From the NCBI GenBank assembly GCA_947491945.1, contig CANLLN010000001.1:62001-126000 (forward strand): a stretch of DNA of 64,000 nucleotides. Direction: 5' to 3'. How positions within the stretch are numbered: position 1 is the first letter of the stretch; each line of letters begins with the position of its first letter. The stretch comes from an uncultured Carboxylicivirga sp. GTDB taxonomy: Bacteria > Bacteroidota > Bacteroidia > Bacteroidales > Marinilabiliaceae. A program made the position numbers and the translations under genes. Below the pieces are notes generated by a model that saw nothing but the letters and a program-made list of their open reading frames with translations, did no database searches and was not told the DNA's origin. Shown piece after piece: positions 1 to 64,000 of this stretch.

Positions 1-175
1 AAACAGACTTGTAAGCCACCTGGGCATCTCTGGTGAGCATCAGTTTTTCAACGTTAGCGGCTTGTCGCAAGGCATGCTGCTCCTGAAAACGAATTGGCTT
101 ATTGATACTCTCAACACATAAATAACCAAGCGCGATAATTGCAATAGTAAGAACAATCTGAATAACTGTTTTCAT
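1..175 (-). CDS. Membrane-anchored hypothetical protein, 5' part only
   Basis: An open frame starts at the ATG complementary to 173-175 and runs off the left edge of the window, giving about 58 residues. It begins MKTVIQIVLTIAIIALGYLC, a single hydrophobic segment of about 18 residues, followed by a polar stretch rich in Arg, Gln and Glu that looks helical. This is the pattern of a bitopic inner-membrane protein with one N-terminal anchor; there is no lipobox and no obvious signal-peptidase site. It is divergently oriented to the helicase gene at 265, and the 89 bp between them must hold both promoters. I do not recognise a family from this fragment, so no function is assigned. Confidence 0.6.
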   Translation of the reverse strand, partial: MKTVIQIVLTIAIIALGYLCVESINKPIRFQEQHALRQAANVEKLMLTRDAQVAYKSV

Positions 176-264
176 TATCTTCGGATTTTTGTTTTAGTTT
201 GAAGTCACAAATTTAAAAAAAAAATCAAACTACGGTTTTTTATTAGCTTATATCTATATTAAAA

Positions 265-1692
265 ATGCTAAATAATCATATTTCGACATTAATACGCAAT
301 AAATTTCCCTTCCAAGCCACCCAGTCGCAGTCAACTTTGATTGATGGCTTAGGTGATTTTCTGGTGCAGGAGGCATCACCGGCCGTTTGTCTTATAAAAG
401 GATTTGCCGGAACGGGTAAAACATCGCTGATGAAAGCCTTTACTGATGTGCTGGCTGAGATGAAGATGCCTTGCCAGCTGATGGCACCCACGGGACGGGC
501 AGCCAAGGTGTTGAGTAAATATACTGGTAAGCCGGCTTATACCATTCATAAGCTTATCTATCGTCGTCAATCATCGAACGATGATTTTGGCAGCTTTAAT
601 CTCAATTATAATAAGGCAAAGGATGCAGTTTTTATTGTTGATGAGGCGTCTATGATCTCTAATAACTGCTTGGATTACACTGCTTTTGGTAGTGGGCGTC
701 TTTTGGAGGATCTGCTCAACTTTGTGTTTAGTAATAAAGGTTGCCGATTAGTGCTTATTGGTGATGTTGCTCAGTTGCCACCGGTAGGATTTGAGGAGAG
801 CCCTGCATTGGATAAGTTGTACCTTGAGAGTTTGGGCATGCAGGTGCAGGATTTCTTTTTAAGTGACGTAGTGCGTCAGGAGCAAGATAGTGGTATTTTA
901 TACAATGCTACTAAGTTGCGATTGATGATGGATGAATATTTGACACCACCGGTCTACCCGGCACTGGAGGCCAAGAGTTACCCCGATTTTAAACGTATTA
1001 GCGGCGAGGAGCTGATTGATGCCTTGAGTTGGTGTCAGGAGCATTACGGGCTGGACGAAACCCTGGTGGTCTGCCGGAGCAATAAGCGTGCTAACCTGTT
1101 TAACAAGGGGATAAGAGCCAGTGTTTTATATCGTGAGGAGGAGCTGACGGTGACCGACCACTTGCTAATTATGAAAAATAACTATCATTGGTTAAAGGAT
1201 AGTAAAGAGGCCGATTTTATTGCCAATGGCGATATTGCCGAAGTGGTACGTATTAATGGTTATGAGGAGTTGTATGATCGTCGTTTTGCCAATCTTACCT
1301 TGCGCCTTACTGATTATGAGCATCTCGAAATCGATGTGAAGGTGATTTTAGACGCTTTGCACACCGATACTGCCGGATTTTCAAAGGAGGAGCAGGAGGC
1401 CTTTTTTCGCAGTGTAATGGAGGATTATGAGGAGGAGAAATCGCAGCGTAAGAAATATGAGAAAGTAAAAGAAAACCCCTACTATAATGCATTGCAGGTG
1501 AAGTATGCGTATGCCATGACCTGCCATAAATCGCAAGGTGGGCAGTGGAAGGCGGTATTTATCGATCAGGGATACATACCCGAAGAGCAGATGGGGCTTG
1601 GGTATTTCAGGTGGCTATACACGGCCATCACCCGCGCAACAGAGCGTGTTTACCTGGTTAACTTTAAGGATGAGTTTTTTGAAGAAGATTGA
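265..1692 (+). CDS. RecD/Pif1-like superfamily 1 DNA helicase (AAA ATPase)
   Basis: The 475-residue protein carries the ordered motifs of an SF1B helicase of the RecD/Pif1 type: Walker A GFAGTGKT (residues 46-53), Walker B VDEAS (125-129), motif III GDVAQLPPVG (166-175) and a C-terminal UvrD_C_2-like part with AMTCHKSQGG (about 417-426) and YTAITRATERV (about 452-462). ATP-driven 5'-3' unwinding of DNA in the cytoplasm is therefore likely, in repair or recombination. It is much shorter than RecD2 (about 700-800 aa) and has no N-terminal HhH region, so it is the short stand-alone form found in many Bacteroidota. It is monocistronic and ends at a shared hairpin terminator. The family call is firm; the exact cellular role is unknown. 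Confidence 0.88.
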   Translation: MLNNHISTLIRNKFPFQATQSQSTLIDGLGDFLVQEASPAVCLIKGFAGTGKTSLMKAFTDVLAEMKMPCQLMAPTGRAAKVLSKYTGKPAYTIHKLIYRRQSSNDDFGSFNLNYNKAKDAVFIVDEASMISNNCLDYTAFGSGRLLEDLLNFVFSNKGCRLVLIGDVAQLPPVGFEESPALDKLYLESLGMQVQDFFLSDVVRQEQDSGILYNATKLRLMMDEYLTPPVYPALEAKSYPDFKRISGEELIDALSWCQEHYGLDETLVVCRSNKRANLFNKGIRASVLYREEELTVTDHLLIMKNNYHWLKDSKEADFIANGDIAEVVRINGYEELYDRRFANLTLRLTDYEHLEIDVKVILDALHTDTAGFSKEEQEAFFRSVMEDYEEEKSQRKKYEKVKENPYYNALQVKYAYAMTCHKSQGGQWKAVFIDQGYIPEEQMGLGYFRWLYTAITRATERVYLVNFKDEFFEED

Positions 1693-1730
1693 TTTTTTAC
1701 GAAGCAGGCAGAAGTGATATAATTAAAAAA

Positions 1731-1757
1731 CGGGATGCAATGATGCATCCCGTTTTT
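1731..1757. terminator. Bidirectional intrinsic terminator
   Basis: A perfect 9-bp stem CGGGATGCA (1731-1739) / TGCATCCCG (1744-1752) with a 4-nt loop is preceded by six A and followed by five T. It sits between the convergent helicase and phosphohexomutase genes and can stop transcription from both sides, including the end of the nucleotide-sugar operon. Confidence 0.88.
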
Positions 1758-1776
1758 AATGTGTTTTTGAGTATTA

Positions 1777-3525
1777 TTAAATACCTAAATCTTTAACGAT
1801 ATTATTGATAATGGTATCTGCTTTTTCGTTGGCCAGGTAGAACTCGTCCTTGCTGTTCATCGGCACTTTCACCTCAAAGTAAAACTTAATTTTAGGTTCA
1901 GTACCCGAGGGTCGAACAGATACCTTATAGCCATTTTCGGTGAAAAACTGCAGCACATTGGAAGTGGCCGGCAAGTCAATGGTTTCATGATTATTCTCCA
2001 ACACGTGAAAAGCATCCAGCTTGCTGTAGTCTTTGATTACGCTCACCTTATCGCCCGCCAGAGTTTGTGGAGGCGTTGAGCGGAAATTAGCCATTAGCTG
2101 TTTGATCTCATCAGCACCTGATTTTCCTTCGCGCACGATGTAAATCATTTTTTCCTTTGAGAAGCCATACTCCATATAAATATCCTGCAACACATCAAAC
2201 AGTGTTTTGCCGTTATCTTTGGCCCAAGCAGCAATTTCTGCTGCAATGGTGATGGCTGCCACTGCATCTTTATCGCGCACATAGTCGCCGGGTAAGAAAC
2301 CATAGGACTCTTCGCCGCCACAGATGTATTTTTTCTGCCCTTCCAGTTCACGAATAACCTTCGCAATCCACTTAAAACCGGTGTAAACATCGAAATACTC
2401 AATGCCGCTCTTTACGGCAATGTCTTTCATCAGCTCCGATGTAACAATTGTTTTAACAATGTATTCTTTGCCGGTCAGGCGTCCTGTTTCCTTCCATTTC
2501 TTAAGTATGTACCAGGTAAGTAAGATGGCCGTTTGGTTTCCGTTTACCAGCACAAACTCACCCTTTTCGTTGCGTACGGCAATGCCCAGGCGGTCACTGT
2601 CGGGGTCGGAGGCCATTACAATATCTGCCGCTGTCTCGCGGGCTTTGTTAAGCGCCATCTCCAGTGCGGCCGGCTCTTCGGGGTTGGGTGAAATAACTGT
2701 AGGGAACTCGCCGCTTACTACATCCTGCTCCGGTACGTTAATCACGTTTTCAAAGCCGCACTTACGCAAAGCCGCCGGAATCATTTTCACACCTGTGCCG
2801 TGGATGGGTGAGTACACAATTTTAAGGTCTTTATTACGGTCTATCACATCCTGATCAAGCACTAGGCTCTTCACCTGTTCCAGGTATTGCTGATCCATTT
2901 CTTCACCCAATGTTTCGATCAGTGCCTTATTGCCCTGGAATTTAATTTCATCGGTTGAAGTAATTTTATTCACTTCGTCAATCACATTGGTGTCATGGGG
3001 GGCTGTTAGCTGAGCACCATCGTTCCAGTAGGCTTTGTATCCATTATAGGCCTTGGGATTGTGCGAGGCGGTTATAATAACACCACTCTGGCAGCCCAGC
3101 TGGCGGATGGCGTAGGATATTTCAGGTGTAGGACGTAAGTCGTCAAACATATAAGCTTTAATACCATTGGCGCTGAAAATGTCGGCTACTACCTCGGAAA
3201 ATAAGCGGCTGTTATTGCGGCAGTCGTGCCCAATTACCACGCTTATCTGCTCTACTTCGCTAAAGTTCTTTTTTAGGTAGTTGGCCAAACCTTGTGTGGC
3301 GGCTCCCACGGTGTAACGGTTCATGCGGTTGGATCCGGCTCCCATAATGCCGCGTAGACCTCCTGTGCCGAATTCCAGGTCTTTATAGAAAGAGTCGATT
3401 AGTTCTGTTTTATCGTCCTTCTCCATCATGGCTTTGATGGCGTCTTTCGTCTCGGTATCGTAGTTGCCATCGAGCCACGCCTGGGCTTTTTTAACAACGT
3501 CGCTTAATACATCCTGATTTTGCAT
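1777..3525 (-). CDS. Phospho-sugar mutase (phosphoglucomutase/phosphomannomutase)
   Basis: This 582-residue alpha-D-phosphohexomutase interconverts hexose 1- and 6-phosphates. All four active-site loops are visible: the phosphoserine loop TASHNP (152-157, Ser154), the Mg2+ loop DPDSDR (307-312), the sugar-binding loop GGEESYG (403-409) and the phosphate-binding loop RPSGTEPK (538-545). The length matches the long PgcA-type bacterial phosphoglucomutases. It is the last gene of the minus-strand nucleotide-sugar operon, 25 bp after rfbD. That position suggests it supplies glucose-1-phosphate, the common precursor of dTDP-glucose (through RfbA in the same operon) and UDP-glucose (substrate of Ugd in the same operon). 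Mannose-6-phosphate use cannot be excluded from sequence alone. Confidence 0.93.
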   Translation of the reverse strand: MQNQDVLSDVVKKAQAWLDGNYDTETKDAIKAMMEKDDKTELIDSFYKDLEFGTGGLRGIMGAGSNRMNRYTVGAATQGLANYLKKNFSEVEQISVVIGHDCRNNSRLFSEVVADIFSANGIKAYMFDDLRPTPEISYAIRQLGCQSGVIITASHNPKAYNGYKAYWNDGAQLTAPHDTNVIDEVNKITSTDEIKFQGNKALIETLGEEMDQQYLEQVKSLVLDQDVIDRNKDLKIVYSPIHGTGVKMIPAALRKCGFENVINVPEQDVVSGEFPTVISPNPEEPAALEMALNKARETAADIVMASDPDSDRLGIAVRNEKGEFVLVNGNQTAILLTWYILKKWKETGRLTGKEYIVKTIVTSELMKDIAVKSGIEYFDVYTGFKWIAKVIRELEGQKKYICGGEESYGFLPGDYVRDKDAVAAITIAAEIAAWAKDNGKTLFDVLQDIYMEYGFSKEKMIYIVREGKSGADEIKQLMANFRSTPPQTLAGDKVSVIKDYSKLDAFHVLENNHETIDLPATSNVLQFFTENGYKVSVRPSGTEPKIKFYFEVKVPMNSKDEFYLANEKADTIINNIVKDLGI

Positions 3526-3550
3526 AATTATAATAGTTGGTGTTAGTTAT

Positions 3551-4426
3551 TTATTCGTTCGTCAGTACAGATATACAGTGTTTAAGACTGTCGATCCAGT
3601 ACGGTATTTCAAGTTGATAGGTCGATTTTAGTTTGGCCTTGTTCAGCACGCTGTAGTGCGGACGGGGAGCAGGCGTAGGATAGTCCTTTGTTTCGATGGG
3701 TAGTACTTTACACTGTATGCCTGCCAGCCTGTGTATGGCCAGGGTGAAATCGTACCAGCTGGCAACGCCTTCGTTGCTATAATGGTAAATGCCCGGAGTA
3801 AAGGGGATGGTGCCCGCCATGTCGTGCCTGATAATGCGCAGGATAACATCGGCCAGATCGTCGGCGTAGGTGGGACTTCCAATCTGGTCGTAAATAACCT
3901 TCAGCTCGTTACGCTCCCGACCCAGTCGCAGCATGGTCTTTACAAAGTTATTGCCATGGGGCGAATATAGCCACGATGTTCGCAGTATAATGGATTGCTG
4001 ATTATGATCCAGCAGGTACTTTTCGCCATCGCGTTTTGATTGACCATAGACCGATTGTGGTGCGGTGCTGTCTTCTTCCGTGTAAGGACGATAATTGGTG
4101 CCATCAAACACATAATCGGTGGATACATGCACTACTTTGGCGCCTTTTTCGTGTGCCGACCTGCCAATAGTTCTCAGCGCCTCTGCATTGATTTTAAAGG
4201 CCAGTGAGGATTCATCCTCGGCTTTATCAACGGCTGTGTAGGCGGTACAGTTAACGATGTATGAATAATGATCAGCCCTGATGGTACGGGTTAGATCTTC
4301 AGTATTGGTAACATCCAGGGTTTCTAATGAAGTGAAGGTGAAATGAGCCTCCAGACTATTGCACTTCGCCTTGATGGACAGTCCCAATTGTCCCTCCGAT
4401 CCGATAACTAAAATTTTTGGTGTCAT
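3551..4426 (-). CDS. rfbD: dTDP-4-dehydrorhamnose reductase
   Basis: RfbD/RmlD performs the last step to dTDP-L-rhamnose, the NAD(P)H-dependent reduction of dTDP-4-keto-L-rhamnose. The 291-residue protein has the SDR nucleotide-binding motif GSEGQLG (residues 9-15), the catalytic YxxxK as Tyr127/Lys131, and the STDYVFDG stretch (about 102-109) typical of RmlD. Its ATG lies within an ATGA overlap of 4 bp with the stop of rfbC, which implies translational coupling. The order rfbA-rfbC-rfbD is the standard dTDP-rhamnose arrangement, but rfbB, the dTDP-glucose 4,6-dehydratase, is not present in this window. Confidence 0.94.
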   Translation of the reverse strand: MTPKILVIGSEGQLGLSIKAKCNSLEAHFTFTSLETLDVTNTEDLTRTIRADHYSYIVNCTAYTAVDKAEDESSLAFKINAEALRTIGRSAHEKGAKVVHVSTDYVFDGTNYRPYTEEDSTAPQSVYGQSKRDGEKYLLDHNQQSIILRTSWLYSPHGNNFVKTMLRLGRERNELKVIYDQIGSPTYADDLADVILRIIRHDMAGTIPFTPGIYHYSNEGVASWYDFTLAIHRLAGIQCKVLPIETKDYPTPAPRPHYSVLNKAKLKSTYQLEIPYWIDSLKHCISVLTNE

Positions 4427-4983
4427 ATGCTGTAAACAAAGTTACGATCGGCTTCCTTAAAGGATGGCAATATGCTGTCTTTGGATGATATGATGACTTT
4501 ATTTGCCGGTATTTTCCAATCGATGTTCAGGGTAGTATCATTAAAGGCAATCCCTCTTTCAGCTTCCTGATTATAGTAATTATCGCACTTATACATTATG
4601 GTAGCCTTTTCGCTCAGAACTGAAAAGCCATGTGCAAACCCCTGGGGGATAAAAAACTGGTATTCATTCTCTTCTGATAGCTCTATGGCATAGTGTTGCC
4701 CAAAAGTGGGCGAGTTTTTTCGTAAATCAACAGCCACATCAAGTACCCTTCCTTCAATTGCCTGAATGAGTTTACACTGCGAAAAAGGAGCAAGCTGATA
4801 GTGCAATCCGCGGATGACACCATAGCTTGATTTGGAGATGTTATCCTGAATAAAATCTGCTGTGATACCGGCCTCCTTATACCGTATAGCAGAATAGGAC
4901 TCGAGGAATGCACCCCGTTTATCACGATAAACTTCCGGTTTGATTATAAGGAGGTTGGGTATGTCTGTTTTTATTATTTCCAT
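4423..4983 (-). CDS. rfbC: dTDP-4-dehydrorhamnose 3,5-epimerase
   Basis: RfbC/RmlC epimerises C3 and C5 of dTDP-4-keto-6-deoxyglucose. The 186 residues match the usual family length of about 180-190. The cupin core is evident: GVIRGLHYQ with the catalytic His61, and the conserved Tyr131 in the TIMYKCDNYY stretch that acts as general acid. FIPQGFAHGF (111-120) is the other family hallmark. It overlaps rfbD by 4 bp and follows rfbA after 87 bp. No oddities in sequence were noticed. Confidence 0.95.
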   Translation of the reverse strand: MEIIKTDIPNLLIIKPEVYRDKRGAFLESYSAIRYKEAGITADFIQDNISKSSYGVIRGLHYQLAPFSQCKLIQAIEGRVLDVAVDLRKNSPTFGQHYAIELSEENEYQFFIPQGFAHGFSVLSEKATIMYKCDNYYNQEAERGIAFNDTTLNIDWKIPANKVIISSKDSILPSFKEADRNFVYSI

Positions 4984-5070
4984 GAATTACGATTTGACTA
5001 CAAATATAGCGAGATAATAAGTTTATTATCCAAATCCTTTAATGATTTATAAGTAAAGTGGTGTTAAAAA

Positions 5071-5946
5071 TTATTGATTGGCAATTTTCACCAGGTACTG
5101 CCCGTATTCATTTTTCATGAGTGGCTCGGCCAGTTTCAGTAGTTGAGTTTTGTCAATGTAACCTCTCGAAAAGGCAATCTCCTCGATACATGCCACCTTA
5201 AGTCCTTGACGGTTTTCGATGGTGGAGATGAAATTGGAAGCCTGCAAAAGACTGTCGTGTGTGCCCGTATCGAGCCATGCCGATCCTCTGCCCAGCATCA
5301 TCATCTTAAGGCGCTGCTCTTTCAGGTAAAGAGAATTGAGGTCGGTGATCTCCAGCTCACCGCGCTTCGATGGCTTTAATGCCTCGGCTTTCTTTACCAC
5401 ATCGTTGGAGTAAAAATACAATCCTGTAACGGCATAGTTACTCTTGGGCTTTTCAGGTTTTTCCTCGAGGGATAGCACCTGACCCTCCTCATCGAACTCA
5501 GCCACTCCATAGCGCTGCGGATCATTTACATAATAGCCAAATATTACGGCTCCGTCTTCGGTTTTGCTGGCTTCGTGCAGTAACTTACTGAAGTCGAAGG
5601 AATAGAAGATGTTATCCCCTAGTACCAGTGCAACATCGTCATCACCAATAAATTCTTCTCCAATAATGAAGGCCTGTGCCAGACCATCGGGAGAGGGCTG
5701 TTCGGCATAACTGATATTGAGACCCAGCTCAGCACCATCCTCAAAAAGGTGTTGGTAAAGGGGCAGATCCTGCGGAGTGCTGATAATAAGGATATCGCGT
5801 ATGCCGGCCAGCATAAGAACCGATAATGGGTAGTAAATCATCGGTTTGTTGTATACCGGAATAATTTGTTTTGAGATGCTTTTGGTAATGGGGTAGAGGC
5901 GTGTGCCTGAGCCTCCCGCTAAAATTATGCCTTTGCGTTTTTTCAT
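5071..5946 (-). CDS. rfbA: Glucose-1-phosphate thymidylyltransferase
   Basis: RfbA/RmlA makes dTDP-glucose from dTTP and glucose-1-phosphate, the entry step of dTDP-rhamnose synthesis. The 291-residue protein begins with the nucleotidyltransferase signature [11 protein letters not shown] (11-21) followed by Lys26 in SKQ, contains VLGDNIFY with the metal-binding Asp, and YAVTGLYFY further on. Length and motifs agree with RmlA rather than with GlmU or GalU. It lies 29 bp downstream of the UDP-xylose synthase gene, so UDP-sugar and dTDP-sugar pathways are co-transcribed here and draw on the same glucose-1-phosphate pool. Confidence 0.95.
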
Positions 5947-5975
5947 AGTTATTGTAATTAAGTACGTTTTGATAT

Positions 5976-6926
5976 TTAGGCCTCGCCGTTTTTTAAGAGT
6001 TTATCAAAATATTCTATGGTATGAGTTAATCCCTCGCGTAGTTGTATATTGGGTTGCCAGTTATTGAGTTTCTCCTTTGCCAAAGCAATATCGGGTTGGC
6101 GCTGCAAGGGATCGTCGGCCGGCAGAGGCAGATAGGTGATTTTTGACTTGGAGTTGGTAAGTTCAATAACCGCCTGTGCCAGTTCAAGCATGGTAAACTC
6201 GTTGGGGTTGCCAATGTTAACAGGGCCACTAAAATCCGGGTTGTTCATCATGCGAATCATCCCCTCCACCAGGTCATCGACATATTGAAAGCTGCGGGTT
6301 TGCTTACCATCGCCAAAGATGGTGATGTCCTCACCCCTTAAGGCTTGCACAATAAAGTTGGATACCACACGCCCGTCGTTGGGGTTCATGCGGGGGCCGT
6401 AGGTGTTAAATATGCGGATGATACGGATATCCACATCATTCTGCTGGTGGTAGTTGACAAACAAGCTCTCGGCGCAGCGCTTTCCTTCATCGTAGCAAGA
6501 GCGGATACCAATGGGATTTACGTTACCCCAGTAGTCTTCCTTTTGGGGATGTACAAGCGGATCGCCGTATACTTCGCTGGTAGAGGCTTGCAATATGCGT
6601 GCTTTAATACGCTTGGCCAGTCCCAGCATATTAATGGCGCCCATTACCGATGTTTTAATGGTTTTAATGGAGTTGTACTGGTAGTGAACCGGTGATGCCG
6701 GGCAGGCCAGGTTATATATTTGATCTACCTCCACGAAGTAGGGATGGGTCACATCGTGGCGTATCAATTCAAAATAAGGATTGTCCATCAGGTGCACCAC
6801 ATTACCTTTTGATCCGGTAAAGTAGTTATCCATACAAATTACTTCGTTGCCCTCATTCAGGAGGCGTTCGCATAAGTGAGAACCAATAAAGCCTGCACCA
6901 CCTGTTATCAATACCCTGTTCTTCAT
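5976..6926 (-). CDS. UDP-glucuronate decarboxylase (UDP-xylose synthase)
   Basis: This extended SDR of 316 residues oxidises, decarboxylates and re-reduces UDP-glucuronate to give UDP-xylose. Seen: NAD-binding GGAGFIGSH (9-17), the STSEVYGDP catalytic stretch (about 115-123), the catalytic pair Tyr145/Lys149 in SCYDEGKR, and FNTYGPRM, the set that separates UXS from 4,6-dehydratases and 4-epimerases. The next upstream gene, ugd, makes its substrate UDP-glucuronate, so the pair converts UDP-glucose to UDP-xylose, or to UDP-4-keto-pentose if the enzyme acts like ArnA. The family call is strong; product release as UDP-xylose is inferred from family knowledge. Confidence 0.9.
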
Positions 6927-7012
6927 CCTGTTTATGTCTTTGTAAATAAAAGGGAAAAGCCTGAAAGGTAGTAAAAAAAAACAATCAGGCTCCTCGTGTA
7001 AATTATTTGTAT

Positions 7013-8338
7013 TTATGCATTTATGTTGGGTCGTCCTATGCTGTAATAAGTGTAACCAAACTCTTTCATTTCAGCCGGGTCGTATATGTTACGGCCATCA
7101 AAAATGACTTTGTTGCGCATAAGTTTGTCCATTACCTTATAATTCGGCATTCTGAATTCGGGCCATTCCGTAATTAATATCAGGGCGTCGGCTTCAATCA
7201 GTACATCGTAAGGGTCTTTGCCATACTCAATACTGTCTTTCAGAATATGTTTGGCCTCGTCCATAGCCACCGGGTCGTAGGCTTTAACGGTTGCCCCCAG
7301 CTCTGTTAAAGCATTGGCAACTACAACAGATGGTGCTTCGCGCATGTCGTCGGTGTGGGGTTTAAAAGATAGTCCCCACATGGCAAAAGTCTTTCCCTTA
7401 AGGTCAGGGAAGTGCTGCTTAATCTTTTTGAACAGTACTTTTTTCTGATCGTCATTCACCGCTTCCACGGCCTCTAGTATGCGTAGGTTATAGTTGTTAA
7501 GCTGTGCTGTTTTGATAATGGCCTTCACATCTTTAGGGAAGCAGGATCCTCCATAGCCGGCACCGGCATAGATAAACTTATTGCCAATGCGGGTGTCGGA
7601 CCCTATGCCACGTCTTACATTGGACACGTCTGCCCCTACAATCTCGCATAGGTTAGCAATGTCATTCATAAAGCTAATTTTGGTAGCCAGCATGGCATTG
7701 GCAGCGTATTTGGTCATTTCGGCCGAGGGAACATCCATAAAAAGGATGGGGTGCCCATTTAATAAAAAGGGCTTGTAGAGGCGGCTCATCAATTTCTCTG
7801 CCCTTTCTGATTCCACACCAATTACAATACGGTCGGGTTTCAGGAAATCTTCAATGGCATTACCTTCCTTCAGAAATTCGGGGTTGGAGGCCACGTCAAA
7901 TTCAAGTTCCACACCTCGTTTTTCCAGTTCGTCTTGTATGGCAGCTTTCACTTTTTGCGCTGTGGTAATGGGCACGGTGCTCTTGGTTACTACCACCAGG
8001 TAGTTATTCATGTATTTACCTATTTGGCGGGCTACTTCAAGAACGTGGCTCAGGTCGGCGCTGCCGTCTTCTCCCGGAGGTGTTCCCACAGCAATGAAAA
8101 TGGCCTCTGAGTGATCCAGGCTATCACGCAGGTTGCTTGTGAAATGCAGACGCTCTTTTTCAACATTCTTCAGCACCATCTGATCCAGGCCGGGCTCGTA
8201 GATAGGAATGATACCTTGTTTAAGTTTGGCGATCTTCTCTTCGTTGATGTCGACACAGGTAACGTTAATGCCTGTGTCGGCAAAGCATGTGCCGGTTACT
8301 AATCCAACATAACCGGTTCCAACGATTGAAATTTTCAT
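7013..8338 (-). CDS. ugd: UDP-glucose 6-dehydrogenase
   Basis: Ugd oxidises UDP-glucose to UDP-glucuronate with two NAD+. The 441-residue protein has the N-terminal Rossmann motif [10 protein letters not shown] (7-16), the catalytic cysteine Cys266 in [12 protein letters not shown] (259-270), Lys220 in the conserved central helix, and a C-terminal domain with the [12 protein letters not shown] motif. It is the first gene of the operon; the candidate promoter (8427-8434) and a 5'-end hairpin (8394-8417) lie upstream. Its product is used directly by the downstream decarboxylase gene, 86 bp away. Confidence 0.95.
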
Positions 8339-8393
8339 AAGCGATTGTATTTTATATAAAGGCTTTTCAAGTATTTTTAGTTTTATAAAAATG

Positions 8394-8417
8394 ATAAGGT
8401 AGCATTTTATACCTTAT
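8394..8417 (-). promoter_or_regulatory. Hairpin at the 5' end of the ugd operon mRNA
   Basis: ATAAGGTA (8394-8401) and TACCTTAT (8410-8417) form a perfect 8-bp stem with an 8-nt loop. Because the -7 element is at 8427-8434, the transcript should start at about 8420, placing this hairpin right at the 5' end. A 5'-stabilising stem or attenuator is possible; no known riboswitch fold was recognised. Confidence 0.4.
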
Positions 8418-8426
8418 TATAATAGG

Positions 8427-8434
8427 CAAAAGTA
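8427..8434 (-). promoter_or_regulatory. Candidate Bacteroidota -7 element for the ugd operon
   Basis: The reverse complement reads TACTTTTG, an exact match to the TAnnTTTG consensus of the phylum's primary sigma factor. It lies 89 bp before the ugd start codon. No clear TTTG -33 element was found at the expected distance, so the match rests on the -7 element alone. Confidence 0.5.
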
Positions 8435-8530
8435 TAATTTTTATCGACTGTTTGCTTATTTCCTGGGCGTTGAAAAGGGGCTTTTTTTGGTGGTGATGCC
8501 TTTATAGTTAGTCTTATGTCGTGTTCAAAT

Positions 8531-8542
8531 CATTGATCAATG
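8531..8542. promoter_or_regulatory. Perfect 12-bp palindrome, candidate operator
   Basis: CATTGATCAATG is fully self-complementary and lies midway between the two divergent promoters, about 105 bp upstream of the rpsA -7 element. It could bind a dimeric regulator; no cognate protein is encoded next to it. Chance occurrence is possible. Confidence 0.3.
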
Positions 8543-8623
8543 GTGTTTTAATCGGATGATGGCCTTGACGATGGGTGATAGAGATCGTATTTTTAAACGG
8601 TTAATTTTATTTGACTTAGAAGC

Positions 8624-8654
8624 TTTTAAACATCAAAAAAAGTTTCTACTTTTG
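8624..8654 (+). promoter_or_regulatory. Candidate promoter of rpsA
   Basis: TACTTTTG (8647-8654) matches the TAnnTTTG -7 consensus and a TTTT box (8624-8627) lies 19 bp upstream at the -33 position. The ATG of rpsA follows 55 bp later, so the leader is about 45-50 nt. Confidence 0.65.
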
Positions 8655-8709
8655 CAGCGATTTTTCAATATAATGTCTAACTACTAATTAAGTAATAATT
8701 AAAACAAAA

Positions 8710-10566
8710 ATGGCAGAAGAAAAAGTAAATGCAGAGGAGCAGGAAAAGGCTCCACAAGCAAACGAAGCGTTAGTTAATGTACCAGTTGAAGAATTTGATT
8801 GGGATAGCTATGAAGCAGGCGACGTTGTAGGTGGCGGTGCTTCTAAAGAAGAATTAGCAGAGATGTATGATAAGACTTTATCTACTATCTCAGAAAAAGA
8901 AGTTATTGAAGGTGAAGTTATTACACTTACTAAGCGTGAGGTGGTAATTAACATTGGCTTTAAGTCTGACGGTATCGTTAGCCGTAACGAATTCCGTTAT
9001 AATCCTGAGTTGGCCGTAGGCGATAAAGTAGAGGTTTACGTAGAGAGCCAGGAAGATAAAAAAGGACAGCTGGTACTTTCTCACAAGAAAGCACGTGCAT
9101 TACGTTCTTGGGACCGAGTAAATGAAGCGTTGGATAACGATGAAGTTATCAAAGGTTACATCAAGTGTCGTACTAAAGGTGGTATGATCGTTGACGTATT
9201 TGGTATTGAGGCCTTCTTACCAGGTTCGCAAATTGACGTTAAGCCTATTCGCGATTACGATATGTATGTGGGTAAAACAATGGAATTCAAGGTGGTTAAG
9301 ATTAATCCTGAATTCAAAAACGTTGTTGTATCACACAAAGCACTTATTGAGGCTGAGCTTGAGCAGCAGAAGAAAGATATTATTTCTAAGCTTGAAAAAG
9401 GTCAGGTACTGGAAGGAACAGTTAAGAACATCACTTCTTACGGTGTCTTCATTGACCTTGGTGGCGTAGACGGATTGATTCACATTACTGACCTGTCTTG
9501 GGGTCGCGTAAATCATCCGGAAGAAATCGTTCAGTTGGATCAGAAATTGAACGTTGTAATCCTTGACTTTGATGATGAGAAGAAGCGTATTGCTTTGGGT
9601 CTGAAGCAGCTGACTGCTCACCCATGGGATTCGTTGGATTCAGAGCTTAAGGTAGGTGACATTGTTAAAGGTAAGGTGGTTGTAATGGCTGACTATGGTG
9701 CTTTCGTTGAGATTGCTGCCGGTGTTGAAGGTCTTATCCACGTATCTGAGATGTCATGGTCGCAGCACTTGAGAAGCGCACAAGACTTCTTGAAAGTGGG
9801 TGACGAAGTTGAAGCTATGGTACTGACACTGGATCGCGAAGAGCGTAAGATGTCATTGGGTATTAAGCAGCTGAAGGCTGATCCATGGGAGAAGATCGAA
9901 GAGAAATATGCTGTTGGTTCGAAGCATGCCGCTACCGTGCGTAACTTCACTAACTTCGGTGTGTTTGTTGAGATCGAAGAGGGTATCGATGGATTGATTC
10001 ACATCTCTGACCTGTCATGGACTAAGAAGATTAAGCACCCTGCTGAATTTACAGCAATCGGTGATTCAATCGAAGTGGTAGTGTTGGAAATCGATAAAGA
10101 TAACCGTCGCTTAAGCTTAGGTCACAAGCAGCTTGAAGAGAACCCATGGGATGTATTCGAAGATATTTTCACTGTGGATTCAATTCACGAAGGTACCATT
10201 GTTGACGTTTTCGATAAAGGCGCTGTAATTGCATTGCAGTATGGTGTTGAAGGATTTGCTACTCCACGTCACTTGGTGAAAGAAGATGGAGCCCCTGCTA
10301 AAGTTGATGAGAAACTTGATTTTAAAGTAATTGAGTTTAATAAGGCAGCTAAGCGTATTATCCTTTCTCACTCTCGTACCTTCGAAGATGATATTAAGTC
10401 GGAAGAGGTTTCTGCCAAGAAAGCTGCTGCAAAAGCAACTAAAAAAGGCGTGAAGAAGTTGAATGATAACTTAGAAAAGACTACTTTAGGAGATATTTCG
10501 GAGTTGGCCAAGCTAAAAAATAAGCTGGAAGCTAGCGAAGGAAAAGCCGAAGGAGATAAGGAATAA
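8710..10566 (+). CDS. rpsA: 30S ribosomal protein S1
   Basis: S1 binds mRNA on the 30S subunit and promotes initiation, which matters in Bacteroidota where Shine-Dalgarno pairing is weak. The 618-residue protein consists of an acidic N-terminal stretch and about six S1 OB-fold repeats; repeats 3-6 are clearest, each with the pattern GxVxxxxxFGxFVxxxxGxxGLxHxSxxSW, for example near residues 236-300, 323-385 and 408-472. The C-terminal tail is Lys/Glu rich. Codon use is strongly biased (highly expressed gene). STAS and rnz genes follow within 18 bp and 1 bp overlap. Length is slightly above the E. coli protein (557 aa), normal for the phylum. Confidence 0.96.
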   Translation: MAEEKVNAEEQEKAPQANEALVNVPVEEFDWDSYEAGDVVGGGASKEELAEMYDKTLSTISEKEVIEGEVITLTKREVVINIGFKSDGIVSRNEFRYNPELAVGDKVEVYVESQEDKKGQLVLSHKKARALRSWDRVNEALDNDEVIKGYIKCRTKGGMIVDVFGIEAFLPGSQIDVKPIRDYDMYVGKTMEFKVVKINPEFKNVVVSHKALIEAELEQQKKDIISKLEKGQVLEGTVKNITSYGVFIDLGGVDGLIHITDLSWGRVNHPEEIVQLDQKLNVVILDFDDEKKRIALGLKQLTAHPWDSLDSELKVGDIVKGKVVVMADYGAFVEIAAGVEGLIHVSEMSWSQHLRSAQDFLKVGDEVEAMVLTLDREERKMSLGIKQLKADPWEKIEEKYAVGSKHAATVRNFTNFGVFVEIEEGIDGLIHISDLSWTKKIKHPAEFTAIGDSIEVVVLEIDKDNRRLSLGHKQLEENPWDVFEDIFTVDSIHEGTIVDVFDKGAVIALQYGVEGFATPRHLVKEDGAPAKVDEKLDFKVIEFNKAAKRIILSHSRTFEDDIKSEEVSAKKAAAKATKKGVKKLNDNLEKTTLGDISELAKLKNKLEASEGKAEGDKE

Positions 10567-10583
10567 GTTAAAAACAACGATAT

Positions 10584-10940
10584 ATGGACTTCAAGATTGA
10601 CAAATTAGATGATTTTACGCTGGTTCAGGTGTTAAAAGAGAAGATGGATACCCATGTGGCACCTACACTCAAGTCGGAACTGGTACTCTTGTCTGGAAAT
10701 GGTGAAAAGAATATTTTGCTGGATTTGGGGAAGTGTAATTATTGTGATTCGTCTGGTTTAAGTGCGATTTTGGTGGCCAATCGCTTGTGTAAAAATGCTG
10801 ATGGTGTCTTTGTTTTGGCCGGCTTACAGCCTGCTGTCGAACGCCTGATTACGGTGTCGCAGCTCGATTCGGTATTGAACATTGCACCATCGCTCGATGA
10901 TGGTATTCAGATGATTCGTAAAGCCATTGAAGCTAATTAA
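10584..10940 (+). CDS. STAS-domain protein (anti-sigma factor antagonist-like)
   Basis: The 118 residues form a single STAS domain like SpoIIAA/RsbV. The phosphorylatable serine motif CDSSGLSAI (residues 54-62) is intact, with Ser56 or Ser57 as the likely target of a partner HATPase-type kinase. Such proteins act in partner-switching regulation of sigma factors or other outputs. No partner kinase or phosphatase is encoded in the window. It starts 18 bp after rpsA, and its TAA stop overlaps the rnz ATG by one base, so it is translated between two RNA-related genes. Which process it controls cannot be read from the sequence. Confidence 0.82.
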   Translation: MDFKIDKLDDFTLVQVLKEKMDTHVAPTLKSELVLLSGNGEKNILLDLGKCNYCDSSGLSAILVANRLCKNADGVFVLAGLQPAVERLITVSQLDSVLNIAPSLDDGIQMIRKAIEAN

Positions 10941-11854
10941 TGGCCCTATCGCTGACCATCCTCGGTAGTAATTCAGCATTACCTACATCGGATAGATATC
11001 CTACCGCTCAGATACTGCGTGTATCTGAGCGGTTTTTTTTAATTGACTGTGGCGAAGGCACGCAGATGCAGCTGCGCCGCAATAAGATTAATTTTTCAAA
11101 GATTAATCATATTTTCCTGTCTCATCTGCATGGCGATCATGTATTTGGTTTGATGGGATTGATTTCTACTTTTGGCCTTCTTGGGCGCCGCAAAGCCTTA
11201 ATTATTCATGCGCATCCCGATCTGGAAGACCTCCTGAAACCGCATCTTGAATATTTCTGTGCCGATTTGCCTTATCAGATTGTTTTTGAGGCTTTGAACT
11301 ATGATGAGCCCAAGCTTATTTACGAAGACAAAAAGGTAATTGTAAAGTCTTTTCCGCTGTCGCATCGTGTACCTACTTGTGGTTTTTTATTTGAGGAGAA
11401 GGCGAAACAGCCCAATGTTCGCAAGGCCGCCATTGCGCGTTATAACCTTACGGTGCCCGAGATTGTGGCGATCAAAGCAGGGCAGCCGTTTATTGGGGAA
11501 GATGGACAGCCTGTTCCCACTGAGGAATTGCTGATTCCCGCACCCAAGCCCTTGTCTTATGCCTTTTGTTCTGATACCCGCTATTTTCGACGTATTATTC
11601 CCATTATTAAAGAGGTTAGCTTGCTTTACCACGAAGCTACCTTCCTGCATGAGCTGAAAGATCTGGCCAAACGAACCAGTCATACCACTGCGAAACAGGC
11701 AGCTACTATTGCCCGCGATGCCGGGGCTGGACAATTGCTTCTAGGACACTTTTCCAGCCGGTATCATAATTTACAGCCCTTTGAGCAGGAGGCCAAAGCG
11801 ATTTTTGAAAATACGGTGCTGGTTCGCGATAATCAAACCTTCGAGTTGGAATAG
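10940..11854 (+). CDS. rnz: Ribonuclease Z (tRNA 3' endonuclease)
   Basis: Ribonuclease Z removes the 3' trailer of tRNA precursors. The 304-residue metallo-beta-lactamase-fold protein shows the metal motif SHLHGDH (61-67), a downstream metal-ligand Asp in FCSDTRY, the HEATF motif and the C-terminal LLGHFSSRY stretch with the last His ligand. Length fits the short bacterial form. Its start overlaps the stop of the STAS gene (TAATG), implying coupled translation within the rpsA run. The start is well placed because the domain begins at once with LTILGSNSALPT. Confidence 0.94.
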   Translation: MALSLTILGSNSALPTSDRYPTAQILRVSERFFLIDCGEGTQMQLRRNKINFSKINHIFLSHLHGDHVFGLMGLISTFGLLGRRKALIIHAHPDLEDLLKPHLEYFCADLPYQIVFEALNYDEPKLIYEDKKVIVKSFPLSHRVPTCGFLFEEKAKQPNVRKAAIARYNLTVPEIVAIKAGQPFIGEDGQPVPTEELLIPAPKPLSYAFCSDTRYFRRIIPIIKEVSLLYHEATFLHELKDLAKRTSHTTAKQAATIARDAGAGQLLLGHFSSRYHNLQPFEQEAKAIFENTVLVRDNQTFELE

Positions 11855-12099
11855 CGATTATGGTCCTCATCTGTGTATGTCTACTTCTTGTCATGAAGTG
11901 AAGTTTCATTTGCGGAACGACTCTATAGCTGCCTTGAAATTGTGAACCATTCTATCAAACCTACTGCACACTCATCTCGTCCTTCTTAAAAAATGTAAAA
12001 AAAATCTAACATTCTTCAATTTAACTCAATCCTATATGGAAAAAGGGATTGAGCGTATTGTGTGTAAGGATAGTTTATTGCATGATGTGAAATAAATAA

Positions 12100-12113
12100 T
12101 GCAAGCGCTTGCG
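12100..12113. promoter_or_regulatory. LacI-family operator upstream of susC
   Basis: TGCAAGCGCTTGCG contains the perfect 12-bp palindrome GCAAGCGCTTGC (12101-12112) with the central CG typical of LacI-family sites. It lies just upstream of the -7 element at 12121. A nearly identical site, TGCAAACGCTTGCA, occurs at 19531, upstream of the GH2 gene. The regulator is probably the LacI protein encoded at 18456 in the same locus. Confidence 0.75.
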
Positions 12114-12120
12114 CAATATC

Positions 12121-12128
12121 TAATTTTG
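12121..12128 (+). promoter_or_regulatory. Candidate -7 element for the susC operon
   Basis: TAATTTTG matches TAnnTTTG exactly and lies 8 bp downstream of the LacI-type operator, so a bound repressor would sit in the spacer between -33 and -7. Distance to the chosen ATG at 12231 is about 100 bp. Confidence 0.5.
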
Positions 12129-12230
12129 GTTAATATTTGTATGCAAATAATAAATCCGAATATCGTTTAACCAAAATTAAGTCAGATGAATGAAAAATCT
12201 ATCAATAACGCTATCCCCCAGGGAGGTGTT

Positions 12231-15200
12231 ATGAAATTCAACAGGCGATTACTTTGTATTTTAGTAGCTGCTTTGTTGCTTGTTCCAGTGCAACTTTTTG
12301 CACAAGAGCAAATATTAGTAAGCGGAAGCGTCAGCGATCCCGAAGGGTTTACGCTGCCGGGCGTGAATGTATCTGTGAAGGGTACTACCAATGGAACTAT
12401 TACTGATACTGAAGGCAATTTTACCCTTACTGTGGCCAGCGACGCCGTTTTGCAGGTGAGTTTTGTGGGGTACAAAATGCAGGAAATACCCGTAGCTGGT
12501 CAATCTGTTATTCGCGTGATTCTAGAGGAGGATATCACAGATTTAAGTGAAGTGGTGGTTACCGCTCTGGGTATTAAGCGTGATAAAAAGGCCTTGGGAT
12601 ATTCGGTTACCGAGGTAAGTGCCGAAGATATAGCTCGTAATGGAGAGATGAATGCTATGGCCAGTTTGGCCGGTAAAGTGGCTGGAGTGGACATCACCCA
12701 AACCTCCGCTGGTCCATCTGGTTCAAAGCGCGTGGTTATTCGTGGTATTAGCGAATTGGAAGGATCTAATCAGCCGCTGTATGTGATTGATGGTGTTCCG
12801 GTTGATAATTCAAGCATGGGGCAGGCCACCGAATGGGGCGGCTTCGATCTGGGAGATGGTACATCTGATCTTAACTCCGAAGATATTGAGTCTATTTCAG
12901 TATTAAAAGGTGCCTCGGCTTCAGCTTTGTATGGTAGTCGGGCGTTGAATGGTGTTGTTTTAATCACCACAAAATCCGGAAGCAAAGGTCAGAAGGGGCT
13001 GGGCGTGGAAATCAACTCCTCGGCAACCATCGATCAGGTATCCACCAAGCTGGATGATTATCAAACGGTTTATGGGCAGGGAAATAATGGGCTACTGCCT
13101 CGCGAGGGACAGCCGGCGAACAGCGCGACAACGGCCTGGGGGCCAAAGCTCAATCCTTCCATTATGCTTCGTCAGCAGGATGGGAATGAGTATCCCTATG
13201 CTTTGGTAGATGATAATGTGCAGGGTTTCTTCAGGTTGGGAAAAACCTTTAATAATAGTGTAGCTTTATCATCGGGTGGCGAAAAGGGAAGTGTTCGTTT
13301 TTCTTATACCAATGTGCACAACGAAGATATTATCCCACAAAGTGGCCTGAACCGTAACACTTTTAACTTGCGGGCCTTAACAGAGATAAACAGCTTTATG
13401 GAGTTGGATGCAAAGGCTACTTATATAGCCGATAAGGTTAATAACCGTCCGGCAATGACCGACGAGGTGACTAATATTGGTAACGGACTGGTGGGTCTGG
13501 CGCCTAACTTCGATCAGGCCTGGTTGCAAACGTATACCGATGAGGATGGTAATTACATAGACTACACAGGGAATGATTATCGTGCTAACCCATACTGGAC
13601 ACTGAACGAAACTTTTAACCAAAGTCGAAAAAACAGATTTGTAGGTTTTGCATCATTAAACGTGAGCCTGACTAAGGACTTGAAGTTAAGGTTAAAATCT
13701 GGTATTGATCGATACAGCAGTCGCTTTGTTAATTTCTACGATAAAAATACGCCCACCAAAGCCGGAGGTGTTTATAATGAAATCAATACGGATGCTCAGG
13801 AAATAAATTACGAAGCCCTTCTGAGTTATACAAAAGCTTTCGGAGACTGGGATCTTTCTGCCAATGTGGGTGGAAATATTATGCAGAACAATATTAAAAC
13901 CAATAATATTGCCGGTTCCAATATTATAGAGCCGGGTATTGCCAGCATCATCAACTTTACCAATGTTGAGGTGTTGCCCAGTGAATATCGTAAGGAGATT
14001 CAGAGCATATATGCCTTTGCCCAATTGGGTTATAAGGATTTTGCATTTATCGATGTAACAGGTCGTAATGACTGGTCTTCGACACTACCCTCCAACAATA
14101 ATTCCTATTTCTACCCATCCGTTTCTGGTAGCTTTATTTTTACCGATGCTGCTGATTTGAATTTGCCCTGGTTGACTTATGGTAAGTTGCGTGCCTCGTA
14201 TGCTCAGGTAGGTAGCGATACGGATCCTTATCGTCTGGCATTAACTTATGCCTTAACAGGAAAGTCATACAACGGAATGCCAACAGGTGAAATAATGGGT
14301 GATTTCGTACCCAATTCCGATTTGTTGTCGCAAACCACCAGCTCGTGGGAAGTGGGTACCGATTTACGCTTCTTTAACAATGCTCTTGGGTTGGATTTTA
14401 CTTATTATGAGCAAACTACCGATGACCAGATTTTGAATGTTGAACTGCCTGTGGTATCAGGTTATAAAAATGCCATTCTTAATTCTGGTTCGCTCGAAAA
14501 TAAAGGCATTGAACTTCAGTTGACGGCAAGGCCTTTTAAAGGTAATTTCTCGTGGGACATTGTTGTGAACTATACTAAGGTTTGGAATAAAGTGGTGAGT
14601 CTTCATGAAGATGTGGATGCTTATACCATAGCCAATGCGCGCTGGTCGGGAGTGACGGTAGTGGCTCTGGCAGGCGAAGAGTTTGGTACCATCATGGGTA
14701 ATGCCTATGTGCGCGATCCGGAAGGCAATGTAGTGCATGATGCCTCTACCGGTATGCCCCTTGTTTCTGAGACTCCGCAAAAGATTGGAAGCATCCTGCC
14801 GGACTGGACAGGTGGTATGATCAACACCTTCTCTTATAAGAATTTCACACTAAAGGCAAATCTGGATATTCGCATTGGTGGTGATATCTATTCGATTACC
14901 AACCGTCAGATGGTAGATGGAGGTACGCATGCTATTACTCAGCCTGGTCGCGAAGGATTCAACGATTGGGCTAAGCGCAATGACGATGCCCGAAATGAAT
15001 GGATAGGAGGTGGTAATAATCCGGATGATTATGTGCCTCTCGAATTTGACAATGGATTTGTAGGACAGGGTGTTAAGTTGGTAGGTGTTGATGAGGAAGG
15101 TAATAACATATATGAGAAAAATGATGTGATTACCAATCCGCAGAGCTACTGGAGACATACCTCTGCCAATATTCCGGAATCCAATGTTTATGATGCCAGC

Positions 15201-15437
15201 TATGTTAAAATAAGAGATTTGAGTTTAGGGTATTCAGTACCCAAGCAATTCCTCAAGAATACGCCCATACAGGGTCTTACCCTTACGGTTGTTGGGCGTA
15301 ACCTGTTTACCCTGCACAAAAATGTGCCTAACATCGATCCGGAATCGACTTATAACAACGGTAACGGACAAGGCCTTGAGTATGGCTCATTGCCTACGCG
15401 CCGTCACTATGGTTTTAACTTGAATATTAAGTTCTAA
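12231..15437 (+). CDS. SusC/RagA-family TonB-dependent outer-membrane transporter
   Basis: This is the import pore of the first polysaccharide-utilisation locus. From the chosen start the 1,068-residue protein has a signal peptide (MKFNRRLLCILVAALLLVP, cleaved after LFAQ), a CarboxypepD-regulatory-like beta-sandwich (VSGSVSDPEG... onward), a plug domain with the SusC hallmarks VVVTALGIKR, LYVIDGVPVDNSS and LKGASASALYGSRA, and a 22-strand barrel ending in Phe (NLNIKF). An in-frame ATG at 12186 would add 15 residues ahead of the signal peptide. I prefer 12231 because it starts the signal peptide directly and is preceded by GGAGG four bases upstream, rare in this phylum. susD follows after 15 bp. 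Substrate is inferred from neighbours as glucosamine-containing glycan. Confidence 0.95.
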   Translation: MKFNRRLLCILVAALLLVPVQLFAQEQILVSGSVSDPEGFTLPGVNVSVKGTTNGTITDTEGNFTLTVASDAVLQVSFVGYKMQEIPVAGQSVIRVILEEDITDLSEVVVTALGIKRDKKALGYSVTEVSAEDIARNGEMNAMASLAGKVAGVDITQTSAGPSGSKRVVIRGISELEGSNQPLYVIDGVPVDNSSMGQATEWGGFDLGDGTSDLNSEDIESISVLKGASASALYGSRALNGVVLITTKSGSKGQKGLGVEINSSATIDQVSTKLDDYQTVYGQGNNGLLPREGQPANSATTAWGPKLNPSIMLRQQDGNEYPYALVDDNVQGFFRLGKTFNNSVALSSGGEKGSVRFSYTNVHNEDIIPQSGLNRNTFNLRALTEINSFMELDAKATYIADKVNNRPAMTDEVTNIGNGLVGLAPNFDQAWLQTYTDEDGNYIDYTGNDYRANPYWTLNETFNQSRKNRFVGFASLNVSLTKDLKLRLKSGIDRYSSRFVNFYDKNTPTKAGGVYNEINTDAQEINYEALLSYTKAFGDWDLSANVGGNIMQNNIKTNNIAGSNIIEPGIASIINFTNVEVLPSEYRKEIQSIYAFAQLGYKDFAFIDVTGRNDWSSTLPSNNNSYFYPSVSGSFIFTDAADLNLPWLTYGKLRASYAQVGSDTDPYRLALTYALTGKSYNGMPTGEIMGDFVPNSDLLSQTTSSWEVGTDLRFFNNALGLDFTYYEQTTDDQILNVELPVVSGYKNAILNSGSLENKGIELQLTARPFKGNFSWDIVVNYTKVWNKVVSLHEDVDAYTIANARWSGVTVVALAGEEFGTIMGNAYVRDPEGNVVHDASTGMPLVSETPQKIGSILPDWTGGMINTFSYKNFTLKANLDIRIGGDIYSITNRQMVDGGTHAITQPGREGFNDWAKRNDDARNEWIGGGNNPDDYVPLEFDNGFVGQGVKLVGVDEEGNNIYEKNDVITNPQSYWRHTSANIPESNVYDASYVKIRDLSLGYSVPKQFLKNTPIQGLTLTVVGRNLFTLHKNVPNIDPESTYNNGNGQGLEYGSLPTRRHYGFNLNIKF

Positions 15438-15452
15438 TAAATTAAGTAAATA

Positions 15453-17045
15453 ATGAAAGCACTAAATAAATACTTATTGGTTATATCGGTACTACTGTTA
15501 GGACTTGGCGCGTGTACCGATGATTTTGAGGATATTAATACTAATCCGCAGGCCTTTAATTTTATCGATCCGGGCGTGCAGATGACAAAAATTCAGCTCG
15601 ATTTGAGTGGAAACCGTGAAGAGCTGTGGCGTTACGATTTGGGAATTTGCAGTCCTATGATGCAGTATTTTGCCGGTTCGTGGTGGTGTCAGCACGGTGG
15701 GCAGTACCGCATTGTTGAGAAAAATCACTGGTTTACCCTTTGGGAGGAGATGTATCCGCGCGATATTAAAAATATTGTGGATGTTATTCATCGTACTGAA
15801 GGCGAGGAGTATTATCAAAACACCAGGGCAGCTGCACGTATCCTGAAGGTGTATATGTTTTCGATACTGACGGATTTGTATGGTGATGTGCCTTATTTCG
15901 ATGCCGGAAAAGGCTTCACCGATAAGGTGTTTCAGCCACGCTATGATAAGCAGGAAGATATCTATGCAGACTTCTTTAAAGAGCTGGAAGAGGCGGTGAA
16001 TGAGCTGGATGCTTCCAAAGAAGGTGTTCGGGGCGATATTATGTATGCAGGCTCTGTTGAAAAATGGAAGCGTTTTGGTAACTCTTTACGGATGCGTTTG
16101 GGTTTCCGCCTGCAGAAAGTGAATCCTTCCGAAGCTGAAAAACAGGTGAGAGCAGCCATTGAAGGCGGCGTAATGCAAAGTAATGATGATTTGTGCAAGG
16201 TGGTGCATCTCGATTTTGATTTTGTTGATGGCGAGAACCGTGGAAATGGCCGCTCGCAGGTCTTTCATGCATCAGACGATTCGGAAGGGTATCGCCTTAC
16301 CAACACTTTTGTAGACCACCTGAAAGCTACCAACGACCCTCGTTTGTTTGTTTATGGAGGTACATATCTGGGGGTTGTAAGTGGGAAGTACGGACAGGAT
16401 ATTACCGAGTATCTTCAGATGGGTATTACTCATGGTGCCATGTGGTGGAATGAGTGGAGCGATTATGGTGATTTAATTGATGATGAGGGGAATTACATTG
16501 CCTGGGTGCCCCAAGGGCATAAGCACATGATGCCCAGTAAATATGTGGCTGATTTTACGGCACCTTTCTTCCATATGACCTACGCCGAAGTTGAGTTGTT
16601 ATTGGCAGAGGCAGCGGTGCTGGATTGGGGTGCAACAGGAGCTGCCGGGCATTACGAAAAAGCGGTGCGTGCTTCCATGGAGCATTGTGCTATGTATCCC
16701 GGTGCGCCGGCCATACAGTCAGATGTGGTGGATGCCTACCTGGAGGCAAATCCTTTACCATCAACATCGCCGGATAATTTAAAGGCCATTCACAACCAAA
16801 TGTGGGTTAATCTATACATGAATGGAGTTGAGGCTTATAGTAGCTTTCGCCGATCGGGTTACCCGGAGTTGGTGCCCTTTGAATCAGTTGAGTGGTACTC
16901 AAGCGGCACGGGAGGTGTCATACCCCGCCGTTTCTTCTATCCCGATTTTGAGGCCATTAATAATCCTGAAAGCTATCAGGAGGCCATTGATCGCATGGGG
17001 GGAACCAACGATTGGTTAACCCGCGTTTGGTGGGATGTTGAATAA
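15453..17045 (+). CDS. SusD/RagB-family surface glycan-binding lipoprotein
   Basis: The 530-residue partner of the preceding SusC forms the lid of the transporter and binds glycan at the cell surface. It has a lipoprotein signal with Cys21 (LGLGAC), followed by TDDFED, acidic residues that fit the Bacteroidota lipoprotein export signal for surface display. FEDINTNPQ is the standard opening of the SusD-like_2 branch. The body is TPR-like helical, with the WVNLYMNGVEAYSSFRRSGYP region near the C-terminus typical of the family. It starts 15 bp after susC and is certainly co-transcribed. Confidence 0.93.
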   Translation: MKALNKYLLVISVLLLGLGACTDDFEDINTNPQAFNFIDPGVQMTKIQLDLSGNREELWRYDLGICSPMMQYFAGSWWCQHGGQYRIVEKNHWFTLWEEMYPRDIKNIVDVIHRTEGEEYYQNTRAAARILKVYMFSILTDLYGDVPYFDAGKGFTDKVFQPRYDKQEDIYADFFKELEEAVNELDASKEGVRGDIMYAGSVEKWKRFGNSLRMRLGFRLQKVNPSEAEKQVRAAIEGGVMQSNDDLCKVVHLDFDFVDGENRGNGRSQVFHASDDSEGYRLTNTFVDHLKATNDPRLFVYGGTYLGVVSGKYGQDITEYLQMGITHGAMWWNEWSDYGDLIDDEGNYIAWVPQGHKHMMPSKYVADFTAPFFHMTYAEVELLLAEAAVLDWGATGAAGHYEKAVRASMEHCAMYPGAPAIQSDVVDAYLEANPLPSTSPDNLKAIHNQMWVNLYMNGVEAYSSFRRSGYPELVPFESVEWYSSGTGGVIPRRFFYPDFEAINNPESYQEAIDRMGGTNDWLTRVWWDVE

Positions 17046-17110
17046 GAAATTAGATTTACGAGGTGTGCCTATACTAATGCGTATGGGGCACCCTCTAATC
17101 TTTAAAAGCC

Positions 17111-18415
17111 ATGAAACGGATATTATTTATAGTCTTCGCTGTTTGCTGCGCGTTGATAGCTTGCGATAAGCACGATGAGCTAAAGCAAGGCTTTGCTACA
17201 GTAGATACCTATGCACAGTTGCCTCATTGCGTGATTATTAATGCGGATTTTGATGCTGATGAAACAGCCTACATCAAGTTGGTGGATGCGGGCTCTCAGG
17301 AAGTAATCTGGAGTCGCAAAGCCGACAAGCATCGCAATAAATTTGTTGTAGGTGGTTTTCAGTCTGGTCAATTGCTTGATTACGAGCTGCAGCTGGATGA
17401 CCAGGTGATCGATGAGGGGCAAATAACCTTGCCGACCTTACCGGATGATTATGCCGCTTTTGTTGATGTGAAAACTGAAGGTAAGCCTGATATGGGCGGC
17501 AAATGCTTGTTGGTAAATAAGATGAGTATGCCTTCCGGTGTTTTTCTCTTCGATGAAAACGGGCAGGTTGTATGGTCCCGTTTGTCCGATAACTTCGTTA
17601 AGATGGTCAAAATGACGAAGCGGGGTACTTTATTGACGCTGGAAGATAACACCGGCGATAAGTTTGGAAACGGTAACCTGATTTATGAAACTACCTTAAG
17701 TGGTGATACCCTTGTGGCTTTGGAATATGGAAAGGGTGGTTTTGACCGAATGGCACATCACGATGTGGTGCTAACCGCCAGGGGTACCTACGCTTTTATT
17801 ACCAATGTGAATGTAAATGGCATGGTGGTAGATGGTATTACGGAATTAAACGCTTATGGTGATAAAGTCTGGGACTGGGATATGGCACAGCATGTTTTGC
17901 CCGTTGAGCCGGGACAAACCTTCAATCAGCCCTGGGGTAACTCTATTTTTGAGGATGAGGACGGTAATTACCTGCTTAGCTTCCGGGCTTTAAGTCAGAT
18001 ATGGACTGTTAACTCTGCTACCGGTAAGGTTTTGATGAAGTTCGGGCAAGGCTCCCAAGGAGCCATTGGCAAAGATATGTTGCCCATGTATCAGCATCAT
18101 GCACAGTTACCTAAAGCCAATGAGTTATTGTTATTTGACAATGGTCATTTTACAGAGCGTCCCTCAAGTCGTATCATGAAGTACCTGCTGAATGAAAACG
18201 GTGAAGTGGAGCAGGTGAGTACCTGCATTAATCTGCCTCAGGATCTGTTTTCGCCCTTTATGAGTGCCGTTGAGCCTTATCCCGATGGGTATATTGTTGC
18301 CTCGTCGATCACAAAAAAAATAGCAGGGCTTAATTGGGAAGGACAAAAACTGTGGGAGATGAAGATGGGGGATAGAATGTTTAGGGCACAGCTGGTAAAT
18401 TGGGAAGCCTATTAA
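17111..18415 (+). CDS. Arylsulfotransferase (ASST)-like beta-propeller lipoprotein
   Basis: A lipoprotein signal ends at Cys18 (ALIACDK). The 434-residue protein resembles the ASST family: a small N-terminal beta domain, then propeller-like repeats with MAHHDVVLTARGTYAFI (214-230), WGNSIFEDEDGNYLLSFR (275-292), the YQHHAQL stretch (327-333) and LLFDNGHF. Family members transfer sulfate between phenolic compounds in the periplasm. The HxN motif expected before the NSI stretch reads PWGN here, so one of the active-site histidines I expect seems missing and catalysis is doubtful. It lies 65 bp after susD inside the glycan locus, so a glycan-binding or sulfated-substrate role is also possible. 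Function is uncertain; fold assignment is moderately sure. Confidence 0.65.
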   Translation: MKRILFIVFAVCCALIACDKHDELKQGFATVDTYAQLPHCVIINADFDADETAYIKLVDAGSQEVIWSRKADKHRNKFVVGGFQSGQLLDYELQLDDQVIDEGQITLPTLPDDYAAFVDVKTEGKPDMGGKCLLVNKMSMPSGVFLFDENGQVVWSRLSDNFVKMVKMTKRGTLLTLEDNTGDKFGNGNLIYETTLSGDTLVALEYGKGGFDRMAHHDVVLTARGTYAFITNVNVNGMVVDGITELNAYGDKVWDWDMAQHVLPVEPGQTFNQPWGNSIFEDEDGNYLLSFRALSQIWTVNSATGKVLMKFGQGSQGAIGKDMLPMYQHHAQLPKANELLLFDNGHFTERPSSRIMKYLLNENGEVEQVSTCINLPQDLFSPFMSAVEPYPDGYIVASSITKKIAGLNWEGQKLWEMKMGDRMFRAQLVNWEAY

Positions 18416-18455
18416 CTTTTTTGCTACTTTGCATGCTTAAATTAATAATAGCATC

Positions 18456-19484
18456 ATGCACGCATACGATAAGAAAGGTGAAATAACAATTAATGATATA
18501 GCCCGCGAGCTGAATATTGCACCCTCAACGGTGTCACGGGCGCTGAACGATCATCCGAAGATCAGCGAAGCTACCAAAGTTCGTGTAAAGTCGGTGGCAC
18601 AGGACTTGGGCTATGAGCTTAACCGGGTGGCATCCAGCCTTTCAAAAAATAAAACCAATGTAATCGGTGTGATCATTCCGCACATTGGTTCGCAGTTCTT
18701 TGCCAAAGCTCTGAGTGGTATTCAGGAGGTAGCGCGCGAAAAAGGTTATAGTGTTATTATTAGTGAGTCCAACGAAAGTGTGCAGCAGGAAGTAGAAATG
18801 GCGCGGGTAATGAATTCGGCGCGTGTGGATGGATTAGTGTGTTGTCTCACCATGGAAACCAAGGATGTGAAGCATTTTAGTGCATTCGTTAAGCGAGGTA
18901 TTCCCGTGGCCATGTTCGATCGTGTTAACTATGCCGTGCCCGGCCCAAAGGTAGTGGTTGATAATTATGAAGCAGGCTTTGAGGCTACTGAACATCTCAT
19001 TAACCTGGGCTGTCAGCGCATTGCTCACCTTGCGGGCGCCCCCTCATCGAAGATATTTGAAGAGCGGGCAGAAGGATTCAAAGATGCCCTTAAAAAGCAT
19101 GATCTGTCGTTACTGCCACAATTTCTCCTGGCCAGCGACCTGACGGAGCAGGATGCCCGCGATGCAGTGCGTTTATGGTTTAGTTTGTCCGAGCGACCCG
19201 ATGGTATTGTGGCAGGCAGTGCAACCACCGGCCTTGTCATTGCAGCAGCAGCCAAGAGCATGGGCGTTGAATTGCCCCGCGATTTATCCATTATTTCATT
19301 GGGTAACGAGCGCTGTAACGAGTTTGTAACGCCTTCCTTATCGGCCGTGGATATGCCGGGTTATGATATGGGTAAAACAGCTGTTAGTAAGTTAATAGAT
19401 TGCATTGATAGTGGTAAGAATGATGCTTCTATCACCCTTAAACCCATACAGCTGCTCATTCGTAATTCATCTTTTAAGCATTAA
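18456..19484 (+). CDS. LacI-family transcriptional regulator
   Basis: The 342-residue protein has a LacI helix-turn-helix at the N-terminus (ITINDIARELNIAPSTVSRA, about residues 11-30), the hinge helix with ASSLSKNKT, and a periplasmic-binding-like effector domain beginning with NVIGVIIPHIGSQFF. It is probably the local repressor of the glycan locus: two LacI-type palindromes with central CG occur upstream of susC and of the GH2 gene, and none was seen elsewhere in the window. The effector is likely a sugar or sugar phosphate produced by the locus. Most polysaccharide loci in this phylum use hybrid two-component or ECF systems instead, so LacI control is less common. Confidence 0.92.
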   Translation: MHAYDKKGEITINDIARELNIAPSTVSRALNDHPKISEATKVRVKSVAQDLGYELNRVASSLSKNKTNVIGVIIPHIGSQFFAKALSGIQEVAREKGYSVIISESNESVQQEVEMARVMNSARVDGLVCCLTMETKDVKHFSAFVKRGIPVAMFDRVNYAVPGPKVVVDNYEAGFEATEHLINLGCQRIAHLAGAPSSKIFEERAEGFKDALKKHDLSLLPQFLLASDLTEQDARDAVRLWFSLSERPDGIVAGSATTGLVIAAAAKSMGVELPRDLSIISLGNERCNEFVTPSLSAVDMPGYDMGKTAVSKLIDCIDSGKNDASITLKPIQLLIRNSSFKH

Positions 19485-19530
19485 TGAAATTTGAAAAAAA
19501 TTAAATGTGGGCTAGTAGTAGATAATATTG

Positions 19531-19544
19531 TGCAAACGCTTGCA
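19531..19544. promoter_or_regulatory. LacI-family operator upstream of the GH2 gene
   Basis: TGCAAACGCTTGCA is a 14-bp palindrome with one mismatch and matches the site at 12100-12113 at 12 of 14 positions. It is 63 bp before the GH2 start codon, followed by a near-consensus -7 element CATCTTTG at 19563-19570. It marks a second LacI-controlled transcription unit (GH2, ROK, ROK, GH9). Confidence 0.72.
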
Positions 19545-19593
19545 CGATATATTACAAATATGCATCTTTGTTGCAAACCAAAATTTTAACTAA

Positions 19594-22230
19594 ATGAAAC
19601 GATCTGTGTTAATTGCCGGTTTGCTGACTGCTCTAAGTGGAATACTTGGGGGCTGTCAGGCCGACCACAAAAAGGAGTTTATGATGACATTAAATGATAA
19701 CTGGTCCATTCAGTCGGCTGATCAATTGAGTGGAGAGGCAGCTCAAATTAGCTTGCCCGAGTTTGACGATAGTCAATGGGTAAGGGGTGATATACCGGCC
19801 ACGGTGATGACCCTTTTACGGGAAAACGGTGAGTACCCAAACCTTTTTATGGGTGATAATATCGATAAAATTGATGCCACACGATTTCAACAGCCCTGGT
19901 GGTATCGTAAGGATTTTGAGCTGAGCAAAAAGGCAGATGATAGCTTTTATCGTCTGCGTTTCGAGGGATTAAACTATAAAGCCAATATTTGGGTGAATGG
20001 AACGCAAATTGGCGATGAGAAAAAGGTGGAAGGCCCCTTTAGTCGATGGACTTTTGATGTGAGCGAGTATTTAAAAACTGGCAAAAATACAATTGCCGTA
20101 GAGATCATACCACCTGTGCGGGGTGATTTAACCATTGGTTTTGTGGACTGGAACCCGGCAGCGCCCGACCAGAACATGGGGCTGTGGCGAGGTGTTGAAC
20201 TGCTCATGAGTAAAGAAGTATCACTTGAGTCGCCTTATGTTACAACACGCTTGAATCGTAAAAATGGTAAGGATGCCGAATTAAGTGTAACAACTTTAGT
20301 GACGAATCATTCACCAAAGAAACAGGATGCGGTTGTTCAAGTTGAAATCGAAGGGATTGGCATAATTTCACGCGCAGTGGAGTTGCAGCCCGGTGAGTCG
20401 CGCGATGTGGCGTTGTCGCCCAAGGATTATCCCGAACTGAATGTGAAAGATGCAAGGTTGTGGTGGCCCAATAATCTGGGCGAACCTACATTGCACAATT
20501 TGACGGTGAGTGTACGCGTGGAAGGTAAGCTGTCGCATTCGCTCAATAGCCGATTCGGTATTCGTGAAATTGAGCAGTATGTGAATGCTGCCGGACATAA
20601 AGGTTGGAAAATAAATGGTAAACCCCTTACCATTAAGGGTGCCGGATGGGTCGATGATATGTTTTTGGCCGATAGTCCCGAAAAAGTGGAGGCGCAGCTG
20701 GAGTATGTGAAGGAGATGAACCTGAACTGCGTTCGTCTGGAAGGTTTTTGGGGACGTGATAAAACCCTGTATGATGGAGCTGATGAAAGAGGACTACTCA
20801 TCATGGTGGGTTGGAGCTGTCACTGGGAGTGGGAGCCATACTGTGGGCGTCCGGAAACGGATTTCATGGCCATTACCGGAAAGGAAGAAATCGAGCGCCA
20901 TGCTCAGTCTTATCGCGATCAGGTTTTGTACTTGCGTAATCATCCAAGTGTGTTTCTGTGGGTGTTTGGCAGCGATAAGTTGCCGGTGCCCGAGTTGGAA
21001 GCAAAACTAAATGATTACATCACCGGTGTGGATGATTCACGTCCCATTTTGGCAGCGTGTAAGTATCAGGATTTTGGTACCGATCATTACAATCATAGCG
21101 AGGTAAGCGGCGCCACAGCCGTGAAGATGTTAGGGCCTTATGGTTATGTGCCTCCTGTATATTGGTATATCGATAGTATTGCCGGTGGAGCTTACGGCTT
21201 TAATACCGAAACGGGTCCTGGTCCGCAGGTGCCACCTCTGGAGAGCATCAAGCGTATGTTGCCCGAAGATAAGCTGTGGCCCATTAACGAGGACTGGAAC
21301 TTTCATTGCGGACGCCATCAGTTTGGCTCCTTGGATCGTTACCTGAATGCTTTTAATCAGCGCTATGGTGAGGCGGGCAGCCTGGAAGAGTTTGCCTTTA
21401 AGTCGCAGATATCCAACTACGAAGCTATCCGTCCTATGTTTGAAGCTTTTCAAACCAATAAATACGAAGCAACCGGGGTGATACAATGGATGCTTAACTC
21501 AGCCTGGCCCGAATTTTTCTGGCAGTTGTACGACTACTACCTGGTGCCCAACGGAGCCTACTATGGTGCCAAAAAAGCCTGTCAGCCCCTGAGCGCTGTG
21601 TATAATTATGGCGATAAAAATATTTATTGGGTGAATGATTATAACCATGATGTACTCAATCATACCTTATCAGTTGAGGTGTATGATATTCAATCCAATA
21701 AGGTATTTTCAAAAGATGTAACAGTTGCGATGGAGGCACACAGTGCCGGGCTTGCCCTTGATATGCCGGAGCTGAAGAAGGTGAGCGATACTTATTTCGT
21801 AAAACTAAAATTACAGAATGAAGCGGGAAGTACGGTGGCCGATAACTTCTACTGGTTATCTACCAAGGCCGATAAAATGGATTTTGATAAAACAACCTGG
21901 GTTTACACCCCACAATCTGAATTTGCCAATCTGCAAGCCTTAAATAACCTGCCTAAAGTTGAGCTTCGCGAAAAATGGCAGCAAGAGGAGGATGGTGAGT
22001 TTACCGTATTTACTTGTCAGCTTGAAAATGCGAGCAATCATATTGCCTTTTTCAATGAGGCCGCCATTGTTAATAAGCAAAATAACCGACGCGTAGTACC
22101 TGTGTTTTGGGATGATAATTATGTGAGCCTGATGCCCGGAGAAACAAAAACACTGCGCGCCCGTGTGGCTACTAAAGATTTGCCCGCAGAGCTTGACTTT
22201 TGGGTGAAGGGATGGAATAAAACAGAGTAA
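19594..22230 (+). CDS. GH2 family glycosidase, exo-beta-D-glucosaminidase-like
   Basis: The 878-residue lipoprotein (signal ending at Cys21, LGGCQ) has a GH2 sugar-binding domain, Ig-like domain and TIM barrel. The catalytic region resembles the CsxA-type exo-beta-D-glucosaminidases: the acid/base position reads GSD (459-461), using Asp461 instead of the usual Glu, and the nucleophile is Glu539 in GFNTETGPG (535-543). MVGWSCHWEWE and the GLWR motif (196-199) are also typical. Such enzymes trim single glucosamine units from the non-reducing end of chitosan oligosaccharides; related members are mannosylglycoprotein endo-beta-mannosidases, an alternative I cannot exclude. It heads the second unit of the locus, 4 bp before a ROK gene. 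Confidence 0.87.
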   Translation: MKRSVLIAGLLTALSGILGGCQADHKKEFMMTLNDNWSIQSADQLSGEAAQISLPEFDDSQWVRGDIPATVMTLLRENGEYPNLFMGDNIDKIDATRFQQPWWYRKDFELSKKADDSFYRLRFEGLNYKANIWVNGTQIGDEKKVEGPFSRWTFDVSEYLKTGKNTIAVEIIPPVRGDLTIGFVDWNPAAPDQNMGLWRGVELLMSKEVSLESPYVTTRLNRKNGKDAELSVTTLVTNHSPKKQDAVVQVEIEGIGIISRAVELQPGESRDVALSPKDYPELNVKDARLWWPNNLGEPTLHNLTVSVRVEGKLSHSLNSRFGIREIEQYVNAAGHKGWKINGKPLTIKGAGWVDDMFLADSPEKVEAQLEYVKEMNLNCVRLEGFWGRDKTLYDGADERGLLIMVGWSCHWEWEPYCGRPETDFMAITGKEEIERHAQSYRDQVLYLRNHPSVFLWVFGSDKLPVPELEAKLNDYITGVDDSRPILAACKYQDFGTDHYNHSEVSGATAVKMLGPYGYVPPVYWYIDSIAGGAYGFNTETGPGPQVPPLESIKRMLPEDKLWPINEDWNFHCGRHQFGSLDRYLNAFNQRYGEAGSLEEFAFKSQISNYEAIRPMFEAFQTNKYEATGVIQWMLNSAWPEFFWQLYDYYLVPNGAYYGAKKACQPLSAVYNYGDKNIYWVNDYNHDVLNHTLSVEVYDIQSNKVFSKDVTVAMEAHSAGLALDMPELKKVSDTYFVKLKLQNEAGSTVADNFYWLSTKADKMDFDKTTWVYTPQSEFANLQALNNLPKVELREKWQQEEDGEFTVFTCQLENASNHIAFFNEAAIVNKQNNRRVVPVFWDDNYVSLMPGETKTLRARVATKDLPAELDFWVKGWNKTE

Positions 22231-22234
22231 GCAA

Positions 22235-23092
22235 ATGGAACAAAATAGAACAATTATAGGTGTTGACCTGGGCGGTACTAATATGCGTGCCGGTCTGGTG
22301 GTGGGAGATCAGCTGCGGGATGTGTCGCAATGTTTGGTGCCCAAAACCATGGATGCCGATGTGGTCACCCAAGCGCTGATAGACACAATAAATAACATCA
22401 TTACGCCGGAGGTGGAAGGCATTGGTATTGGTGTTCCCGGTTTGGTGAAAGCTAGTACAGGTGTTGTTTATGATTTGCAGAATATTCCTTCATGGAAAAA
22501 AATACCACTGAAAAAAATTTTAGAAAAGGAATTTGACAGGCCGGTATACATTAATAATGACGCCAACTGCTTTGCCGTGGGTGAGCGTGTGTATGGTGCA
22601 GGTCGCGATTATGATGATTTTGTAGGTTTGATCACCGGCACCGGTCTGGGTGCCGGCATCATAAAAAACGGGCATCTCTTGCCGGATCAAAATTGTGGAG
22701 CCGGTGAGTTTGGTATGATTCCTTACCGTGATCATCATTATGAATATTATTGCAGTGGCCAGTATTTCGAAAGTGTTCATGGCATAAGTGGTGCTGAGCT
22801 GGCGCAGAGAGCGTCCACTGGTGATGCCAAGGCTCTGGCAATTTTTGCTGAATATGGTAAGCAACTGGGGAATGCAATTAAAACGATATTATTTAGTGTT
22901 GATCCTAATGCTGTGGTACTAGGCGGATCCGTAGTTCGATCTTATCCGTACTATAAGGAAGCCATGTGGCGCGAAATAGCTACTTTTCCCTATCAGTTCG
23001 TACTCGAAAACTTTGTAATCGTTCCCTCTGTTGTGAAGGAAATTGCTATTTTGGGAGCGGCGGCCCTCTATATTGATGCGGCTGCCGACTGA
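22235..23092 (+). CDS. ROK-family sugar kinase
   Basis: The 285-residue protein carries the ROK ATPase motifs: phosphate-1 DLGGTN (11-16), phosphate-2 GTGLGAG (135-141), and the catalytic Asp109 in NNDANC. The canonical zinc motif CxCGxxGCxE is degenerate; the corresponding region reads YEYYCSGQYFE with only the first cysteine left. It probably phosphorylates a hexose or hexosamine released by the flanking glycosidases, in the cytoplasm. Glucosamine or N-acetylglucosamine is the likely substrate by context. It begins 4 bp after the GH2 stop. There is no N-terminal HTH, so it is a kinase-type and not a NagC/Mlc-type repressor. Confidence 0.85.
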   Translation: MEQNRTIIGVDLGGTNMRAGLVVGDQLRDVSQCLVPKTMDADVVTQALIDTINNIITPEVEGIGIGVPGLVKASTGVVYDLQNIPSWKKIPLKKILEKEFDRPVYINNDANCFAVGERVYGAGRDYDDFVGLITGTGLGAGIIKNGHLLPDQNCGAGEFGMIPYRDHHYEYYCSGQYFESVHGISGAELAQRASTGDAKALAIFAEYGKQLGNAIKTILFSVDPNAVVLGGSVVRSYPYYKEAMWREIATFPYQFVLENFVIVPSVVKEIAILGAAALYIDAAAD

Positions 23093-23121
23093 TAGATAAT
23101 AATGTATTTGATACCAATAAT

Positions 23122-23991
23122 ATGATACAAGACATGACCGTTCGCAATCAGTGTGCTGTAGGTGTTTTTCTGGGAGGAAAAACCCTGTTGGCGGGTCGCG
23201 TACGCAACAATACCGTAGAGGCCTCTCTGGCTCTGGAAATTGATAATTACAATTCTGAAGAAGTGATTTTGAAAGAAATAATGGACGCTATTGATCAGGT
23301 TTTTACCGATGATGTAGGCGGTATCGGAATTGGAGTGCCCAGTCTTGTTGATGTGGCAAAAGGTATTGTGTACAATGTTGAACACGTGCCCTCATGGCGC
23401 GAGGTGCATCTGGGTGACCTGTTGCAGCAGCGCTATAAAGTGGGGGTTTATGTAAATAACGATGCCAACTGCTTTGCCATGGGTGAGAAATATTTTGGCA
23501 AAGCAAAAAAATATGCCAATGTGGTGGGTGTAGTTGTTGGGGTAGGACTAGGCTGTGGCGTAATTACTGACAATCATTTATACTCCGGTACCAATTGCGG
23601 TGCCGGAGAATTTGGTTGCATTCCCTATCGCGATCATAACTATGAGTACTACTGCACCACCCAGTATTTCGAAACCAAATATGGTTTAAAGCCCGATGTG
23701 TTGTACCGTCGTGCCCGTAAGCAGGACAAGATAGCCCTGGCCATTCTGGAACAGTTTGGTTTTGATTTTGGTAATGCCATAAAAACCATTCTTTACGCCT
23801 ATGACCCGGAGTGCATTGTAATTGGCGGCAGTGTCAGTCGTTTCTTTCCCTACTTCGAAGCGTCCATGTGGAAGGTGGTGCGTAAATTTCAATATGAGAA
23901 AACCGTTGAACGACTGAAGATTGAAGTAAGCGAGCAGCCTGATATTGCAGTACTGGGGGCAGCAGCACTGTATTACGATGCAATAATGTAA
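23122..23991 (+). CDS. Divergent ROK-family paralogue, possibly without kinase activity
   Basis: This 289-residue protein is clearly related to its upstream neighbour along the full length: SWREVHLGDLLQQRY matches SWKKIPLKKILEKEF, NNDANCFAMGE is nearly identical, and both share CGAGEFG...IPYRDHxYEYYC. However, the phosphate-1 motif DLGGTN is replaced by VFLGGKT (15-21), losing the nucleotide-binding Asp, and phosphate-2 GTGLGAG is changed to GVGLGCG. The catalytic-base Asp114 is kept. It is probably a tandem duplicate that has lost or altered ATP use and might serve as a sugar sensor, a subunit of the active paralogue or a kinase with different donor. It lies 29 bp after the first ROK gene. 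Confidence 0.78.
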   Translation: MIQDMTVRNQCAVGVFLGGKTLLAGRVRNNTVEASLALEIDNYNSEEVILKEIMDAIDQVFTDDVGGIGIGVPSLVDVAKGIVYNVEHVPSWREVHLGDLLQQRYKVGVYVNNDANCFAMGEKYFGKAKKYANVVGVVVGVGLGCGVITDNHLYSGTNCGAGEFGCIPYRDHNYEYYCTTQYFETKYGLKPDVLYRRARKQDKIALAILEQFGFDFGNAIKTILYAYDPECIVIGGSVSRFFPYFEASMWKVVRKFQYEKTVERLKIEVSEQPDIAVLGAAALYYDAIM

Positions 23992-24068
23992 TGCAGCTTT
24001 ATCATGCATATCTCAGCTCCAGCCGATACCAATTACCTTTTTAAAAACAAACCCAAAAATAACCCAAG

Positions 24069-25871
24069 ATGTTTAAATCCTTAGTGTTTACTTTGTTAAG
24101 TATCTTATTAATGGCCTGTCATGCTGGTGAGCAGGCCGATGGCATTCTGTTAATTAATCATTTGGGCTATCAGCAAAATGGTTTTAAATCCGCTGTTTTT
24201 CAGTCAACAGGAGAGGATATGCCTCTAAGCTTTGTCTTGCTCGATCAGAAGGGTAAGGAAGTCTATTCGGGAGATTTTGATCAGGGAGGAAAAATTGATA
24301 ATTGGCATACCGGCAATGCTTATCGCGCTGATTTTACTGAATTTAAAACTTGCGGTATCTATACCCTTAAGGCCATTGTTGGGAAGAACCACATTATGTC
24401 GGCTCCTTTTTCTATTAGTGAAGTACCCTTGGTAAGTGAGATATTACCGCTGCTGACCAAAGCTTTTCAGCTGCAACGCTGTATTGATCCGTATAATGCA
24501 AAAGATAAGGCTTTGTCCTTCTACGGAGAACGCAATGATGTGGTGGATGTAAGTGGTGGCTGGTACGATGCTTCGGGTGAGAAGGGAAAGTATTTAAGTC
24601 ACCTTAGTTTCTCTAATTTCATGATACCACAGCAACTGCCCATGATGGTATGGAATATGCTTGAGGCCGTTGATGTGCTTCGTTCTAGTGAGATGAATAT
24701 GGCAGAGTCGGTGATGCATGATATGCTCGTTGAAGCGGCCTTTGGTGCCGACTACTTGGTGCGTGTGCAGGATCCGGAAGGGTATTTTTATGCTACGATC
24801 TTTGCCGGTTGGACCAAGGATCCGGAGCAACGTGAGATATGTGCTTATGAAGGGCAGGATGGTAAACGAAATGATCGTTACCAGGCAGCTTTTCGCGAAG
24901 GAGGAGGCATGGCCATAGCAGCTCTTGCGCGCAGTGCTGCAGCGGGTATTCAGGGTGAGTTTAACAGCGATAAATACCTAGGCGCTGCGAAAAAAGGATA
25001 TGCGCACTTAAAGCACAATAATTTAAGCTATTGCGATGATGGGAAAGAAAATATTATTGATGATTATTGCGCTTTAATGGCTGCTATTGAGCTATTCAAG
25101 GCAACCGACGATGAGACTTACCTCTACGATGCGCGTAATAGGGCTGAGTCACTTCACTTACGTTTATCAGCCGATACTAACTTCAGTAATTGGCTAAGAG
25201 CAGATGAAGCGGGTAAGCGCCCTTATTTTCATGGCGCGGAAGCGGGTCTGCCGCTTATTGCTATGATGCATTATATGGGTATAGAGTCGGAGCCGGAACG
25301 GATTAATCAGGCTAAAGACTTCGTGAATAAGGCAATTACTTTTGAGTTGACCATCACCAACGAAGTGAATAACCCCTTTGGCTATGCCCGGCAGTATGTA
25401 AAGGCTGCTGATGAAGCTGCGCCACGCTCGGCTTTCTTTTTACCGCATCAAAATGAAACGGCTTATTGGTGGCAGGGTGAGAATGCCCGTTTGGCTTCTT
25501 TGGCTACTGCCATGTTAAAAGCACAGCATGTTTTATCGGGTGAAACTCAATCCTTAGCCCGTCGTTATGCGGCTGATCAAATTAACTGGGTCTTGGGTCT
25601 TAATCCGTATGATGTGTGCATGCTGCATGGCGCCGGACGTAATAACCCCGATTATAAAGAAGACGGTAAGTCAATGAATTACCTTGGGGGCATCTGCAAT
25701 GGTATTACCGCAGGTTTTGATGATGAAACAGACATCGCTTTCCGCCCATTGCCCTATGATGAGGATCCGGCACAACGCTGGCGCTGGTCAGAGCAGTGGT
25801 TACAGCATGGAGGGTGGATGATTCCGGCTATTGCCTACGCATCCGTTTGGGAAATTACACTTAAAGATTGA
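24069..25871 (+). CDS. GH9 family glycosidase, exo-glucosaminidase-type
   Basis: A lipoprotein signal ends at Cys17 (LLMACHAG). An N-terminal CelD-type Ig-like domain (about 25-118) is followed by the GH9 (alpha/alpha)6 barrel. VSGGWYDAS (161-169) matches the GH9 catalytic-base loop, but the canonical DAGD is DASGE here, so the second acidic residue is Glu171. The proton donor is likely Glu575 in RWSEQW near the C-terminus. NETAYWWQGENARLASLATA is characteristic of the branch that contains the marine exo-beta-D-glucosaminidases from chitin-catabolic operons of Vibrionaceae, not endocellulases. With GH2 it suggests removal of glucosamine from chitosan oligosaccharides. Cellulase activity is unlikely. 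It is last in the operon, 77 bp after ROK. Confidence 0.82.
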   Translation: MFKSLVFTLLSILLMACHAGEQADGILLINHLGYQQNGFKSAVFQSTGEDMPLSFVLLDQKGKEVYSGDFDQGGKIDNWHTGNAYRADFTEFKTCGIYTLKAIVGKNHIMSAPFSISEVPLVSEILPLLTKAFQLQRCIDPYNAKDKALSFYGERNDVVDVSGGWYDASGEKGKYLSHLSFSNFMIPQQLPMMVWNMLEAVDVLRSSEMNMAESVMHDMLVEAAFGADYLVRVQDPEGYFYATIFAGWTKDPEQREICAYEGQDGKRNDRYQAAFREGGGMAIAALARSAAAGIQGEFNSDKYLGAAKKGYAHLKHNNLSYCDDGKENIIDDYCALMAAIELFKATDDETYLYDARNRAESLHLRLSADTNFSNWLRADEAGKRPYFHGAEAGLPLIAMMHYMGIESEPERINQAKDFVNKAITFELTITNEVNNPFGYARQYVKAADEAAPRSAFFLPHQNETAYWWQGENARLASLATAMLKAQHVLSGETQSLARRYAADQINWVLGLNPYDVCMLHGAGRNNPDYKEDGKSMNYLGGICNGITAGFDDETDIAFRPLPYDEDPAQRWRWSEQWLQHGGWMIPAIAYASVWEITLKD

Positions 25872-25917
25872 ATTTTCTAAGGATTAAAAATTAATTGCTT
25901 TTTAATATGAAGGTGTC

Positions 25918-26012
25918 CAAAAACAAAGTTTCACGCTAAGTGCGCTAAGAATATCGCAAAAGGGCGCAAAGTTTTAGAATGTTGTTATTCAAAACCTTGC
26001 GGACTTTGCGAG
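25918..26012. repeat. Intergenic TTTGCG-type dispersed repeat
   Basis: The stretch contains AAAGTTTCACGCTAAGTGCG, then TCGCAAAAGGGCGCAAAG and CTTGCGGACTTTGCGAGC, i.e. repeated short GCGCAAAG / CTTTGCG words in both orientations. Such CTTTGCG-rich intergenic elements recur in many Bacteroidota genomes. It follows a weak AT-rich stem-loop ATTAAAAA (25883-25890) / TTTTTAAT (25899-25906) that may end the GH9 transcript. Only one copy is inside this window, so dispersal cannot be shown here. Confidence 0.4.
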
Positions 26013-26040
26013 CTATTAGTCATGTTTTTAGACAAGCTCA

Positions 26041-27084
26041 TTAAATGATCCAGTTAAACAGATAGCCCAACAGAATAATGAATAAGGTGATGGTGCCAAA
26101 GAAGATGCCGATCAACTTCCATTGCATTACCTTTTTTAGTAAAGTAGCTTCGGGTAGCGACAGTCCTACAACGGCCATCATAAAGGCGATGGCGGTGCCC
26201 AGCGGTACACCTTTGGCAACAAACACCTGAATAACCGGTACGATACCCGCCGCATTGGCATAAAGTGGAACAGCCAGGATGACGGCCAGAGGAATGGCGT
26301 ACCATTTATCTTCTGAGAGGTACTCGGTAAAGAAGTTTTCGGGTACATAACCATGCATAGTGGCACCAATGGCAATGCCAATAATGATGTAGAGAAGAAC
26401 TTTTTGTACAATGCCCCAGCCATCTTTAATAATGGCCGGTAAGCGGTCGAAAAACGATCTTCTTTCACCTTCCCAGCGGCCGGCCTCGATATGTGCATTT
26501 TGCTGAATCTGCTTCACCCAGTCGCTGAGGTATCGATCCAATTTAAATTTCCCCAATATGTAGCCACCTATCATGCCCAATAGAATACCACTGCCGGCGT
26601 AAATCAGGGTGGCTTTCCATCCGAATAAACCCAGGAACATGGCCACGGCCACTTCGTTAACCAGGGGCGATGTAATCAGGTAAGCAAAGGTTACACCCAG
26701 CGGAATTCCGCCCTGCACAAAACCAATAAACAGTGGGATGGAGGAGCAGGAGCAAAAGGGGGTGATGGCGCCAAAGAAGGATGCAAAGAAGTATTGTAAT
26801 CCATACATCTTCTTGGTAGTGAGATATACCCGCAATCTCTCAACCGGGAAATAGGCATTTACCAGCCCCATTAACGAGCTGATAAGAAATAGCAGAATCA
26901 CTATTTTTATTGTGTCGTACAAGAAGAAGTTGATGGCCTGCCCAAAATGACTTTCGGAAGATAAGGGCAATATTTGATAGGTAAAATAGTCAATAAGAGA
27001 TTGCAGGTGGGTATAAAGCGCTAATAAAGAGGGCAAAATAATGATTATTGCGCCCATCCATTTTAATTTTCTTTGCTGTTCCAT
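26041..27084 (-). CDS. UPF0718/YraQ-type permease of the arsenic cluster
   Basis: The 347-residue integral membrane protein has about eight to ten hydrophobic segments and the motif FCSCSSIPLFIGFVQGGIP (about residues 112-130) with the paired cysteines conserved in the UPF0718 (DUF318) permeases, plus a second repeat-like half with PLYANAAGIVPVI. Relatives include ArsP, an exporter of trivalent organoarsenicals, and related metal or metalloid permeases; substrate cannot be read from the sequence. It is the last gene of the ArsR-controlled cluster but has its own copy of the presumed ArsR operator 7 bp upstream of its start codon, so it is probably a separately regulated unit. Confidence 0.85.
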   Translation of the reverse strand: MEQQRKLKWMGAIIIILPSLLALYTHLQSLIDYFTYQILPLSSESHFGQAINFFLYDTIKIVILLFLISSLMGLVNAYFPVERLRVYLTTKKMYGLQYFFASFFGAITPFCSCSSIPLFIGFVQGGIPLGVTFAYLITSPLVNEVAVAMFLGLFGWKATLIYAGSGILLGMIGGYILGKFKLDRYLSDWVKQIQQNAHIEAGRWEGERRSFFDRLPAIIKDGWGIVQKVLLYIIIGIAIGATMHGYVPENFFTEYLSEDKWYAIPLAVILAVPLYANAAGIVPVIQVFVAKGVPLGTAIAFMMAVVGLSLPEATLLKKVMQWKLIGIFFGTITLFIILLGYLFNWII

Positions 27085-27090
27085 CTTAGG

Positions 27091-27112
27091 TTGTTCGTAA
27101 AAAGGCGAATTG
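27091..27112. promoter_or_regulatory. ArsR-type operator, copy upstream of the permease
   Basis: TTGTTCG (27091-27097), 8-bp spacer, CGAATTG (27106-27112). It is the same imperfect inverted repeat as at 28577-28598 and 28910-28931, and lies directly before the permease start at 27084. The left half-site is identical in all three. Confidence 0.7.
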
Positions 27113-27142
27113 AAAAATTAAAAAAATAGTGATACGGTTTAT

Positions 27143-27841
27143 CTATAAAAGCAGTATAATCACGAAGTAAACCCCGGTGCCAATAAACACAAGGGCTATC
27201 ACACGGCGAAACCAGGTTTCAAAGCTTTTTATCTTGTTGTAGAAATTACCAATGGATCCCACGCTGTAGGCAAGTAGCCAGGCGAAGAGGATGACCGGTA
27301 TGCCCGTGGCAAGCGCAAAAACAATAGGTAATAAAAGCCCGCTTGCACTGGCTACTGTCATGGGGATGAGCATGCCAAAGTATAGCACACCGCTATAGGG
27401 GCAAAAGGCCAGGGCAAAAACAAGGCCTAACAAAAGTGCTCCCCAGTAACCCTTACTCGCTTTTTTTTCCAGTTTGTTATTGATGAAATCAAGGCCGGGA
27501 ATAGTCAGTCTGATAAGCCCCAGCATAAACAGGCCAACAATGATTAGCAAAGGCCCCAGTAGTTTTTCGCCCCATTCCTGAAAGAAGCCGGATAGTTGAA
27601 ACTGGCTCAAGCCAAAATAAAAGATCAGCCCCAGGCCTGTGTAAGATAGTGCGCGTCCTAAAGTGTATACCAGGCCGCTGATAAATACCCGTTTCTGGCT
27701 TTTAATGTCCTTGCTTATAAAGCCTATGGCAGTGATGTTTGTAGCCAGCGGGCAGGGGCTGACAGCTGTCATCAGCCCCAGTAAAAATGCTGAAAGAAGG
27801 GGGAGTTGTGAGTTCTCCAATAAATTCTGTAGCACCTCCAT
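27143..27841 (-). CDS. arsG: ArsG-type membrane transporter (CcdA/DsbD-like)
   Basis: The 232-residue protein has six predicted membrane helices and the two CcdA/DsbD-family signature segments SPCPLATNITAIGF (about 28-41) and FCPYSGVLYFGMLIP, each with one cysteine. In Bacteroides the ArsG family sits with ArsE and ArsF and has been described as part of resistance to aromatic arsenicals; the annotation as an arsenical permease follows that family. It begins one base after the arsF stop and follows a thioredoxin-domain lipoprotein, so electron transfer across the membrane to ArsF is an alternative reading from the CcdA-like fold. Confidence 0.8.
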   Translation of the reverse strand: MEVLQNLLENSQLPLLSAFLLGLMTAVSPCPLATNITAIGFISKDIKSQKRVFISGLVYTLGRALSYTGLGLIFYFGLSQFQLSGFFQEWGEKLLGPLLIIVGLFMLGLIRLTIPGLDFINNKLEKKASKGYWGALLLGLVFALAFCPYSGVLYFGMLIPMTVASASGLLLPIVFALATGIPVILFAWLLAYSVGSIGNFYNKIKSFETWFRRVIALVFIGTGVYFVIILLL

Positions 27842-27842
27842 G

Positions 27843-28316
27843 TTACGACATCGATTCTATGGTTTCTTTTATGGTTGCTTCCAGCTTTTCAGGTTTTGTG
27901 CGGGCATTCAAAAAGGCTTCGTTGGTTAAGCTCTTCACCTTATCGCCTTTTATGATGATCAGTGTTTGTCCGTCTACCTTGTATTTTTTAGCTAACTCTT
28001 TTTCTTCCTCGCGATTAATCGAATGAAAGGGAACCGAGTCGTTAAAATACTTAGCCAGCGTTTCCTTACTTACTTTCTCAACGGCTTCGCATGTGGCACA
28101 GCGGCGTGTGGCATGAAAGTAAACCACGCTCACTTTACTGGCATCGATAGATGGGGTAGTGGGTGTTGAGCTGCCGCAGCTCTGAGAGGCACAACCGCTA
28201 CAGGCTGTTTCCGTTTTGCTAACTGTTTTTTCTTTGTTGTTTTTGGTGCTGCTATTGCAGCTTGCAGCCAGTGTCATTCCGGCTAGCATCAAAAATGCGT
28301 AGATTAATTTGTTCAT
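27843..28316 (-). CDS. arsF: ArsF-type thioredoxin-fold lipoprotein
   Basis: The 157-residue protein has a lipoprotein signal ending at Cys20 (LAASCNSS), a short Cys-containing linker (CSGCASQSCGSS, about 39-50) and a thioredoxin-like domain with the CATC redox motif in YFHATRRCATCEAVEKV. The fold, the CxxC and the position between a small thioredoxin and a CcdA-like permease match the ArsF family of Bacteroidota arsenic operons, which has been linked to nitrophenyl-arsenical reduction. The lipid anchor places it in the periplasm, where it could exchange electrons with ArsG. The residues after Cys20 are not acidic, so surface export is not expected. Confidence 0.8.
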   Translation of the reverse strand: MNKLIYAFLMLAGMTLAASCNSSTKNNKEKTVSKTETACSGCASQSCGSSTPTTPSIDASKVSVVYFHATRRCATCEAVEKVSKETLAKYFNDSVPFHSINREEEKELAKKYKVDGQTLIIIKGDKVKSLTNEAFLNARTKPEKLEATIKETIESMS

Positions 28317-28327
28317 AATATTCTGTT

Positions 28328-28555
28328 TTAAAGTAGTTCTTTAATCTCTTCAAGCGATGGTACTCGCCCTTTGACCACAACCTTGCCGTCTATCACCAAT
28401 GCCGGGGTAGTCATTACGCCATAAGTCATTATCTGCATAATGTCCTCTACCTTTTCAATGTTGGCACTGATGCCCTTCTCCTCAACCGCTTTTCGGGTTA
28501 CATCCTCCAGTGATGTACATTTGGCGCATCCTGTACCTAATACTTTAATTTCCAT
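28328..28555 (-). CDS. Small thioredoxin-like disulfide protein (TM0996/MTH895 type)
   Basis: The 75-residue protein starts MEIKVLGTGCAKCTSLE with a CxxC motif (Cys10/Cys13) and ends in a thioredoxin-fold segment VMTTPALVIDGKVVVKGRVP. This is the redox-active disulfide protein 2 family. I chose the ATG at 28555; a TTG two codons upstream is in frame but less likely. It is 11 bp ahead of arsF and in the position of arsE in Bacteroides arsenic operons, so a cytoplasmic redox partner for arsenical reduction or export is likely. The ArsE identity is an inference from gene order. Confidence 0.82.
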   Translation of the reverse strand: MEIKVLGTGCAKCTSLEDVTRKAVEEKGISANIEKVEDIMQIMTYGVMTTPALVIDGKVVVKGRVPSLEEIKELL

Positions 28556-28576
28556 AGTCAATTATTTAGTTGTTCG

Positions 28577-28598
28577 TTGTTCGTGAAAATACGAATTT
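28577..28598. promoter_or_regulatory. ArsR-type operator, copy upstream of arsE/F/G
   Basis: TTGTTCG (28577-28583), 8-bp spacer, CGAATTT (28592-28598); an extra half-site TGTTCG lies adjacent at 28571-28576. It stands 22 bp upstream of the thioredoxin-like start codon, where a bound repressor would block transcription of the redox genes. Confidence 0.72.
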
Positions 28599-28613
28599 AT
28601 GTATCAAAAATTT

Positions 28614-28898
28614 TTACAAGTCGAAAAATGCTTTTAATAGTTGCTGTGCTTCTTTCCAGTTCTCCTTGTTAATGCAGTATTTAATGCGGGGAGCCTCTGT
28701 TTCACCCTGAATCAGTCCGGCTTCTTTCAGCTCTTTCAGGTGCTGCGACAGGGTTGATTTGGCAATGGGCAGTACTTCTGTCAGATCCCCACTGTAGCAG
28801 CAGGCTTGATTCGATAGCGTTTGCAAAACAAAAATACGCACCGGATGACCAAGTGCTTTGGCGTAGCGGGCAAGTCTTTTTTGTGGATCCTGAATCAT
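28614..28898 (-). CDS. arsR: ArsR-family metalloregulatory repressor
   Basis: From the ATG at 28898 the protein has 94 residues and a winged-helix domain with KALGHPVRIFVLQTLSNQ and the recognition helix AKSTLSQHLKELKEAGLI. The pair of adjacent cysteines (QACCYSG, Cys38 and Cys39 by my count) could bind As(III), in a position different from the ELCVCDL site of E. coli ArsR. A longer form from a TTG at 28931 is possible but would extend into the operator and the -7 element. Its own promoter overlaps an inverted repeat, so it should be auto-repressed. Confidence 0.88.
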   Translation of the reverse strand: MIQDPQKRLARYAKALGHPVRIFVLQTLSNQACCYSGDLTEVLPIAKSTLSQHLKELKEAGLIQGETEAPRIKYCINKENWKEAQQLLKAFFDL

Positions 28899-28909
28899 AG
28901 ATAAACTAC

Positions 28910-28936
28910 TTGTTCGTAATATTGCGAACAAAGATA
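28910..28936 (-). promoter_or_regulatory. arsR promoter overlapped by an ArsR-type operator
   Basis: Perfect inverted repeat TTGTTCG (28910-28916), 8-bp spacer, CGAACAA (28925-28931). On the minus strand a consensus -7 element TATCTTTG (28929-28936) overlaps one arm, so a bound repressor would cover the promoter and start site. It is the best-conserved of the three copies. Confidence 0.78.
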
Positions 28937-29034
28937 ATGCTTTTTTAAAAAGTAATGGAGGATTTTTCAGCTTATTGACCTCGGCAGTTGAATTCGGAGT
29001 GTCCTTTTTAGTTTTTACCGGGTTGGACTAACCG

Positions 29035-29409
29035 TTAAACCTCAATGATTTTGATGGGAATATCCACGACGGCCTGATAATCTTCGCCCGCTTCAATCAT
29101 ATCCTCATCGTCCTTATCGCAATACCAGCTGATAGTAGCTTTGTTGTTGCGTTTATAGAGCTCATTTATTTTTTTGAATACATTGAGCAGGTTAATGGAT
29201 GAAATGGTATTAAAATATTCCAGTTGAATATCTACGCGGGTTACCGGTGATGGATTTGATATGTACTTATCAAGCCATTCCATGATCGGATCGAATAACA
29301 AGTGCGCATTTTCCGGAATAGATCTTCCTTTAATTTGAATATATCCCTCGCGGGCATTAAAATTCAAATAAGGCGTTTTGTTGGTCGCTTCTCTTACAAA
29401 TGGTTCCAT
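29035..29409 (-). CDS. SiaC-like regulatory protein (DUF1987)
   Basis: The 124-residue protein matches the SiaC/DUF1987 family: LNFNAREGYIQIKGRSIPEN near the N-terminus and a central VDIQLEYFNTISSINLL with the Thr/Ser that is the phosphorylation target in Pseudomonas SiaC. SiaC takes part in a partner-switching system that controls diguanylate cyclase activity there. No SiaA/SiaB homologue is in the window, so its partners are elsewhere or different. It seems monocistronic, between the arsenic cluster and the sulfur module on the same strand. A STAS-type antagonist (10584) is also encoded nearby, but no link is evident. Confidence 0.8.
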   Translation of the reverse strand: MEPFVREATNKTPYLNFNAREGYIQIKGRSIPENAHLLFDPIMEWLDKYISNPSPVTRVDIQLEYFNTISSINLLNVFKKINELYKRNNKATISWYCDKDDEDMIEAGEDYQAVVDIPIKIIEV

Positions 29410-29587
29410 CTTAGCCTAATTGATGTTGGTATTTTGAGTGCATAAATTAATCATTTATATTGATTTACCAAAATATAACAAAATAATGCTAACGATATTA
29501 GGTTAGTGCTGTGCTTGCTATAGTGTATTCTTTTTGGGTAGTTCGTGTATTTTATTATGCTGTTACGAAGGCGATGTTGAAATAAAA

Positions 29588-29612
29588 ATCCTCTGACATA
29601 GAGCCAGAGGAT
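29588..29612 (-). terminator. Terminator of the sulfur-module operon
   Basis: Stem ATCCTCTG (29588-29595) / CAGAGGAT (29605-29612) with a 9-nt loop; on the minus strand it is followed by ATTTTTATTT. It stands 30 bp after the stop of the last gene of the octaheme cytochrome operon. Confidence 0.75.
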
Positions 29613-29642
29613 TGTGGTGCGGTAAATGAATCGTCTTGTGTT

Positions 29643-30839
29643 TTAGCTGCAGCCTCCTTGCACGCGTTTGGTTTTTTTAACCACCGGTTTATCCAGGTTG
29701 GCCACTGCTTCGCCAATTTCTATGAGTTTTTGTGCTGCTTCTTTTCTAAAGACATAGGTTTCATGATCCATTTTGTTTTTGGGCTGTTCATCACCCAGCA
29801 TAAAAAAGTTCTGCTGAAACTGATCGGCTGTGCTGTTGAGGGCATAGTTGTCGGCTTTTCCATGGTATTTCGATACCAAACAGGCGCGTTGCGCTTGTTC
29901 ATATGAGGCTCCATAGAATACGTTGGTTTTAATATTCTGCACTATTCGGTTTATGTTATCGTGTTTATGCAACTCTTCCAGTGGAATGTTAATCGCCGTG
30001 GGGATGTGAAATTTCTTGAATTCTTCGGGCGATCGTACATCCACCACATTGTATAAATAATACTGGTTCATTAGCTCGTAAGCCAGCTTGTCATCGGCCA
30101 TCATCTGTGGCTTACACTCCCCGGCGGCCAGCTTGGCATCAATGCGTTTATTCATTAACTCGCCTCTGCTGGGGGTGATGATCGTAAGGAGTACTGTGAT
30201 GACGGCCAGGCCCACAGCAATGCTGTATTTACTTATATCTTTTTTGAGCCATTGTGTGGTTCGGTTATTCACTTTGTTTTCGATAAAAGTTACCCCGATA
30301 AAAGCTCCAGTAGCCACAAAAATCATCATAAGCGCAAAGGCCTCGCGCGAGATGCCCATCATCTCAAATACCAGCAGGTAGCCCAGGTTTTCGGCTACCA
30401 TTAAATCTTTAACCAGCGGATAACTCTCCACAAAGGCAAAGATGCCCAGTCCGGCACCAAACACAAAGGCCCAGCCGTCGATTTTACCGCTGGCAGCCGC
30501 CACCACGCTGGTGCCCGGACAAAAACCGCCGATAATAAAGCCGGCCCCCATAATTACGCCGCCTATGATGGCCGCCCACAGGAAGGTTGGGTTGATAAAT
30601 ATAATGTCTACATCCAGCAATTGGAGGTGATTAAGAGCCGTGATGCCTACCATAGCCGTCACACCGGCCGTGAAAAACACCTTGAGCACGGTAAAGTCGT
30701 ATCCGTAGAACAGCCCTACTAATTTACGCGTTGAGCCAAATCCGGCCTGCTCAAGGGCAAAGCCGAAGCCCATTCCAACGATGATGGCAATAATAAAGTT
30801 GAATTCGTTACTGATAATATCCGGTACTAATGGTCCCAT
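29643..30839 (-). CDS. YeeE/YedE transporter half fused to a cysteine-less rhodanese domain
   Basis: From the ATG at 30839 the protein has 398 residues. Residues 12-222 form about six membrane segments of the YeeE/YedE (sulf_transp, TsuA-like) family, with the conserved Cys107 in GGFCPGT. Residues about 262-346 form a rhodanese-like domain (YLYNVVDVRSPEEF, HIPTAINIP), but the active-site loop reads VFYGAS, with Gly310 at the expected cysteine. The tail is basic and ends in GGCS, placing a single Cys at 397. By the positive-inside rule the rhodanese part may be periplasmic; this is inference. A TTG start at 30902 would overlap the preceding gene. It is the last gene of the cytochrome operon, one base after the first YeeE half. 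Thiosulfate uptake or handling is likely. Confidence 0.85.
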   Translation of the reverse strand: MGPLVPDIISNEFNFIIAIIVGMGFGFALEQAGFGSTRKLVGLFYGYDFTVLKVFFTAGVTAMVGITALNHLQLLDVDIIFINPTFLWAAIIGGVIMGAGFIIGGFCPGTSVVAAASGKIDGWAFVFGAGLGIFAFVESYPLVKDLMVAENLGYLLVFEMMGISREAFALMMIFVATGAFIGVTFIENKVNNRTTQWLKKDISKYSIAVGLAVITVLLTIITPSRGELMNKRIDAKLAAGECKPQMMADDKLAYELMNQYYLYNVVDVRSPEEFKKFHIPTAINIPLEELHKHDNINRIVQNIKTNVFYGASYEQAQRACLVSKYHGKADNYALNSTADQFQQNFFMLGDEQPKNKMDHETYVFRKEAAQKLIEIGEAVANLDKPVVKKTKRVQGGCS

Positions 30840-30840
30840 C

Positions 30841-31374
30841 TTAATTCGTTTTATTGATCCACAATTTTCTGAAAAACCAGGCGATCGCATAGGCCATGCC
30901 AAAGATCGACATCATGGTGATAATGCCACCAAAAGACATGACTGCCATACCGCTGAGTGCCGCTCCGCTGGTACAACCGCGTGCCAGCTGACTGCCAAAA
31001 CCAAAGAGGGCACCGCCAAAAACGGCACCGGCAATGCGAACACCATTGCGTACGCCCGGCCCCTTTTCAATCTTCACACTTACGCGGTTGGCAATAACGG
31101 CCGACAAAAAGGCACCGATAACCACTCCTATTACCTCAAATACCAGCCACGACTTAAGAGGCCCACCGGGGTTATTTTCCTTCTGACTGATGTAATAGTC
31201 AGTGGTGGCGGCATGCGCCGGTGCCAGCGTCTCTACTGTTTGAACTACAAAACTTTTGATGGCACCGCTGGCTCCCAATCCACGTCCTGTTACATAAATG
31301 GTAGTTAGTAGCACAAATCCCAGAAAGAATCCGGCCAAATAGGGGTTCATATATTTTTTAGGTGCTTCGTTCAT
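30841..31374 (-). CDS. YeeE/YedE family transporter half (thiosulfate uptake)
   Basis: The 177-residue membrane protein has about four hydrophobic segments and the signature QLARGCTSGAALSGMA with Cys134, one of the cysteines that relay thiosulfate in TsuA-type transporters by family knowledge. The protein is half the length of full YeeE, and the next gene carries the second half with GGFCPGT, so the two gene products probably form one transporter. It overlaps the cytochrome b gene by 4 bp (ATGA) and is followed after 1 bp by the second half, so the unit is translationally coupled. Confidence 0.87.
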   Translation of the reverse strand: MNEAPKKYMNPYLAGFFLGFVLLTTIYVTGRGLGASGAIKSFVVQTVETLAPAHAATTDYYISQKENNPGGPLKSWLVFEVIGVVIGAFLSAVIANRVSVKIEKGPGVRNGVRIAGAVFGGALFGFGSQLARGCTSGAALSGMAVMSFGGIITMMSIFGMAYAIAWFFRKLWINKTN

Positions 31375-32024
31375 GATGCTTCATTTTGAGTGTTGTTAAG
31401 GTCCTTTTTTTCTTCTGTATCATCCTCCAGTAAGTCCCAGCCTGTTAGCATGGCTTTAATATTACTGGTAACGCTGTGCCCCGTAGTGGTCATGTACACA
31501 TGCACAACAATAAAGGCCATGAGTAACCAGGCTCCCAGGGTATGCAGCCAGGCAATCCAGGACAATGGTATGTCGCTAACCACGATAATATCATTCACAT
31601 CAAAGGTTTTGTAGTACAGATACAGTAAACCGGTAAGTATCATAACCGGCGCCATCAACAGCTTAAAGCCCAGGTAGGTAATGGCCTGCAGTGGATTGAG
31701 CTTTTTGCGTGCTGATTTAATAGTGGGATGGGGGGCATTTATGAAAATGCCCACGGTGTAATATTGAACCTGATCCTTTAGTTTCGAGAGGGTAGGGATG
31801 TATTGCTTCCACTCACCGGTGGTGAAATGCCAGAAGATGGAGAAGGCTATAAGGGCCAGTAATAAGTAGGAGGCAACACGGTGGAAGCTGACTGCTTTTT
31901 CGAAGCCCAGTAAAGAAAAGGATCCGTGTATTTCAAAGCCTGTAAGAGCCAAAAACAGGATGAGTGCGGCCTGGCTCCAGTGCCAGAATCGCTCAAATTT
32001 CTTATAGATATATACTTGTTTCAT
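31371..32024 (-). CDS. Membrane cytochrome b (b561/thiosulfate-reductase type)
   Basis: From the ATG at 32024 the 217-residue protein has four to five membrane helices with histidines in heme-binding positions (His15 in RFWHWSQ, His48 in SFHRV, His66 in FWHFTTGEW, and His in WLHTLGAW and VVHVYMTTTGH). It resembles the di-heme cytochrome b subunits that oxidise quinol and pass electrons to periplasmic enzymes. The neighbour upstream is an octaheme cytochrome c, so quinol-to-octaheme transfer is the likely job. An alternative ATG at 32066 overlaps the cytochrome c gene by 35 bp and precedes no membrane segment, so the shorter start is preferred. Confidence 0.87.
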   Translation of the reverse strand: MKQVYIYKKFERFWHWSQAALILFLALTGFEIHGSFSLLGFEKAVSFHRVASYLLLALIAFSIFWHFTTGEWKQYIPTLSKLKDQVQYYTVGIFINAPHPTIKSARKKLNPLQAITYLGFKLLMAPVMILTGLLYLYYKTFDVNDIIVVSDIPLSWIAWLHTLGAWLLMAFIVVHVYMTTTGHSVTSNIKAMLTGWDLLEDDTEEKKDLNNTQNEAS

Positions 32025-32031
32025 AATGGTC

Positions 32032-33606
32032 TTATTTTGATTCCAGTTCGTTACGACGGTAGGCATTAATCAGGCGGGCGCTGCCATGAATCGTCACACC
32101 GGCCAGGGCGCCCCACAATAGCAGGCTTCCCAATAGGTCAATCCAGTCGTTTTTATCGCGGCCCGGTAGGTAGAAGTCATTCAGCGATGCCAGGCGACCG
32201 TTCTCCCGTGCATGGCATTCCTCGCACGATAAGGCTTGTTCTGCCGGGGATACCATGTGGTTGACGGGCCAGTACATTTCCGTTTCGATAAACTCAAACT
32301 CACCGCTGAATGGTAGCCCGACCCCTTTCATACCGGCTTCGGCAGCCAGTTTCCAGTCAAAGTCCTTCCAATAGGCACTGTCGCCCTTGGCTTCGGCATA
32401 AACTTTGGGTTGGATAAGCAGTTGGGTGTTCGGATCGTAAATCTGATCGCCACGGTGCACCTTCACGGGGTATATTTTTGAATGACTGTCGCTGGCCGAG
32501 CCCAATAAACGATTGATTTGTACCGGCAAACTTGTTACCGTATCACCCAGTTTGTAATGTTGGGCATTGCCGTTAAACCATTTGTATTCAGGCTTTACCT
32601 TATTAGCCCATTCGAACTCACCTTTAATCGATAGGTAGGTGTGGTTGCCCAGCGAATCCTCCTCGTGATAAGGCATGCCTTGCTCATCCAGGCGGCCTGC
32701 TTCTGACCAGCGCCAGGCCATCTTGGTAGAGTTTTCTTTGGCGTAAATGGGTATGTGACAGGTCTGGCAGGCAACTTTTGAGAAGTGTCGGTTCAATACA
32801 TCATCGAGGTGGGGTTTGGTAGTGTGGCACTCTTCACAGCGCAATCGATCAACATCGGTTGATGATACCGAGTAGAGTTTTCCCTTTATGCGGTGCTCAT
32901 CGGCCGAATGACAATCAACACAGTCCATGTTAATGCCATTGGCCGCCATGTGCACATCCACATCACGGTCGCAGGATAATAGTGCTTCTTCCAGATCGCC
33001 ATGCTTCACATTGTTGCCGCCGCCACTGTAGAAATGGCAGGCACCGCAATTGATTTTATTGGGACGTCCCACGCTTTGGGCCACTTTAATCAGGTTCACG
33101 CTACGATCGGGGTAACCCGCCTGAGCCGAGCCTTTGATGTATTCCTCGCTGCGGTCGTGGCAAACCATGCAATCCACATTACGGGCATTGTTAAAGTCGA
33201 AAGTATTGTGCGACATACCAAAGCCGATGTGGCAGGCAGCGCAAGCTTGCTCGTTGGTGCTGGCGCCAATGCAGAAGTTGTTCAACACATTTTTTTTCCC
33301 CATTTTTGAGATGCCCTTGCCCTCTACATAGGCCACCCGTTCCCAGTTCCAGTGGCTCGACCGCATAATTTCTTCGTGCCGCTTATTATGGCAGGTAAGA
33401 CAGGCCTCCGTTACTTCTTGAGGGGTTTTAAAATTCTGTTTGAGAATGTCGAATTGACGGTGGTCCACCGAGGGCTCATGCTTATTGGCAAAGCTTTGCT
33501 TAAGCTGATATTGCGATAAATTAAGGGGCTTGTCACGATGAAAGAAATTCATCAGTAACAAAACAATGAACGTTAGTAATACCGCGATGGTTATTGTTTT
33601 ATTCAT
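32032..33606 (-). CDS. Octaheme c-type cytochrome, tetrathionate reductase (Otr) family
   Basis: The 524-residue protein has one N-terminal membrane or signal segment (MNKTITIAVLLTFIVLLLM), exactly eight CxxCH heme sites (starting at about Cys69, 122, 146, 187, 229, 257, 280 and 461) and a C-terminal hydrophobic helix (about 493-510) that anchors it on the periplasmic side. The spacing, with the last site far from the others, fits the octaheme tetrathionate reductase family. Shewanella Otr reduces tetrathionate, and also nitrite and hydroxylamine in vitro. Here it heads an operon with a cytochrome b and two YeeE-type transporter halves, which supports tetrathionate or thiosulfate chemistry coupled to respiration. 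Confidence 0.9.
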   Translation of the reverse strand: MNKTITIAVLLTFIVLLLMNFFHRDKPLNLSQYQLKQSFANKHEPSVDHRQFDILKQNFKTPQEVTEACLTCHNKRHEEIMRSSHWNWERVAYVEGKGISKMGKKNVLNNFCIGASTNEQACAACHIGFGMSHNTFDFNNARNVDCMVCHDRSEEYIKGSAQAGYPDRSVNLIKVAQSVGRPNKINCGACHFYSGGGNNVKHGDLEEALLSCDRDVDVHMAANGINMDCVDCHSADEHRIKGKLYSVSSTDVDRLRCEECHTTKPHLDDVLNRHFSKVACQTCHIPIYAKENSTKMAWRWSEAGRLDEQGMPYHEEDSLGNHTYLSIKGEFEWANKVKPEYKWFNGNAQHYKLGDTVTSLPVQINRLLGSASDSHSKIYPVKVHRGDQIYDPNTQLLIQPKVYAEAKGDSAYWKDFDWKLAAEAGMKGVGLPFSGEFEFIETEMYWPVNHMVSPAEQALSCEECHARENGRLASLNDFYLPGRDKNDWIDLLGSLLLWGALAGVTIHGSARLINAYRRNELESK

Positions 33607-34284
33607 CCGCTGCTTTGTTTGTTAATTTACCACTTACATTCTGCTTAAGGCAGGGTGGAAATGATAAATCGGGTTGAACATTGTATCTAATAATCCAAAA
33701 CCAAAAATATGTAGATAAATAGATATAACCATCGATAAATGGCAATATCTGAGTAATTTATATTTAGTCTTAGTAGTAATAAACCTTCTGAAAACAATTC
33801 CTTGCAGGCAAACCACTAAATATTTAAGGAAAATTAACAAAAATTGATTAATATTTTGACTTTGTTGTTCAATATCATAAATTTGGGTAGTTCTTTGTTT
33901 TTTTAGGATATAATAAAATACAAAGAATCCAGCGTATGTGTTTACAGTATACTTTGTTTTAAGATGAATTAATTTCAAATTATAAAATAAATAGTTTTAC
34001 AGTGTCAAAATCGCCAGTTGACAGCTTGTATCTGCACACGTAGAAATTTTATCAACTTTAACTTTTATCACCATTATTCACCTTTTAAACCTTTAATCAA
34101 ATGATTACCTGACACAGTTCTTACAGAAATTAGAGTTCCTATTTATTAATTGTATTTCGGAGGGATGGTTTGTGCAGATACTCGCCAGAATTTACACAAG
34201 CAACGTTAGTTCGGAATATTATACAGAATGTGCGCCACCGGCGCCAATCGTTTATCACTATTATTAACTTAAACCTTTTGTTTT
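33607..34284. other. AT-rich gene-free region upstream of the second SusC
   Basis: 678 bp with no gene I can support. A 114-codon minus-strand frame (33634-33978) has no recognisable features and is likely fortuitous. A short GC-rich stem GCGCC (34232-34236) / GGCGC (34240-34244) lies 40 bp before the SusC start and may be a leader hairpin. The composition changes to AT-rich from about 33,650. No clear TAnnTTTG element was found. Confidence 0.5.
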
Positions 34285-37200
34285 ATGCGCAGATTAGCAT
34301 TAATCATGTCCTTGTTGCTATTCACAGGACTGAACGCAATGTTTGCTCAAACAACGACCATTACCGGTACTGTTACCGATAGCGAGTCGGGTGAGCCCAT
34401 GCCGGGTGTATCCGTAGTTGTGCGAGGAACAACCATTGGTACGGTTACCAATGTTGACGGTTACTACTCTTTGAGTGTGCCGGATGATGCCACCAACCTT
34501 TTATTCTCCTTTGTGGGGATGAAAACGCAGGATGTGATAATTGGAGGAAGAACGAGTATTAACATCGTGCTCGAATCAGAATCCATCGGTGTAGATGAAG
34601 TCGTTGTTACGGCTATGGGTATTCGGAAAGAGAAAAAAGCACTTAACTACTCTACTCAGAAAGTAGAATCAGAGTTAATTACAAATGCTTCACAGCCTAA
34701 TGTTACCAATGCCTTGCAGGGAAAAGTTGCGGGTGTGTCGGTTCAGCAGTCATCGGGTATGCCCGGTGCCTCTTCCTACATGACAATTCGGGGAGCTACC
34801 TCTTTATCAGGAGATAATCAACCCTTATTTGTGGTAGATGGAATGCCTATCGAATCAGGATCTATTTTTGTGAGTGCAGCAACCGTTGACCGCGTGTCTG
34901 GTAGTGATGCTTCCAGCCGTTCTTTAGATATTGATCCGGAAGATATTGAGTCGGTAGATGTACTGAAAGGCCCGGCTGCATCAGCACTTTATGGTCTTCG
35001 TGCCAGTAATGGTGTTGTTTTGATTACTACGAAAAGTGGAAAAGGGTTAAAGTCGAAAGAAGGAAGAGTTACGGTATCGACTTCTTATACAATGGATGTG
35101 GTAACAAAAACTCCTAATCTGCAAAGTACCTTTGCACAAGGTAATGGTGGAAGCTTTAGTCAGGGAACCTCAATGTCATGGGGACCTCGTATTTCGGAAC
35201 TTGGGGAATATGTAAATAATGTTGGAAAAACTGTAACCGGACGGGTCTACGATAATGTTGATCCACTTTTTCGTGACGGAGGAACACTCACCACAAATGT
35301 GAATTTTTCCCGGGGTACTGACACGGGTAATTATTCGGTAAGCTTTGGTTATACAGATCAGACAGGAATTATTCCGACGACCGGTATGACGCGTTATACC
35401 GGAAAAGTTAATGCAGATTTTAATATTACAGATAAGCTTAAAGTGGGTGGTACGGCCATGTTTGCTGATATGGAAGTAGGTAAATTACCAAGTGGTAGTA
35501 ACTTATCTAATCCACTTTTTACAACTTATTTTGCACCTCGGTCATATGATTTATGGGGAACGCCTTATGCAAAGGAAGATGATCCTTATGCACAGATTCA
35601 TTATCGTTCGGCAATGGATAATCCCAGGTGGTCGCTGGCTAATAATGATTTTTCAGAGTATAATGATCGGATGATTGGTAACGTACATTTTAGTTATCAG
35701 CCCTTTGATTATCTTACTTTTAAATATCAGATTGGAATAGATTATATTTCGAACCATCAAAAGGAAGTTTATGAATTAGGATCGGGACGAACAGGTGGTC
35801 GTACGAATCCTCCTTCGGGTGGAGAGATAACTGATTTTATGTATGTTCAGCGTCAGTATAACTCCAATTTAAGTGCAATGTTTAATAAGAAATTTGGAGA
35901 TTTTGACGTTAGCGCAGTCGTAGGTAACGAAATCTATGATGTGTACTCAAGGGAGTTGTCTGTGATTGGCTCTGGCTTTGATATTGGAGGATTTCATAAT
36001 ATGAGTAATACTTCCTCACAAGTAACCACCGAAGCCGTGTCTCAGCGAAGGGTTGCAGGTTTATATGGAAGTGCCACGCTAGGGTATAAATCCATGATTT
36101 ATTTAACAATGACCGGAAGAAACGACCGGGTATCAAATCTGGCAAGAGGAAATCGCGACTTCTTCTATCCATCTATAGGGGGTAGTTTTGTGTTTACCGA
36201 ATTATTAGATGTTTCACCTCAGTTATTAACTTTTGGTAAGATTCGTTTTGGTTATGCTCAGGTTGGACAGGCACCTCCTGGAGCTTATCCTATAACTAAC
36301 ATATATGTTAAAGGTGGCGCAGGAAGTGGATTTTTAAATGATGGTATCGAATTCCCATTTAATGGTGTAAATGCCTTTAGTCAATCATCCACACTGCGGA
36401 GTGCTGATTTACAGCCTCAAAATACAAATACACTTGAACTGGGAACAGAATTGCACTTCTGGGATAATAGAATTACGTTAGATTATACATATTTTAATTC
36501 GAAAGTTGAAGATCAGATATTTGCAGTGCCCGTTGCTGCTTCAACTGGTTATCAGGAAGAACTGAGAAATGCTGGTAAGTTGGAAAGTATTGGACACGAG
36601 ATAATGTTTCAAATTACGCCATACAAATCCAGAAATTTCCAGTGGGATTTTGCCGCAAACTTTACGAAATATAAGAATAAGGTTCTTGAGTTGGCTCCGG
36701 GTGTTTCGGATATTTATTTAGGAGGGTTTACAACTCCAAGTATTAGAGCGCTAGAGGGGCAAACCTATCCATCTATATTTGGTGTTGGGTATTTAAGAGA
36801 TGATAGTGGGAATATTGTCCTCTTAGATGACCCCGGTAATCCGTATCACGGGATGCCAATTGCTGACGAAAACTCAAAGAAGATAGGAGATGTACAAGCT
36901 GATTTTCTATTAGGTTTTGTAAATACTTTCACAATTTATGGAGTCACCGTAACTGCGCAAGTTGATTGGAAAAATGGTGGAGAAATGTATTCTGGAAATA
37001 ATAGATTGGGTAGGTTGTATGGAATGCTTGATATAACCGAAGATAGAGAAACTCCTATGGTATTAAATGGTGTAAAAGGCTATTTAGATGCTGATGGAGA
37101 ATTGGTTGTTACAGGTGAAAATGATATTGCTATTCTAAGAGGTGAAGAATATTGGAATGATATATTGGGCGGTATCGATGAAGCTCATGTGCACGAAACA

Positions 37201-37440
37201 TCATATGTGAGGTTTAGAGAATTGTCAGTTGGTTACACGCTTCCCAAGAGTTGGCTCGAAAATCTTTTCATTAAAAATGCTTCCCTATCATTTGTTGCAA
37301 GGAATCTTGGACTTTGGACATCCTATCCAAATTTCGACCCTGAAACTAGTACAACTGGTGCTGTAAATGGACAAGGTTTAGAGTATGTAGCCTTCCCGCA
37401 GACCTCTAGTTTTGGTGGAAAGGTTGTTTTGGAATTCTAA
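34285..37440 (+). CDS. SusC/RagA-family TonB-dependent transporter, second locus
   Basis: The 1,051-residue protein has a signal peptide (MRRLALIMSLLLFTGLNAMF, cleaved after FAQ), a CarboxypepD-regulatory-like domain (TITGTVTDSESGEPMPGVSV), the plug motifs VVVTAMGIRKEKKAL, LFVVDGMPIESG and LKGPAASALYGLRASNGVV, and a barrel that ends in VVLEF with the terminal Phe. It is followed after 18 bp by a SusD gene. Unlike the first SusC, no glycosidase, regulator or ECF sigma factor is nearby. AGA/AGG arginine codons and AT-rich wording are frequent, in contrast to the CGT/CGC-rich neighbours. Substrate is unknown; peptides or glycans are both possible for the family. Confidence 0.94.
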   Translation: MRRLALIMSLLLFTGLNAMFAQTTTITGTVTDSESGEPMPGVSVVVRGTTIGTVTNVDGYYSLSVPDDATNLLFSFVGMKTQDVIIGGRTSINIVLESESIGVDEVVVTAMGIRKEKKALNYSTQKVESELITNASQPNVTNALQGKVAGVSVQQSSGMPGASSYMTIRGATSLSGDNQPLFVVDGMPIESGSIFVSAATVDRVSGSDASSRSLDIDPEDIESVDVLKGPAASALYGLRASNGVVLITTKSGKGLKSKEGRVTVSTSYTMDVVTKTPNLQSTFAQGNGGSFSQGTSMSWGPRISELGEYVNNVGKTVTGRVYDNVDPLFRDGGTLTTNVNFSRGTDTGNYSVSFGYTDQTGIIPTTGMTRYTGKVNADFNITDKLKVGGTAMFADMEVGKLPSGSNLSNPLFTTYFAPRSYDLWGTPYAKEDDPYAQIHYRSAMDNPRWSLANNDFSEYNDRMIGNVHFSYQPFDYLTFKYQIGIDYISNHQKEVYELGSGRTGGRTNPPSGGEITDFMYVQRQYNSNLSAMFNKKFGDFDVSAVVGNEIYDVYSRELSVIGSGFDIGGFHNMSNTSSQVTTEAVSQRRVAGLYGSATLGYKSMIYLTMTGRNDRVSNLARGNRDFFYPSIGGSFVFTELLDVSPQLLTFGKIRFGYAQVGQAPPGAYPITNIYVKGGAGSGFLNDGIEFPFNGVNAFSQSSTLRSADLQPQNTNTLELGTELHFWDNRITLDYTYFNSKVEDQIFAVPVAASTGYQEELRNAGKLESIGHEIMFQITPYKSRNFQWDFAANFTKYKNKVLELAPGVSDIYLGGFTTPSIRALEGQTYPSIFGVGYLRDDSGNIVLLDDPGNPYHGMPIADENSKKIGDVQADFLLGFVNTFTIYGVTVTAQVDWKNGGEMYSGNNRLGRLYGMLDITEDRETPMVLNGVKGYLDADGELVVTGENDIAILRGEEYWNDILGGIDEAHVHETSYVRFRELSVGYTLPKSWLENLFIKNASLSFVARNLGLWTSYPNFDPETSTTGAVNGQGLEYVAFPQTSSFGGKVVLEF

Positions 37441-37458
37441 CAATTAAAAAATGATGAA

Positions 37459-38856
37459 ATGAGAAAGAATATATTTTATTTCTTAATAATGATGGTACTG
37501 CTGGTAGTTGCTTGTTCCGAAGACACCATGGATGAAATTGGAACCAACCCTAACAGCCCTACCGATGTTCCTACAAAGCTGTTGATTTCACAATCGACCG
37601 TGGCAACTGCATTTGACGTATTAGGAACGGATCTGGCTTGGTATTCGTCTGTCTTTTGTGAGCATACAACAGGAGTTCATGGACAGTTAGAAACGGCTGA
37701 TAAACGAACTGGTATTAACTCAACAATTGGTAATAATAGTTGGAATAGTTTGTATTCTACAGTTTTAAATGATCTGAGAATCGTAATAGAAGCCGGTAGC
37801 GAAGGCTCGGAAGCTGGTAATTGGACGACTGTGGGTATTGCCAAGGTTCTAAGCGCGTTAAATTACTCTGTAGCCACAGACTTGTGGGGTGAGGTGCCTA
37901 TGAAAGAAGCCTTGGCTGGTAGCGAAAATCGTACTCCGATGTTTGATAGTCAAGAGGTGGTTTATGATAGTCTATTTGTTTTGTTAGATGAGGCCATTGC
38001 CGATCTTAGAAAGGAGTCCATCGGAACTCCGGGTGCCTCTGATTTTTACTATGGTGGCGATGCTGATGCCTGGATTAAGGCGGCATACGCATTAAAAGCA
38101 AGGTTGTATAACAGAAAGAGTAATATCGATGCCACGGGTTCTGCAGATGATGCACTAGCCGCTATAAATAACGCTTTTGAATCAGCGGATGACAATATGG
38201 TATTTGATAGCTTTACAACAGATGCAACGGGAGAGCATCCCTGGTATCAAGAATCTAATGATCGCAGTCATCATGCCATTAGTGAAACTTTATTTGATTT
38301 GATGGATGGATTGAATGATCCTCGCATTGACCTTTGGTTTGGAACAGTAGGAGGTGAATATGTGCCGGCTCCGAATGGTTCTGCAGCAACCGATCAATCA
38401 GGCGACATTTATTCAAGAGCAAGTGGAGACTATCTCAAAGCAACATCGCCTCTTCCTATCATAACATTTGATGAATTGAAATTTATTGAAGCAGAAGCCA
38501 ATTTACGACTAAACCAGGCAACAGAGGCCTATAGTGCTTATCTTGAAGCAGTGAAAGAAGCTCTTATACGCGCTGGGGTTGAAGAAGATGAGAGGACAGC
38601 CTATTTGGAATTATCAACTGTAAGTCCTGGATCTGATAATTTGACACTCAATCATATTATGGAGCAAAAGTATATTTCGTTATGGTTGTTCCAATCGATC
38701 GAAGCCTATAATGACTATCGCAGAACGCGAATTCCAACTATGCAAAACAGCATTTCAGCGCCACCTGAACGTATTCCTTACGCGAATGATGAAGTATCCT
38801 CTAATCCAAATGTGCCGGATAGGAATAGTGCTAGTAAGGTTTGGTGGGCGAAGTAG
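37459..38856 (+). CDS. SusD-like surface lipoprotein, second locus
   Basis: The 465-residue protein has a lipoprotein signal ending at Cys19 (LVVACSED) followed by acidic residues suited to surface export. MDEIGTNPNSPTDVPTKLL is the N-terminal hallmark of the SusD-like_2 family. The C-terminal part has EQKYISLWLFQSIEAYNDYRR, the conserved helix of the family. It pairs with the SusC 18 bp upstream. Codon use is AT-rich as in its partner. No substrate can be inferred. Confidence 0.92.
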   Translation: MRKNIFYFLIMMVLLVVACSEDTMDEIGTNPNSPTDVPTKLLISQSTVATAFDVLGTDLAWYSSVFCEHTTGVHGQLETADKRTGINSTIGNNSWNSLYSTVLNDLRIVIEAGSEGSEAGNWTTVGIAKVLSALNYSVATDLWGEVPMKEALAGSENRTPMFDSQEVVYDSLFVLLDEAIADLRKESIGTPGASDFYYGGDADAWIKAAYALKARLYNRKSNIDATGSADDALAAINNAFESADDNMVFDSFTTDATGEHPWYQESNDRSHHAISETLFDLMDGLNDPRIDLWFGTVGGEYVPAPNGSAATDQSGDIYSRASGDYLKATSPLPIITFDELKFIEAEANLRLNQATEAYSAYLEAVKEALIRAGVEEDERTAYLELSTVSPGSDNLTLNHIMEQKYISLWLFQSIEAYNDYRRTRIPTMQNSISAPPERIPYANDEVSSNPNVPDRNSASKVWWAK

Positions 38857-38879
38857 TGTGAACATTAAATAAAGTAAAT

Positions 38880-39704
38880 ATGAAAAAAATTATAATATGT
38901 AGTTTGTCTGCTATCATTTTCATGGTACTCCCAGGTTGCTTTGATAGCGAAGAGGAAATATTGCTTCCCAGTGCAAAGAAGGGGGCAGTGATTCCTGTTA
39001 TTGAAAACGTAACATCGTCTTTCTATGATTTAAATGATTTGGATAATTCCTATGTTGAATTTACGGTAGTTCTTAAAGAAGGAGATACTGCTAGTGAGAT
39101 TATTGTTCAGGGTTCATATAATGGGCAAGGAGAAAGAGTTGAGGTTTTCAAAAGTTCAGATTTCCCTGCTTCAATTTATATTACTGCGGATAATATTACA
39201 TCAGCACTTGGTATTGATAAAAATTCATTAGCGTTAGGTGATGTGTTTAATTATGAAGTTTTAGTAACCGCTAATGGTCAAACAACCAGATCAAGTGTGG
39301 CTATTAATGCCAGTGTAGCGTGTGAATCTGATTTGTCGGGCACATACCTCTGTATTGCCAATGGTCAATCTACCGATCCGGGTCCTACACCAGACGAGAA
39401 TCCTGCAGTCGACTTCGAATCAATTGTTACATTAACGGAAGGAGATATCAATGGTGAATATACGATTTCTGATTTTTCAGGTGGTCTGTTTACTTACTGG
39501 TATGATATTTACGGATTAAGCGGAGAGTATCCCGGTTTTCTTAAGGATGTTTGTGGTGGCTTAAGCTATTTCAATACAACAGGTCCATTTGGATCTCCAA
39601 TTTCAGGAACAGGTTCTGTGGATCCGGAAACTGGAGTAATTACAATTAGTGGTGTAGCTGATTTATGGGGCGACAATTGGGTTTTAGTATTAACACCACA
39701 ATAA
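38880..39704 (+). CDS. Hypothetical surface lipoprotein associated with SusC/SusD
   Basis: The 274-residue protein has a lipoprotein signal ending at Cys20 (MVLPGCFDSEEE); the acidic run right after the cysteine fits the surface export signal of Bacteroidota. The first half (about 35-150) looks like an Ig-like beta-sandwich; a second part (about 150-274) starts with CESDLSGTYLC and is rich in Gly, Tyr and Trp, ending ISGVADLWGDNWVLVLTPQ. Third-position lipoproteins in SusCD sets are often accessory binding proteins like SusE/F. I do not recognise a specific family. It lies 23 bp after SusD and ends at a strong terminator. Confidence 0.75.
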   Translation: MKKIIICSLSAIIFMVLPGCFDSEEEILLPSAKKGAVIPVIENVTSSFYDLNDLDNSYVEFTVVLKEGDTASEIIVQGSYNGQGERVEVFKSSDFPASIYITADNITSALGIDKNSLALGDVFNYEVLVTANGQTTRSSVAINASVACESDLSGTYLCIANGQSTDPGPTPDENPAVDFESIVTLTEGDINGEYTISDFSGGLFTYWYDIYGLSGEYPGFLKDVCGGLSYFNTTGPFGSPISGTGSVDPETGVITISGVADLWGDNWVLVLTPQ

Positions 39705-39764
39705 TATAAAACTTCAAACTTTTAAGCTGTGATGGAAAGTAGATTAAAGGTTTAGTTGTGTGAG

Positions 39765-39800
39765 GAAGGGGATGTCAGAGGACATCCCCTTCTGTTTTTT
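39765..39800 (+). terminator. Terminator of the second SusC/SusD operon
   Basis: Perfect 12-bp stem GAAGGGGATGTC (39765-39776) / GACATCCCCTTC (39781-39792) with a 4-nt AGAG loop, followed by TGTTTTTT. It closes the susCD-lipoprotein unit just ahead of the convergent YkgJ-type gene. Confidence 0.9.
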
Positions 39801-39809
39801 GCCCTTTCC

Positions 39810-40511
39810 TTAGTGTTCTTTAAACAGAGGATGTTCGTGCAGCTTATCGGGATCGATGGCTTCACCATGATTATGGGCAATCAAAAGGCCTTCCTCCATC
39901 AGGTATTCGTTATTGATGAGGCCGGCATTTTTCAGTCCGGCACTAAAGCCTTCGTTCATCATCTGTCCGGCACGCAAGGGAAAACCCAGTAGTTGCGGGT
40001 AATGTTCCTCCTTATCCGGATCGTCATGAAACTTTTTACAGCTCTCCTCCGACATGGACAGGTAAATGCGGCAGGCCATGGGGCGGGCTGCATAGGCGCC
40101 ACAGGTACCATTGATCAGTAGTGGGCAAGGCAGCTTGCTTTTGGCTAGTGCCTCCTGCGACAGGCGACCGCGTTTCTGGTAATTGTCAAAAGCCCTTTGT
40201 AGTACCTTTTTACGTTCTTCCTCATTCATATTTAGCAGCATAAACTGCCACAGGTAATGAAACTCGTGCGACACACCAAAAATGGGTTGATGGCAACACC
40301 AATTACAACCCTTATGGCAGTCGATAGTGATATTCTGTCGACCGGCTTCTTCTGTAAGTACTTCTATGAGTCCTTCCATGGCATCTTGCTCCTGTCGGGT
40401 GGATTGCCATAAGGGTCTTGCTTCAATTTTATCTTTGCCGGCGGCTTCTGCCAGGCGAAGGCCATCCTGATAAAAGGCCTTGTCAGTATCGGAGAGTTCT
40501 GTGTGTGTCAT
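39810..40511 (-). CDS. YkgJ-family cysteine-cluster protein
   Basis: The 233-residue protein shows the YkgJ/UPF0153 zinc- or iron-chelating cysteine cluster: CHKGCNWCCHQPIFG (about 61-75), CPLLINGTCGAY and ARPMACRIYLSMSEESC further on, eight or nine cysteines in total. The family has no established biochemical role; relatives have been proposed to bind Fe-S clusters or zinc. It stands alone, on the minus strand and convergent to the SusCD set. There is no signal peptide, so it is cytoplasmic. Confidence 0.85.
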   Translation of the reverse strand: MTHTELSDTDKAFYQDGLRLAEAAGKDKIEARPLWQSTRQEQDAMEGLIEVLTEEAGRQNITIDCHKGCNWCCHQPIFGVSHEFHYLWQFMLLNMNEEERKKVLQRAFDNYQKRGRLSQEALAKSKLPCPLLINGTCGAYAARPMACRIYLSMSEESCKKFHDDPDKEEHYPQLLGFPLRAGQMMNEGFSAGLKNAGLINNEYLMEEGLLIAHNHGEAIDPDKLHEHPLFKEH

Positions 40512-40649
40512 GGTTTTTTGTTGTGGTAAAAGTATATATTCGCAGCGATCTGCTGGTGATAAGCCATTAGCAAGCTTGTGTATGGTTTCTGATTGCTGTT
40601 GGCTTTTTCTGTTGCATTAATAGGTGATAAATATAATCTTTTTAATTAA

Positions 40650-40681
40650 AAACGGCAGTATCACTAAGAGTACCGCCGTTT
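40650..40681 (-). terminator. Terminator of the M18 aminopeptidase gene
   Basis: AAACGGCAGTA (40650-40660) pairs with TACCGCCGTTT (40671-40681), 11 bp with one G-T type wobble, and a 10-nt loop. On the minus strand the stem is followed by TTTTTAATT. It lies 22 bp after the aminopeptidase stop codon. Confidence 0.8.
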
Positions 40682-40703
40682 CTATTCTAAAAAATAGCGC
40701 TCG

Positions 40704-42005
40704 TTATAACTGATAAAACGTGTTAAATGCCTTTGTTACATAGCTATGATCTTGTGTTCCTCCCAGCTCGCGAACCGAATGCATGGCCAGCATAGGGTTG
40801 CCAATGTCCACGGTGCGCATATCAATCTTACCCGTTGATACGTTGCCCAGGGTTGAGCCTCCCACCATGTCGGAGCGGTTTACAAATTTTTGGACGGGTA
40901 CCTCAGCGAGTTTACATATGCTCTCAAAAATGGCACTACTCTCGCCATCGGTGGTGTATTTCTGATTGGCATGAATTTTTATAACGGGGCCGCCGTTCAT
41001 TATGGGGTGTAGCACAGGGTCATGTTTTTCGGGATGATTAGGATGAACGGAGTGGGCCATATCAGCCGATATCATAAATGATTGGTAGATGGCGCGCTGG
41101 TAGTCCTCTTTCGATTTACCAAGCTGTTCCATCAATCGCTCCAGAATATTCCGCAATACAGGCGATCCGGCACCCTGCTTGGTTACGCTGCCTACCTCTT
41201 CGTTGTCGAAGATACATAGGATGTTGGTATTGGCCGTGTTGGTGTTGGCCAGCAGTGCTTTGAGGCCGGCGTGTACCATGGCAAGGTCATCCAACTTGGG
41301 CGAGGAGATAAACTCCTGTTGTGGCCCCAGTAGGCAGCCCTTCTCATACTCATAAACAAAAAGGTCGAAATCCAGTATTTCACTGGGGTCCAACTTTAGT
41401 TCATCAGCTATTTGATGCAGCAGGTAGTTGTCTTTTTCCAGGGTGTCATTAATCATGCCCATCAGGGGCAGCATATCAACCTGTTTGTTGAGCTCCATCC
41501 CATCGTTTACACCACGGTTCAGGTGGATGGCCATACTTGGGATAATTAGTAGCGGCTTTTTAAAGTCAATGAGCTTGGACTTGGGGTTTAAGGGATTATC
41601 TCCCTTTAGCAGTACACGACCTGCAAGCGATAGGGGGCGGTCGAGCCACGACATAAGGATGGGGCCGCCATATACTTCGGTATTCAGCTTCAGATAGCAA
41701 TCGTCAGCCAGTATCTCAGGCTGTGGTTTTACCTTAAAGCCGGGCGAGTCGCTGTGGGCACTAATCAGTTTCATGCCTTTTTCCTCAGGTTCATCGGTAC
41801 CTATCTGGAAGGCAAACAATGCAGAGCCGCTCTTGGTAGTATAATACTTACCGCCCTTTTCAATCTGCCATGGATGGGTTATATCCAGGTAACGGTATCC
41901 GTTGGCTTCCAGTTCGGCTGCCGTATTGGCAATCACATGAAAAGCTGTGGGGCTCTGGTGTATAAAATCAATTAGTGCTTGTGCATGGTTATGTGCATTG
42001 GTCAT
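40704..42005 (-). CDS. M18 family (aspartyl) aminopeptidase
   Basis: The 433-residue zinc peptidase removes N-terminal residues, typically Asp or Glu, from peptides in the cytoplasm. The M18 metal-ligand motifs are visible: SAHSDSPGFKVKP (about 79-91) with a ligand His, CIFDNEEVGS (about 266-275) with the catalytic and bridging acidic residues, and ISADMAHSVHPNHPEKHDP (about 316-334). The C-terminal DMRTVDIGNPMLAMHSVRE supplies the last His ligand. Length matches bacterial ApeB proteins. It is monocistronic. Confidence 0.93.
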   Translation of the reverse strand: MTNAHNHAQALIDFIHQSPTAFHVIANTAAELEANGYRYLDITHPWQIEKGGKYYTTKSGSALFAFQIGTDEPEEKGMKLISAHSDSPGFKVKPQPEILADDCYLKLNTEVYGGPILMSWLDRPLSLAGRVLLKGDNPLNPKSKLIDFKKPLLIIPSMAIHLNRGVNDGMELNKQVDMLPLMGMINDTLEKDNYLLHQIADELKLDPSEILDFDLFVYEYEKGCLLGPQQEFISSPKLDDLAMVHAGLKALLANTNTANTNILCIFDNEEVGSVTKQGAGSPVLRNILERLMEQLGKSKEDYQRAIYQSFMISADMAHSVHPNHPEKHDPVLHPIMNGGPVIKIHANQKYTTDGESSAIFESICKLAEVPVQKFVNRSDMVGGSTLGNVSTGKIDMRTVDIGNPMLAMHSVRELGGTQDHSYVTKAFNTFYQL

Positions 42006-42122
42006 ACTCTATCTTTTTTTAGCGTATTAAGGAAAGACGCAAGATAGGAAATACGATCAATAATTTGATAAAAGGGCAAGCAGAATGTTGGGGTGGGAAA
42101 GGAGTAGAATAAACGAAAAAAA

Positions 42123-42142
42123 GCTGTTTCAAACGAAACAGC
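42123..42142 (-). terminator. Terminator of the cold-shock gene
   Basis: GCTGTTTC (42123-42130) / GAAACAGC (42135-42142), 8-bp stem with an AAAC loop; on the minus strand it is followed by seven T (TTTTTTT). Confidence 0.85.
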
Positions 42143-42174
42143 CTTTCTTTAATCTCATTAAATATAAATCTAAT

Positions 42175-42366
42175 CTATGCTAGTTTTACATTCACCGCGT
42201 TTAAACCCTTACGACCTTCTTGAAGCTCGTAAGTTACTTCGTCATTTTCTTTGATTTCGTCAATAAGACCTGTTACGTGCACAAAGTACTCTTTGCTGCT
42301 TTCTTCGTCTTTAATGAATCCATAACCTTTTGAATCATTGAAGAACTTAACTGTACCTTTATTCAT
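42175..42366 (-). CDS. Cold-shock domain protein (CspA-like RNA chaperone)
   Basis: The 63-residue single cold-shock domain has RNP1 KGYGFI (13-18) and RNP2-like EYFVHVT (26-32), where the usual YFVHFS or VFVHFS has one variation. It binds single-stranded RNA and DNA and melts secondary structure. A consensus -7 element on the minus strand lies 65 bp upstream, giving a leader of about 55-60 nt. It is monocistronic, with its own terminator. Confidence 0.94.
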   Translation of the reverse strand: MNKGTVKFFNDSKGYGFIKDEESSKEYFVHVTGLIDEIKENDEVTYELQEGRKGLNAVNVKLA

Positions 42367-42430
42367 TTAAAAATAAAATTGTGAGGCATTTTTTGTAATA
42401 AGGAGCCTCGTGTAAATAATTGTTCGGTAA

Positions 42431-42438
42431 CAAATGTA
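42431..42438 (-). promoter_or_regulatory. Candidate -7 element of the cold-shock gene
   Basis: Reverse complement TACATTTG, an exact TAnnTTTG match, 65 bp before the start codon at 42366. No TTTG was found at the -33 position. Confidence 0.5.
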
Positions 42439-42653
42439 GGAACAATTTTGACATATACAGACTTTTTTGAAGTATTTAATGTAAAAATTTTCATTTTTCT
42501 TATCTCGCTGTAACTCAAATGATGATGATAAATATTCATTATTCACCCATTTGACTATTAATCAGCTCATTGTGAGCGTTGTTGAAAACTCTTTTGTAAA
42601 GTAAAAAAACATGGTTTATAGAAATGAGTATCTTCGCTGTAATTGAAACGAAA

Positions 42654-45020
42654 ATGCCGATGATAGTATGTATTGCAGAGAAACCAAGTGTAGCCTATGA
42701 AATTGCCCAGATTGTTGGCGCAAAATCGAAGCGCGATGGGTATTATGAAGGCAATAATTATCAGGTAACCTGGACTTTTGGTCACTTGTGCACCTTGAAG
42801 GAGCCGCATGAATATTTGGCCGAATGGAAGCGCTGGAGTATGGGCTGGCTGCCCATGATTCCTTCACGTTTTGGAATTAAGCTAATTAACGATTCGGGTA
42901 TTCAGAAGCAGTTTAATACCATTCGCACGCTGGTGCAGGGTGCCGAGCAGGTGGTTAACTGCGGTGATGCCGGTCAGGAAGGGGAGCTGATTCAACGGTG
43001 GGTGTTGCACAAGGCCGGTACCAAATGCCCGATAAAGCGCTTGTGGATATCCTCGCTGACCGAAGAGGCAATTCGCGAAGGTTTTGAGAAACTGCGGGAT
43101 GCCCGCGATTTTGCTAACCTTTATGCCGCAGGTAGTTCACGTGCTATTGGCGATTGGTTGCTTGGGATTAATGCCACAAGACTTTATACCCTAAAATACG
43201 GTCAGCAAGGGCAAGTACTGTCCATAGGGCGGGTGCAAACACCCACGCTTGCATTGATTGTAGAGCGTCAAAAATCCATTGATAACTTTACTCCAGAGCC
43301 TTTTTGGGAATTGAAAACCACCTATCGCAATGTGATTTTCTCGGCTACCAAGGGACGATTTACCAAGGAAGAAGAGGGGAATGCCTACCTTGAAACCATC
43401 AAGCCGCATGATTTTGTGGTGAAGGATTTCTCCCGTAAAAAGGGTAAGGAAGCGCCGCCGCGCCTTTTTGACCTTACCTCGCTGCAGGTGGAGTGCAATA
43501 AAAAGTTTGGTTTCTCAGCCGAGGAAACCCTGAAGACCATCCAGTCGCTCTACGAGAAGAAGCTAACTACCTATCCCAGGGTGGATACCACTTTTTTGAG
43601 TAACGATATCTACCCCAAGGTGCCTAATATCCTCAAAGGGATGAAGGATCATGAAGCATTGACGGCTCCGCTTTTAAAGAGCAAAATTAAAAAGTCAAAA
43701 AAAGTATTTGATGATAAAAAGGTAACCGATCACCACGCCATTATTCCTACAGGAGTGTATGCCAATGCAATGAGCCGCAATGAGAAGCTGGTGTATGAGT
43801 TGGTGGCCCGTCGTTTTATAGCGGCTTTTTATCCCGATGCCAGTATCTCAAATACACAGGTGATGGGCGATGTCAACGGGGTTGAGTTTAAGGCCACTGG
43901 TAAGCAGTTGTTATTGCCCGGTTGGCGTATTGTTTTTATGGATGGTAAAGAGACTGAGAAGAAGCAGGATGACATTATGCCCGATTTTACCGTGGGAGAA
44001 AAGGGACCGCATGATCCGCTACTGATCGAGAAGGAGACCCAGCCACCAAAGCCTTACACCGAAGCCACCCTACTGCGTGCCATGGAAACAGCCGGTAAGC
44101 AGGTAGATGATGAAGAGCTGCGCGATGCCATGAAAGAGAATGGTATCGGACGTCCATCAACGCGTGCGGCCATTATTGAAACCATCCTGCGACGTAAGTA
44201 TATTACCAAGGTGCGTAAGAATCTGCATCCAACTGTTACCGGTACTCAATTGATCGATACGATTCAGAATGAGTTGCTGAAATCGGCTGAGTTAACAGGT
44301 ATATGGGAGAAGAAACTGCGTGAGATTGAAAAGGGGCAGTACGATGCAGCTGCCTTTATGAATGAGTTGAAGCAGATGGTGTCCGACATTGTGTTTCATG
44401 TGAAGCACGATCGAAGTGAGAAAAAAATTGAAGTGGCTGAGGAAGCGGCTAAAGAGGCAGAGAAGAAAACTGCCCCCCGAAAGGATACAAAGCCCGAGGT
44501 GCTAAAGTGTCCGCAGTGTAAGCAGGGGCAGATGCTGAAAGGCAAGAGCGCCTGGGGGTGTTCGCGCTACACGGAAGGCTGTAAAACGCTCATTCCCTTT
44601 GATTTTATGGGTAAAAAGTTAAGCGATAAGCAAATTGAACAGCTTATAGTTAAAGGAAAGACAGCTAAGATAAAGGGTTTTGATAAAGAGGGCGATAAGG
44701 TGGATGGAAGCCTTATCCTGAATAGCGATTTTAAGCTTAGCCTGGAGGAGGCAGAAGCGGTGCGATGGACTTGTCCGCTGTGTCAGCAGGGAGAGATTGT
44801 AAAAGGAAAAGCGGCTTATGGCTGTAATAACTTTAAGAACGGATGTCGACTGCGTATTCCTTTTGAGTTTATGGGCAAGAAGTTAAGTGAAAAGCAGGTG
44901 GAGGCACTGGTATTGAAACAGAAGACACCTGTTATCAAAGGATTTGTAAACCTGCAAACCCAGGAGAAATTTAATGCGCGCCTGGTGCTCAAAGCGGATG
45001 GTAAATTGGAGACGGAATAA
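42654..45020 (+). CDS. topB: DNA topoisomerase III
   Basis: This type IA topoisomerase decatenates DNA during replication and recombination. From the ATG at 42654 it has 788 residues: TOPRIM domain beginning IVCIAEKPSVA with NCGDAGQEGELIQRW, the catalytic tyrosine Tyr307 in TTYPRVDT, and two C-terminal zinc-ribbon-like repeats, CPQCKQGQML...GCSRYTEGC and CPLCQQGEIV...GCNNFKNGC, each followed by a similar IPFxFMGKKLSxKQ segment. An in-frame ATG at 42624 adds ten residues not expected in the family, and an ATG at 42660 is also possible. The gene stands alone, not in a mobile element. Confidence 0.93.
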   Translation: MPMIVCIAEKPSVAYEIAQIVGAKSKRDGYYEGNNYQVTWTFGHLCTLKEPHEYLAEWKRWSMGWLPMIPSRFGIKLINDSGIQKQFNTIRTLVQGAEQVVNCGDAGQEGELIQRWVLHKAGTKCPIKRLWISSLTEEAIREGFEKLRDARDFANLYAAGSSRAIGDWLLGINATRLYTLKYGQQGQVLSIGRVQTPTLALIVERQKSIDNFTPEPFWELKTTYRNVIFSATKGRFTKEEEGNAYLETIKPHDFVVKDFSRKKGKEAPPRLFDLTSLQVECNKKFGFSAEETLKTIQSLYEKKLTTYPRVDTTFLSNDIYPKVPNILKGMKDHEALTAPLLKSKIKKSKKVFDDKKVTDHHAIIPTGVYANAMSRNEKLVYELVARRFIAAFYPDASISNTQVMGDVNGVEFKATGKQLLLPGWRIVFMDGKETEKKQDDIMPDFTVGEKGPHDPLLIEKETQPPKPYTEATLLRAMETAGKQVDDEELRDAMKENGIGRPSTRAAIIETILRRKYITKVRKNLHPTVTGTQLIDTIQNELLKSAELTGIWEKKLREIEKGQYDAAAFMNELKQMVSDIVFHVKHDRSEKKIEVAEEAAKEAEKKTAPRKDTKPEVLKCPQCKQGQMLKGKSAWGCSRYTEGCKTLIPFDFMGKKLSDKQIEQLIVKGKTAKIKGFDKEGDKVDGSLILNSDFKLSLEEAEAVRWTCPLCQQGEIVKGKAAYGCNNFKNGCRLRIPFEFMGKKLSEKQVEALVLKQKTPVIKGFVNLQTQEKFNARLVLKADGKLETE

Positions 45021-45073
45021 CGGTCTTTCTCCTTTTTGAACAGGAAGACCCGATGATCGGTAATTTTTTACTT

Positions 45074-45081
45074 TAGCTTTG
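45074..45081 (+). promoter_or_regulatory. Candidate -7 element of the sulfatase gene
   Basis: TAGCTTTG matches TAnnTTTG and lies 24 bp before the sulfatase ATG at 45105. No TTTG at the -33 position. Confidence 0.45.
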
Positions 45082-45104
45082 GTCTAAAATTAAATGGTAA
45101 GACG

Positions 45105-46595
45105 ATGAAATATACGCTTGGTTTTTTACTGATGTTTTGGCTAACGCTTGGTTTCGCACAAACGAAGCCACATATATTCTTAATCATGACCGATCAGCAG
45201 CGAGGTGATTGTATTGGTAAGGAAAATGAGGTGATTATAACGCCCAACCTGGATGCCCTGGCCGATGATGGTGTGTGGTTTTCCAATGGTTACTCGTCGG
45301 TGCCCAGCTGCACGCCGGCACGTGCCGGATTATTAACGGGCTGTTCTCCCTGGCAGCATGGAATGCTGGGGTATTATAGAGTAGCTGAGGAATATCCCAA
45401 TGAAATGCCGCAGATGCTCCGTGATGCCGGTTATCACACCCTGGGTATTGGTAAGATGCACTGGCATCCACAACGTAACCTGCATGGTTTTCATCAAACA
45501 TTATTGGATGAGAGTGGGCGTGTAGAATCCGATGGTTTTATCAGCGATTATCGTCAGTGGTTTGCACAACAGGCGCCTGGGCTCAATCCTGATGCGACAG
45601 GCATTGGCTGGAATGAGCATCGGGCTGCTACCTATGTGTTGGCCGAAGATTTACACCCTACCTATTGGGCGGCGCAAACCGCCATTGACTTTGTGGATGC
45701 CTATAATGACGAAAAGCCGCTGTTTATGAAGCTGAGTTTTGCGCGTCCGCACAGCCCTTATGACCCGCCCAAACGTTACCTCGATCTCTATAAGGATGCG
45801 GACATACCGGCACCTTACATCGGCGATTGGGCAGATGATTTTGCAGCTTATCCGCCGAATAAGGAGGCTGCCTTTGGTGATTATGGGCAGGAGCATGCTA
45901 TTAAATCGCGCCGTCATTATTATGCCGCCATTACTTTTATCGATGATCAGATAGGCCGCTTTATCGCTACCCTTAAGCAGAAAGGGATGTACGATAATGC
46001 TTTAATAATATTCATATCCGATCATGGTGATATGTTGGGCGACCATCACCATTGGCGAAAGACCTACGCCTATGAGGGCTCTACAAAGGTGCCTTTTATA
46101 TTGAAATGGCCCGAAAGTACACCTGCCGTGATGAACAAAGGAACTGAACTTCTGAATTGCGTGGAGCTGCGCGATGTGTTGCCTACTATGCTGAGTGTGG
46201 CCGACATAAAGCAGCCCAATAACATGGATGGTCGTTCGCTGATGGATATAGTGGAGCATCATGATGCCCGGTGGCGCCCTTACATCGATCTGGAGCATGC
46301 GACTACCTATGATGCTCATAATTACTGGTGTGCACTAACTGATGGGCAGCAAAAGTATGTGTGGTTCTTTCGCAGTGGTGAGGAGCAGTTGTTCGATTTG
46401 ATAAAGGATCCGGGCGAAGAACGTAACCTGATTGATGATGACAATTATAAGAAGGCGCTTAAGACATGGCGCAAGGCCATGGTAAAGCACCTGAGGGAGC
46501 GGGGAGCACCTTACGTGAAACGAGGCAAGCTTAAAACTTTCGATAAAACCATGTTGACCAGTCCGAACTATCCGATGCAGTTATTATTAAGGTAG
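45105..46595 (+). CDS. Type I sulfatase (arylsulfatase family S1)
   Basis: The 496-residue protein has a signal peptide (MKYTLGFLLMFWLTLGFA) and the sulfatase signature CTPAR (69-73), whose Cys69 is converted to formylglycine. Metal-binding residues are seen in TDQQRGD (29-35) and FISDHGDMLGDHHHW (about 304-318). It removes sulfate from a sugar or aryl ester in the periplasm. The formylglycine-generating enzyme is not encoded nearby; anaerobic maturation by anSME is typical of the phylum. It is monocistronic and not in a polysaccharide locus, so the substrate is unknown. Confidence 0.9.
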   Translation: MKYTLGFLLMFWLTLGFAQTKPHIFLIMTDQQRGDCIGKENEVIITPNLDALADDGVWFSNGYSSVPSCTPARAGLLTGCSPWQHGMLGYYRVAEEYPNEMPQMLRDAGYHTLGIGKMHWHPQRNLHGFHQTLLDESGRVESDGFISDYRQWFAQQAPGLNPDATGIGWNEHRAATYVLAEDLHPTYWAAQTAIDFVDAYNDEKPLFMKLSFARPHSPYDPPKRYLDLYKDADIPAPYIGDWADDFAAYPPNKEAAFGDYGQEHAIKSRRHYYAAITFIDDQIGRFIATLKQKGMYDNALIIFISDHGDMLGDHHHWRKTYAYEGSTKVPFILKWPESTPAVMNKGTELLNCVELRDVLPTMLSVADIKQPNNMDGRSLMDIVEHHDARWRPYIDLEHATTYDAHNYWCALTDGQQKYVWFFRSGEEQLFDLIKDPGEERNLIDDDNYKKALKTWRKAMVKHLRERGAPYVKRGKLKTFDKTMLTSPNYPMQLLLR

Positions 46596-46897
46596 GAATA
46601 CAGGAGGATGTCAGGTACTTAAGATTTAAGTAAAGGATGTTAAAAGAAATGCAGGAATTGTAAGTTGTGAACATTGTTTTTCATGACTCACGATTCCTGC
46701 ATTTTTCTTGCCGGGCTTAATAAATAGGCGACTTTATTCACACATAGTTCCTCTCACTTAGCTAAAAACGGTTAATTGCTTCGCCTGCCTTATGTCATTT
46801 CAGTGCAATTTTTTACTTTTGGACTTTTAAACGCCTGGCGGCAGCATTCAGTAGTTTCTGTTGTTCAGCCGATGGCGCATAACGGACGAGTATAACT
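46596..46897. other. Intergenic region between sulfatase and LysM gene
   Basis: This 302-bp stretch holds the sulfatase terminator (46648-46706). I see no gene and no clear TAnnTTTG element for the LysM gene in the remaining 190 bp. Confidence 0.5.
46648..46706 (+). terminator. Long-loop terminator of the sulfatase gene
   Basis: AATGCAGGAAT (46648-46658) pairs perfectly with ATTCCTGCATT (46693-46703), 11 bp, with a 34-nt loop and a T run after the stem (TTTTTC). The long loop is unusual. Confidence 0.65.
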
Positions 46898-49267
46898 ATG
46901 AAGTATTTTACAGCTACCCTGTTAAGTCTAATTATTATTTTTCTGTCTTTGCCGCAGCAGTCACTTGTGGCACAGGAGAATATACCGGAGGGAACCGGAA
47001 AAATCATCATTGATGGTAAGGAATATTACCTCCATAAAGTGCGAAAAGGTGAGGGTTTGTATCGCATCAGTGTGTCATATGGTGTATCGCAGAAAGAGAT
47101 ACTGGAAGTGAATCCGGCGGTGGCACTTGGGTTAAAGGAAGGTCAGCTGGTACGTGTGCCTGTAATTAAGGGACGCAATAATACGGCAGCGCAACTGAAT
47201 GCCGAACAATACATCTATCACACGGTGGAGAAAGGGCAGACGGCCTATTACATTGCTAAGCGTTATCGGGTAGAGCTGGAAGATATCTATGCCAATAACC
47301 CCGGCAGCCGACAACAGCTGCTGGAAGGCGTAATTATTAAAATTCCGAAGAATGAGATTGTGCCTGACGAAGAAGTGCTTCCCGAAGAGGGGTATCACCT
47401 TCACAAGGTAGCACCCAAGGAAACTTTGTATGGTATTGCACGTCAGTATGGTGTTGATATACCTACTATCATCCGTCATAACGAAGGCCTTGAGTCGGGT
47501 GTTTTGAGCGTGGGATCGCTGGTGCGCATACCCATGGAAAAGGCTGTGGCAGAACAGGAAGAAACCAGTGTTGAACTGGATGGTAGTGAAGATGCCAATT
47601 TTATTTATCACACCATTAAGCAGGGTGAGACACTATACAGCATTGCGGAAGCTTACAATGCCAAAATGCAGGAAGTAGCTGCAGCAAACGCTTCGGTGGA
47701 TGCCAACGATCTGCCTTTGGGCTACTTGGTGCGCATTCCCAAGGCAAGTATAAAACAAGCTAAAAACGAAGATGCTTATGCTGATGCTGCCATTGTGGAG
47801 CATAAAATCAAAAGACGTGAATCACTCACTGATGTGGAAGAGCGTTACGGTGTACCCGTCGAGCTGATTGAAAAGGTCAACAAGGCCGAGGGTATTGATC
47901 TTGCCGACTGGCGCAAGGGTATGGTTATTAAAGTGCCTACTAAGCAATGGGTGGAGGATTACTATGCACAGCGACAAAGCACCGTTGAGGTGCAGGATGC
48001 GGTGGATATGAGTGAGTTTGTGACCTTTGAAAAGAAAGAGTGTGAGCGTTATGACTATGGCCTTAACTCGCCTGCACTAAAAGTAGCCTTGTTATTACCG
48101 TTTAATGTGGAGGCCACACAGCAGGGTAACCTGGAGATGAAAGAGGTAGATGGCGATACCATTGAGGTGGTGCGTGAAAAACGTCGATTATCAGTTCGCT
48201 CAAAGGTATTTGTGGAATTTTATCAGGGTACCTTACTGGCCTTAGAGACCCTCAAGAAGGAAGGCGTAAACATTGATATGTTTGTGTATGACACAGCGCC
48301 CGATACCAACCGGGTGAAGGAAATATTAATGCAGCCCGAGCTGATGCATGCAGATCTGATTATTGGACCGGCATACTCAACCAACCTTAAGTATGTGTCT
48401 GATTTTTCACGTAGGTTTTCGATTCCTATGGTGTATCCCTTGTCAACAACCAATAGTGAGTTGTATAATAACCCACTCTTGTTTCAGGCCAATGCCGCCG
48501 ATACGCTCATGCTCGAACGAATGGCGCAGAAGATGATTGAGGAATCCAATGGTAGCCGGATGGTGATGATTCGTACCGAGAGTGAAGAGAATGAATTTGA
48601 GCAACGCCTCAGTAAGTTACTGCGCGATAAAGTATACTGGGAGAGCTTTAAAAATGGTGAAATACCTGACTTTGTGGAGTATAAATTTAAACAGGACGAT
48701 TTGGTAAGCCTGGAACGTATGTTTGATAAAAACAAGAAAAATACGGTACTTATTCCCTCGGTGGAGGAGGCTCAGGTAAATCGCATCATCACCACGGTGA
48801 AAGGGGCTGCTGATAAAACAAAGGCCGATGTAACCCTGTGGGGCTTACCCGACTGGCTGAAGTATAATACGGTTAACCCCGAGGATATCCATCGTTTAAA
48901 CGGACAGATGTTTAGTTACTATGCTGTGGATTATAAGGATACCCTCTCTGAAGGGCGTATCGAAGCTTACCGTCAGTGGTTTGGGACGGAGCCTATGGCC
49001 ATATCGCCCTTTTTTGAAACAGCCGGCGTGCATTCCAATATGAGTCGTTATAGCTTGTGGGGCTACGACCTGAGCTATTATTTTTTGAGTGCCCTGCGCG
49101 ATTATGGTCGTGAGTTTACTCATTGCCTGCAATATCATCATCCGCATACCCTGCAGTCGGCCTTGCAATTCGAACGTATCTCAAATTGGGGTGGTTTTTA
49201 TAATAAGGGTTTATTTTTAATAAATTTTCGACCCAATTACGAGGTTGAGATAGAGACGGTTCAATAA
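46898..49267 (+). CDS. LysM-repeat protein with a type-1 periplasmic-binding domain
   Basis: The 789-residue exported protein has a signal peptide (MKYFTATLLSLIIIFLSL, cleaved after LVAQ), five LysM repeats in the first 350 residues (typical words HKVRKGEGLYRIS, HTVEKGQTAYYIA, HKVAPKETLYGIA, HTIKQGETLYSIA, HKIKRRESLTDVE) and a C-terminal PBP1-like domain (about 390-789) with VALLLPFN and YQGTLLALETLKKEG. LysM domains bind peptidoglycan; the PBP1 part resembles LpoA- or branched-chain amino-acid-binding folds. This combination is common in Bacteroidota and uncharacterised; a cell-wall sensing or LpoA-like activator role is plausible. The fifth repeat is diverged. Confidence 0.88.
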   Translation: MKYFTATLLSLIIIFLSLPQQSLVAQENIPEGTGKIIIDGKEYYLHKVRKGEGLYRISVSYGVSQKEILEVNPAVALGLKEGQLVRVPVIKGRNNTAAQLNAEQYIYHTVEKGQTAYYIAKRYRVELEDIYANNPGSRQQLLEGVIIKIPKNEIVPDEEVLPEEGYHLHKVAPKETLYGIARQYGVDIPTIIRHNEGLESGVLSVGSLVRIPMEKAVAEQEETSVELDGSEDANFIYHTIKQGETLYSIAEAYNAKMQEVAAANASVDANDLPLGYLVRIPKASIKQAKNEDAYADAAIVEHKIKRRESLTDVEERYGVPVELIEKVNKAEGIDLADWRKGMVIKVPTKQWVEDYYAQRQSTVEVQDAVDMSEFVTFEKKECERYDYGLNSPALKVALLLPFNVEATQQGNLEMKEVDGDTIEVVREKRRLSVRSKVFVEFYQGTLLALETLKKEGVNIDMFVYDTAPDTNRVKEILMQPELMHADLIIGPAYSTNLKYVSDFSRRFSIPMVYPLSTTNSELYNNPLLFQANAADTLMLERMAQKMIEESNGSRMVMIRTESEENEFEQRLSKLLRDKVYWESFKNGEIPDFVEYKFKQDDLVSLERMFDKNKKNTVLIPSVEEAQVNRIITTVKGAADKTKADVTLWGLPDWLKYNTVNPEDIHRLNGQMFSYYAVDYKDTLSEGRIEAYRQWFGTEPMAISPFFETAGVHSNMSRYSLWGYDLSYYFLSALRDYGREFTHCLQYHHPHTLQSALQFERISNWGGFYNKGLFLINFRPNYEVEIETVQ

Positions 49268-49301
49268 GGGATATTGAACTTGTAAGTGAAAAATTCAAAG
49301 G

Positions 49302-49330
49302 GCTGATGACACCGAGTCATCAGCTTTTTT
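49302..49330 (+). terminator. Terminator of the LysM gene
   Basis: Perfect 9-bp stem GCTGATGAC (49302-49310) / GTCATCAGC (49316-49324), 5-nt loop, then six T. Confidence 0.9.
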
Positions 49331-49334
49331 ATGC

Positions 49335-49342
49335 TATCTTTG
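49335..49342 (+). promoter_or_regulatory. Candidate -7 element of the ABC-F/rlmB unit
   Basis: TATCTTTG, an exact TAnnTTTG match, placed only 5 bp after the T run of the preceding terminator and 16 bp before the ABC-F start codon, so the leader is very short. No matching -33 TTTG, as the terminator hairpin occupies that place. Confidence 0.55.
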
Positions 49343-49357
49343 CACAAATTTTAATGA

Positions 49358-51307
49358 ATGGTATCAATAAATCAGTTAACGGTTGATTTTGGTGGTTTTA
49401 AGCTGTTTGAGGCAGTCTCGTTTTTGATCAATAACAAGGATCGGATTGGCTTAATCGGAAAAAATGGCGCCGGTAAATCAACTTTGCTCAAAATAATTGC
49501 CGGCCATCAGGAGCCAACCAGTGGAGCTGTGACCATGCCCAAGGGGATAAAGGTGGGATACCTGCCGCAGCATATGAAATATACCGATACGCGTACCGTA
49601 ACGGAAGAGGTGGAGCTGGCCTTTTCAGAGCTTAAGGGGCTGGAGAAAAAGATTGCCAACGTGAATACGGAGATCGGGGAGCGCACCGATTATGAATCAG
49701 ATGCATACATGGCTTTGCTTGATCGACTGAATGAGCTAACGGAGCGCTTTAATCTTCTGGGAGGCAGTAACCACGAGGCACTGATTGAAACAACCCTTAA
49801 GGGTTTAGGTTTTGAACGCAGCGACTTTGGTCGTAATACCGGGGAGTTTAGCGGTGGCTGGCGCATGCGTATTGAGCTGGCTAAGATTTTACTGGAGCAG
49901 CCCGATATTTTTCTGTTGGATGAGCCTACCAACCACCTAGATATCGATTCCATACAGTGGCTCGAGGATTTTCTGAAGACCTACAGCGGTGCCGTAGTAC
50001 TCATATCGCACGATAAGGCCTTTTTGGATGCTATTACAACGCGTAGTATAGAGATATCACTGGGTAAGATATATGATTATAAAGCCAGCTACTCGAGATT
50101 TATCGAGTTGCGAAAAGAGCGACGCGAACAACAGCTTAATGCCTTTAATAATCAGCAGAAGAAGATTGAAGATACCGAGAAGTTTATAGAGCGATTTCGC
50201 TATAAGGCAACCAAGGCCGTGCAGGTGCAGTCGCGCATTAAACAACTCGAAAAAATAGAACGTATTGAGGTGGATGAGTTTGATAACTCTGCGCTGAACA
50301 TTAAGTTTCCGGCCGCCCCACGATCTGGTAATGTAGTGGTAAAAGGTGAAGGTGTGACCAAGGCTTATGGTGATCTGTTGGTACTCGATGCCGTGGATCT
50401 GAATATCGAGCGGGGAGAGAAGATCGCCTTTGTGGGGCGCAATGGGGAAGGTAAAACAACCATGGCGCGCATTATTATGAGCGAACTGGCTCATCAGGGT
50501 AAGCTTACTGTCGGTCACAACGTTAAAATTGGTTATTTCGCACAGGATCAGGCCGAGCGGCTGGATGAAAAACAAACCGTGTTTGAAACCATTGACCATG
50601 TGGCCGTAGGCGATATACGCACTAAGATACGCGACCTGCTGGGTGCTTTTATGTTCTCGGGTGAGGATGTGGATAAGAAGGTAGGGGTGCTATCGGGCGG
50701 GGAACGAACGCGTCTGGCTATGGTGCGCCTGTTGTTGGAGCCTGTTAATCTGCTTATTCTCGATGAGCCTACCAACCACTTGGATATGCGCTCCAAAGAC
50801 ATATTGAAGCAGGCTTTGCGCGATTTTGAGGGGACCGTGATCCTGGTGTCGCACGACCGTGAGTTTTTGGATGGATTGGTGGATAAGGTTTTTGAGTTCA
50901 GAAACCGGCAGATAAAGGAACACTTGGGGGGTATTTATGAGTTTCTCCAAAAAAAGAAGCTGGATACACTTAATGACCTGAACGCCGGATTGTCGGCTAA
51001 GAAAAATAATAATCAGAAAACAGAGCGTTCACAGGCGAAGCTGTCGTTCGAAGAGCGCAAAGAATTAAATAAAAGGATTAAGCGTGCCGAGAAGCAAGTG
51101 GAGCAATGTGAGACAAATATTGCGGAGCTGGAGGATAAGATGGCACAATTGACAGATAAAATCAGTCAGCCCGAGTATGCTGCCGACACAGAAATATTCA
51201 CCACCTTTAAGGAAGTGGAGAATGCCCTGGAGCAGGAGATGAGCACTTGGGAATCGGCACAGGAACAGCTGGAGGAATTACAGGTACAAAAATCAGAAAT
51301 GGATTAG
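49358..51307 (+). CDS. ABC-F family ATPase
   Basis: The 649-residue soluble protein contains two ABC ATPase domains: the first with GKNGAGKSTLLK, FSGGWRMR and LLDEPTNHLD; the second with GRNGEGKTTMAR, LSGGERTRLA and LILDEPTNHLD. They are joined by a basic, coiled linker (about 240-300) and followed by a C-terminal coiled coil (about 560-645) as in Uup/YdiF. ABC-F proteins act on ribosomes during elongation or rescue, and Uup-type members also affect DNA repair. No membrane domain. rlmB starts 3 bp later, so the two are co-transcribed. Confidence 0.92.
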   Translation: MVSINQLTVDFGGFKLFEAVSFLINNKDRIGLIGKNGAGKSTLLKIIAGHQEPTSGAVTMPKGIKVGYLPQHMKYTDTRTVTEEVELAFSELKGLEKKIANVNTEIGERTDYESDAYMALLDRLNELTERFNLLGGSNHEALIETTLKGLGFERSDFGRNTGEFSGGWRMRIELAKILLEQPDIFLLDEPTNHLDIDSIQWLEDFLKTYSGAVVLISHDKAFLDAITTRSIEISLGKIYDYKASYSRFIELRKERREQQLNAFNNQQKKIEDTEKFIERFRYKATKAVQVQSRIKQLEKIERIEVDEFDNSALNIKFPAAPRSGNVVVKGEGVTKAYGDLLVLDAVDLNIERGEKIAFVGRNGEGKTTMARIIMSELAHQGKLTVGHNVKIGYFAQDQAERLDEKQTVFETIDHVAVGDIRTKIRDLLGAFMFSGEDVDKKVGVLSGGERTRLAMVRLLLEPVNLLILDEPTNHLDMRSKDILKQALRDFEGTVILVSHDREFLDGLVDKVFEFRNRQIKEHLGGIYEFLQKKKLDTLNDLNAGLSAKKNNNQKTERSQAKLSFEERKELNKRIKRAEKQVEQCETNIAELEDKMAQLTDKISQPEYAADTEIFTTFKEVENALEQEMSTWESAQEQLEELQVQKSEMD

Positions 51308-51310
51308 ACA

Positions 51311-52054
51311 ATGGTAAAGCAAGATAAAGAACAACAAATGGTATTTGGTATTCGCGCGGTACAAGAGGCAATCAGCGCGGGTAAAGAGATTGAGAAAGTA
51401 ATGATTAAAAAGGGTTTGCAGGGTACACTCTTTCAAAACTTTCTGGACGATGTGCGGGCGAATAATGTACCGTTTCAGTTTGTCCCCATGGAAAAATTGA
51501 ACCGCCTCACCCGTCAGAATCATCAGGGTGTTATTGCCATGATTTCACCTGTTAGCTATCAGAATATCGAGCAGCTGCTACCTACTTTGTTTGAAGAAGG
51601 GAAAGATCCTTTTGTATTGGTGCTCGACCATATTACCGATGTGCGAAATTTTGGCGCCATCGCCCGTACGGCTGAGTGTGCCGGTGTTCATGCCATTGTG
51701 ATTCCGGATACCGGGGCCGCAGCTGTAACGGCGGATGCCATTAAAACATCGGCAGGTGCCTTGCATTCACTGCCCGTGTGCCGTGTTCGAAGTTTGATTT
51801 CAGCGGTTGAGTTTTTGCAGGCAAGTGGACTGAAGATTGTGGCAGCTACCGAAAAGGGAGCTATCGACTATGATAAAGCCAACTACCGAGGGCCTGTGGC
51901 TTTGGTAATGGGTGCTGAGGATAAGGGTGTTCATCCGAAAATACTGAATACAGCCGATGTGAAAAGCAGGATTCCTATTTTAGGTGAAATTGAGTCATTA
52001 AACGTATCTGTGGCAGCCGGCATTTTACTCTACGAAATGGTAAAAGTTAGGTAG
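51311..52054 (+). CDS. rlmB: 23S rRNA (guanosine-2'-O-)-methyltransferase RlmB
   Basis: The 247-residue SPOUT (TrmH-family) enzyme methylates the 2'-O of a guanosine in the 23S rRNA peptidyl-transferase loop (G2251 in E. coli). The N-terminal substrate-binding domain starts MVFGIRAVQEAI at residue 12, and the knot motifs are NFGAIARTAECAG, LVMGAEDKGV and IPILGEIESLNVSVAAGILLYE. It begins 3 bp after the ABC-F stop, and both products act on the ribosome. Confidence 0.93.
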   Translation: MVKQDKEQQMVFGIRAVQEAISAGKEIEKVMIKKGLQGTLFQNFLDDVRANNVPFQFVPMEKLNRLTRQNHQGVIAMISPVSYQNIEQLLPTLFEEGKDPFVLVLDHITDVRNFGAIARTAECAGVHAIVIPDTGAAAVTADAIKTSAGALHSLPVCRVRSLISAVEFLQASGLKIVAATEKGAIDYDKANYRGPVALVMGAEDKGVHPKILNTADVKSRIPILGEIESLNVSVAAGILLYEMVKVR

Positions 52055-52273
52055 TATAACTTTATCTATGTAATTAGGGTAAAGATTTAACATTTCTATC
52101 TCTATCGGGTTAGAATACCTGTAAACACTGATTATCTGACAACTTTTCCGGTGGATATTTATCCGGCTAAAGATTGCTTTCATCGTTAAAAATTTGATTT
52201 TTATCATATCTTTTCTAAATTCGACAAGTTTTGCGATGAGAAAAATCATTTTTTTTAATCAAAAGCAACGCTT

Positions 52274-53335
52274 ATGATTCACAAGGAAAGAGTCCTGAAG
52301 GCACTGGATCACGAAGAGGTGGACCGGGTGCCGTTTTTTTACTGGGACGTCCCTGAATTTGGTGCGAAGTTGATGGCGCATCTGGGGTTTCAGAATCGTG
52401 ATCAGTTGATGGAGTTTCTGGATGTTGACTTTCGTTGGGTTGAACCAGATTATATTGGAAAAAATTTAGTGGGTGATGATGGTCTTACAAAGACCGATAT
52501 ATGGGGGGTAGGTTATTCAAAAGTAAAAAATGGTGACTTCTCATATTGGGAAGCCACTAATTTTCCTTTGGAAGGACAGACTGACCCGGCCGCGCTGGAT
52601 GATTTCGAATGGCCTACAACCGATTTGTTTGATTTTGACTCGTTACCAAAGAAAATTGAGAAGTACAAGAACTATGCGGTAATGACGGCTCCGGGTTATT
52701 CTTCGCCCGGACTATTTCGTATTATTCAGCGCCTGCTTGGGCGCGATGCCTTCTTGGATGTCATCATGTATCACCCCAAATTTTTTGCTGCCTTAAGCGC
52801 TAAGGTCAAGATTTTTTACCTCGATTTTATCGAGAAGTTTTTTGACAAGGCCCAGGGGGGTGTAGATTTTATCAGGGTGGCTGATGACTTTGGCTCTCAG
52901 TCGGGTTTGGCCATTAGTAATGACATATGGGAGCAATATTGCAAGCCGGCTATTGAAGACTTTGTGGCGCTGCCTCGTTCTCAGGGGGTGAAATTTTACA
53001 TGCATTCCTGTGGCGGTGTGCGTAAGCTCTTACCTGAGTTTATCAGTTTGGGTGCTGATGTGCTTGACCCCATTCAGACAAGAGCCAATGGCATGGCACC
53101 TGATGGTCTGAAAGAAGATTTCGGACATTACATAACCTTCAGTGGAGCGCTTGATGAGGAGCTTTTGCTCCGGCAGGGAACCCCGGCATCAGTAAAGGAA
53201 GGGGTTAAGCGACTGCTCGACACCATGGCACCCGGCGGTGGTTTTATTTTGGGACCCTCACACAAGCTAAAGGTAGAAACGCCCGTTGAAAATGTGGTGG
53301 CCATGTATGAAGCCGCAAAGGAGTGGAAATACTAA
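52274..53335 (+). CDS. Uroporphyrinogen decarboxylase-family protein
   Basis: The 353-residue protein has the UroD fold, starting with RVLKALDHEEVDRVPFFYWDV, then a C-terminal YMHSCGGVRKLLPEFISLGADVLDPIQ (about 240-266), with His and Cys in the metal-binding positions used by corrinoid methyltransferases such as MtaA/CmuA and MtbA. It is closer to this methyltransferase branch than to HemE, whose N-terminal arginine-rich substrate loop is not evident. Methyl transfer between a corrinoid protein or CoM-like acceptor and an unknown substrate is possible; no corrinoid protein or partner gene is nearby. It stands alone, before the 400-bp repeats. Confidence 0.82.
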   Translation: MIHKERVLKALDHEEVDRVPFFYWDVPEFGAKLMAHLGFQNRDQLMEFLDVDFRWVEPDYIGKNLVGDDGLTKTDIWGVGYSKVKNGDFSYWEATNFPLEGQTDPAALDDFEWPTTDLFDFDSLPKKIEKYKNYAVMTAPGYSSPGLFRIIQRLLGRDAFLDVIMYHPKFFAALSAKVKIFYLDFIEKFFDKAQGGVDFIRVADDFGSQSGLAISNDIWEQYCKPAIEDFVALPRSQGVKFYMHSCGGVRKLLPEFISLGADVLDPIQTRANGMAPDGLKEDFGHYITFSGALDEELLLRQGTPASVKEGVKRLLDTMAPGGGFILGPSHKLKVETPVENVVAMYEAAKEWKY

Positions 53336-53350
53336 TTATCCGATATTTAG

Positions 53351-54487
53351 GATCGCAGCTTTAATATCGATTATGTGGCTAGGATGCGATCCTTTATTAC
53401 TCAAAAACAGCCGGATTCTTGCACTAATTATCGAGGGTCTTGGATATTCATCATATGATGCTGCATAGGAACCCGTAGGGTTCAAATATTAATAGCCACA
53501 GGTGCCAACCTGTGGTGTTCAAGGTCCATCATCGTCAACCCCGGAGTGGGTTGAATGTCAGGCATGGTTCCCTTTAAGCAAGATGCTCATAAGGAACCGT
53601 CCTGTGTTTTCGGATTGCATCTGCTTTTTGTTATGCAGATAGAGCTGCGATCCGTTGCTGCGAAATTCCGTTGCGATCCCCATCCCGCCGCCTATGGCGT
53701 CGCACTTCCCCTTGTCTTCAAATGCAAAGGGAAGAGTGTGCTAGTTTCCAGGATCGCAGCTTTAATATCCATTATGTGACTAAGATGCGATCCTTTATTG
53801 CTCAAAACCAGCGGTATTCTAGCATCAATTATCGAGGGTCCTGGATATTCGTCATATGATGCTGGATTGGAACCCGTAGGGTTCAAATATTAATAGCCAC
53901 AGGTGCCAACCTGTGGTGTCCAATGTCCATCATCATTAACCCCGGAGTGGGTTGAATGTCAGGCATGGTTCCCTTTAAACAGGATGCAGATAAGGAGCCG
54001 TCCGGTGTTTTCGGATCGCATCTGCTTTCCGTTAAGCAGATAAAGCAGCGATTCGTTGCTGCAAGATTTCGTTATGATCCCCATCCCGCCACCTTTGGCG
54101 TCGTACTTGCCCTTGTCTTTAAAAGCAAAGTGAAGAGTGTGCATGTTTTAGAATCGCAGCTTTAATGAAGGGAAGATGCGATCCTTTATTGCTCAAAAAC
54201 AGCTGCATTCATGCACTAATCTATCGAGGGTCTTGGATATTCATCATATGATGTTGGATTGGAACCCGAAGGGTTCAAATATCAATAGCCACAGGTGCCA
54301 ACCTGTGGTGTTCAATGTTCATCATCATCAACCCCGGAGTGGGTTGAATGTCAGGCATGGTTCCCTTTAAACAGGATGCACATAAGGAGCCGTCCGATGC
54401 TGCGAAATTCCGTTGCGATCCCCATCCCGCCGCCTATGGCGTCGTACTTCCCCTTGCCTTCAAAAGCAAAGGGAAGAGTGTGCTTTT
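53351..54487. repeat. Three tandem copies of a ~400-bp hairpin-rich repeat
   Basis: Copies start at 53351, 53752 and 54152 (period 401 and 400); the third has an internal deletion of about 51 bp and stops near 54487. Each copy contains an inverted repeat GGATCGCA/TGCGATCC near its left end (53350-53392 in copy 1, weaker later), a stem GAACCC/GGGTTC (53469-53483), CCACAGGT/ACCTGTGG (53496-53515) and TCAACCC/GGGTTGA (53535-53554). The stems are conserved while the loop of the first changes from GTA to GAA in copy 3. Short frames of 60-74 codons starting MSGMVPFKQDA recur but are not conserved to their ends and are probably not genes. No flanking target duplication or transposase was seen. The 1,353-bp gap 53336-54688 is otherwise empty except for the SulP promoter. 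Confidence 0.85.
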
Positions 54488-54533
54488 AAAAAATTACTCT
54501 AATTCCACAGATGTAGTTGCCTGCCAATAAAAA

Positions 54534-54566
54534 TTTTCGTGCTTAGCACGATTATTTCTATCTTTG
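54534..54566 (+). promoter_or_regulatory. Promoter of the SulP gene with a palindrome in its spacer
   Basis: TATCTTTG (54559-54566) matches the -7 consensus, and TTTTCG (54534-54539) sits 19 bp upstream at -33. Between them lies the perfect palindrome CGTGCTTAGCACG (54538-54550, odd centre), a possible operator. The leader to the ATG at 54689 is about 115 nt. Confidence 0.55.
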
Positions 54567-54688
54567 TGCCCGCTAATTAAATACCCTTTAATTTTTGCCA
54601 TATCGGCAATGCTCCCCTTTCAAATATTGAATGCTGCGTGCATTTAGGTGCGTGGGTTGAGGTGTGTAAATTTTTAAACTAACGATAC

Positions 54689-56227
54689 ATGGTTTTTATC
54701 AAAGAACTTATTCAAGGTTCAAATATTAAAATAGAGATTTTGTCAGGGATAACAGTTGCCATAGCGCTTGTTCCCGAGGCAATTGCCTTTTCTTTTATTG
54801 CGGGTGTTGATCCACTAATTGGTCTGTATGCTGCGTGCATCATGGGCTTTTTTACTGCTTTGCTGGGAGGGCGTCCGGGTATGATATCCGGTGCTACAGG
54901 TGCTATCGCCGTGGTGGTGGCGGCTACGGTGCAGGAATACGGTGAGGCCTATCTGTATCCAACCATCATTTTGGGCGGATTAATGCAGCTGGCGGTTGGG
55001 GCTTTGCGTCTGGGTAAATTTATTCGTCTTGTACCGCATCCTGTTATGCTGGGCTTTGTAAATGGTCTGGCCATCGTTATTTTCATGGCGCAGTTTCCCA
55101 TGTTTGGAAGCGATGCAGCGGGCGAATTTGCTTACTATACAGGCGCTAAGCAGTATACCCTGATGGCTTTGGTGGCCTTAACAATTCTTATAATGGTGTA
55201 TTTGCCCCGTTTTACCAAGGCTATTCCTTCGGCCCTGGTAGCTATTTTGGTTATTGCTGCTATTTCTTTTATGCCGGGAGTTGAAACGCCTACGGTACTC
55301 AACCTGCTAAAGGGTAAGTCGATGCAGGGTGGATTGCCTTCTGTGTTTACTGATTATCCGGCTGATTTATTCAGTATGGCCACTTTAAAAATCATCTTTC
55401 TTCCGGCCTTGAGTGTTGCCGGTGTAGGCTTGATTGAGAGTCTGCTGACACTTACCATTATTGATGAGCGTACCGACACTAGGGGTAGTGGTAATCGCGA
55501 GAGTATGGCACAGGGTATAGCCAACTGCATATCCGGTGTGTTTGGTAGTATGGGTGGTTGTGCCATGATTGGTCAGAGTATGATCAATATTAACTCAGGG
55601 GCGCGGGGTCGTTTGTCAGGTTTGGTAGCTGCCTTAACGCTATTGGCCTTTATAATGTTTCTATCACCGGTGATTGAAATGATACCTGTTGCTGCGCTTA
55701 TTGGTGTGATGTTTATGGTGGCCTATGGCACTTTTGAGTGGTCGAGTATCAAAAATTTCAAGAAGACACCATTGGATGACTTTATGATAATGGTGATTGT
55801 AGCTGTTGTAACTGTGGTATTCCATAATCTGGCGCTGGCGGTTGCTATTGGTGTTGTACTGTCGGCCTTGTCCTTTGCCTGGGATCATGCTACCGGCATT
55901 CATGCCCGCATACGCACCGATGAAAATGGCATTAAGCACTACGATATCCATGGCCCGCTTTTCTTTGGATCAACAACTGCTTTTGCAGAAATATTCGATG
56001 TTAAAAATGACGAGCATAAGATTATTGTTGATTTCGAACGTAGTCGTGTTGTAGATCAGAGTGGTATTGAAGCCATCAGAAAGTTAAATGATAAGTACCA
56101 GGAGTATAATAAGGATATTGCCTTTGTTAATTTGTCGAAAGGATGTAAAGACCTGTTGGCAACGGCTAAGATTGATATTTCCATTAACCCCGATAAGCGC
56201 AAGTTTATGGTGGTGTACGATGCTTAA
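54689..56227 (+). CDS. SulP-family inorganic anion transporter
   Basis: The 512-residue protein has 10-12 membrane segments with the SulP signature region (SGITVAIALVPEAIAFSFIAGV, GLYAACIMGFFTALLGGRPGMISGATGA) and a C-terminal STAS domain (about 410-505) with VVDQSGIEAIRKL. The family moves sulfate, bicarbonate or other oxyanions, often with Na+ or H+. Specificity cannot be read from the sequence. The gene is single, with its own promoter and a bidirectional terminator, and fits the general sulfur theme of the window, but a bicarbonate role is equally possible. Confidence 0.93.
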   Translation: MVFIKELIQGSNIKIEILSGITVAIALVPEAIAFSFIAGVDPLIGLYAACIMGFFTALLGGRPGMISGATGAIAVVVAATVQEYGEAYLYPTIILGGLMQLAVGALRLGKFIRLVPHPVMLGFVNGLAIVIFMAQFPMFGSDAAGEFAYYTGAKQYTLMALVALTILIMVYLPRFTKAIPSALVAILVIAAISFMPGVETPTVLNLLKGKSMQGGLPSVFTDYPADLFSMATLKIIFLPALSVAGVGLIESLLTLTIIDERTDTRGSGNRESMAQGIANCISGVFGSMGGCAMIGQSMININSGARGRLSGLVAALTLLAFIMFLSPVIEMIPVAALIGVMFMVAYGTFEWSSIKNFKKTPLDDFMIMVIVAVVTVVFHNLALAVAIGVVLSALSFAWDHATGIHARIRTDENGIKHYDIHGPLFFGSTTAFAEIFDVKNDEHKIIVDFERSRVVDQSGIEAIRKLNDKYQEYNKDIAFVNLSKGCKDLLATAKIDISINPDKRKFMVVYDA

Positions 56228-56304
56228 CCTGCTTGGGGCATGGCCATGTTTAGCGATTGGATGATGCCTTAAACCAGGGATGGCGTTTTTAAGTTGAATG
56301 AAGT

Positions 56305-56339
56305 AAAAGCCGGTGAAGATTAAATCTTTACCGGCTTTT
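56305..56339. terminator. Bidirectional terminator
   Basis: AAAAGCCGGTGAAGAT (56305-56320) pairs with ATCTTTACCGGCTTTT (56324-56339), 16 bp with one G-T wobble and a 3-nt loop. The A and T ends make it work for both convergent genes, SulP and the exported HExxH protein. Confidence 0.9.
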
Positions 56340-56376
56340 ATATTTTACTGCTGCTGTTTAAAGATCGCTAAGCATT

Positions 56377-57045
56377 TCAGAGTTCAAGGCCTGTTTGTTG
56401 TTGAGGTAATGTTTCCTCTATTTGTGTGAGGATGCATGCCGGTGTCATGTATATATTTTCTTTGTAGAATTTGTATTCTTTAGAGGCATCTGAATCGTAG
56501 AGCACATAAGCGGCCCAGTTGTGTAATTGCTGGCCAAAGCCTGCTGCAATGGTTAAGCTGTCAGTATAGTGTTCCACTTTTTTTTTGCCTTTATGGGTGA
56601 GGTACTGAATACCACGTTCCATAACACCGCTCACTTTTCGACTTTCGTAATCGCGTATGTGCATCAGCTCGTGGGCAAATAAGCCAATGCGTGCTGCTGG
56701 AGGCACGTGTTTTAGGTGGACACCTTCAAAGGATTTATCTTTATTGACTACAATAACATAGCGTCGGTTTTTTTTGCCCAATAGTAAAGATAAAAACTGA
56801 GGGCGGGCTGCCATGGTCGTGCGTATCTTTTTACTTTTAATGGTTATTTTGCAATTGTGCAGGTCGCTGAATTCCTGAAAGGGAATCATAAAATCATCGA
56901 AGTATTGTTTATTAAAGCCGGTATCTACTTTTAAGTTGCCAACTTTATGATAGCGCTTTGCTTTTTGTGCAACAACATCTTGCGTTGCTAACACCGACGA
57001 AATGACGATGCCCGCTGCAACGCTTACTAAATCTTTCAACCTCAT
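56377..57045 (-). CDS. Exported putative metallopeptidase with HELMH motif
   Basis: From the ATG at 57045 the 222-residue protein has a signal peptide (MRLKDLVSVAAGIVISSVLA, cleaved near VVAQ) and the zinc-binding motif HELMH (125-129) in ARIGLFAHELMHIRDYES, with Asp132 and Glu134 nearby as possible third ligands. No family was recognised outside this motif. A purine-rich AAGGAG lies six bases upstream of the ATG, a Shine-Dalgarno rarely seen here; the TTG two codons earlier is less likely. It could be a small periplasmic zinc peptidase; target unknown. Confidence 0.75.
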   Translation of the reverse strand: MRLKDLVSVAAGIVISSVLATQDVVAQKAKRYHKVGNLKVDTGFNKQYFDDFMIPFQEFSDLHNCKITIKSKKIRTTMAARPQFLSLLLGKKNRRYVIVVNKDKSFEGVHLKHVPPAARIGLFAHELMHIRDYESRKVSGVMERGIQYLTHKGKKKVEHYTDSLTIAAGFGQQLHNWAAYVLYDSDASKEYKFYKENIYMTPACILTQIEETLPQQQTGLEL

Positions 57046-57129
57046 AATCAACTCCTTTCTTAACTAATATCAAAATAGGTGCTAAAAGGTTGCGTTTTTA
57101 ACGTTAAAAAATGCTAAATACCGTATCGC

Positions 57130-58950
57130 TTAGCTCATTTGCATGGCATGCAGTTTCCTGTAGATGCCATCCTGAGCAATTAATTCATCGTGCGTACCAG
57201 TTTCTACAATGCGGCCCTCGTTAAATACACATATTTTATCGGCATTGCGCACGGTTGACAGACGGTGTGCAATTACCAGTGAAGTGCGGTTTTGCATCAA
57301 TTTTTCCAGAGCATCCTGTACCAGTCGTTCCGATTCGGTATCCAGCGCCGATGTGGCCTCGTCAAGGATCAGGATAGGTGGGTTTTTGAGGATGGCACGC
57401 GCTATGCTCAGGCGCTGACGTTGACCGCCTGATAATTTACTGCCGCGATCGCCAATAATGGTTTGATAACCTTCTTCAGTGGCACTGATAAAATCGTGCG
57501 CATTGGCTACCTTGGCGGCATTGATTACTGCTTCTTCACTTGCATTTTCTACGCCAAAGGTAATGTTATTATAGATGGTATCGTTAAATAGTATTGCCTC
57601 CTGGTTAACATTGCCCATTAATTCACGTAGGTCGAATAATTTGATGTCTTTAATATTTTTTCCGTCTATAAAAATACCACCTTGCTGTACGTCGTAGAAG
57701 CGGGGTAGTAAATCCACAAAAGTAGTTTTCCCACTGCCCGATTGTCCCACCAGCGCAATGGTTTTGCCTTGTGGAATGGTTAGGCTCACGTTTTTGAGTA
57801 CATTTACTTCACCATAGGCAAAGCTAATGTTGCGGTATTCTATCTGTTCTTTAAAGGTAGATACCGATTCTGATCCGTCGTGCTCTTTAATGCCCAGGTC
57901 GGCATCTAATACCTGTTCGATGCGCTCGTAGGCGGCCATACCCTTTTGAATGCTGTAGGCTGCCTGTGAGAATGCTTTGGCAGGGTTGATTATTTGGTAG
58001 AACATACCCAGATAGGTCATGAATACGGCCATGCTTAGGTTTTCATCTCCTTTGAGGATTAGCGAGCCGCCATACCAAAATATGATAACAAAAACGATGG
58101 TGCCCAGAAATTCGCTGGTGGGGTGTGCCAGGTGGCGTCGTCGTTGCAGGCGATTCATGGTGCGGCGGTAGCTTTCCACTTGCGACTCAAAGCGGTCAGC
58201 TAAACGCTTTTCAGCATTGAAGGCTTTAATGACGCGCAGTCCCGAAAGAGATTCTTCAATTATACCCAATATGAGACCCAGTTTGGTTTGCCCTTCCTGC
58301 GATGTTTTCTTCAGGCTTTTACCAATGCGGCCAATGATGAACCCGGCAATGGGTAATACTATAAAAACAAACAAGGTAAGTTCAGGACTTACCCCCAGCA
58401 TGGAGATAAGCACTACTATGATGATAATGGGATTTTTAAGCAACATATCCAGTGACGACATTACTGATGCTTCTACCTCCTGCACATCAGCTGTTGATCG
58501 TGCCATCATATCGCCTTTGCGCTCGTTGCTGTAGAAGCCCAAAGGTAGTTCAATCATCTTTTTATAAATGGCTTTTCGTATATCGCGGGTTATACCGTTA
58601 CGAATGCCGGTAATGGTATAGGAGGCCAGATAGGTAAAACCGGTTTTAAGAAAAGTGGCAACAATACCAAACAGGCCTAGAAAGAAGAGGGTAGCCCCCG
58701 GGCCGTATTGTGCTTTTATTTGAGTAATGTAGTAGTTTAGATTATTGAACAAGACGTCTTTATCCAGCGCCCAGGCCATTAAGGTGTGCACTTCTTTATC
58801 ATCTTCCAGAATAACTTGTAGCATGGGAATCATCGATAGCATGGAGAATACGATGAAGATAGCTGCTAGTAGGTTAAATAAAAACGTTAAAGCTAGTTTG
58901 GTTTTATATGGAGGTAGATAGATATGCAGTACTCTGAAAAAATCCCTCAT
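57130..58950 (-). CDS. MsbA-like ABC exporter (fused permease and ATPase)
   Basis: The 606-residue half-transporter has six membrane helices (about 20-330) and an ATPase domain with Walker A GQSGSGKTT (about 396-404), signature LSGGQRQRLSIARA, Walker B ILILDEATSALD and the H-loop IAHRLST. It belongs to the type IV exporters such as MsbA and multidrug exporters and works as a homodimer. MsbA would flip lipid A-core, which suits the polysaccharide genes, but a drug or other lipid substrate is possible. It stands between the HExxH gene and purB, both on the minus strand, without tight spacing. Confidence 0.92.
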   Translation of the reverse strand: MRDFFRVLHIYLPPYKTKLALTFLFNLLAAIFIVFSMLSMIPMLQVILEDDKEVHTLMAWALDKDVLFNNLNYYITQIKAQYGPGATLFFLGLFGIVATFLKTGFTYLASYTITGIRNGITRDIRKAIYKKMIELPLGFYSNERKGDMMARSTADVQEVEASVMSSLDMLLKNPIIIIVVLISMLGVSPELTLFVFIVLPIAGFIIGRIGKSLKKTSQEGQTKLGLILGIIEESLSGLRVIKAFNAEKRLADRFESQVESYRRTMNRLQRRRHLAHPTSEFLGTIVFVIIFWYGGSLILKGDENLSMAVFMTYLGMFYQIINPAKAFSQAAYSIQKGMAAYERIEQVLDADLGIKEHDGSESVSTFKEQIEYRNISFAYGEVNVLKNVSLTIPQGKTIALVGQSGSGKTTFVDLLPRFYDVQQGGIFIDGKNIKDIKLFDLRELMGNVNQEAILFNDTIYNNITFGVENASEEAVINAAKVANAHDFISATEEGYQTIIGDRGSKLSGGQRQRLSIARAILKNPPILILDEATSALDTESERLVQDALEKLMQNRTSLVIAHRLSTVRNADKICVFNEGRIVETGTHDELIAQDGIYRKLHAMQMS

Positions 58951-59087
58951 TGTTTATTTTTTTATTAAGTGTGCTGGTGTGCCTGTTCGCATCTTGTAAT
59001 ATTACCAACCGGCTTAAGTTTAGATATAATGAAACGGGCAGTAAAAGTATTGTTTTACTGCCCGAATCACAAATAGTATCCTTGTTA

Positions 59088-60443
59088 TTAAATCTTAAAA
59101 ACGCCGGTGTAGGAGTGAGGCGTCAGTGCGCGCATTTCTTCTTTCACTTCTTCCGATACTTCCAGTGTGTCAATGAAGGCGGCCATGGTTTTGGCATTAA
59201 TCTCCTCATTGGTGCGTGTTAATGCTTTCAGTGCCTCGTAGGGATTGGGATAGCCCTCGCGGCGCAGTATGGTTTGAATGCCTTCGGCTACAACGGCCCA
59301 GTTGGCTTCCAGGTCGCGCTTAATGGCATTTTCATTTAAGAGCAATTTACCCAGTCCTTTTGCAAGCGAACGAATGGCAATAACCGAGTGGGCAATCGGC
59401 ACCCCTATGTTACGCAGCACCGTAGAGTCGGTTAAGTCGCGCTGTAAACGCGATACAGGCAGTTTTTCTGCCAGGTGGCCAAAGAGGGCATTGGCAAGTC
59501 CCAGGTTGCCTTCTGCATTTTCAAAGTCGATGGGGTTAACCTTATGGGGCATGGCACTTGAACCTACTTCACCTTTCTTTATCTTTTGCTTGAAGTATTC
59601 CATCATGATATAGGTCCAGAAATCGCGTGACAGATCCAATAGAATAACATTGATGCGCTTGAAGTTATCGAAGGATGCAGCCATGTTATCGTAGTTGGAT
59701 ATTTGTGTGGTTACCTGCTCACGATCCAGCTTCAGGATGTCGTTGACAAAGTGGTTGCCAAAGTCTACCCAGTCAATTTGCGGGTAAGCCGCGTTGTGCG
59801 CGTTGAAGTTACCTGTAGCACCGCCAAATTTAGCTGAGCAGGGTATGCCCTTAAGTAGTGCCAATTGTTTGTTCAGACGTTCAACATATACTTTCATTTC
59901 TTTGCCTAAGCGAGTAGGCGAAGCGGGCTGACCATGTGTTTTGGCCAGCATGGGTATGTCTTTCCAATCCGAAGCCAATTCATCCAGTGTTTGGATAAGC
60001 TCTTCCAGCAGAGGGTAGTAAATATCGTGTACAGCGTCACGCAGTGAGTAGGGTACTGCTGTATTGTTAATATCCTGCGAGGTAAGGCCAAAGTGGATAA
60101 ATTCTTTGTACTCCTCCAGTTGCAAGGCATCAAATTTCTCCTTGATAAAATATTCAACTGCCTTCACATCGTGGTTGGTAATGGACTCAATCTCTTTGAT
60201 GCGGTCGGCATCTTCCAGTTCGAAATTTTTGTATACTTTACGCAATTCGGTATACAGCGATTTGTCAAAGTTGGCCAATTGGGGGAGTGGCTGCTCGCAA
60301 AGTGCAATAAAGTACTCTATTTCAACAAGCACCCGGTAGCGTATGAGCGCATACTCTGAAAAATACAGCGCTAATCCATCTACTTTGTTTCGATACCTTC
60401 CGTCAACGGGAGATATGGCAGTCAATAATTGAATATCCATCAT
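59088..60443 (-). CDS. purB: Adenylosuccinate lyase
   Basis: PurB cleaves adenylosuccinate to AMP and SAICAR to AICAR in purine synthesis. The 451-residue protein has the signature SSAMPHKVNPIDFENAEG (about 292-309), TSQDINNTA (about 121-129) and the catalytic His in AKTHGQPASPTRLG, in agreement with the E. coli-type enzyme of 456 aa. Two consecutive ATGs (60443 and 60440) are possible starts. A -7 element on the minus strand lies 26 bp upstream. Nothing odd was seen. Confidence 0.95.
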   Translation of the reverse strand: MMDIQLLTAISPVDGRYRNKVDGLALYFSEYALIRYRVLVEIEYFIALCEQPLPQLANFDKSLYTELRKVYKNFELEDADRIKEIESITNHDVKAVEYFIKEKFDALQLEEYKEFIHFGLTSQDINNTAVPYSLRDAVHDIYYPLLEELIQTLDELASDWKDIPMLAKTHGQPASPTRLGKEMKVYVERLNKQLALLKGIPCSAKFGGATGNFNAHNAAYPQIDWVDFGNHFVNDILKLDREQVTTQISNYDNMAASFDNFKRINVILLDLSRDFWTYIMMEYFKQKIKKGEVGSSAMPHKVNPIDFENAEGNLGLANALFGHLAEKLPVSRLQRDLTDSTVLRNIGVPIAHSVIAIRSLAKGLGKLLLNENAIKRDLEANWAVVAEGIQTILRREGYPNPYEALKALTRTNEEINAKTMAAFIDTLEVSEEVKEEMRALTPHSYTGVFKI

Positions 60444-60468
60444 TTTTCTATTTGATTTTTTGGCAGTG

Positions 60469-60476
60469 CAAAAATA
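60469..60476 (-). promoter_or_regulatory. Candidate -7 element of purB
   Basis: Reverse complement TATTTTTG, an exact TAnnTTTG match, 26 bp before the purB start. It is 22 bp from the divergent -7 element of the EI24 gene, so the two promoters overlap back to back. Confidence 0.5.
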
Positions 60477-60497
60477 GTAAATTTTAGCCGAAAAGCT

Positions 60498-60505
60498 TAG
60501 TTTTG
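60498..60505 (+). promoter_or_regulatory. Candidate -7 element of the EI24 gene
   Basis: TAGTTTTG, an exact TAnnTTTG match. It ends directly before the ATG at 60506, which makes that ATG an unlikely start because transcription would begin downstream of it; the ATG at 60539 fits better. Confidence 0.45.
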
Positions 60506-60538
60506 ATGGCTTATCATTTTAATAATAATTTGTTTTTA

Positions 60539-61330
60539 ATGAATAACAGACAAGGCTTTCGTTTGGGCTTAAGGGCTTATGGGCAAGCTATATCATTTAT
60601 GTTTCGCAATCAACTTGGGGGGTATTTTATTTTTCCCATTCTTTTTAATGTGTTGCTGTTTATCCTTGGGTTATGGTCAGTATCAGCCCTTAGTGATGAT
60701 CTGGTGATGGCGTTAACAAACGTTATGGATGGTGAAGCCTGGGATTTCTGGGGTGCCTCGTGGTTGTTGGCTATCATAAAAGGATTGGTATGGTTGGTGC
60801 TGCGGCTGATGTTTTTTATTTTTTATGCCTACGTGGGTGGGTATCTTATCATTATTCTGTTGTCTCCTGTTTTTGCCTTGCTGTCGGAGAAAACCGAAGA
60901 AATCATTACAGGGCGTAAAATACCTTTTGATTTTCGGCAGTTTATCAGCGATATTATGCGGGGCGTTTTGTTAGCACTGCGCAATTTAGCCGTGGAGTTA
61001 GGGCTCACCCTTATGCTGATTATCCTTAGCTTCGTGCCGCTCATAGGCTATTTCACGCCGCTTGCGCTGTTTTTAGTCTCGGCCTACTTTTATGGTTTTT
61101 CTTTTTTGGATTACACCTTCGAACGAAAGCGATTTAAGCTTGACTACAGTGTACGCTTTATGCGGCGAAACAGGGGGTTGGCTGTGGGTAGTGGTTTTGT
61201 TTTTTCTTTGGTATTGCTGATTCCTTATGTTGGTGTTATGTTGGCCGGATTTGTATCGATTGTATCGGTTGTAGCTGCTACCTTGGCCGCTACAGAAGCC
61301 CTTGAAAAGGAACAGGGCCTTGGGGTGTGA
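60539..61330 (+). CDS. EI24/CysZ-family membrane protein
   Basis: From the ATG at 60539 the protein has 263 residues with about six hydrophobic segments and the CysZ-like core: GFRLGLRAYGQAISFM at the N-terminus, LSPVFALLSEKTEEIITGR and ISDIMRGVLLALRNLAVEL. CysZ imports sulfate for cysteine synthesis. The convergent neighbour is a cysteine synthase, which supports a sulfate role, but convergent genes are not co-transcribed and the evidence is only suggestive. An earlier ATG (60506) overlaps the presumed promoter. Confidence 0.8.
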   Translation: MNNRQGFRLGLRAYGQAISFMFRNQLGGYFIFPILFNVLLFILGLWSVSALSDDLVMALTNVMDGEAWDFWGASWLLAIIKGLVWLVLRLMFFIFYAYVGGYLIIILLSPVFALLSEKTEEIITGRKIPFDFRQFISDIMRGVLLALRNLAVELGLTLMLIILSFVPLIGYFTPLALFLVSAYFYGFSFLDYTFERKRFKLDYSVRFMRRNRGLAVGSGFVFSLVLLIPYVGVMLAGFVSIVSVVAATLAATEALEKEQGLGV

Positions 61331-61340
61331 TAAGGCCCTG
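61313..61340. terminator. Convergent hairpin over the EI24 stop codon
   Basis: CAGGGCCTT (61313-61321) / AAGGCCCTG (61332-61340), perfect 9-bp stem with a 10-nt loop that includes the stop codon. There is no T run in either direction, so it may be a weak or factor-assisted terminator between the convergent EI24 and cysteine-synthase genes. Confidence 0.5.
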
Positions 61341-61353
61341 CTTATGTATAGAA

Positions 61354-62475
61354 TTATAGCACTGCTTCTCTTCGGGGACAGGAGGGTAGCACTGGCGTTG
61401 GTGCTGACTCGCTGTGGCACCCTTCCAAACATTCGTTAGGATCGCAGCAGGTATGGCAAACTCTTTTATAGGCGGCGTAACTCAGCAGTGAAACACCAGT
61501 GGATAGGAAGTCTGCCTTTACGGGCTCTTCCCTCACCAGGTCGGTGCTTAGGTATTTCTTGTTATCATCCGCAAATACCGTTACTACGACGGCATCAGGG
61601 CCTAGTTCCTCCTGTATTTTAAGAGCGCCAATAAAGTTGGCGCCGCTGGATATGCCCACACCCAGTCCCAGGGCAGTGCTCAGCTTCTGTGCCATCATAA
61701 TGGCATCCCCGTCATCCACACTAATGATCTCATCCAGTTGATCCAATTTAACAATGGTGGGGATAAACTCATCGGAGATACCTTGAATTCGATGTTTTCC
61801 TACTTTGTAGCCCGTTGTCATGGTGGGGGAGTTGGAGGGTTCCAGCGGGTGTATCTTAATGCCCGGAATTTGTTCGCGCAGAAATTTGCCCACGCCCATT
61901 ACCGTGCCCCCCGTGCCCACGCCGGCCACAAAAGCATCGGGTGTTAAACCCCGAAAACGGAGTTGCCAGTATAATTCAGGTCCGGTTGTATTGTAATGGG
62001 CCTCGCAATTATCGAAGTTGGAAAACTGACGGGGCAGGAAAGTGTTATTGCTCTCGGTAGCCAGCTGATTGGCCATTTCGATGCTGCCTAAAAAACCACC
62101 TTCTTCGGGAGTCACCAGTCGGATGTTTGCTCCAAAGCTCTTAATCAGGTTTTTACGCTCCTGGCTCATCCAATTGGGCATAAAGATAGTTACCGGATGG
62201 CCCATAGCGCGGCCAAGGCCTGAAAAGGCAATGCCCGTGTTGCCGCTGGTGGCTTCTATTATGCGGTCGCCGTCTTTTAACTCACCACTCTCATAAGCCT
62301 TGTTGAGGATGTGAAAGGCCATACGATCCTTGATACTACCGGTCAGGTTTAAAAATTCGGCCTTGGCATAAATCTTTCTTTTGGTGCCTTTGTATTCAAA
62401 TTCAATGGCCAGCAAAGGGGTGTTGCCGATGAGTGTTGACAGGCCTTGCATCCGTTTAAATAGATGATCATTCAT
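61354..62475 (-). CDS. PLP-dependent cysteine synthase with Cys-rich C-terminal tail
   Basis: The 373-residue protein is of the cysteine synthase/beta-substituting family: PLP lysine Lys49 in LTGSIKD, SGNTG (77-81), and the phosphate-binding [10 protein letters not shown]. It makes cysteine from O-acetyl- or O-phosphoserine with sulfide or thiosulfate. Usual length is about 300-320; here an extra tail of about 40 residues contains [19 protein letters not shown], with Cys340, 343, 344, 349 and 353, and Cys366 further on. The tail could bind a metal or persulfide. It is convergent to EI24. Whether it is CysK-, CysM- or CBS-like was not resolved. Confidence 0.88.
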
Positions 62476-62660
62476 AGTATAGATGTTTTAATGGGGCTTA
62501 TTAGTACTTAATTACTTTATAAGACACCTATAAAATCATTTCGGGTGACACACTTACAATTATATTGGCCGATGTTAAGTGTAGGTTGTTGTGGAGTAGG
62601 GAGATGTGATAAATTGAGGCTGATGTGATTTCTTGTTTATGAGATCTTCCCCCCAAAAAA

Positions 62661-62702
62661 CGAGGAGGCCCGAAAATAAAACTACATTTTCGGGCCTCCT
62701 CG
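62661..62702 (-). terminator. Strong terminator of the Spy-like gene
   Basis: A perfect 17-bp stem CGAGGAGGCCCGAAAAT (62661-62677) / ATTTTCGGGCCTCCTCG (62686-62702) with an 8-nt loop; on the minus strand TTTTTT follows. It lies 18 bp after the stop of the Spy/CpxP-like gene. Confidence 0.93.
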
Positions 62703-62720
62703 TTTCAGTTATTACGTGTA

Positions 62721-63614
62721 TTACCATCTCATTTCTCTATGGTGAGCGTGTTGCCCACGATGTCTGTCGAACATGAGTTGTTCCTCATCGCCGAGCTGTG
62801 CGCGCATTTCACTTCGTTTGGCAGCGTGTAGTTTTGCTATTTTAAGTTTAATGGCTGCTTGCTCATCAATGTTCTTATCCACTTTTTTCAGATCTACTGT
62901 TTCACCACTTGTTAGTGTGCGTTGTTGTGCCTTCAGCTCATTTAAGCGGTTGTTCAGGGGTTGAGTTTCCTTCATCATTGAAAGGTGCAAAGCTCTAAGG
63001 TTTTCGCGTACTTCATCCGATACCATTGGAGTTCCTTGTTGCCTCCATCCATCGCCATTACCACGTCCCTGTTGATAAGCTTTCCCTTGTTGTCCGTAGC
63101 CGCTACCATTCATGCCGTTTCCAGATCCCCGTCTCCCTTTTCCGGGGCGCATTCCATGTCCTTTTCCGGCACCGCTTCTCATGCCTTCGCCATAATAGCA
63201 TCCGGCATCTTGCCGTTGTCTTCGGCTGTCAAAGGCAATGCCTTGCTCTTCATTCAAAAAGGACTTAATGGTTTGATGATGACGTACCCTTTTCTTTTGA
63301 ATGTTGGTATTGATGGAGTTTATTTCTGTTAACACCTTGTTCAAAGCCTCCTTGTTAAGGGGCGTTGTGGTTTCGATACTTCGTTTTTGGGCACGCAACT
63401 CACCCAAGCGGTTATGTTGCTGTTGCACGGATTTCTGAAAGCTGATGCGCTCCTGATTAATCTTACTTTCCTGCTCGTCGCTTAGATTATCTATACGGCA
63501 ATTGCGATTTTCAAAATTAGCGCATTGGGCACGCCGGCCATTGTAGCGTTGTGCTGTCGCTGTTAGTATCGACAGGCAGAATATTCCGGTTAATAATAAA
63601 TATCTGTTTTTCAT
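62721..63614 (-). CDS. Periplasmic Spy/CpxP-like protein with two repeated domains
   Basis: From the ATG at 63614 the 297-residue protein has a signal peptide (MKNRYLLLTGIFCLSILTA, cleaved after TAQ). Two similar helical Spy/CpxP-type domains (about 43-132 and 197-286) share the order LSDEQ / VSDEV, RLGELRAQKR / RLNELKAQQR and LNEEQGIAFDSR / LGDEEQLMFDRH. A Gly/Arg-rich linker (about 137-196) joins them, and the end is His-rich (HRGQHAHHREMRW), which could bind metal. Such proteins act as periplasmic chaperones or zinc-stress sensors. A longer start at 63668 would put residues ahead of the signal peptide and is rejected. Confidence 0.82.
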   Translation of the reverse strand: MKNRYLLLTGIFCLSILTATAQRYNGRRAQCANFENRNCRIDNLSDEQESKINQERISFQKSVQQQHNRLGELRAQKRSIETTTPLNKEALNKVLTEINSINTNIQKKRVRHHQTIKSFLNEEQGIAFDSRRQRQDAGCYYGEGMRSGAGKGHGMRPGKGRRGSGNGMNGSGYGQQGKAYQQGRGNGDGWRQQGTPMVSDEVRENLRALHLSMMKETQPLNNRLNELKAQQRTLTSGETVDLKKVDKNIDEQAAIKLKIAKLHAAKRSEMRAQLGDEEQLMFDRHRGQHAHHREMRW

Positions 63615-63710
63615 TGGTCTGTGTTTTAAAATGTTCAACATAAGGGTACAGCAATTACAGCTCAGCAAGCGCGCTTATGCTAAGTGGTTCATTGCAAGTA
63701 CAAATATTGA

Positions 63711-64000
63711 TTAGTGTCTGTGTCGTCGGCCCCGGAAACGTCTCTTCGGGCCCTCTCGCATGATACGTTCTTTAAACATTTGGTCAAGCAACTCACGTTG
63801 CCGGTCGTTTTCACACACTCCGCGTAATTGTCTAAAGTGATAATAGTTAGATTTCTCAATCAGCTTTTGCTGCCGGCTTATTTGATCAATCAGCCGTCCG
63901 GCTTCCACGCTGTCGGAGTTGTTGTTGAAGGTTTCGTTCATTAGCCGCTTTCGCAGGCTGTCAATGGCTGATTCGTGGCTGCGTATGCGCCTGGCATGCT
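63711..64000 (-). CDS. Periplasmic heavy-metal-sensor-like protein (CpxP type), 3' part only
   Basis: The frame is open from the right edge of the window through an internal Met at 63941 to the stop at 63711, giving at least 96 residues of the C-terminal part. It reads HARRIRSHESAIDSLRKRLM and continues with basic helices, VCENDRQRELLDQMFKERI and a tail RRFRGRRHRH. This pattern fits the Spy/CpxP-type periplasmic sensors that follow sigma-factor genes in Bacteroidota. The N-terminal membrane segment is not visible because the gene is cut. It lies 96 bp upstream of the double-domain Spy-like gene on the same strand and is likely in the same operon. Confidence 0.7.
   Translation of the reverse strand, partial: HARRIRSHESAIDSLRKRLMNETFNNNSDSVEAGRLIDQISRQQKLIEKSNYYHFRQLRGVCENDRQRELLDQMFKERIMREGPKRRFRGRRHRH

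Follow-up and report, generated by a model that had tools for sequence, protein, structure and literature searches.

An octaheme Otr cytochrome operon encoding half-size YeeE-type proteins and a cysteine-tailed rhodanese-like domain in an uncultured Carboxylicivirga sp.

Described systems related to the operon

PhsABC/PsrABC are quinol-linked periplasmic sulfur reductases acting with a periplasmic rhodanese, Sud of Wolinella is likewise a rhodanese partner and presents polysulfide sulfur to the reductase, and SoxY is a carrier with a C-terminal GGCGG tail. We analysed a window of 64,000 nucleotides, i.e. the whole stretch of DNA studied, from an uncultured Carboxylicivirga sp., in which four genes, here termed Otr, CytB, YeeA and YeeB, form an operon. 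Compared to PhsABC/PsrABC and Sud, an octaheme cytochrome replaces the molybdopterin enzyme, and the rhodanese is fused to a transporter half and has no catalytic-loop cysteine. The arm of YeeB shares with SoxY a C-terminal Gly-Gly-Cys tail on a presumably periplasmic protein, but according to Pfam and Foldseek it has a rhodanese fold and not the SoxY fold, and the tail is not GGCGG. The octaheme tetrathionate reductase of Shewanella oneidensis (1sp3) belongs, like the window Otr, to the TIGR04315 family and has eight CXXCH motifs and the residues Lys153 and Cys64, for which the window protein has equivalents. The window Otr differs from 1sp3 by a C-terminal helix, an associated b-type cytochrome and an Asn at the Asp150 position, and by a sulfur transporter with a carrier-like arm being encoded alongside.

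Thermosulfurimonas dismutans also encodes Otr with a cytochrome b subunit nearby, whereas the available part of the report names neither a YeeE nor a rhodanese partner of Otr (PMC4911364). In lucinid symbionts, otr lies beside the periplasmic sulfur carrier genes soxY-S3 and soxZ; in contrast to our locus the carrier is SoxYZ and not rhodanese-like, and a fused transporter is not described in the part of the paper available (PMC11237559). The half-YeeE pairs PmpA/PmpB, treated together with TsuA/SoxT in the accessible part of PMC11582611, resemble YeeA and YeeB in being two half-size proteins with one conserved Cys each, whereas YeeB has in addition a further helix and the rhodanese-like arm, and the scores fall far below the TsuA cut-offs. 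In Dethiobacter alkaliphilus, genes for octaheme cytochromes lie in clusters together with genes for rhodanese-domain proteins, the octahemes being remote Otr/SirA homologues with 20 and 22-23% identity; unlike here, the text available contains YeeE/YedE 0 times and describes no C-terminal cysteine tail (PMC10376724).

A GGC-tailed arm and a shared YeeA-YeeB-rhodanese module were not found in the literature searched, i.e. papers accessible without subscription and outside bioRxiv, and an Otr-YeeE operon is not described in the available parts of PMC12142623, PMC11237559 and PMC8528874. The earlier note had considered a coupling of tetrathionate respiration to thiosulfate uptake as not described so far as it knew. 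Otr with cytochrome b (PMC4911364) and otr beside soxYZ (PMC11237559) are, judging from the accessible parts of both papers, already published.

The four genes and their products

The four-gene operon joining an octaheme Otr, a b-type cytochrome and two half-YeeE proteins, as put forward in the earlier note, is present, with coordinates, spacing and Pfam/TIGR04315 matches in agreement (Table 1).

Table 1. Features of the operon in the window
Feature	Positions	Strand	Length	Spacing	Family match
Otr	32032-33606	minus	524 aa		TIGR04315
CytB	31371-32024	minus	217 aa	7-bp gap to Otr	PF01292
YeeA	30841-31374	minus	177 aa	4-bp overlap with CytB	PF04143
YeeB	29643-30839	minus	398 aa	1-bp gap to YeeA	PF04143 and PF00581
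YeeB rhodanese-like domain with GGC tail (putative carrier arm)	29643-30164	minus			

Otr scores 579 bits against the NCBIfam profile TIGR04315 (cut-off 375) and matches 1sp3 with an E of 7e-130. It has eight CXXCH motifs; among 115 distinct Otr rows, 112 have eight and three have seven. Counting by hand on the 1sp3 alignment, K201 and C112 correspond to Lys153 and Cys64, which we take to be the lysine ligand and the active-site cysteine, both being identical in the two proteins and invariant in a 15-row alignment (A1); the Asn at the Asp150 position was assigned by the same count. We considered this Asn as a marker of rhodanese-linked Otr and rejected it, since the GGNN motif also occurs in 9/24 loci without such a partner and is therefore no clean marker. 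Otr has a hydrophobic N-terminal segment and ends in a C-terminal transmembrane helix, and loci in which Otr has this helix encode CytB alongside in 104 of 105 distinct cases, two contig-edge rows being set aside. CytB matches PF01292 with 98 bits, and its best NCBIfam model is the thiosulfate reductase cytochrome b PRK15006 (102 bits, below the cut-off of 204); it is a b561-type membrane cytochrome and is presumed to deliver quinol electrons to Otr.

YeeA, covering positions 174-306 of the 310 of PF04143 (75 bits, cut-off 27), corresponds by its sequence to the C-terminal half of YeeE-type sulfur transporters and is PmpA-like; its sole cysteine, Cys134, is kept in 105/105 rows, duplicates not removed. 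YeeB (48.5 bits to PF04143, same cut-off of 27) is on the same grounds the PmpB-like N-terminal half, extended by a helix and the rhodanese-like domain, and its Cys107 is found in all 44 rows of alignment A2, where it is numbered 106 as A2 lacks the first Met. An assignment of these halves as TsuA was rejected, YeeA reaching 46.4 bits (cut-off 400) and 23.1 bits (cut-off 645) and YeeB not being listed, as was selenium YedE (YedE/FdhT 29.6 bits, cut-off 350; YedE 17.4 bits, cut-off 200). The operon contains no TusA-like YeeD/TsuB partner.

The earlier note overlooked the GGC-tailed rhodanese-like domain of YeeB, perhaps a physical link between Otr and the transporter. This C-terminal part matches PF00581 with 35 bits (cut-off 22.2) and is modelled with a pLDDT of 82-94 over residues 241-380, the whole predicted periplasmic arm comprising about residues 226-398. 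Among the best 50 of 580 Foldseek matches of the YeeB model, the recognised titles are those of proteins with a rhodanese domain, and a YeeE structure does not occur. For the membrane part the block pLDDT is 50-83, and for the four C-terminal residues it is below 50, too low to place docking of the tail. Alternating loop charges of YeeB place the rhodanese-like domain in the periplasm, a prediction from sequence. The protein ends in GGCS, the tail cysteine Cys397 (396 in A2) being at position -2 and present in 44/44 aligned rows; a 45th protein, L102, has no GGC tail. The tails in A2 are GGC (35), GGCS (5), GGCGV (2), GGCA (1) and GGCG (1), leaving 0 to 2 residues after the cysteine. By visual inspection of the alignment, the YeeB-fused rhodanese has no catalytic-loop cysteine, and no other cysteine column of this part is shared by more than 8 of the 44 rows, whereas small rhodaneses adjoining Otr without YeeAB have the catalytic-loop cysteine in an intact CxKGxR loop.

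Conservation and exchange of partners

In a survey of 296 Bacteroidota genomes, counting Otr places only above the TIGR04315 cut-off, 26 of 44 adjoin YeeA, and on this recurrence we rejected a chance neighbourhood of Otr and Yee genes. The co-occurrence search suggested in the earlier note recovered the order Otr, CytB, YeeA, YeeB on one strand in 67 of 74 distinct Yee-type Otr loci. Isolates with this operon include Mariniphaga anaerophila DSM 26910 (L103) and Gaoshiqia sediminis A06 (L104). YeeA occurs at 53 places, 26 next to Otr (25 of them also with CytB), 21 next to a PhsA-like MoPt-FeS-NrfD enzyme, 5 next to a mercaptopyruvate-type rhodanese (sulfurtransferase) and 1 at a contig edge. 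Across these places the rhodanese, wherever found, follows YeeB, being fused to it in the Otr type, and it has a C-terminal cysteine in 51/53. Exceptions among the module members are L102 (tail lost), L098 (rhodanese truncated) and L095 (no rhodanese). Among 30 control rhodanese loci of relatives, 10 are GGC-ended, all of them adjoining Otr or YeeAB, and none of the remaining 20 is Cys-ended. Within 115 distinct Otr loci, 89 have a Cys-tailed rhodanese, 17 of these without YeeA, and 24 have neither Yee genes nor such a rhodanese, at least 4 of the latter being short of downstream sequence. In L165, L170, L174, L175 and L176, MoPt-FeS-NrfD, YeeAB-rhodanese and Otr-CytB lie in one stretch.

The conserved order and the module common to the PhsA-like enzyme and sulfurtransferases support the view that Otr is functionally linked to a YeeE-type sulfur transporter. 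That Otr has a conserved partner in common with a molybdoenzyme of the thiosulfate/polysulfide type is an indication of sulfur. The earlier proposal is borne out in part: a coupling of Otr to a sulfur transporter is supported, and tetrathionate as the substrate and thiosulfate as the cargo are hypothetical, neither Yee half reaching the TsuA cut-offs.

Proposed sulfur hand-over and alternative readings

We favour, with a probability of about 0.5, a model in which Otr and CytB form a periplasmic, quinol-linked reductase of sulfur compounds that works with a two-subunit YeeE-type channel, whose periplasmic rhodanese-like arm holds sulfane sulfur for import; we infer the substrate, the direction and that the tail carries sulfur. 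Electrons from quinol would enter at CytB, run along the hemes of Otr and reach the Lys-ligated one, where an S-S compound, e.g. tetrathionate, thiosulfate or polysulfide, would be reduced. Cys397 of the GGC tail may bind sulfane sulfur as persulfide or thiosulfonate in a SoxY-like manner and pass it to a putative cysteine path of YeeAB (Cys107 of YeeB, Cys134 of YeeA) for import. The arrangement suggests direct sulfur hand-over between Otr and the transporter arm, and with a carrier role of the arm, YeeE-type channels would have a periplasmic sulfur donor of their own; for SoxT transporters, the way of sulfur presentation is so far conjecture according to the accessible part of PMC11582611. 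Inside the cell, a reductase-rhodanese-TusA-DsrE protein could yield sulfide from imported sulfur. The window genome encodes one Pyr_redox-rhodanese-TusA-DsrE protein, its sole TusA match is part of a protein of 834 aa encoded on a different contig, and PF01077 sulfite reductase gave 0 matches in this genome, with 11 of 14 control searches positive. An L074-type molybdoenzyme had no match there in a search run without a positive control.

As a more tentative extension, Cys-tailed rhodanese arms might form a general periplasmic sulfur hub in Bacteroidota and neighbouring phyla, loaded by secreted sulfurtransferases, serving as protein-bound substrate for Otr and PhsA-like enzymes and unloaded by half-YeeE channels. 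If so, Otr would act on carrier-bound sulfur, mirroring the Sox system in the reductive direction, and what it truly reduces in these bacteria would be the persulfidated arm and not free tetrathionate.

As far as the accessible parts of the reports go, a 36-fold increase of otr with tetrathionate in an acidobacterium at day 8 (PMC8528874) is in favour of the reductase-carrier model. Against it stand Caldithrix abyssi, which has an Otr but for which growth tests gave no support to the respiration of sulfur, polysulfide or thiosulfate that had been predicted (PMC5317091), the nitrite and hydroxylamine reduction by Shewanella Otr (PMC4484225), the exceptions L102, L098 and L095, the 24 Otr loci with neither Yee genes nor a Cys-tailed rhodanese, the low TsuA scores together with the lack of YeeD/TsuB in the operon, and the lack of a YeeE structure among the best 50 Foldseek matches.

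Otr reducing tetrathionate and YeeAB taking up free thiosulfate like TsuA, with the rhodanese tail as a structural or regulatory add-on only, would agree with the PF04143 membership and conserved cysteine columns of YeeA and YeeB and with the thiosulfate uptake described for YeeE with YeeD in the available part of PMC11073785; we consider it unlikely, as the Cys-tailed rhodanese also accompanies Otr in the 17 loci without YeeA and the tail cysteine is kept despite the loss of the catalytic-loop cysteine. Those Otr-CytB loci in which a Cys-tailed rhodanese with intact CxKGxR loop occurs without a transporter, and the five stretches combining all three modules, would also suit an arm that mainly feeds the reductase, presenting polysulfide sulfur to Otr or the PhsA-like enzyme in a Sud-like manner, with YeeAB only balancing or exporting sulfur. 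This we judge likewise unlikely, the placement of the rhodanese after or fused to YeeB fitting the transporter as its first partner.

A system for selenium or tellurium oxyanions instead of sulfur is improbable: the selenite reductase SrrA groups with the Psr/Phs clade and is encoded next to rhodanese-like proteins (available part of PMC8528874), and three mercaptopyruvate-type rhodaneses match ExtH weakly (71-77 bits, cut-off 200), but no selenium model exceeds its cut-off for any protein scanned, and the Otr substrates reported in the accessible part of PMC4484225, i.e. tetrathionate, nitrite and hydroxylamine, are sulfur and nitrogen compounds. An Otr that reduces nitrite or hydroxylamine, with the Yee genes as chance neighbours, is very improbable. 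In its favour, Shewanella Otr also reduces both compounds (PMC4484225), and for Deferribacter autotrophicus, which has no NrfA, nitrite reduction by Otr was proposed (PMC6896113; both papers as far as available). Against it, the Otr-YeeA adjacency recurs, no nitrogen-cycle gene was recognised among the 25 largest neighbour clusters, and the module shared with the PhsA-like enzyme, the GGC tails occurring among the 30 control rhodaneses only at Otr/YeeAB loci and a separate NrfA in the window genome (589 bits) favour sulfur (or selenium).

The ArsR, thioredoxin, ArsG-like and ArsP genes at 26041-28931 were considered as further members of the system and rejected; among 147 loci (E 1e-8), the complete set occurs only in the sister locus L099 and three of the genes in L144.

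The Otr-CytB-YeeAB operon

As the earlier note had described, an octaheme tetrathionate-reductase-family cytochrome (Otr), a b-type cytochrome (CytB) and two YeeE halves (YeeA and YeeB, together YeeAB) are encoded by four tightly spaced genes (gap of 7 bp, overlap of 4 bp, gap of 1 bp). All four lie on the minus strand, and the profile matches bear out the assignments.

Operon and neighbouring genes in the window
Feature	Position	Strand	Description
Otr	32032-33606	minus	octaheme cytochrome, TIGR04315
CytB	31371-32024	minus	b561-type protein, PF01292
YeeA	30841-31374	minus	PF04143, C-terminal part
YeeB	29643-30839	minus	PF04143, N-terminal part, and PF00581
SiaC-family regulatory phosphoprotein	29035-29409		PF09345, 128 bits; just downstream of the operon
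Gene row	26041-28931	minus	ArsR-type regulator, thioredoxin-like protein, DsbD_2 permease, ArsP/SaoE-like permease

With 579 bits against TIGR04315 (cut-off 375) and eight CXXCH motifs, the window Otr is a clear member of its family, and its residues 52-467 align with the solved Shewanella enzyme 1sp3 (E 7e-130). By hand count on this alignment, K201 and C112 match Lys153 and Cys64 of 1sp3, and Asp150 is replaced by Asn. Among the matches listed, 104 distinct loci combine an Otr that has a C-terminal helix with a CytB immediately following it, and 8 lack both, with two contig-edge rows set aside; a single locus, L137, has the helix but no CytB within the limit of 600 bp. Given this co-occurrence, Otr and CytB likely form a membrane-bound quinol-to-Otr chain, as likewise proposed with a cytochrome b for T. 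dismutans in the available part of PMC4911364. YeeA and YeeB match halves of PF04143 as PmpA and PmpB match halves of YeeE (PMC11582611, in part). The window's genome holds one Otr and one PF04143 pair.

A cysteine-tailed rhodanese-like arm in YeeB

YeeB (398 aa) continues after its half-YeeE part with one extra helix, followed by a rhodanese-like domain (PF00581, 35 bits); neither is in the earlier description. Residues 241-380 are modelled with block pLDDT values of 82-94, and Foldseek pairs the domain with rhodanese domains. The catalytic loop of the window protein lacks Cys, as judged by eye, and its C-terminus reads GGCS. In each of 25 Otr-linked loci including the window, the tail is GGC, GGCx or, in a single case, GGLCS; L044 enters this set in two pieces and L037 is not part of it. 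The YeeB of L044 is split into two ORFs, of which the second starts within the membrane part and carries the rhodanese domain with its GGC tail.

We aligned fused YeeB in 44 rows, leaving out two of the 45 listed, i.e. L102 (tail lost) and L118. Only two cysteines are shared by all 44 rows: Cys107, which lies in the transporter half within its CPGT motif, and Cys397 in the tail (106 and 396 by the numbering of the alignment, which omits the first Met). Mean net loop charges in this alignment are +2.0, +1.0 and +3.1 on one side of the membrane and -0.7, -1.1, -0.6 and -0.5 on the opposite side, where the value of -0.5 belongs to the segment that opens the rhodanese part. By the positive-inside rule, this alternation predicts the rhodanese-like domain to be periplasmic. 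The last 25 residues are mostly positive (net charge -2 to +6 in the 44 rows). Cys134, the single Cys of YeeA, is kept in 105 of 105 rows, duplicates included.

Distribution of the transporter module and of Cys-tailed rhodaneses

Within 296 Bacteroidota genomes, Otr over the cut-off occurs in 41 (44 places) and YeeA relatives at E <= 1e-10 in 50 (53 places). The co-occurrence of the gene order, raised as a check in the earlier note, holds up: 26 of the 53 YeeA places, window included, adjoin Otr, 25 of them with CytB. Another 21 adjoin a molybdopterin enzyme that is accompanied by FeS and NrfD subunits, five adjoin a rhodanese of two or three domains whose start looks signal-like by eye, and the remaining one (L073) lies on a 3.4-kb contig. 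A rhodanese-like domain with Cys in its last three residues accompanies this YeeA-YeeB-rhodanese module in 51 of the 53 places, the exceptions being L095 (no rhodanese found) and L098 (truncated rhodanese); in all 26 Otr-type places (L044 with its YeeB in two ORFs) and in one non-Otr place, L084, it forms part of YeeB.

The two molybdoenzymes scanned beside YeeA are closest to PhsA at 470 and 518 bits, below the cut-off of 694, and are therefore not named as PhsA members; the one membrane subunit scanned is PF03916. Such clusters pair a PhsA-like reductase with the transporter module that is also found beside Otr. The order MoPt-FeS-NrfD-YeeA-YeeB-rhodanese is seen in L072, L074-L077, L082-L084 and L086-L098, with many tails like KKKKKEGC. 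In L078-L081 and L085, YeeA-YeeB-rhodanese lies beside a two- or three-domain sulfurtransferase, with tails ending MGC or FQC. For the two of these two- or three-domain rhodaneses that were scanned, the nearest model is 3-mercaptopyruvate sulfurtransferase, at 95 and 107 bits against a cut-off of 250. In a scan of six rhodaneses, none reached the cut-off of an NCBIfam model.

Of the 44 Otr places, 40 were examined in wide context and four with 1.5-kb flanks; these four are all of one genus (code g49), and their genomes gave no YeeA match. Otr places with CytB and no Yee comprise ten of one family (code f18) and one other; those with neither are seven short Otr genes. These short genes (~460 aa; L034, L036, L042, L043, L045, L059, L065) form a distinct family branch and lack the C-terminal helix, CytB and a rhodanese in the stretch examined. 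Small regulators lie directly upstream of Otr in other loci, of MerR type in L037-L039, L041, L046 and L047 and of MarR type in L049, L052, L053, L056, L058 and L060; one of each was checked by Pfam, and the MerR one has a cysteine-rich C-terminus.

For a wider survey, the best 80 named Otr loci, lying near the window's Otr in sequence, were taken from a scan of genome contigs (576 of 589 matched stretches encode a relative) and classed with the earlier Bacteroidota set, giving 120 loci, or 115 after removal of five duplicates, L067 (98 bits) having been dropped ahead of the count. Among the matches listed, YeeA plus a Cys-tailed rhodanese occurs in 72 of these 115, a Cys-tailed rhodanese without YeeA in 17, YeeA alone in 2 and neither in 24, at least four of the last with little downstream sequence. 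The one-strand order Otr>CytB>YeeA>YeeB is kept in 67 of the 74 Yee-type loci listed; L063 and L147 miss one gene in the stretch examined, and in L165, L170 and L174-L176 the Yee genes belong to a molybdoenzyme cluster that adjoins Otr. In L175 and L176, this molybdoenzyme-Yee-rhodanese cluster is divergent from Otr-CytB, which may reflect shared regulation. Listed Yee-type carriers include, by record title, MAGs of Ignavibacteria, Acidobacteria, Planctomycetales and candidate division LCP-89, and the strains Mariniphaga anaerophila DSM 26910 and Gaoshiqia sediminis A06. On a quick maximum-likelihood Otr tree of the listed matches, most Yee-plus-rhodanese carriers form one large group, the label changes at least nine times even on starred branches, and L063 stands far from other carriers on a long branch among short Otr genes.

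In loci that include L119-L121, L129, L135, L140, L144 and L158, Otr-CytB is followed by a small rhodanese whose start looks lipoprotein-like by eye. It keeps a catalytic CKKGxR loop and also ends GGC; 15 ORFs are of this type, and Pfam confirmed the rhodanese domain in seven scanned proteins of such loci. Among best PF00581 matches, 9 of 11 same-genus relatives carry Otr-CytB at a locus that also encodes a small rhodanese ending GGC. Saccharicrinis sp. UBA6048, with the Otr nearest to the window's among the matches listed (86%), has two Otr operons, L099 with YeeAB and L135 with a GGGC-tailed small rhodanese plus a mercaptopyruvate-type sulfurtransferase. As a control, we took the best 30 PF00581 loci from relatives of the window's genome: ten rhodaneses end GGC, nine adjoining Otr/CytB and one NrfD/YeeA/YeeB, and none of the remaining 20 has a C-terminal Cys. 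Because the genomes are close kin and six of these 20 are mercaptopyruvate-type genes ~3 kb from one of the ten GGC-ending ones on the same contig, the 30 loci are not independent cases. Tail-blind profiles were applied to the 120 Otr loci, the set also taking in the 27 YeeA loci that lack Otr. Of the 177 rhodanese ORFs listed, 143 have Cys in the last three residues; by best profile, the other 34 are 14 of 15 mercaptopyruvate-type, 13 of 28 tandem, 5 of 45 anchored, 1 of 73 fused and 1 of 16 small-type ORFs.

Proposed role of the arm, alternatives and neighbouring genes

SoxY is a protein with a sulfur-carrying arm. The predicted periplasmic arm of YeeB, with its exposed last Cys and mostly positive tail, resembles that arm. 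In lucinid symbionts, the sulfur-carrier genes soxY-S3 and soxZ adjoin otr (PMC11237559, in part), an independent parallel to the arm beside Otr. Both likenesses suggest a model according to which the arm would hold sulfane sulfur from a substrate or product of the reductase and would give it to YeeAB for import, a direction we infer from TsuA/YeeE (PMC11073785) and SoxT (PMC11582611), each source available in part. The window's genome encodes one 834-aa protein that combines parts of pyridine-nucleotide reductase, rhodanese, TusA and DsrE type and could reduce the imported sulfane sulfur. Already published are Otr with cytochrome b (PMC4911364), otr beside soxYZ (PMC11237559), half-YeeE pairs (PMC11582611) and clusters of octaheme and rhodanese genes (PMC10376724). 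The Otr-YeeAB operon, whose link the earlier note had called not described, was not found in our literature search, nor were the GGC-tailed arm and its sharing among three partner kinds.

A close rival is a Sud-like role in which the arm feeds the reductase; as rhodaneses also adjoin Otr without a transporter, it may hold together with import. Tetrathionate as Otr substrate, which the earlier note had coupled to thiosulfate uptake, accords with an acidobacterial otr transcript that was up 36-fold at day 8 when tetrathionate was supplied (p = 0.0488; PMC8528874, in part). The element handled may also be selenium, since selenite reductases near the Psr/Phs clade have rhodanese neighbours too, according to the same partial source. 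Caldithrix abyssi speaks against a general sulfur-respiration role, since what its genome predicted was not confirmed by growth tests (PMC5317091, in part). A pure nitrite role, proposed for Otr elsewhere (PMC6896113, in part), is disfavoured because of the sulfur-type partners and the separate NrfA-family protein (589 bits) of the window's genome. PF01077 siroheme sulfite/nitrite reductase gave no match in this genome and matches in 11 of 14 control genomes.

In the gene row downstream of the operon, the thioredoxin-like protein belongs to the ArsF family (94 bits, cut-off 60) and the DsbD_2 permease is ArsG-like (321 bits, cut-off 200). The row is kept in the sister locus L099, and three of its four genes in L144; the L099 copy of the SiaC-family protein is 57% identical.
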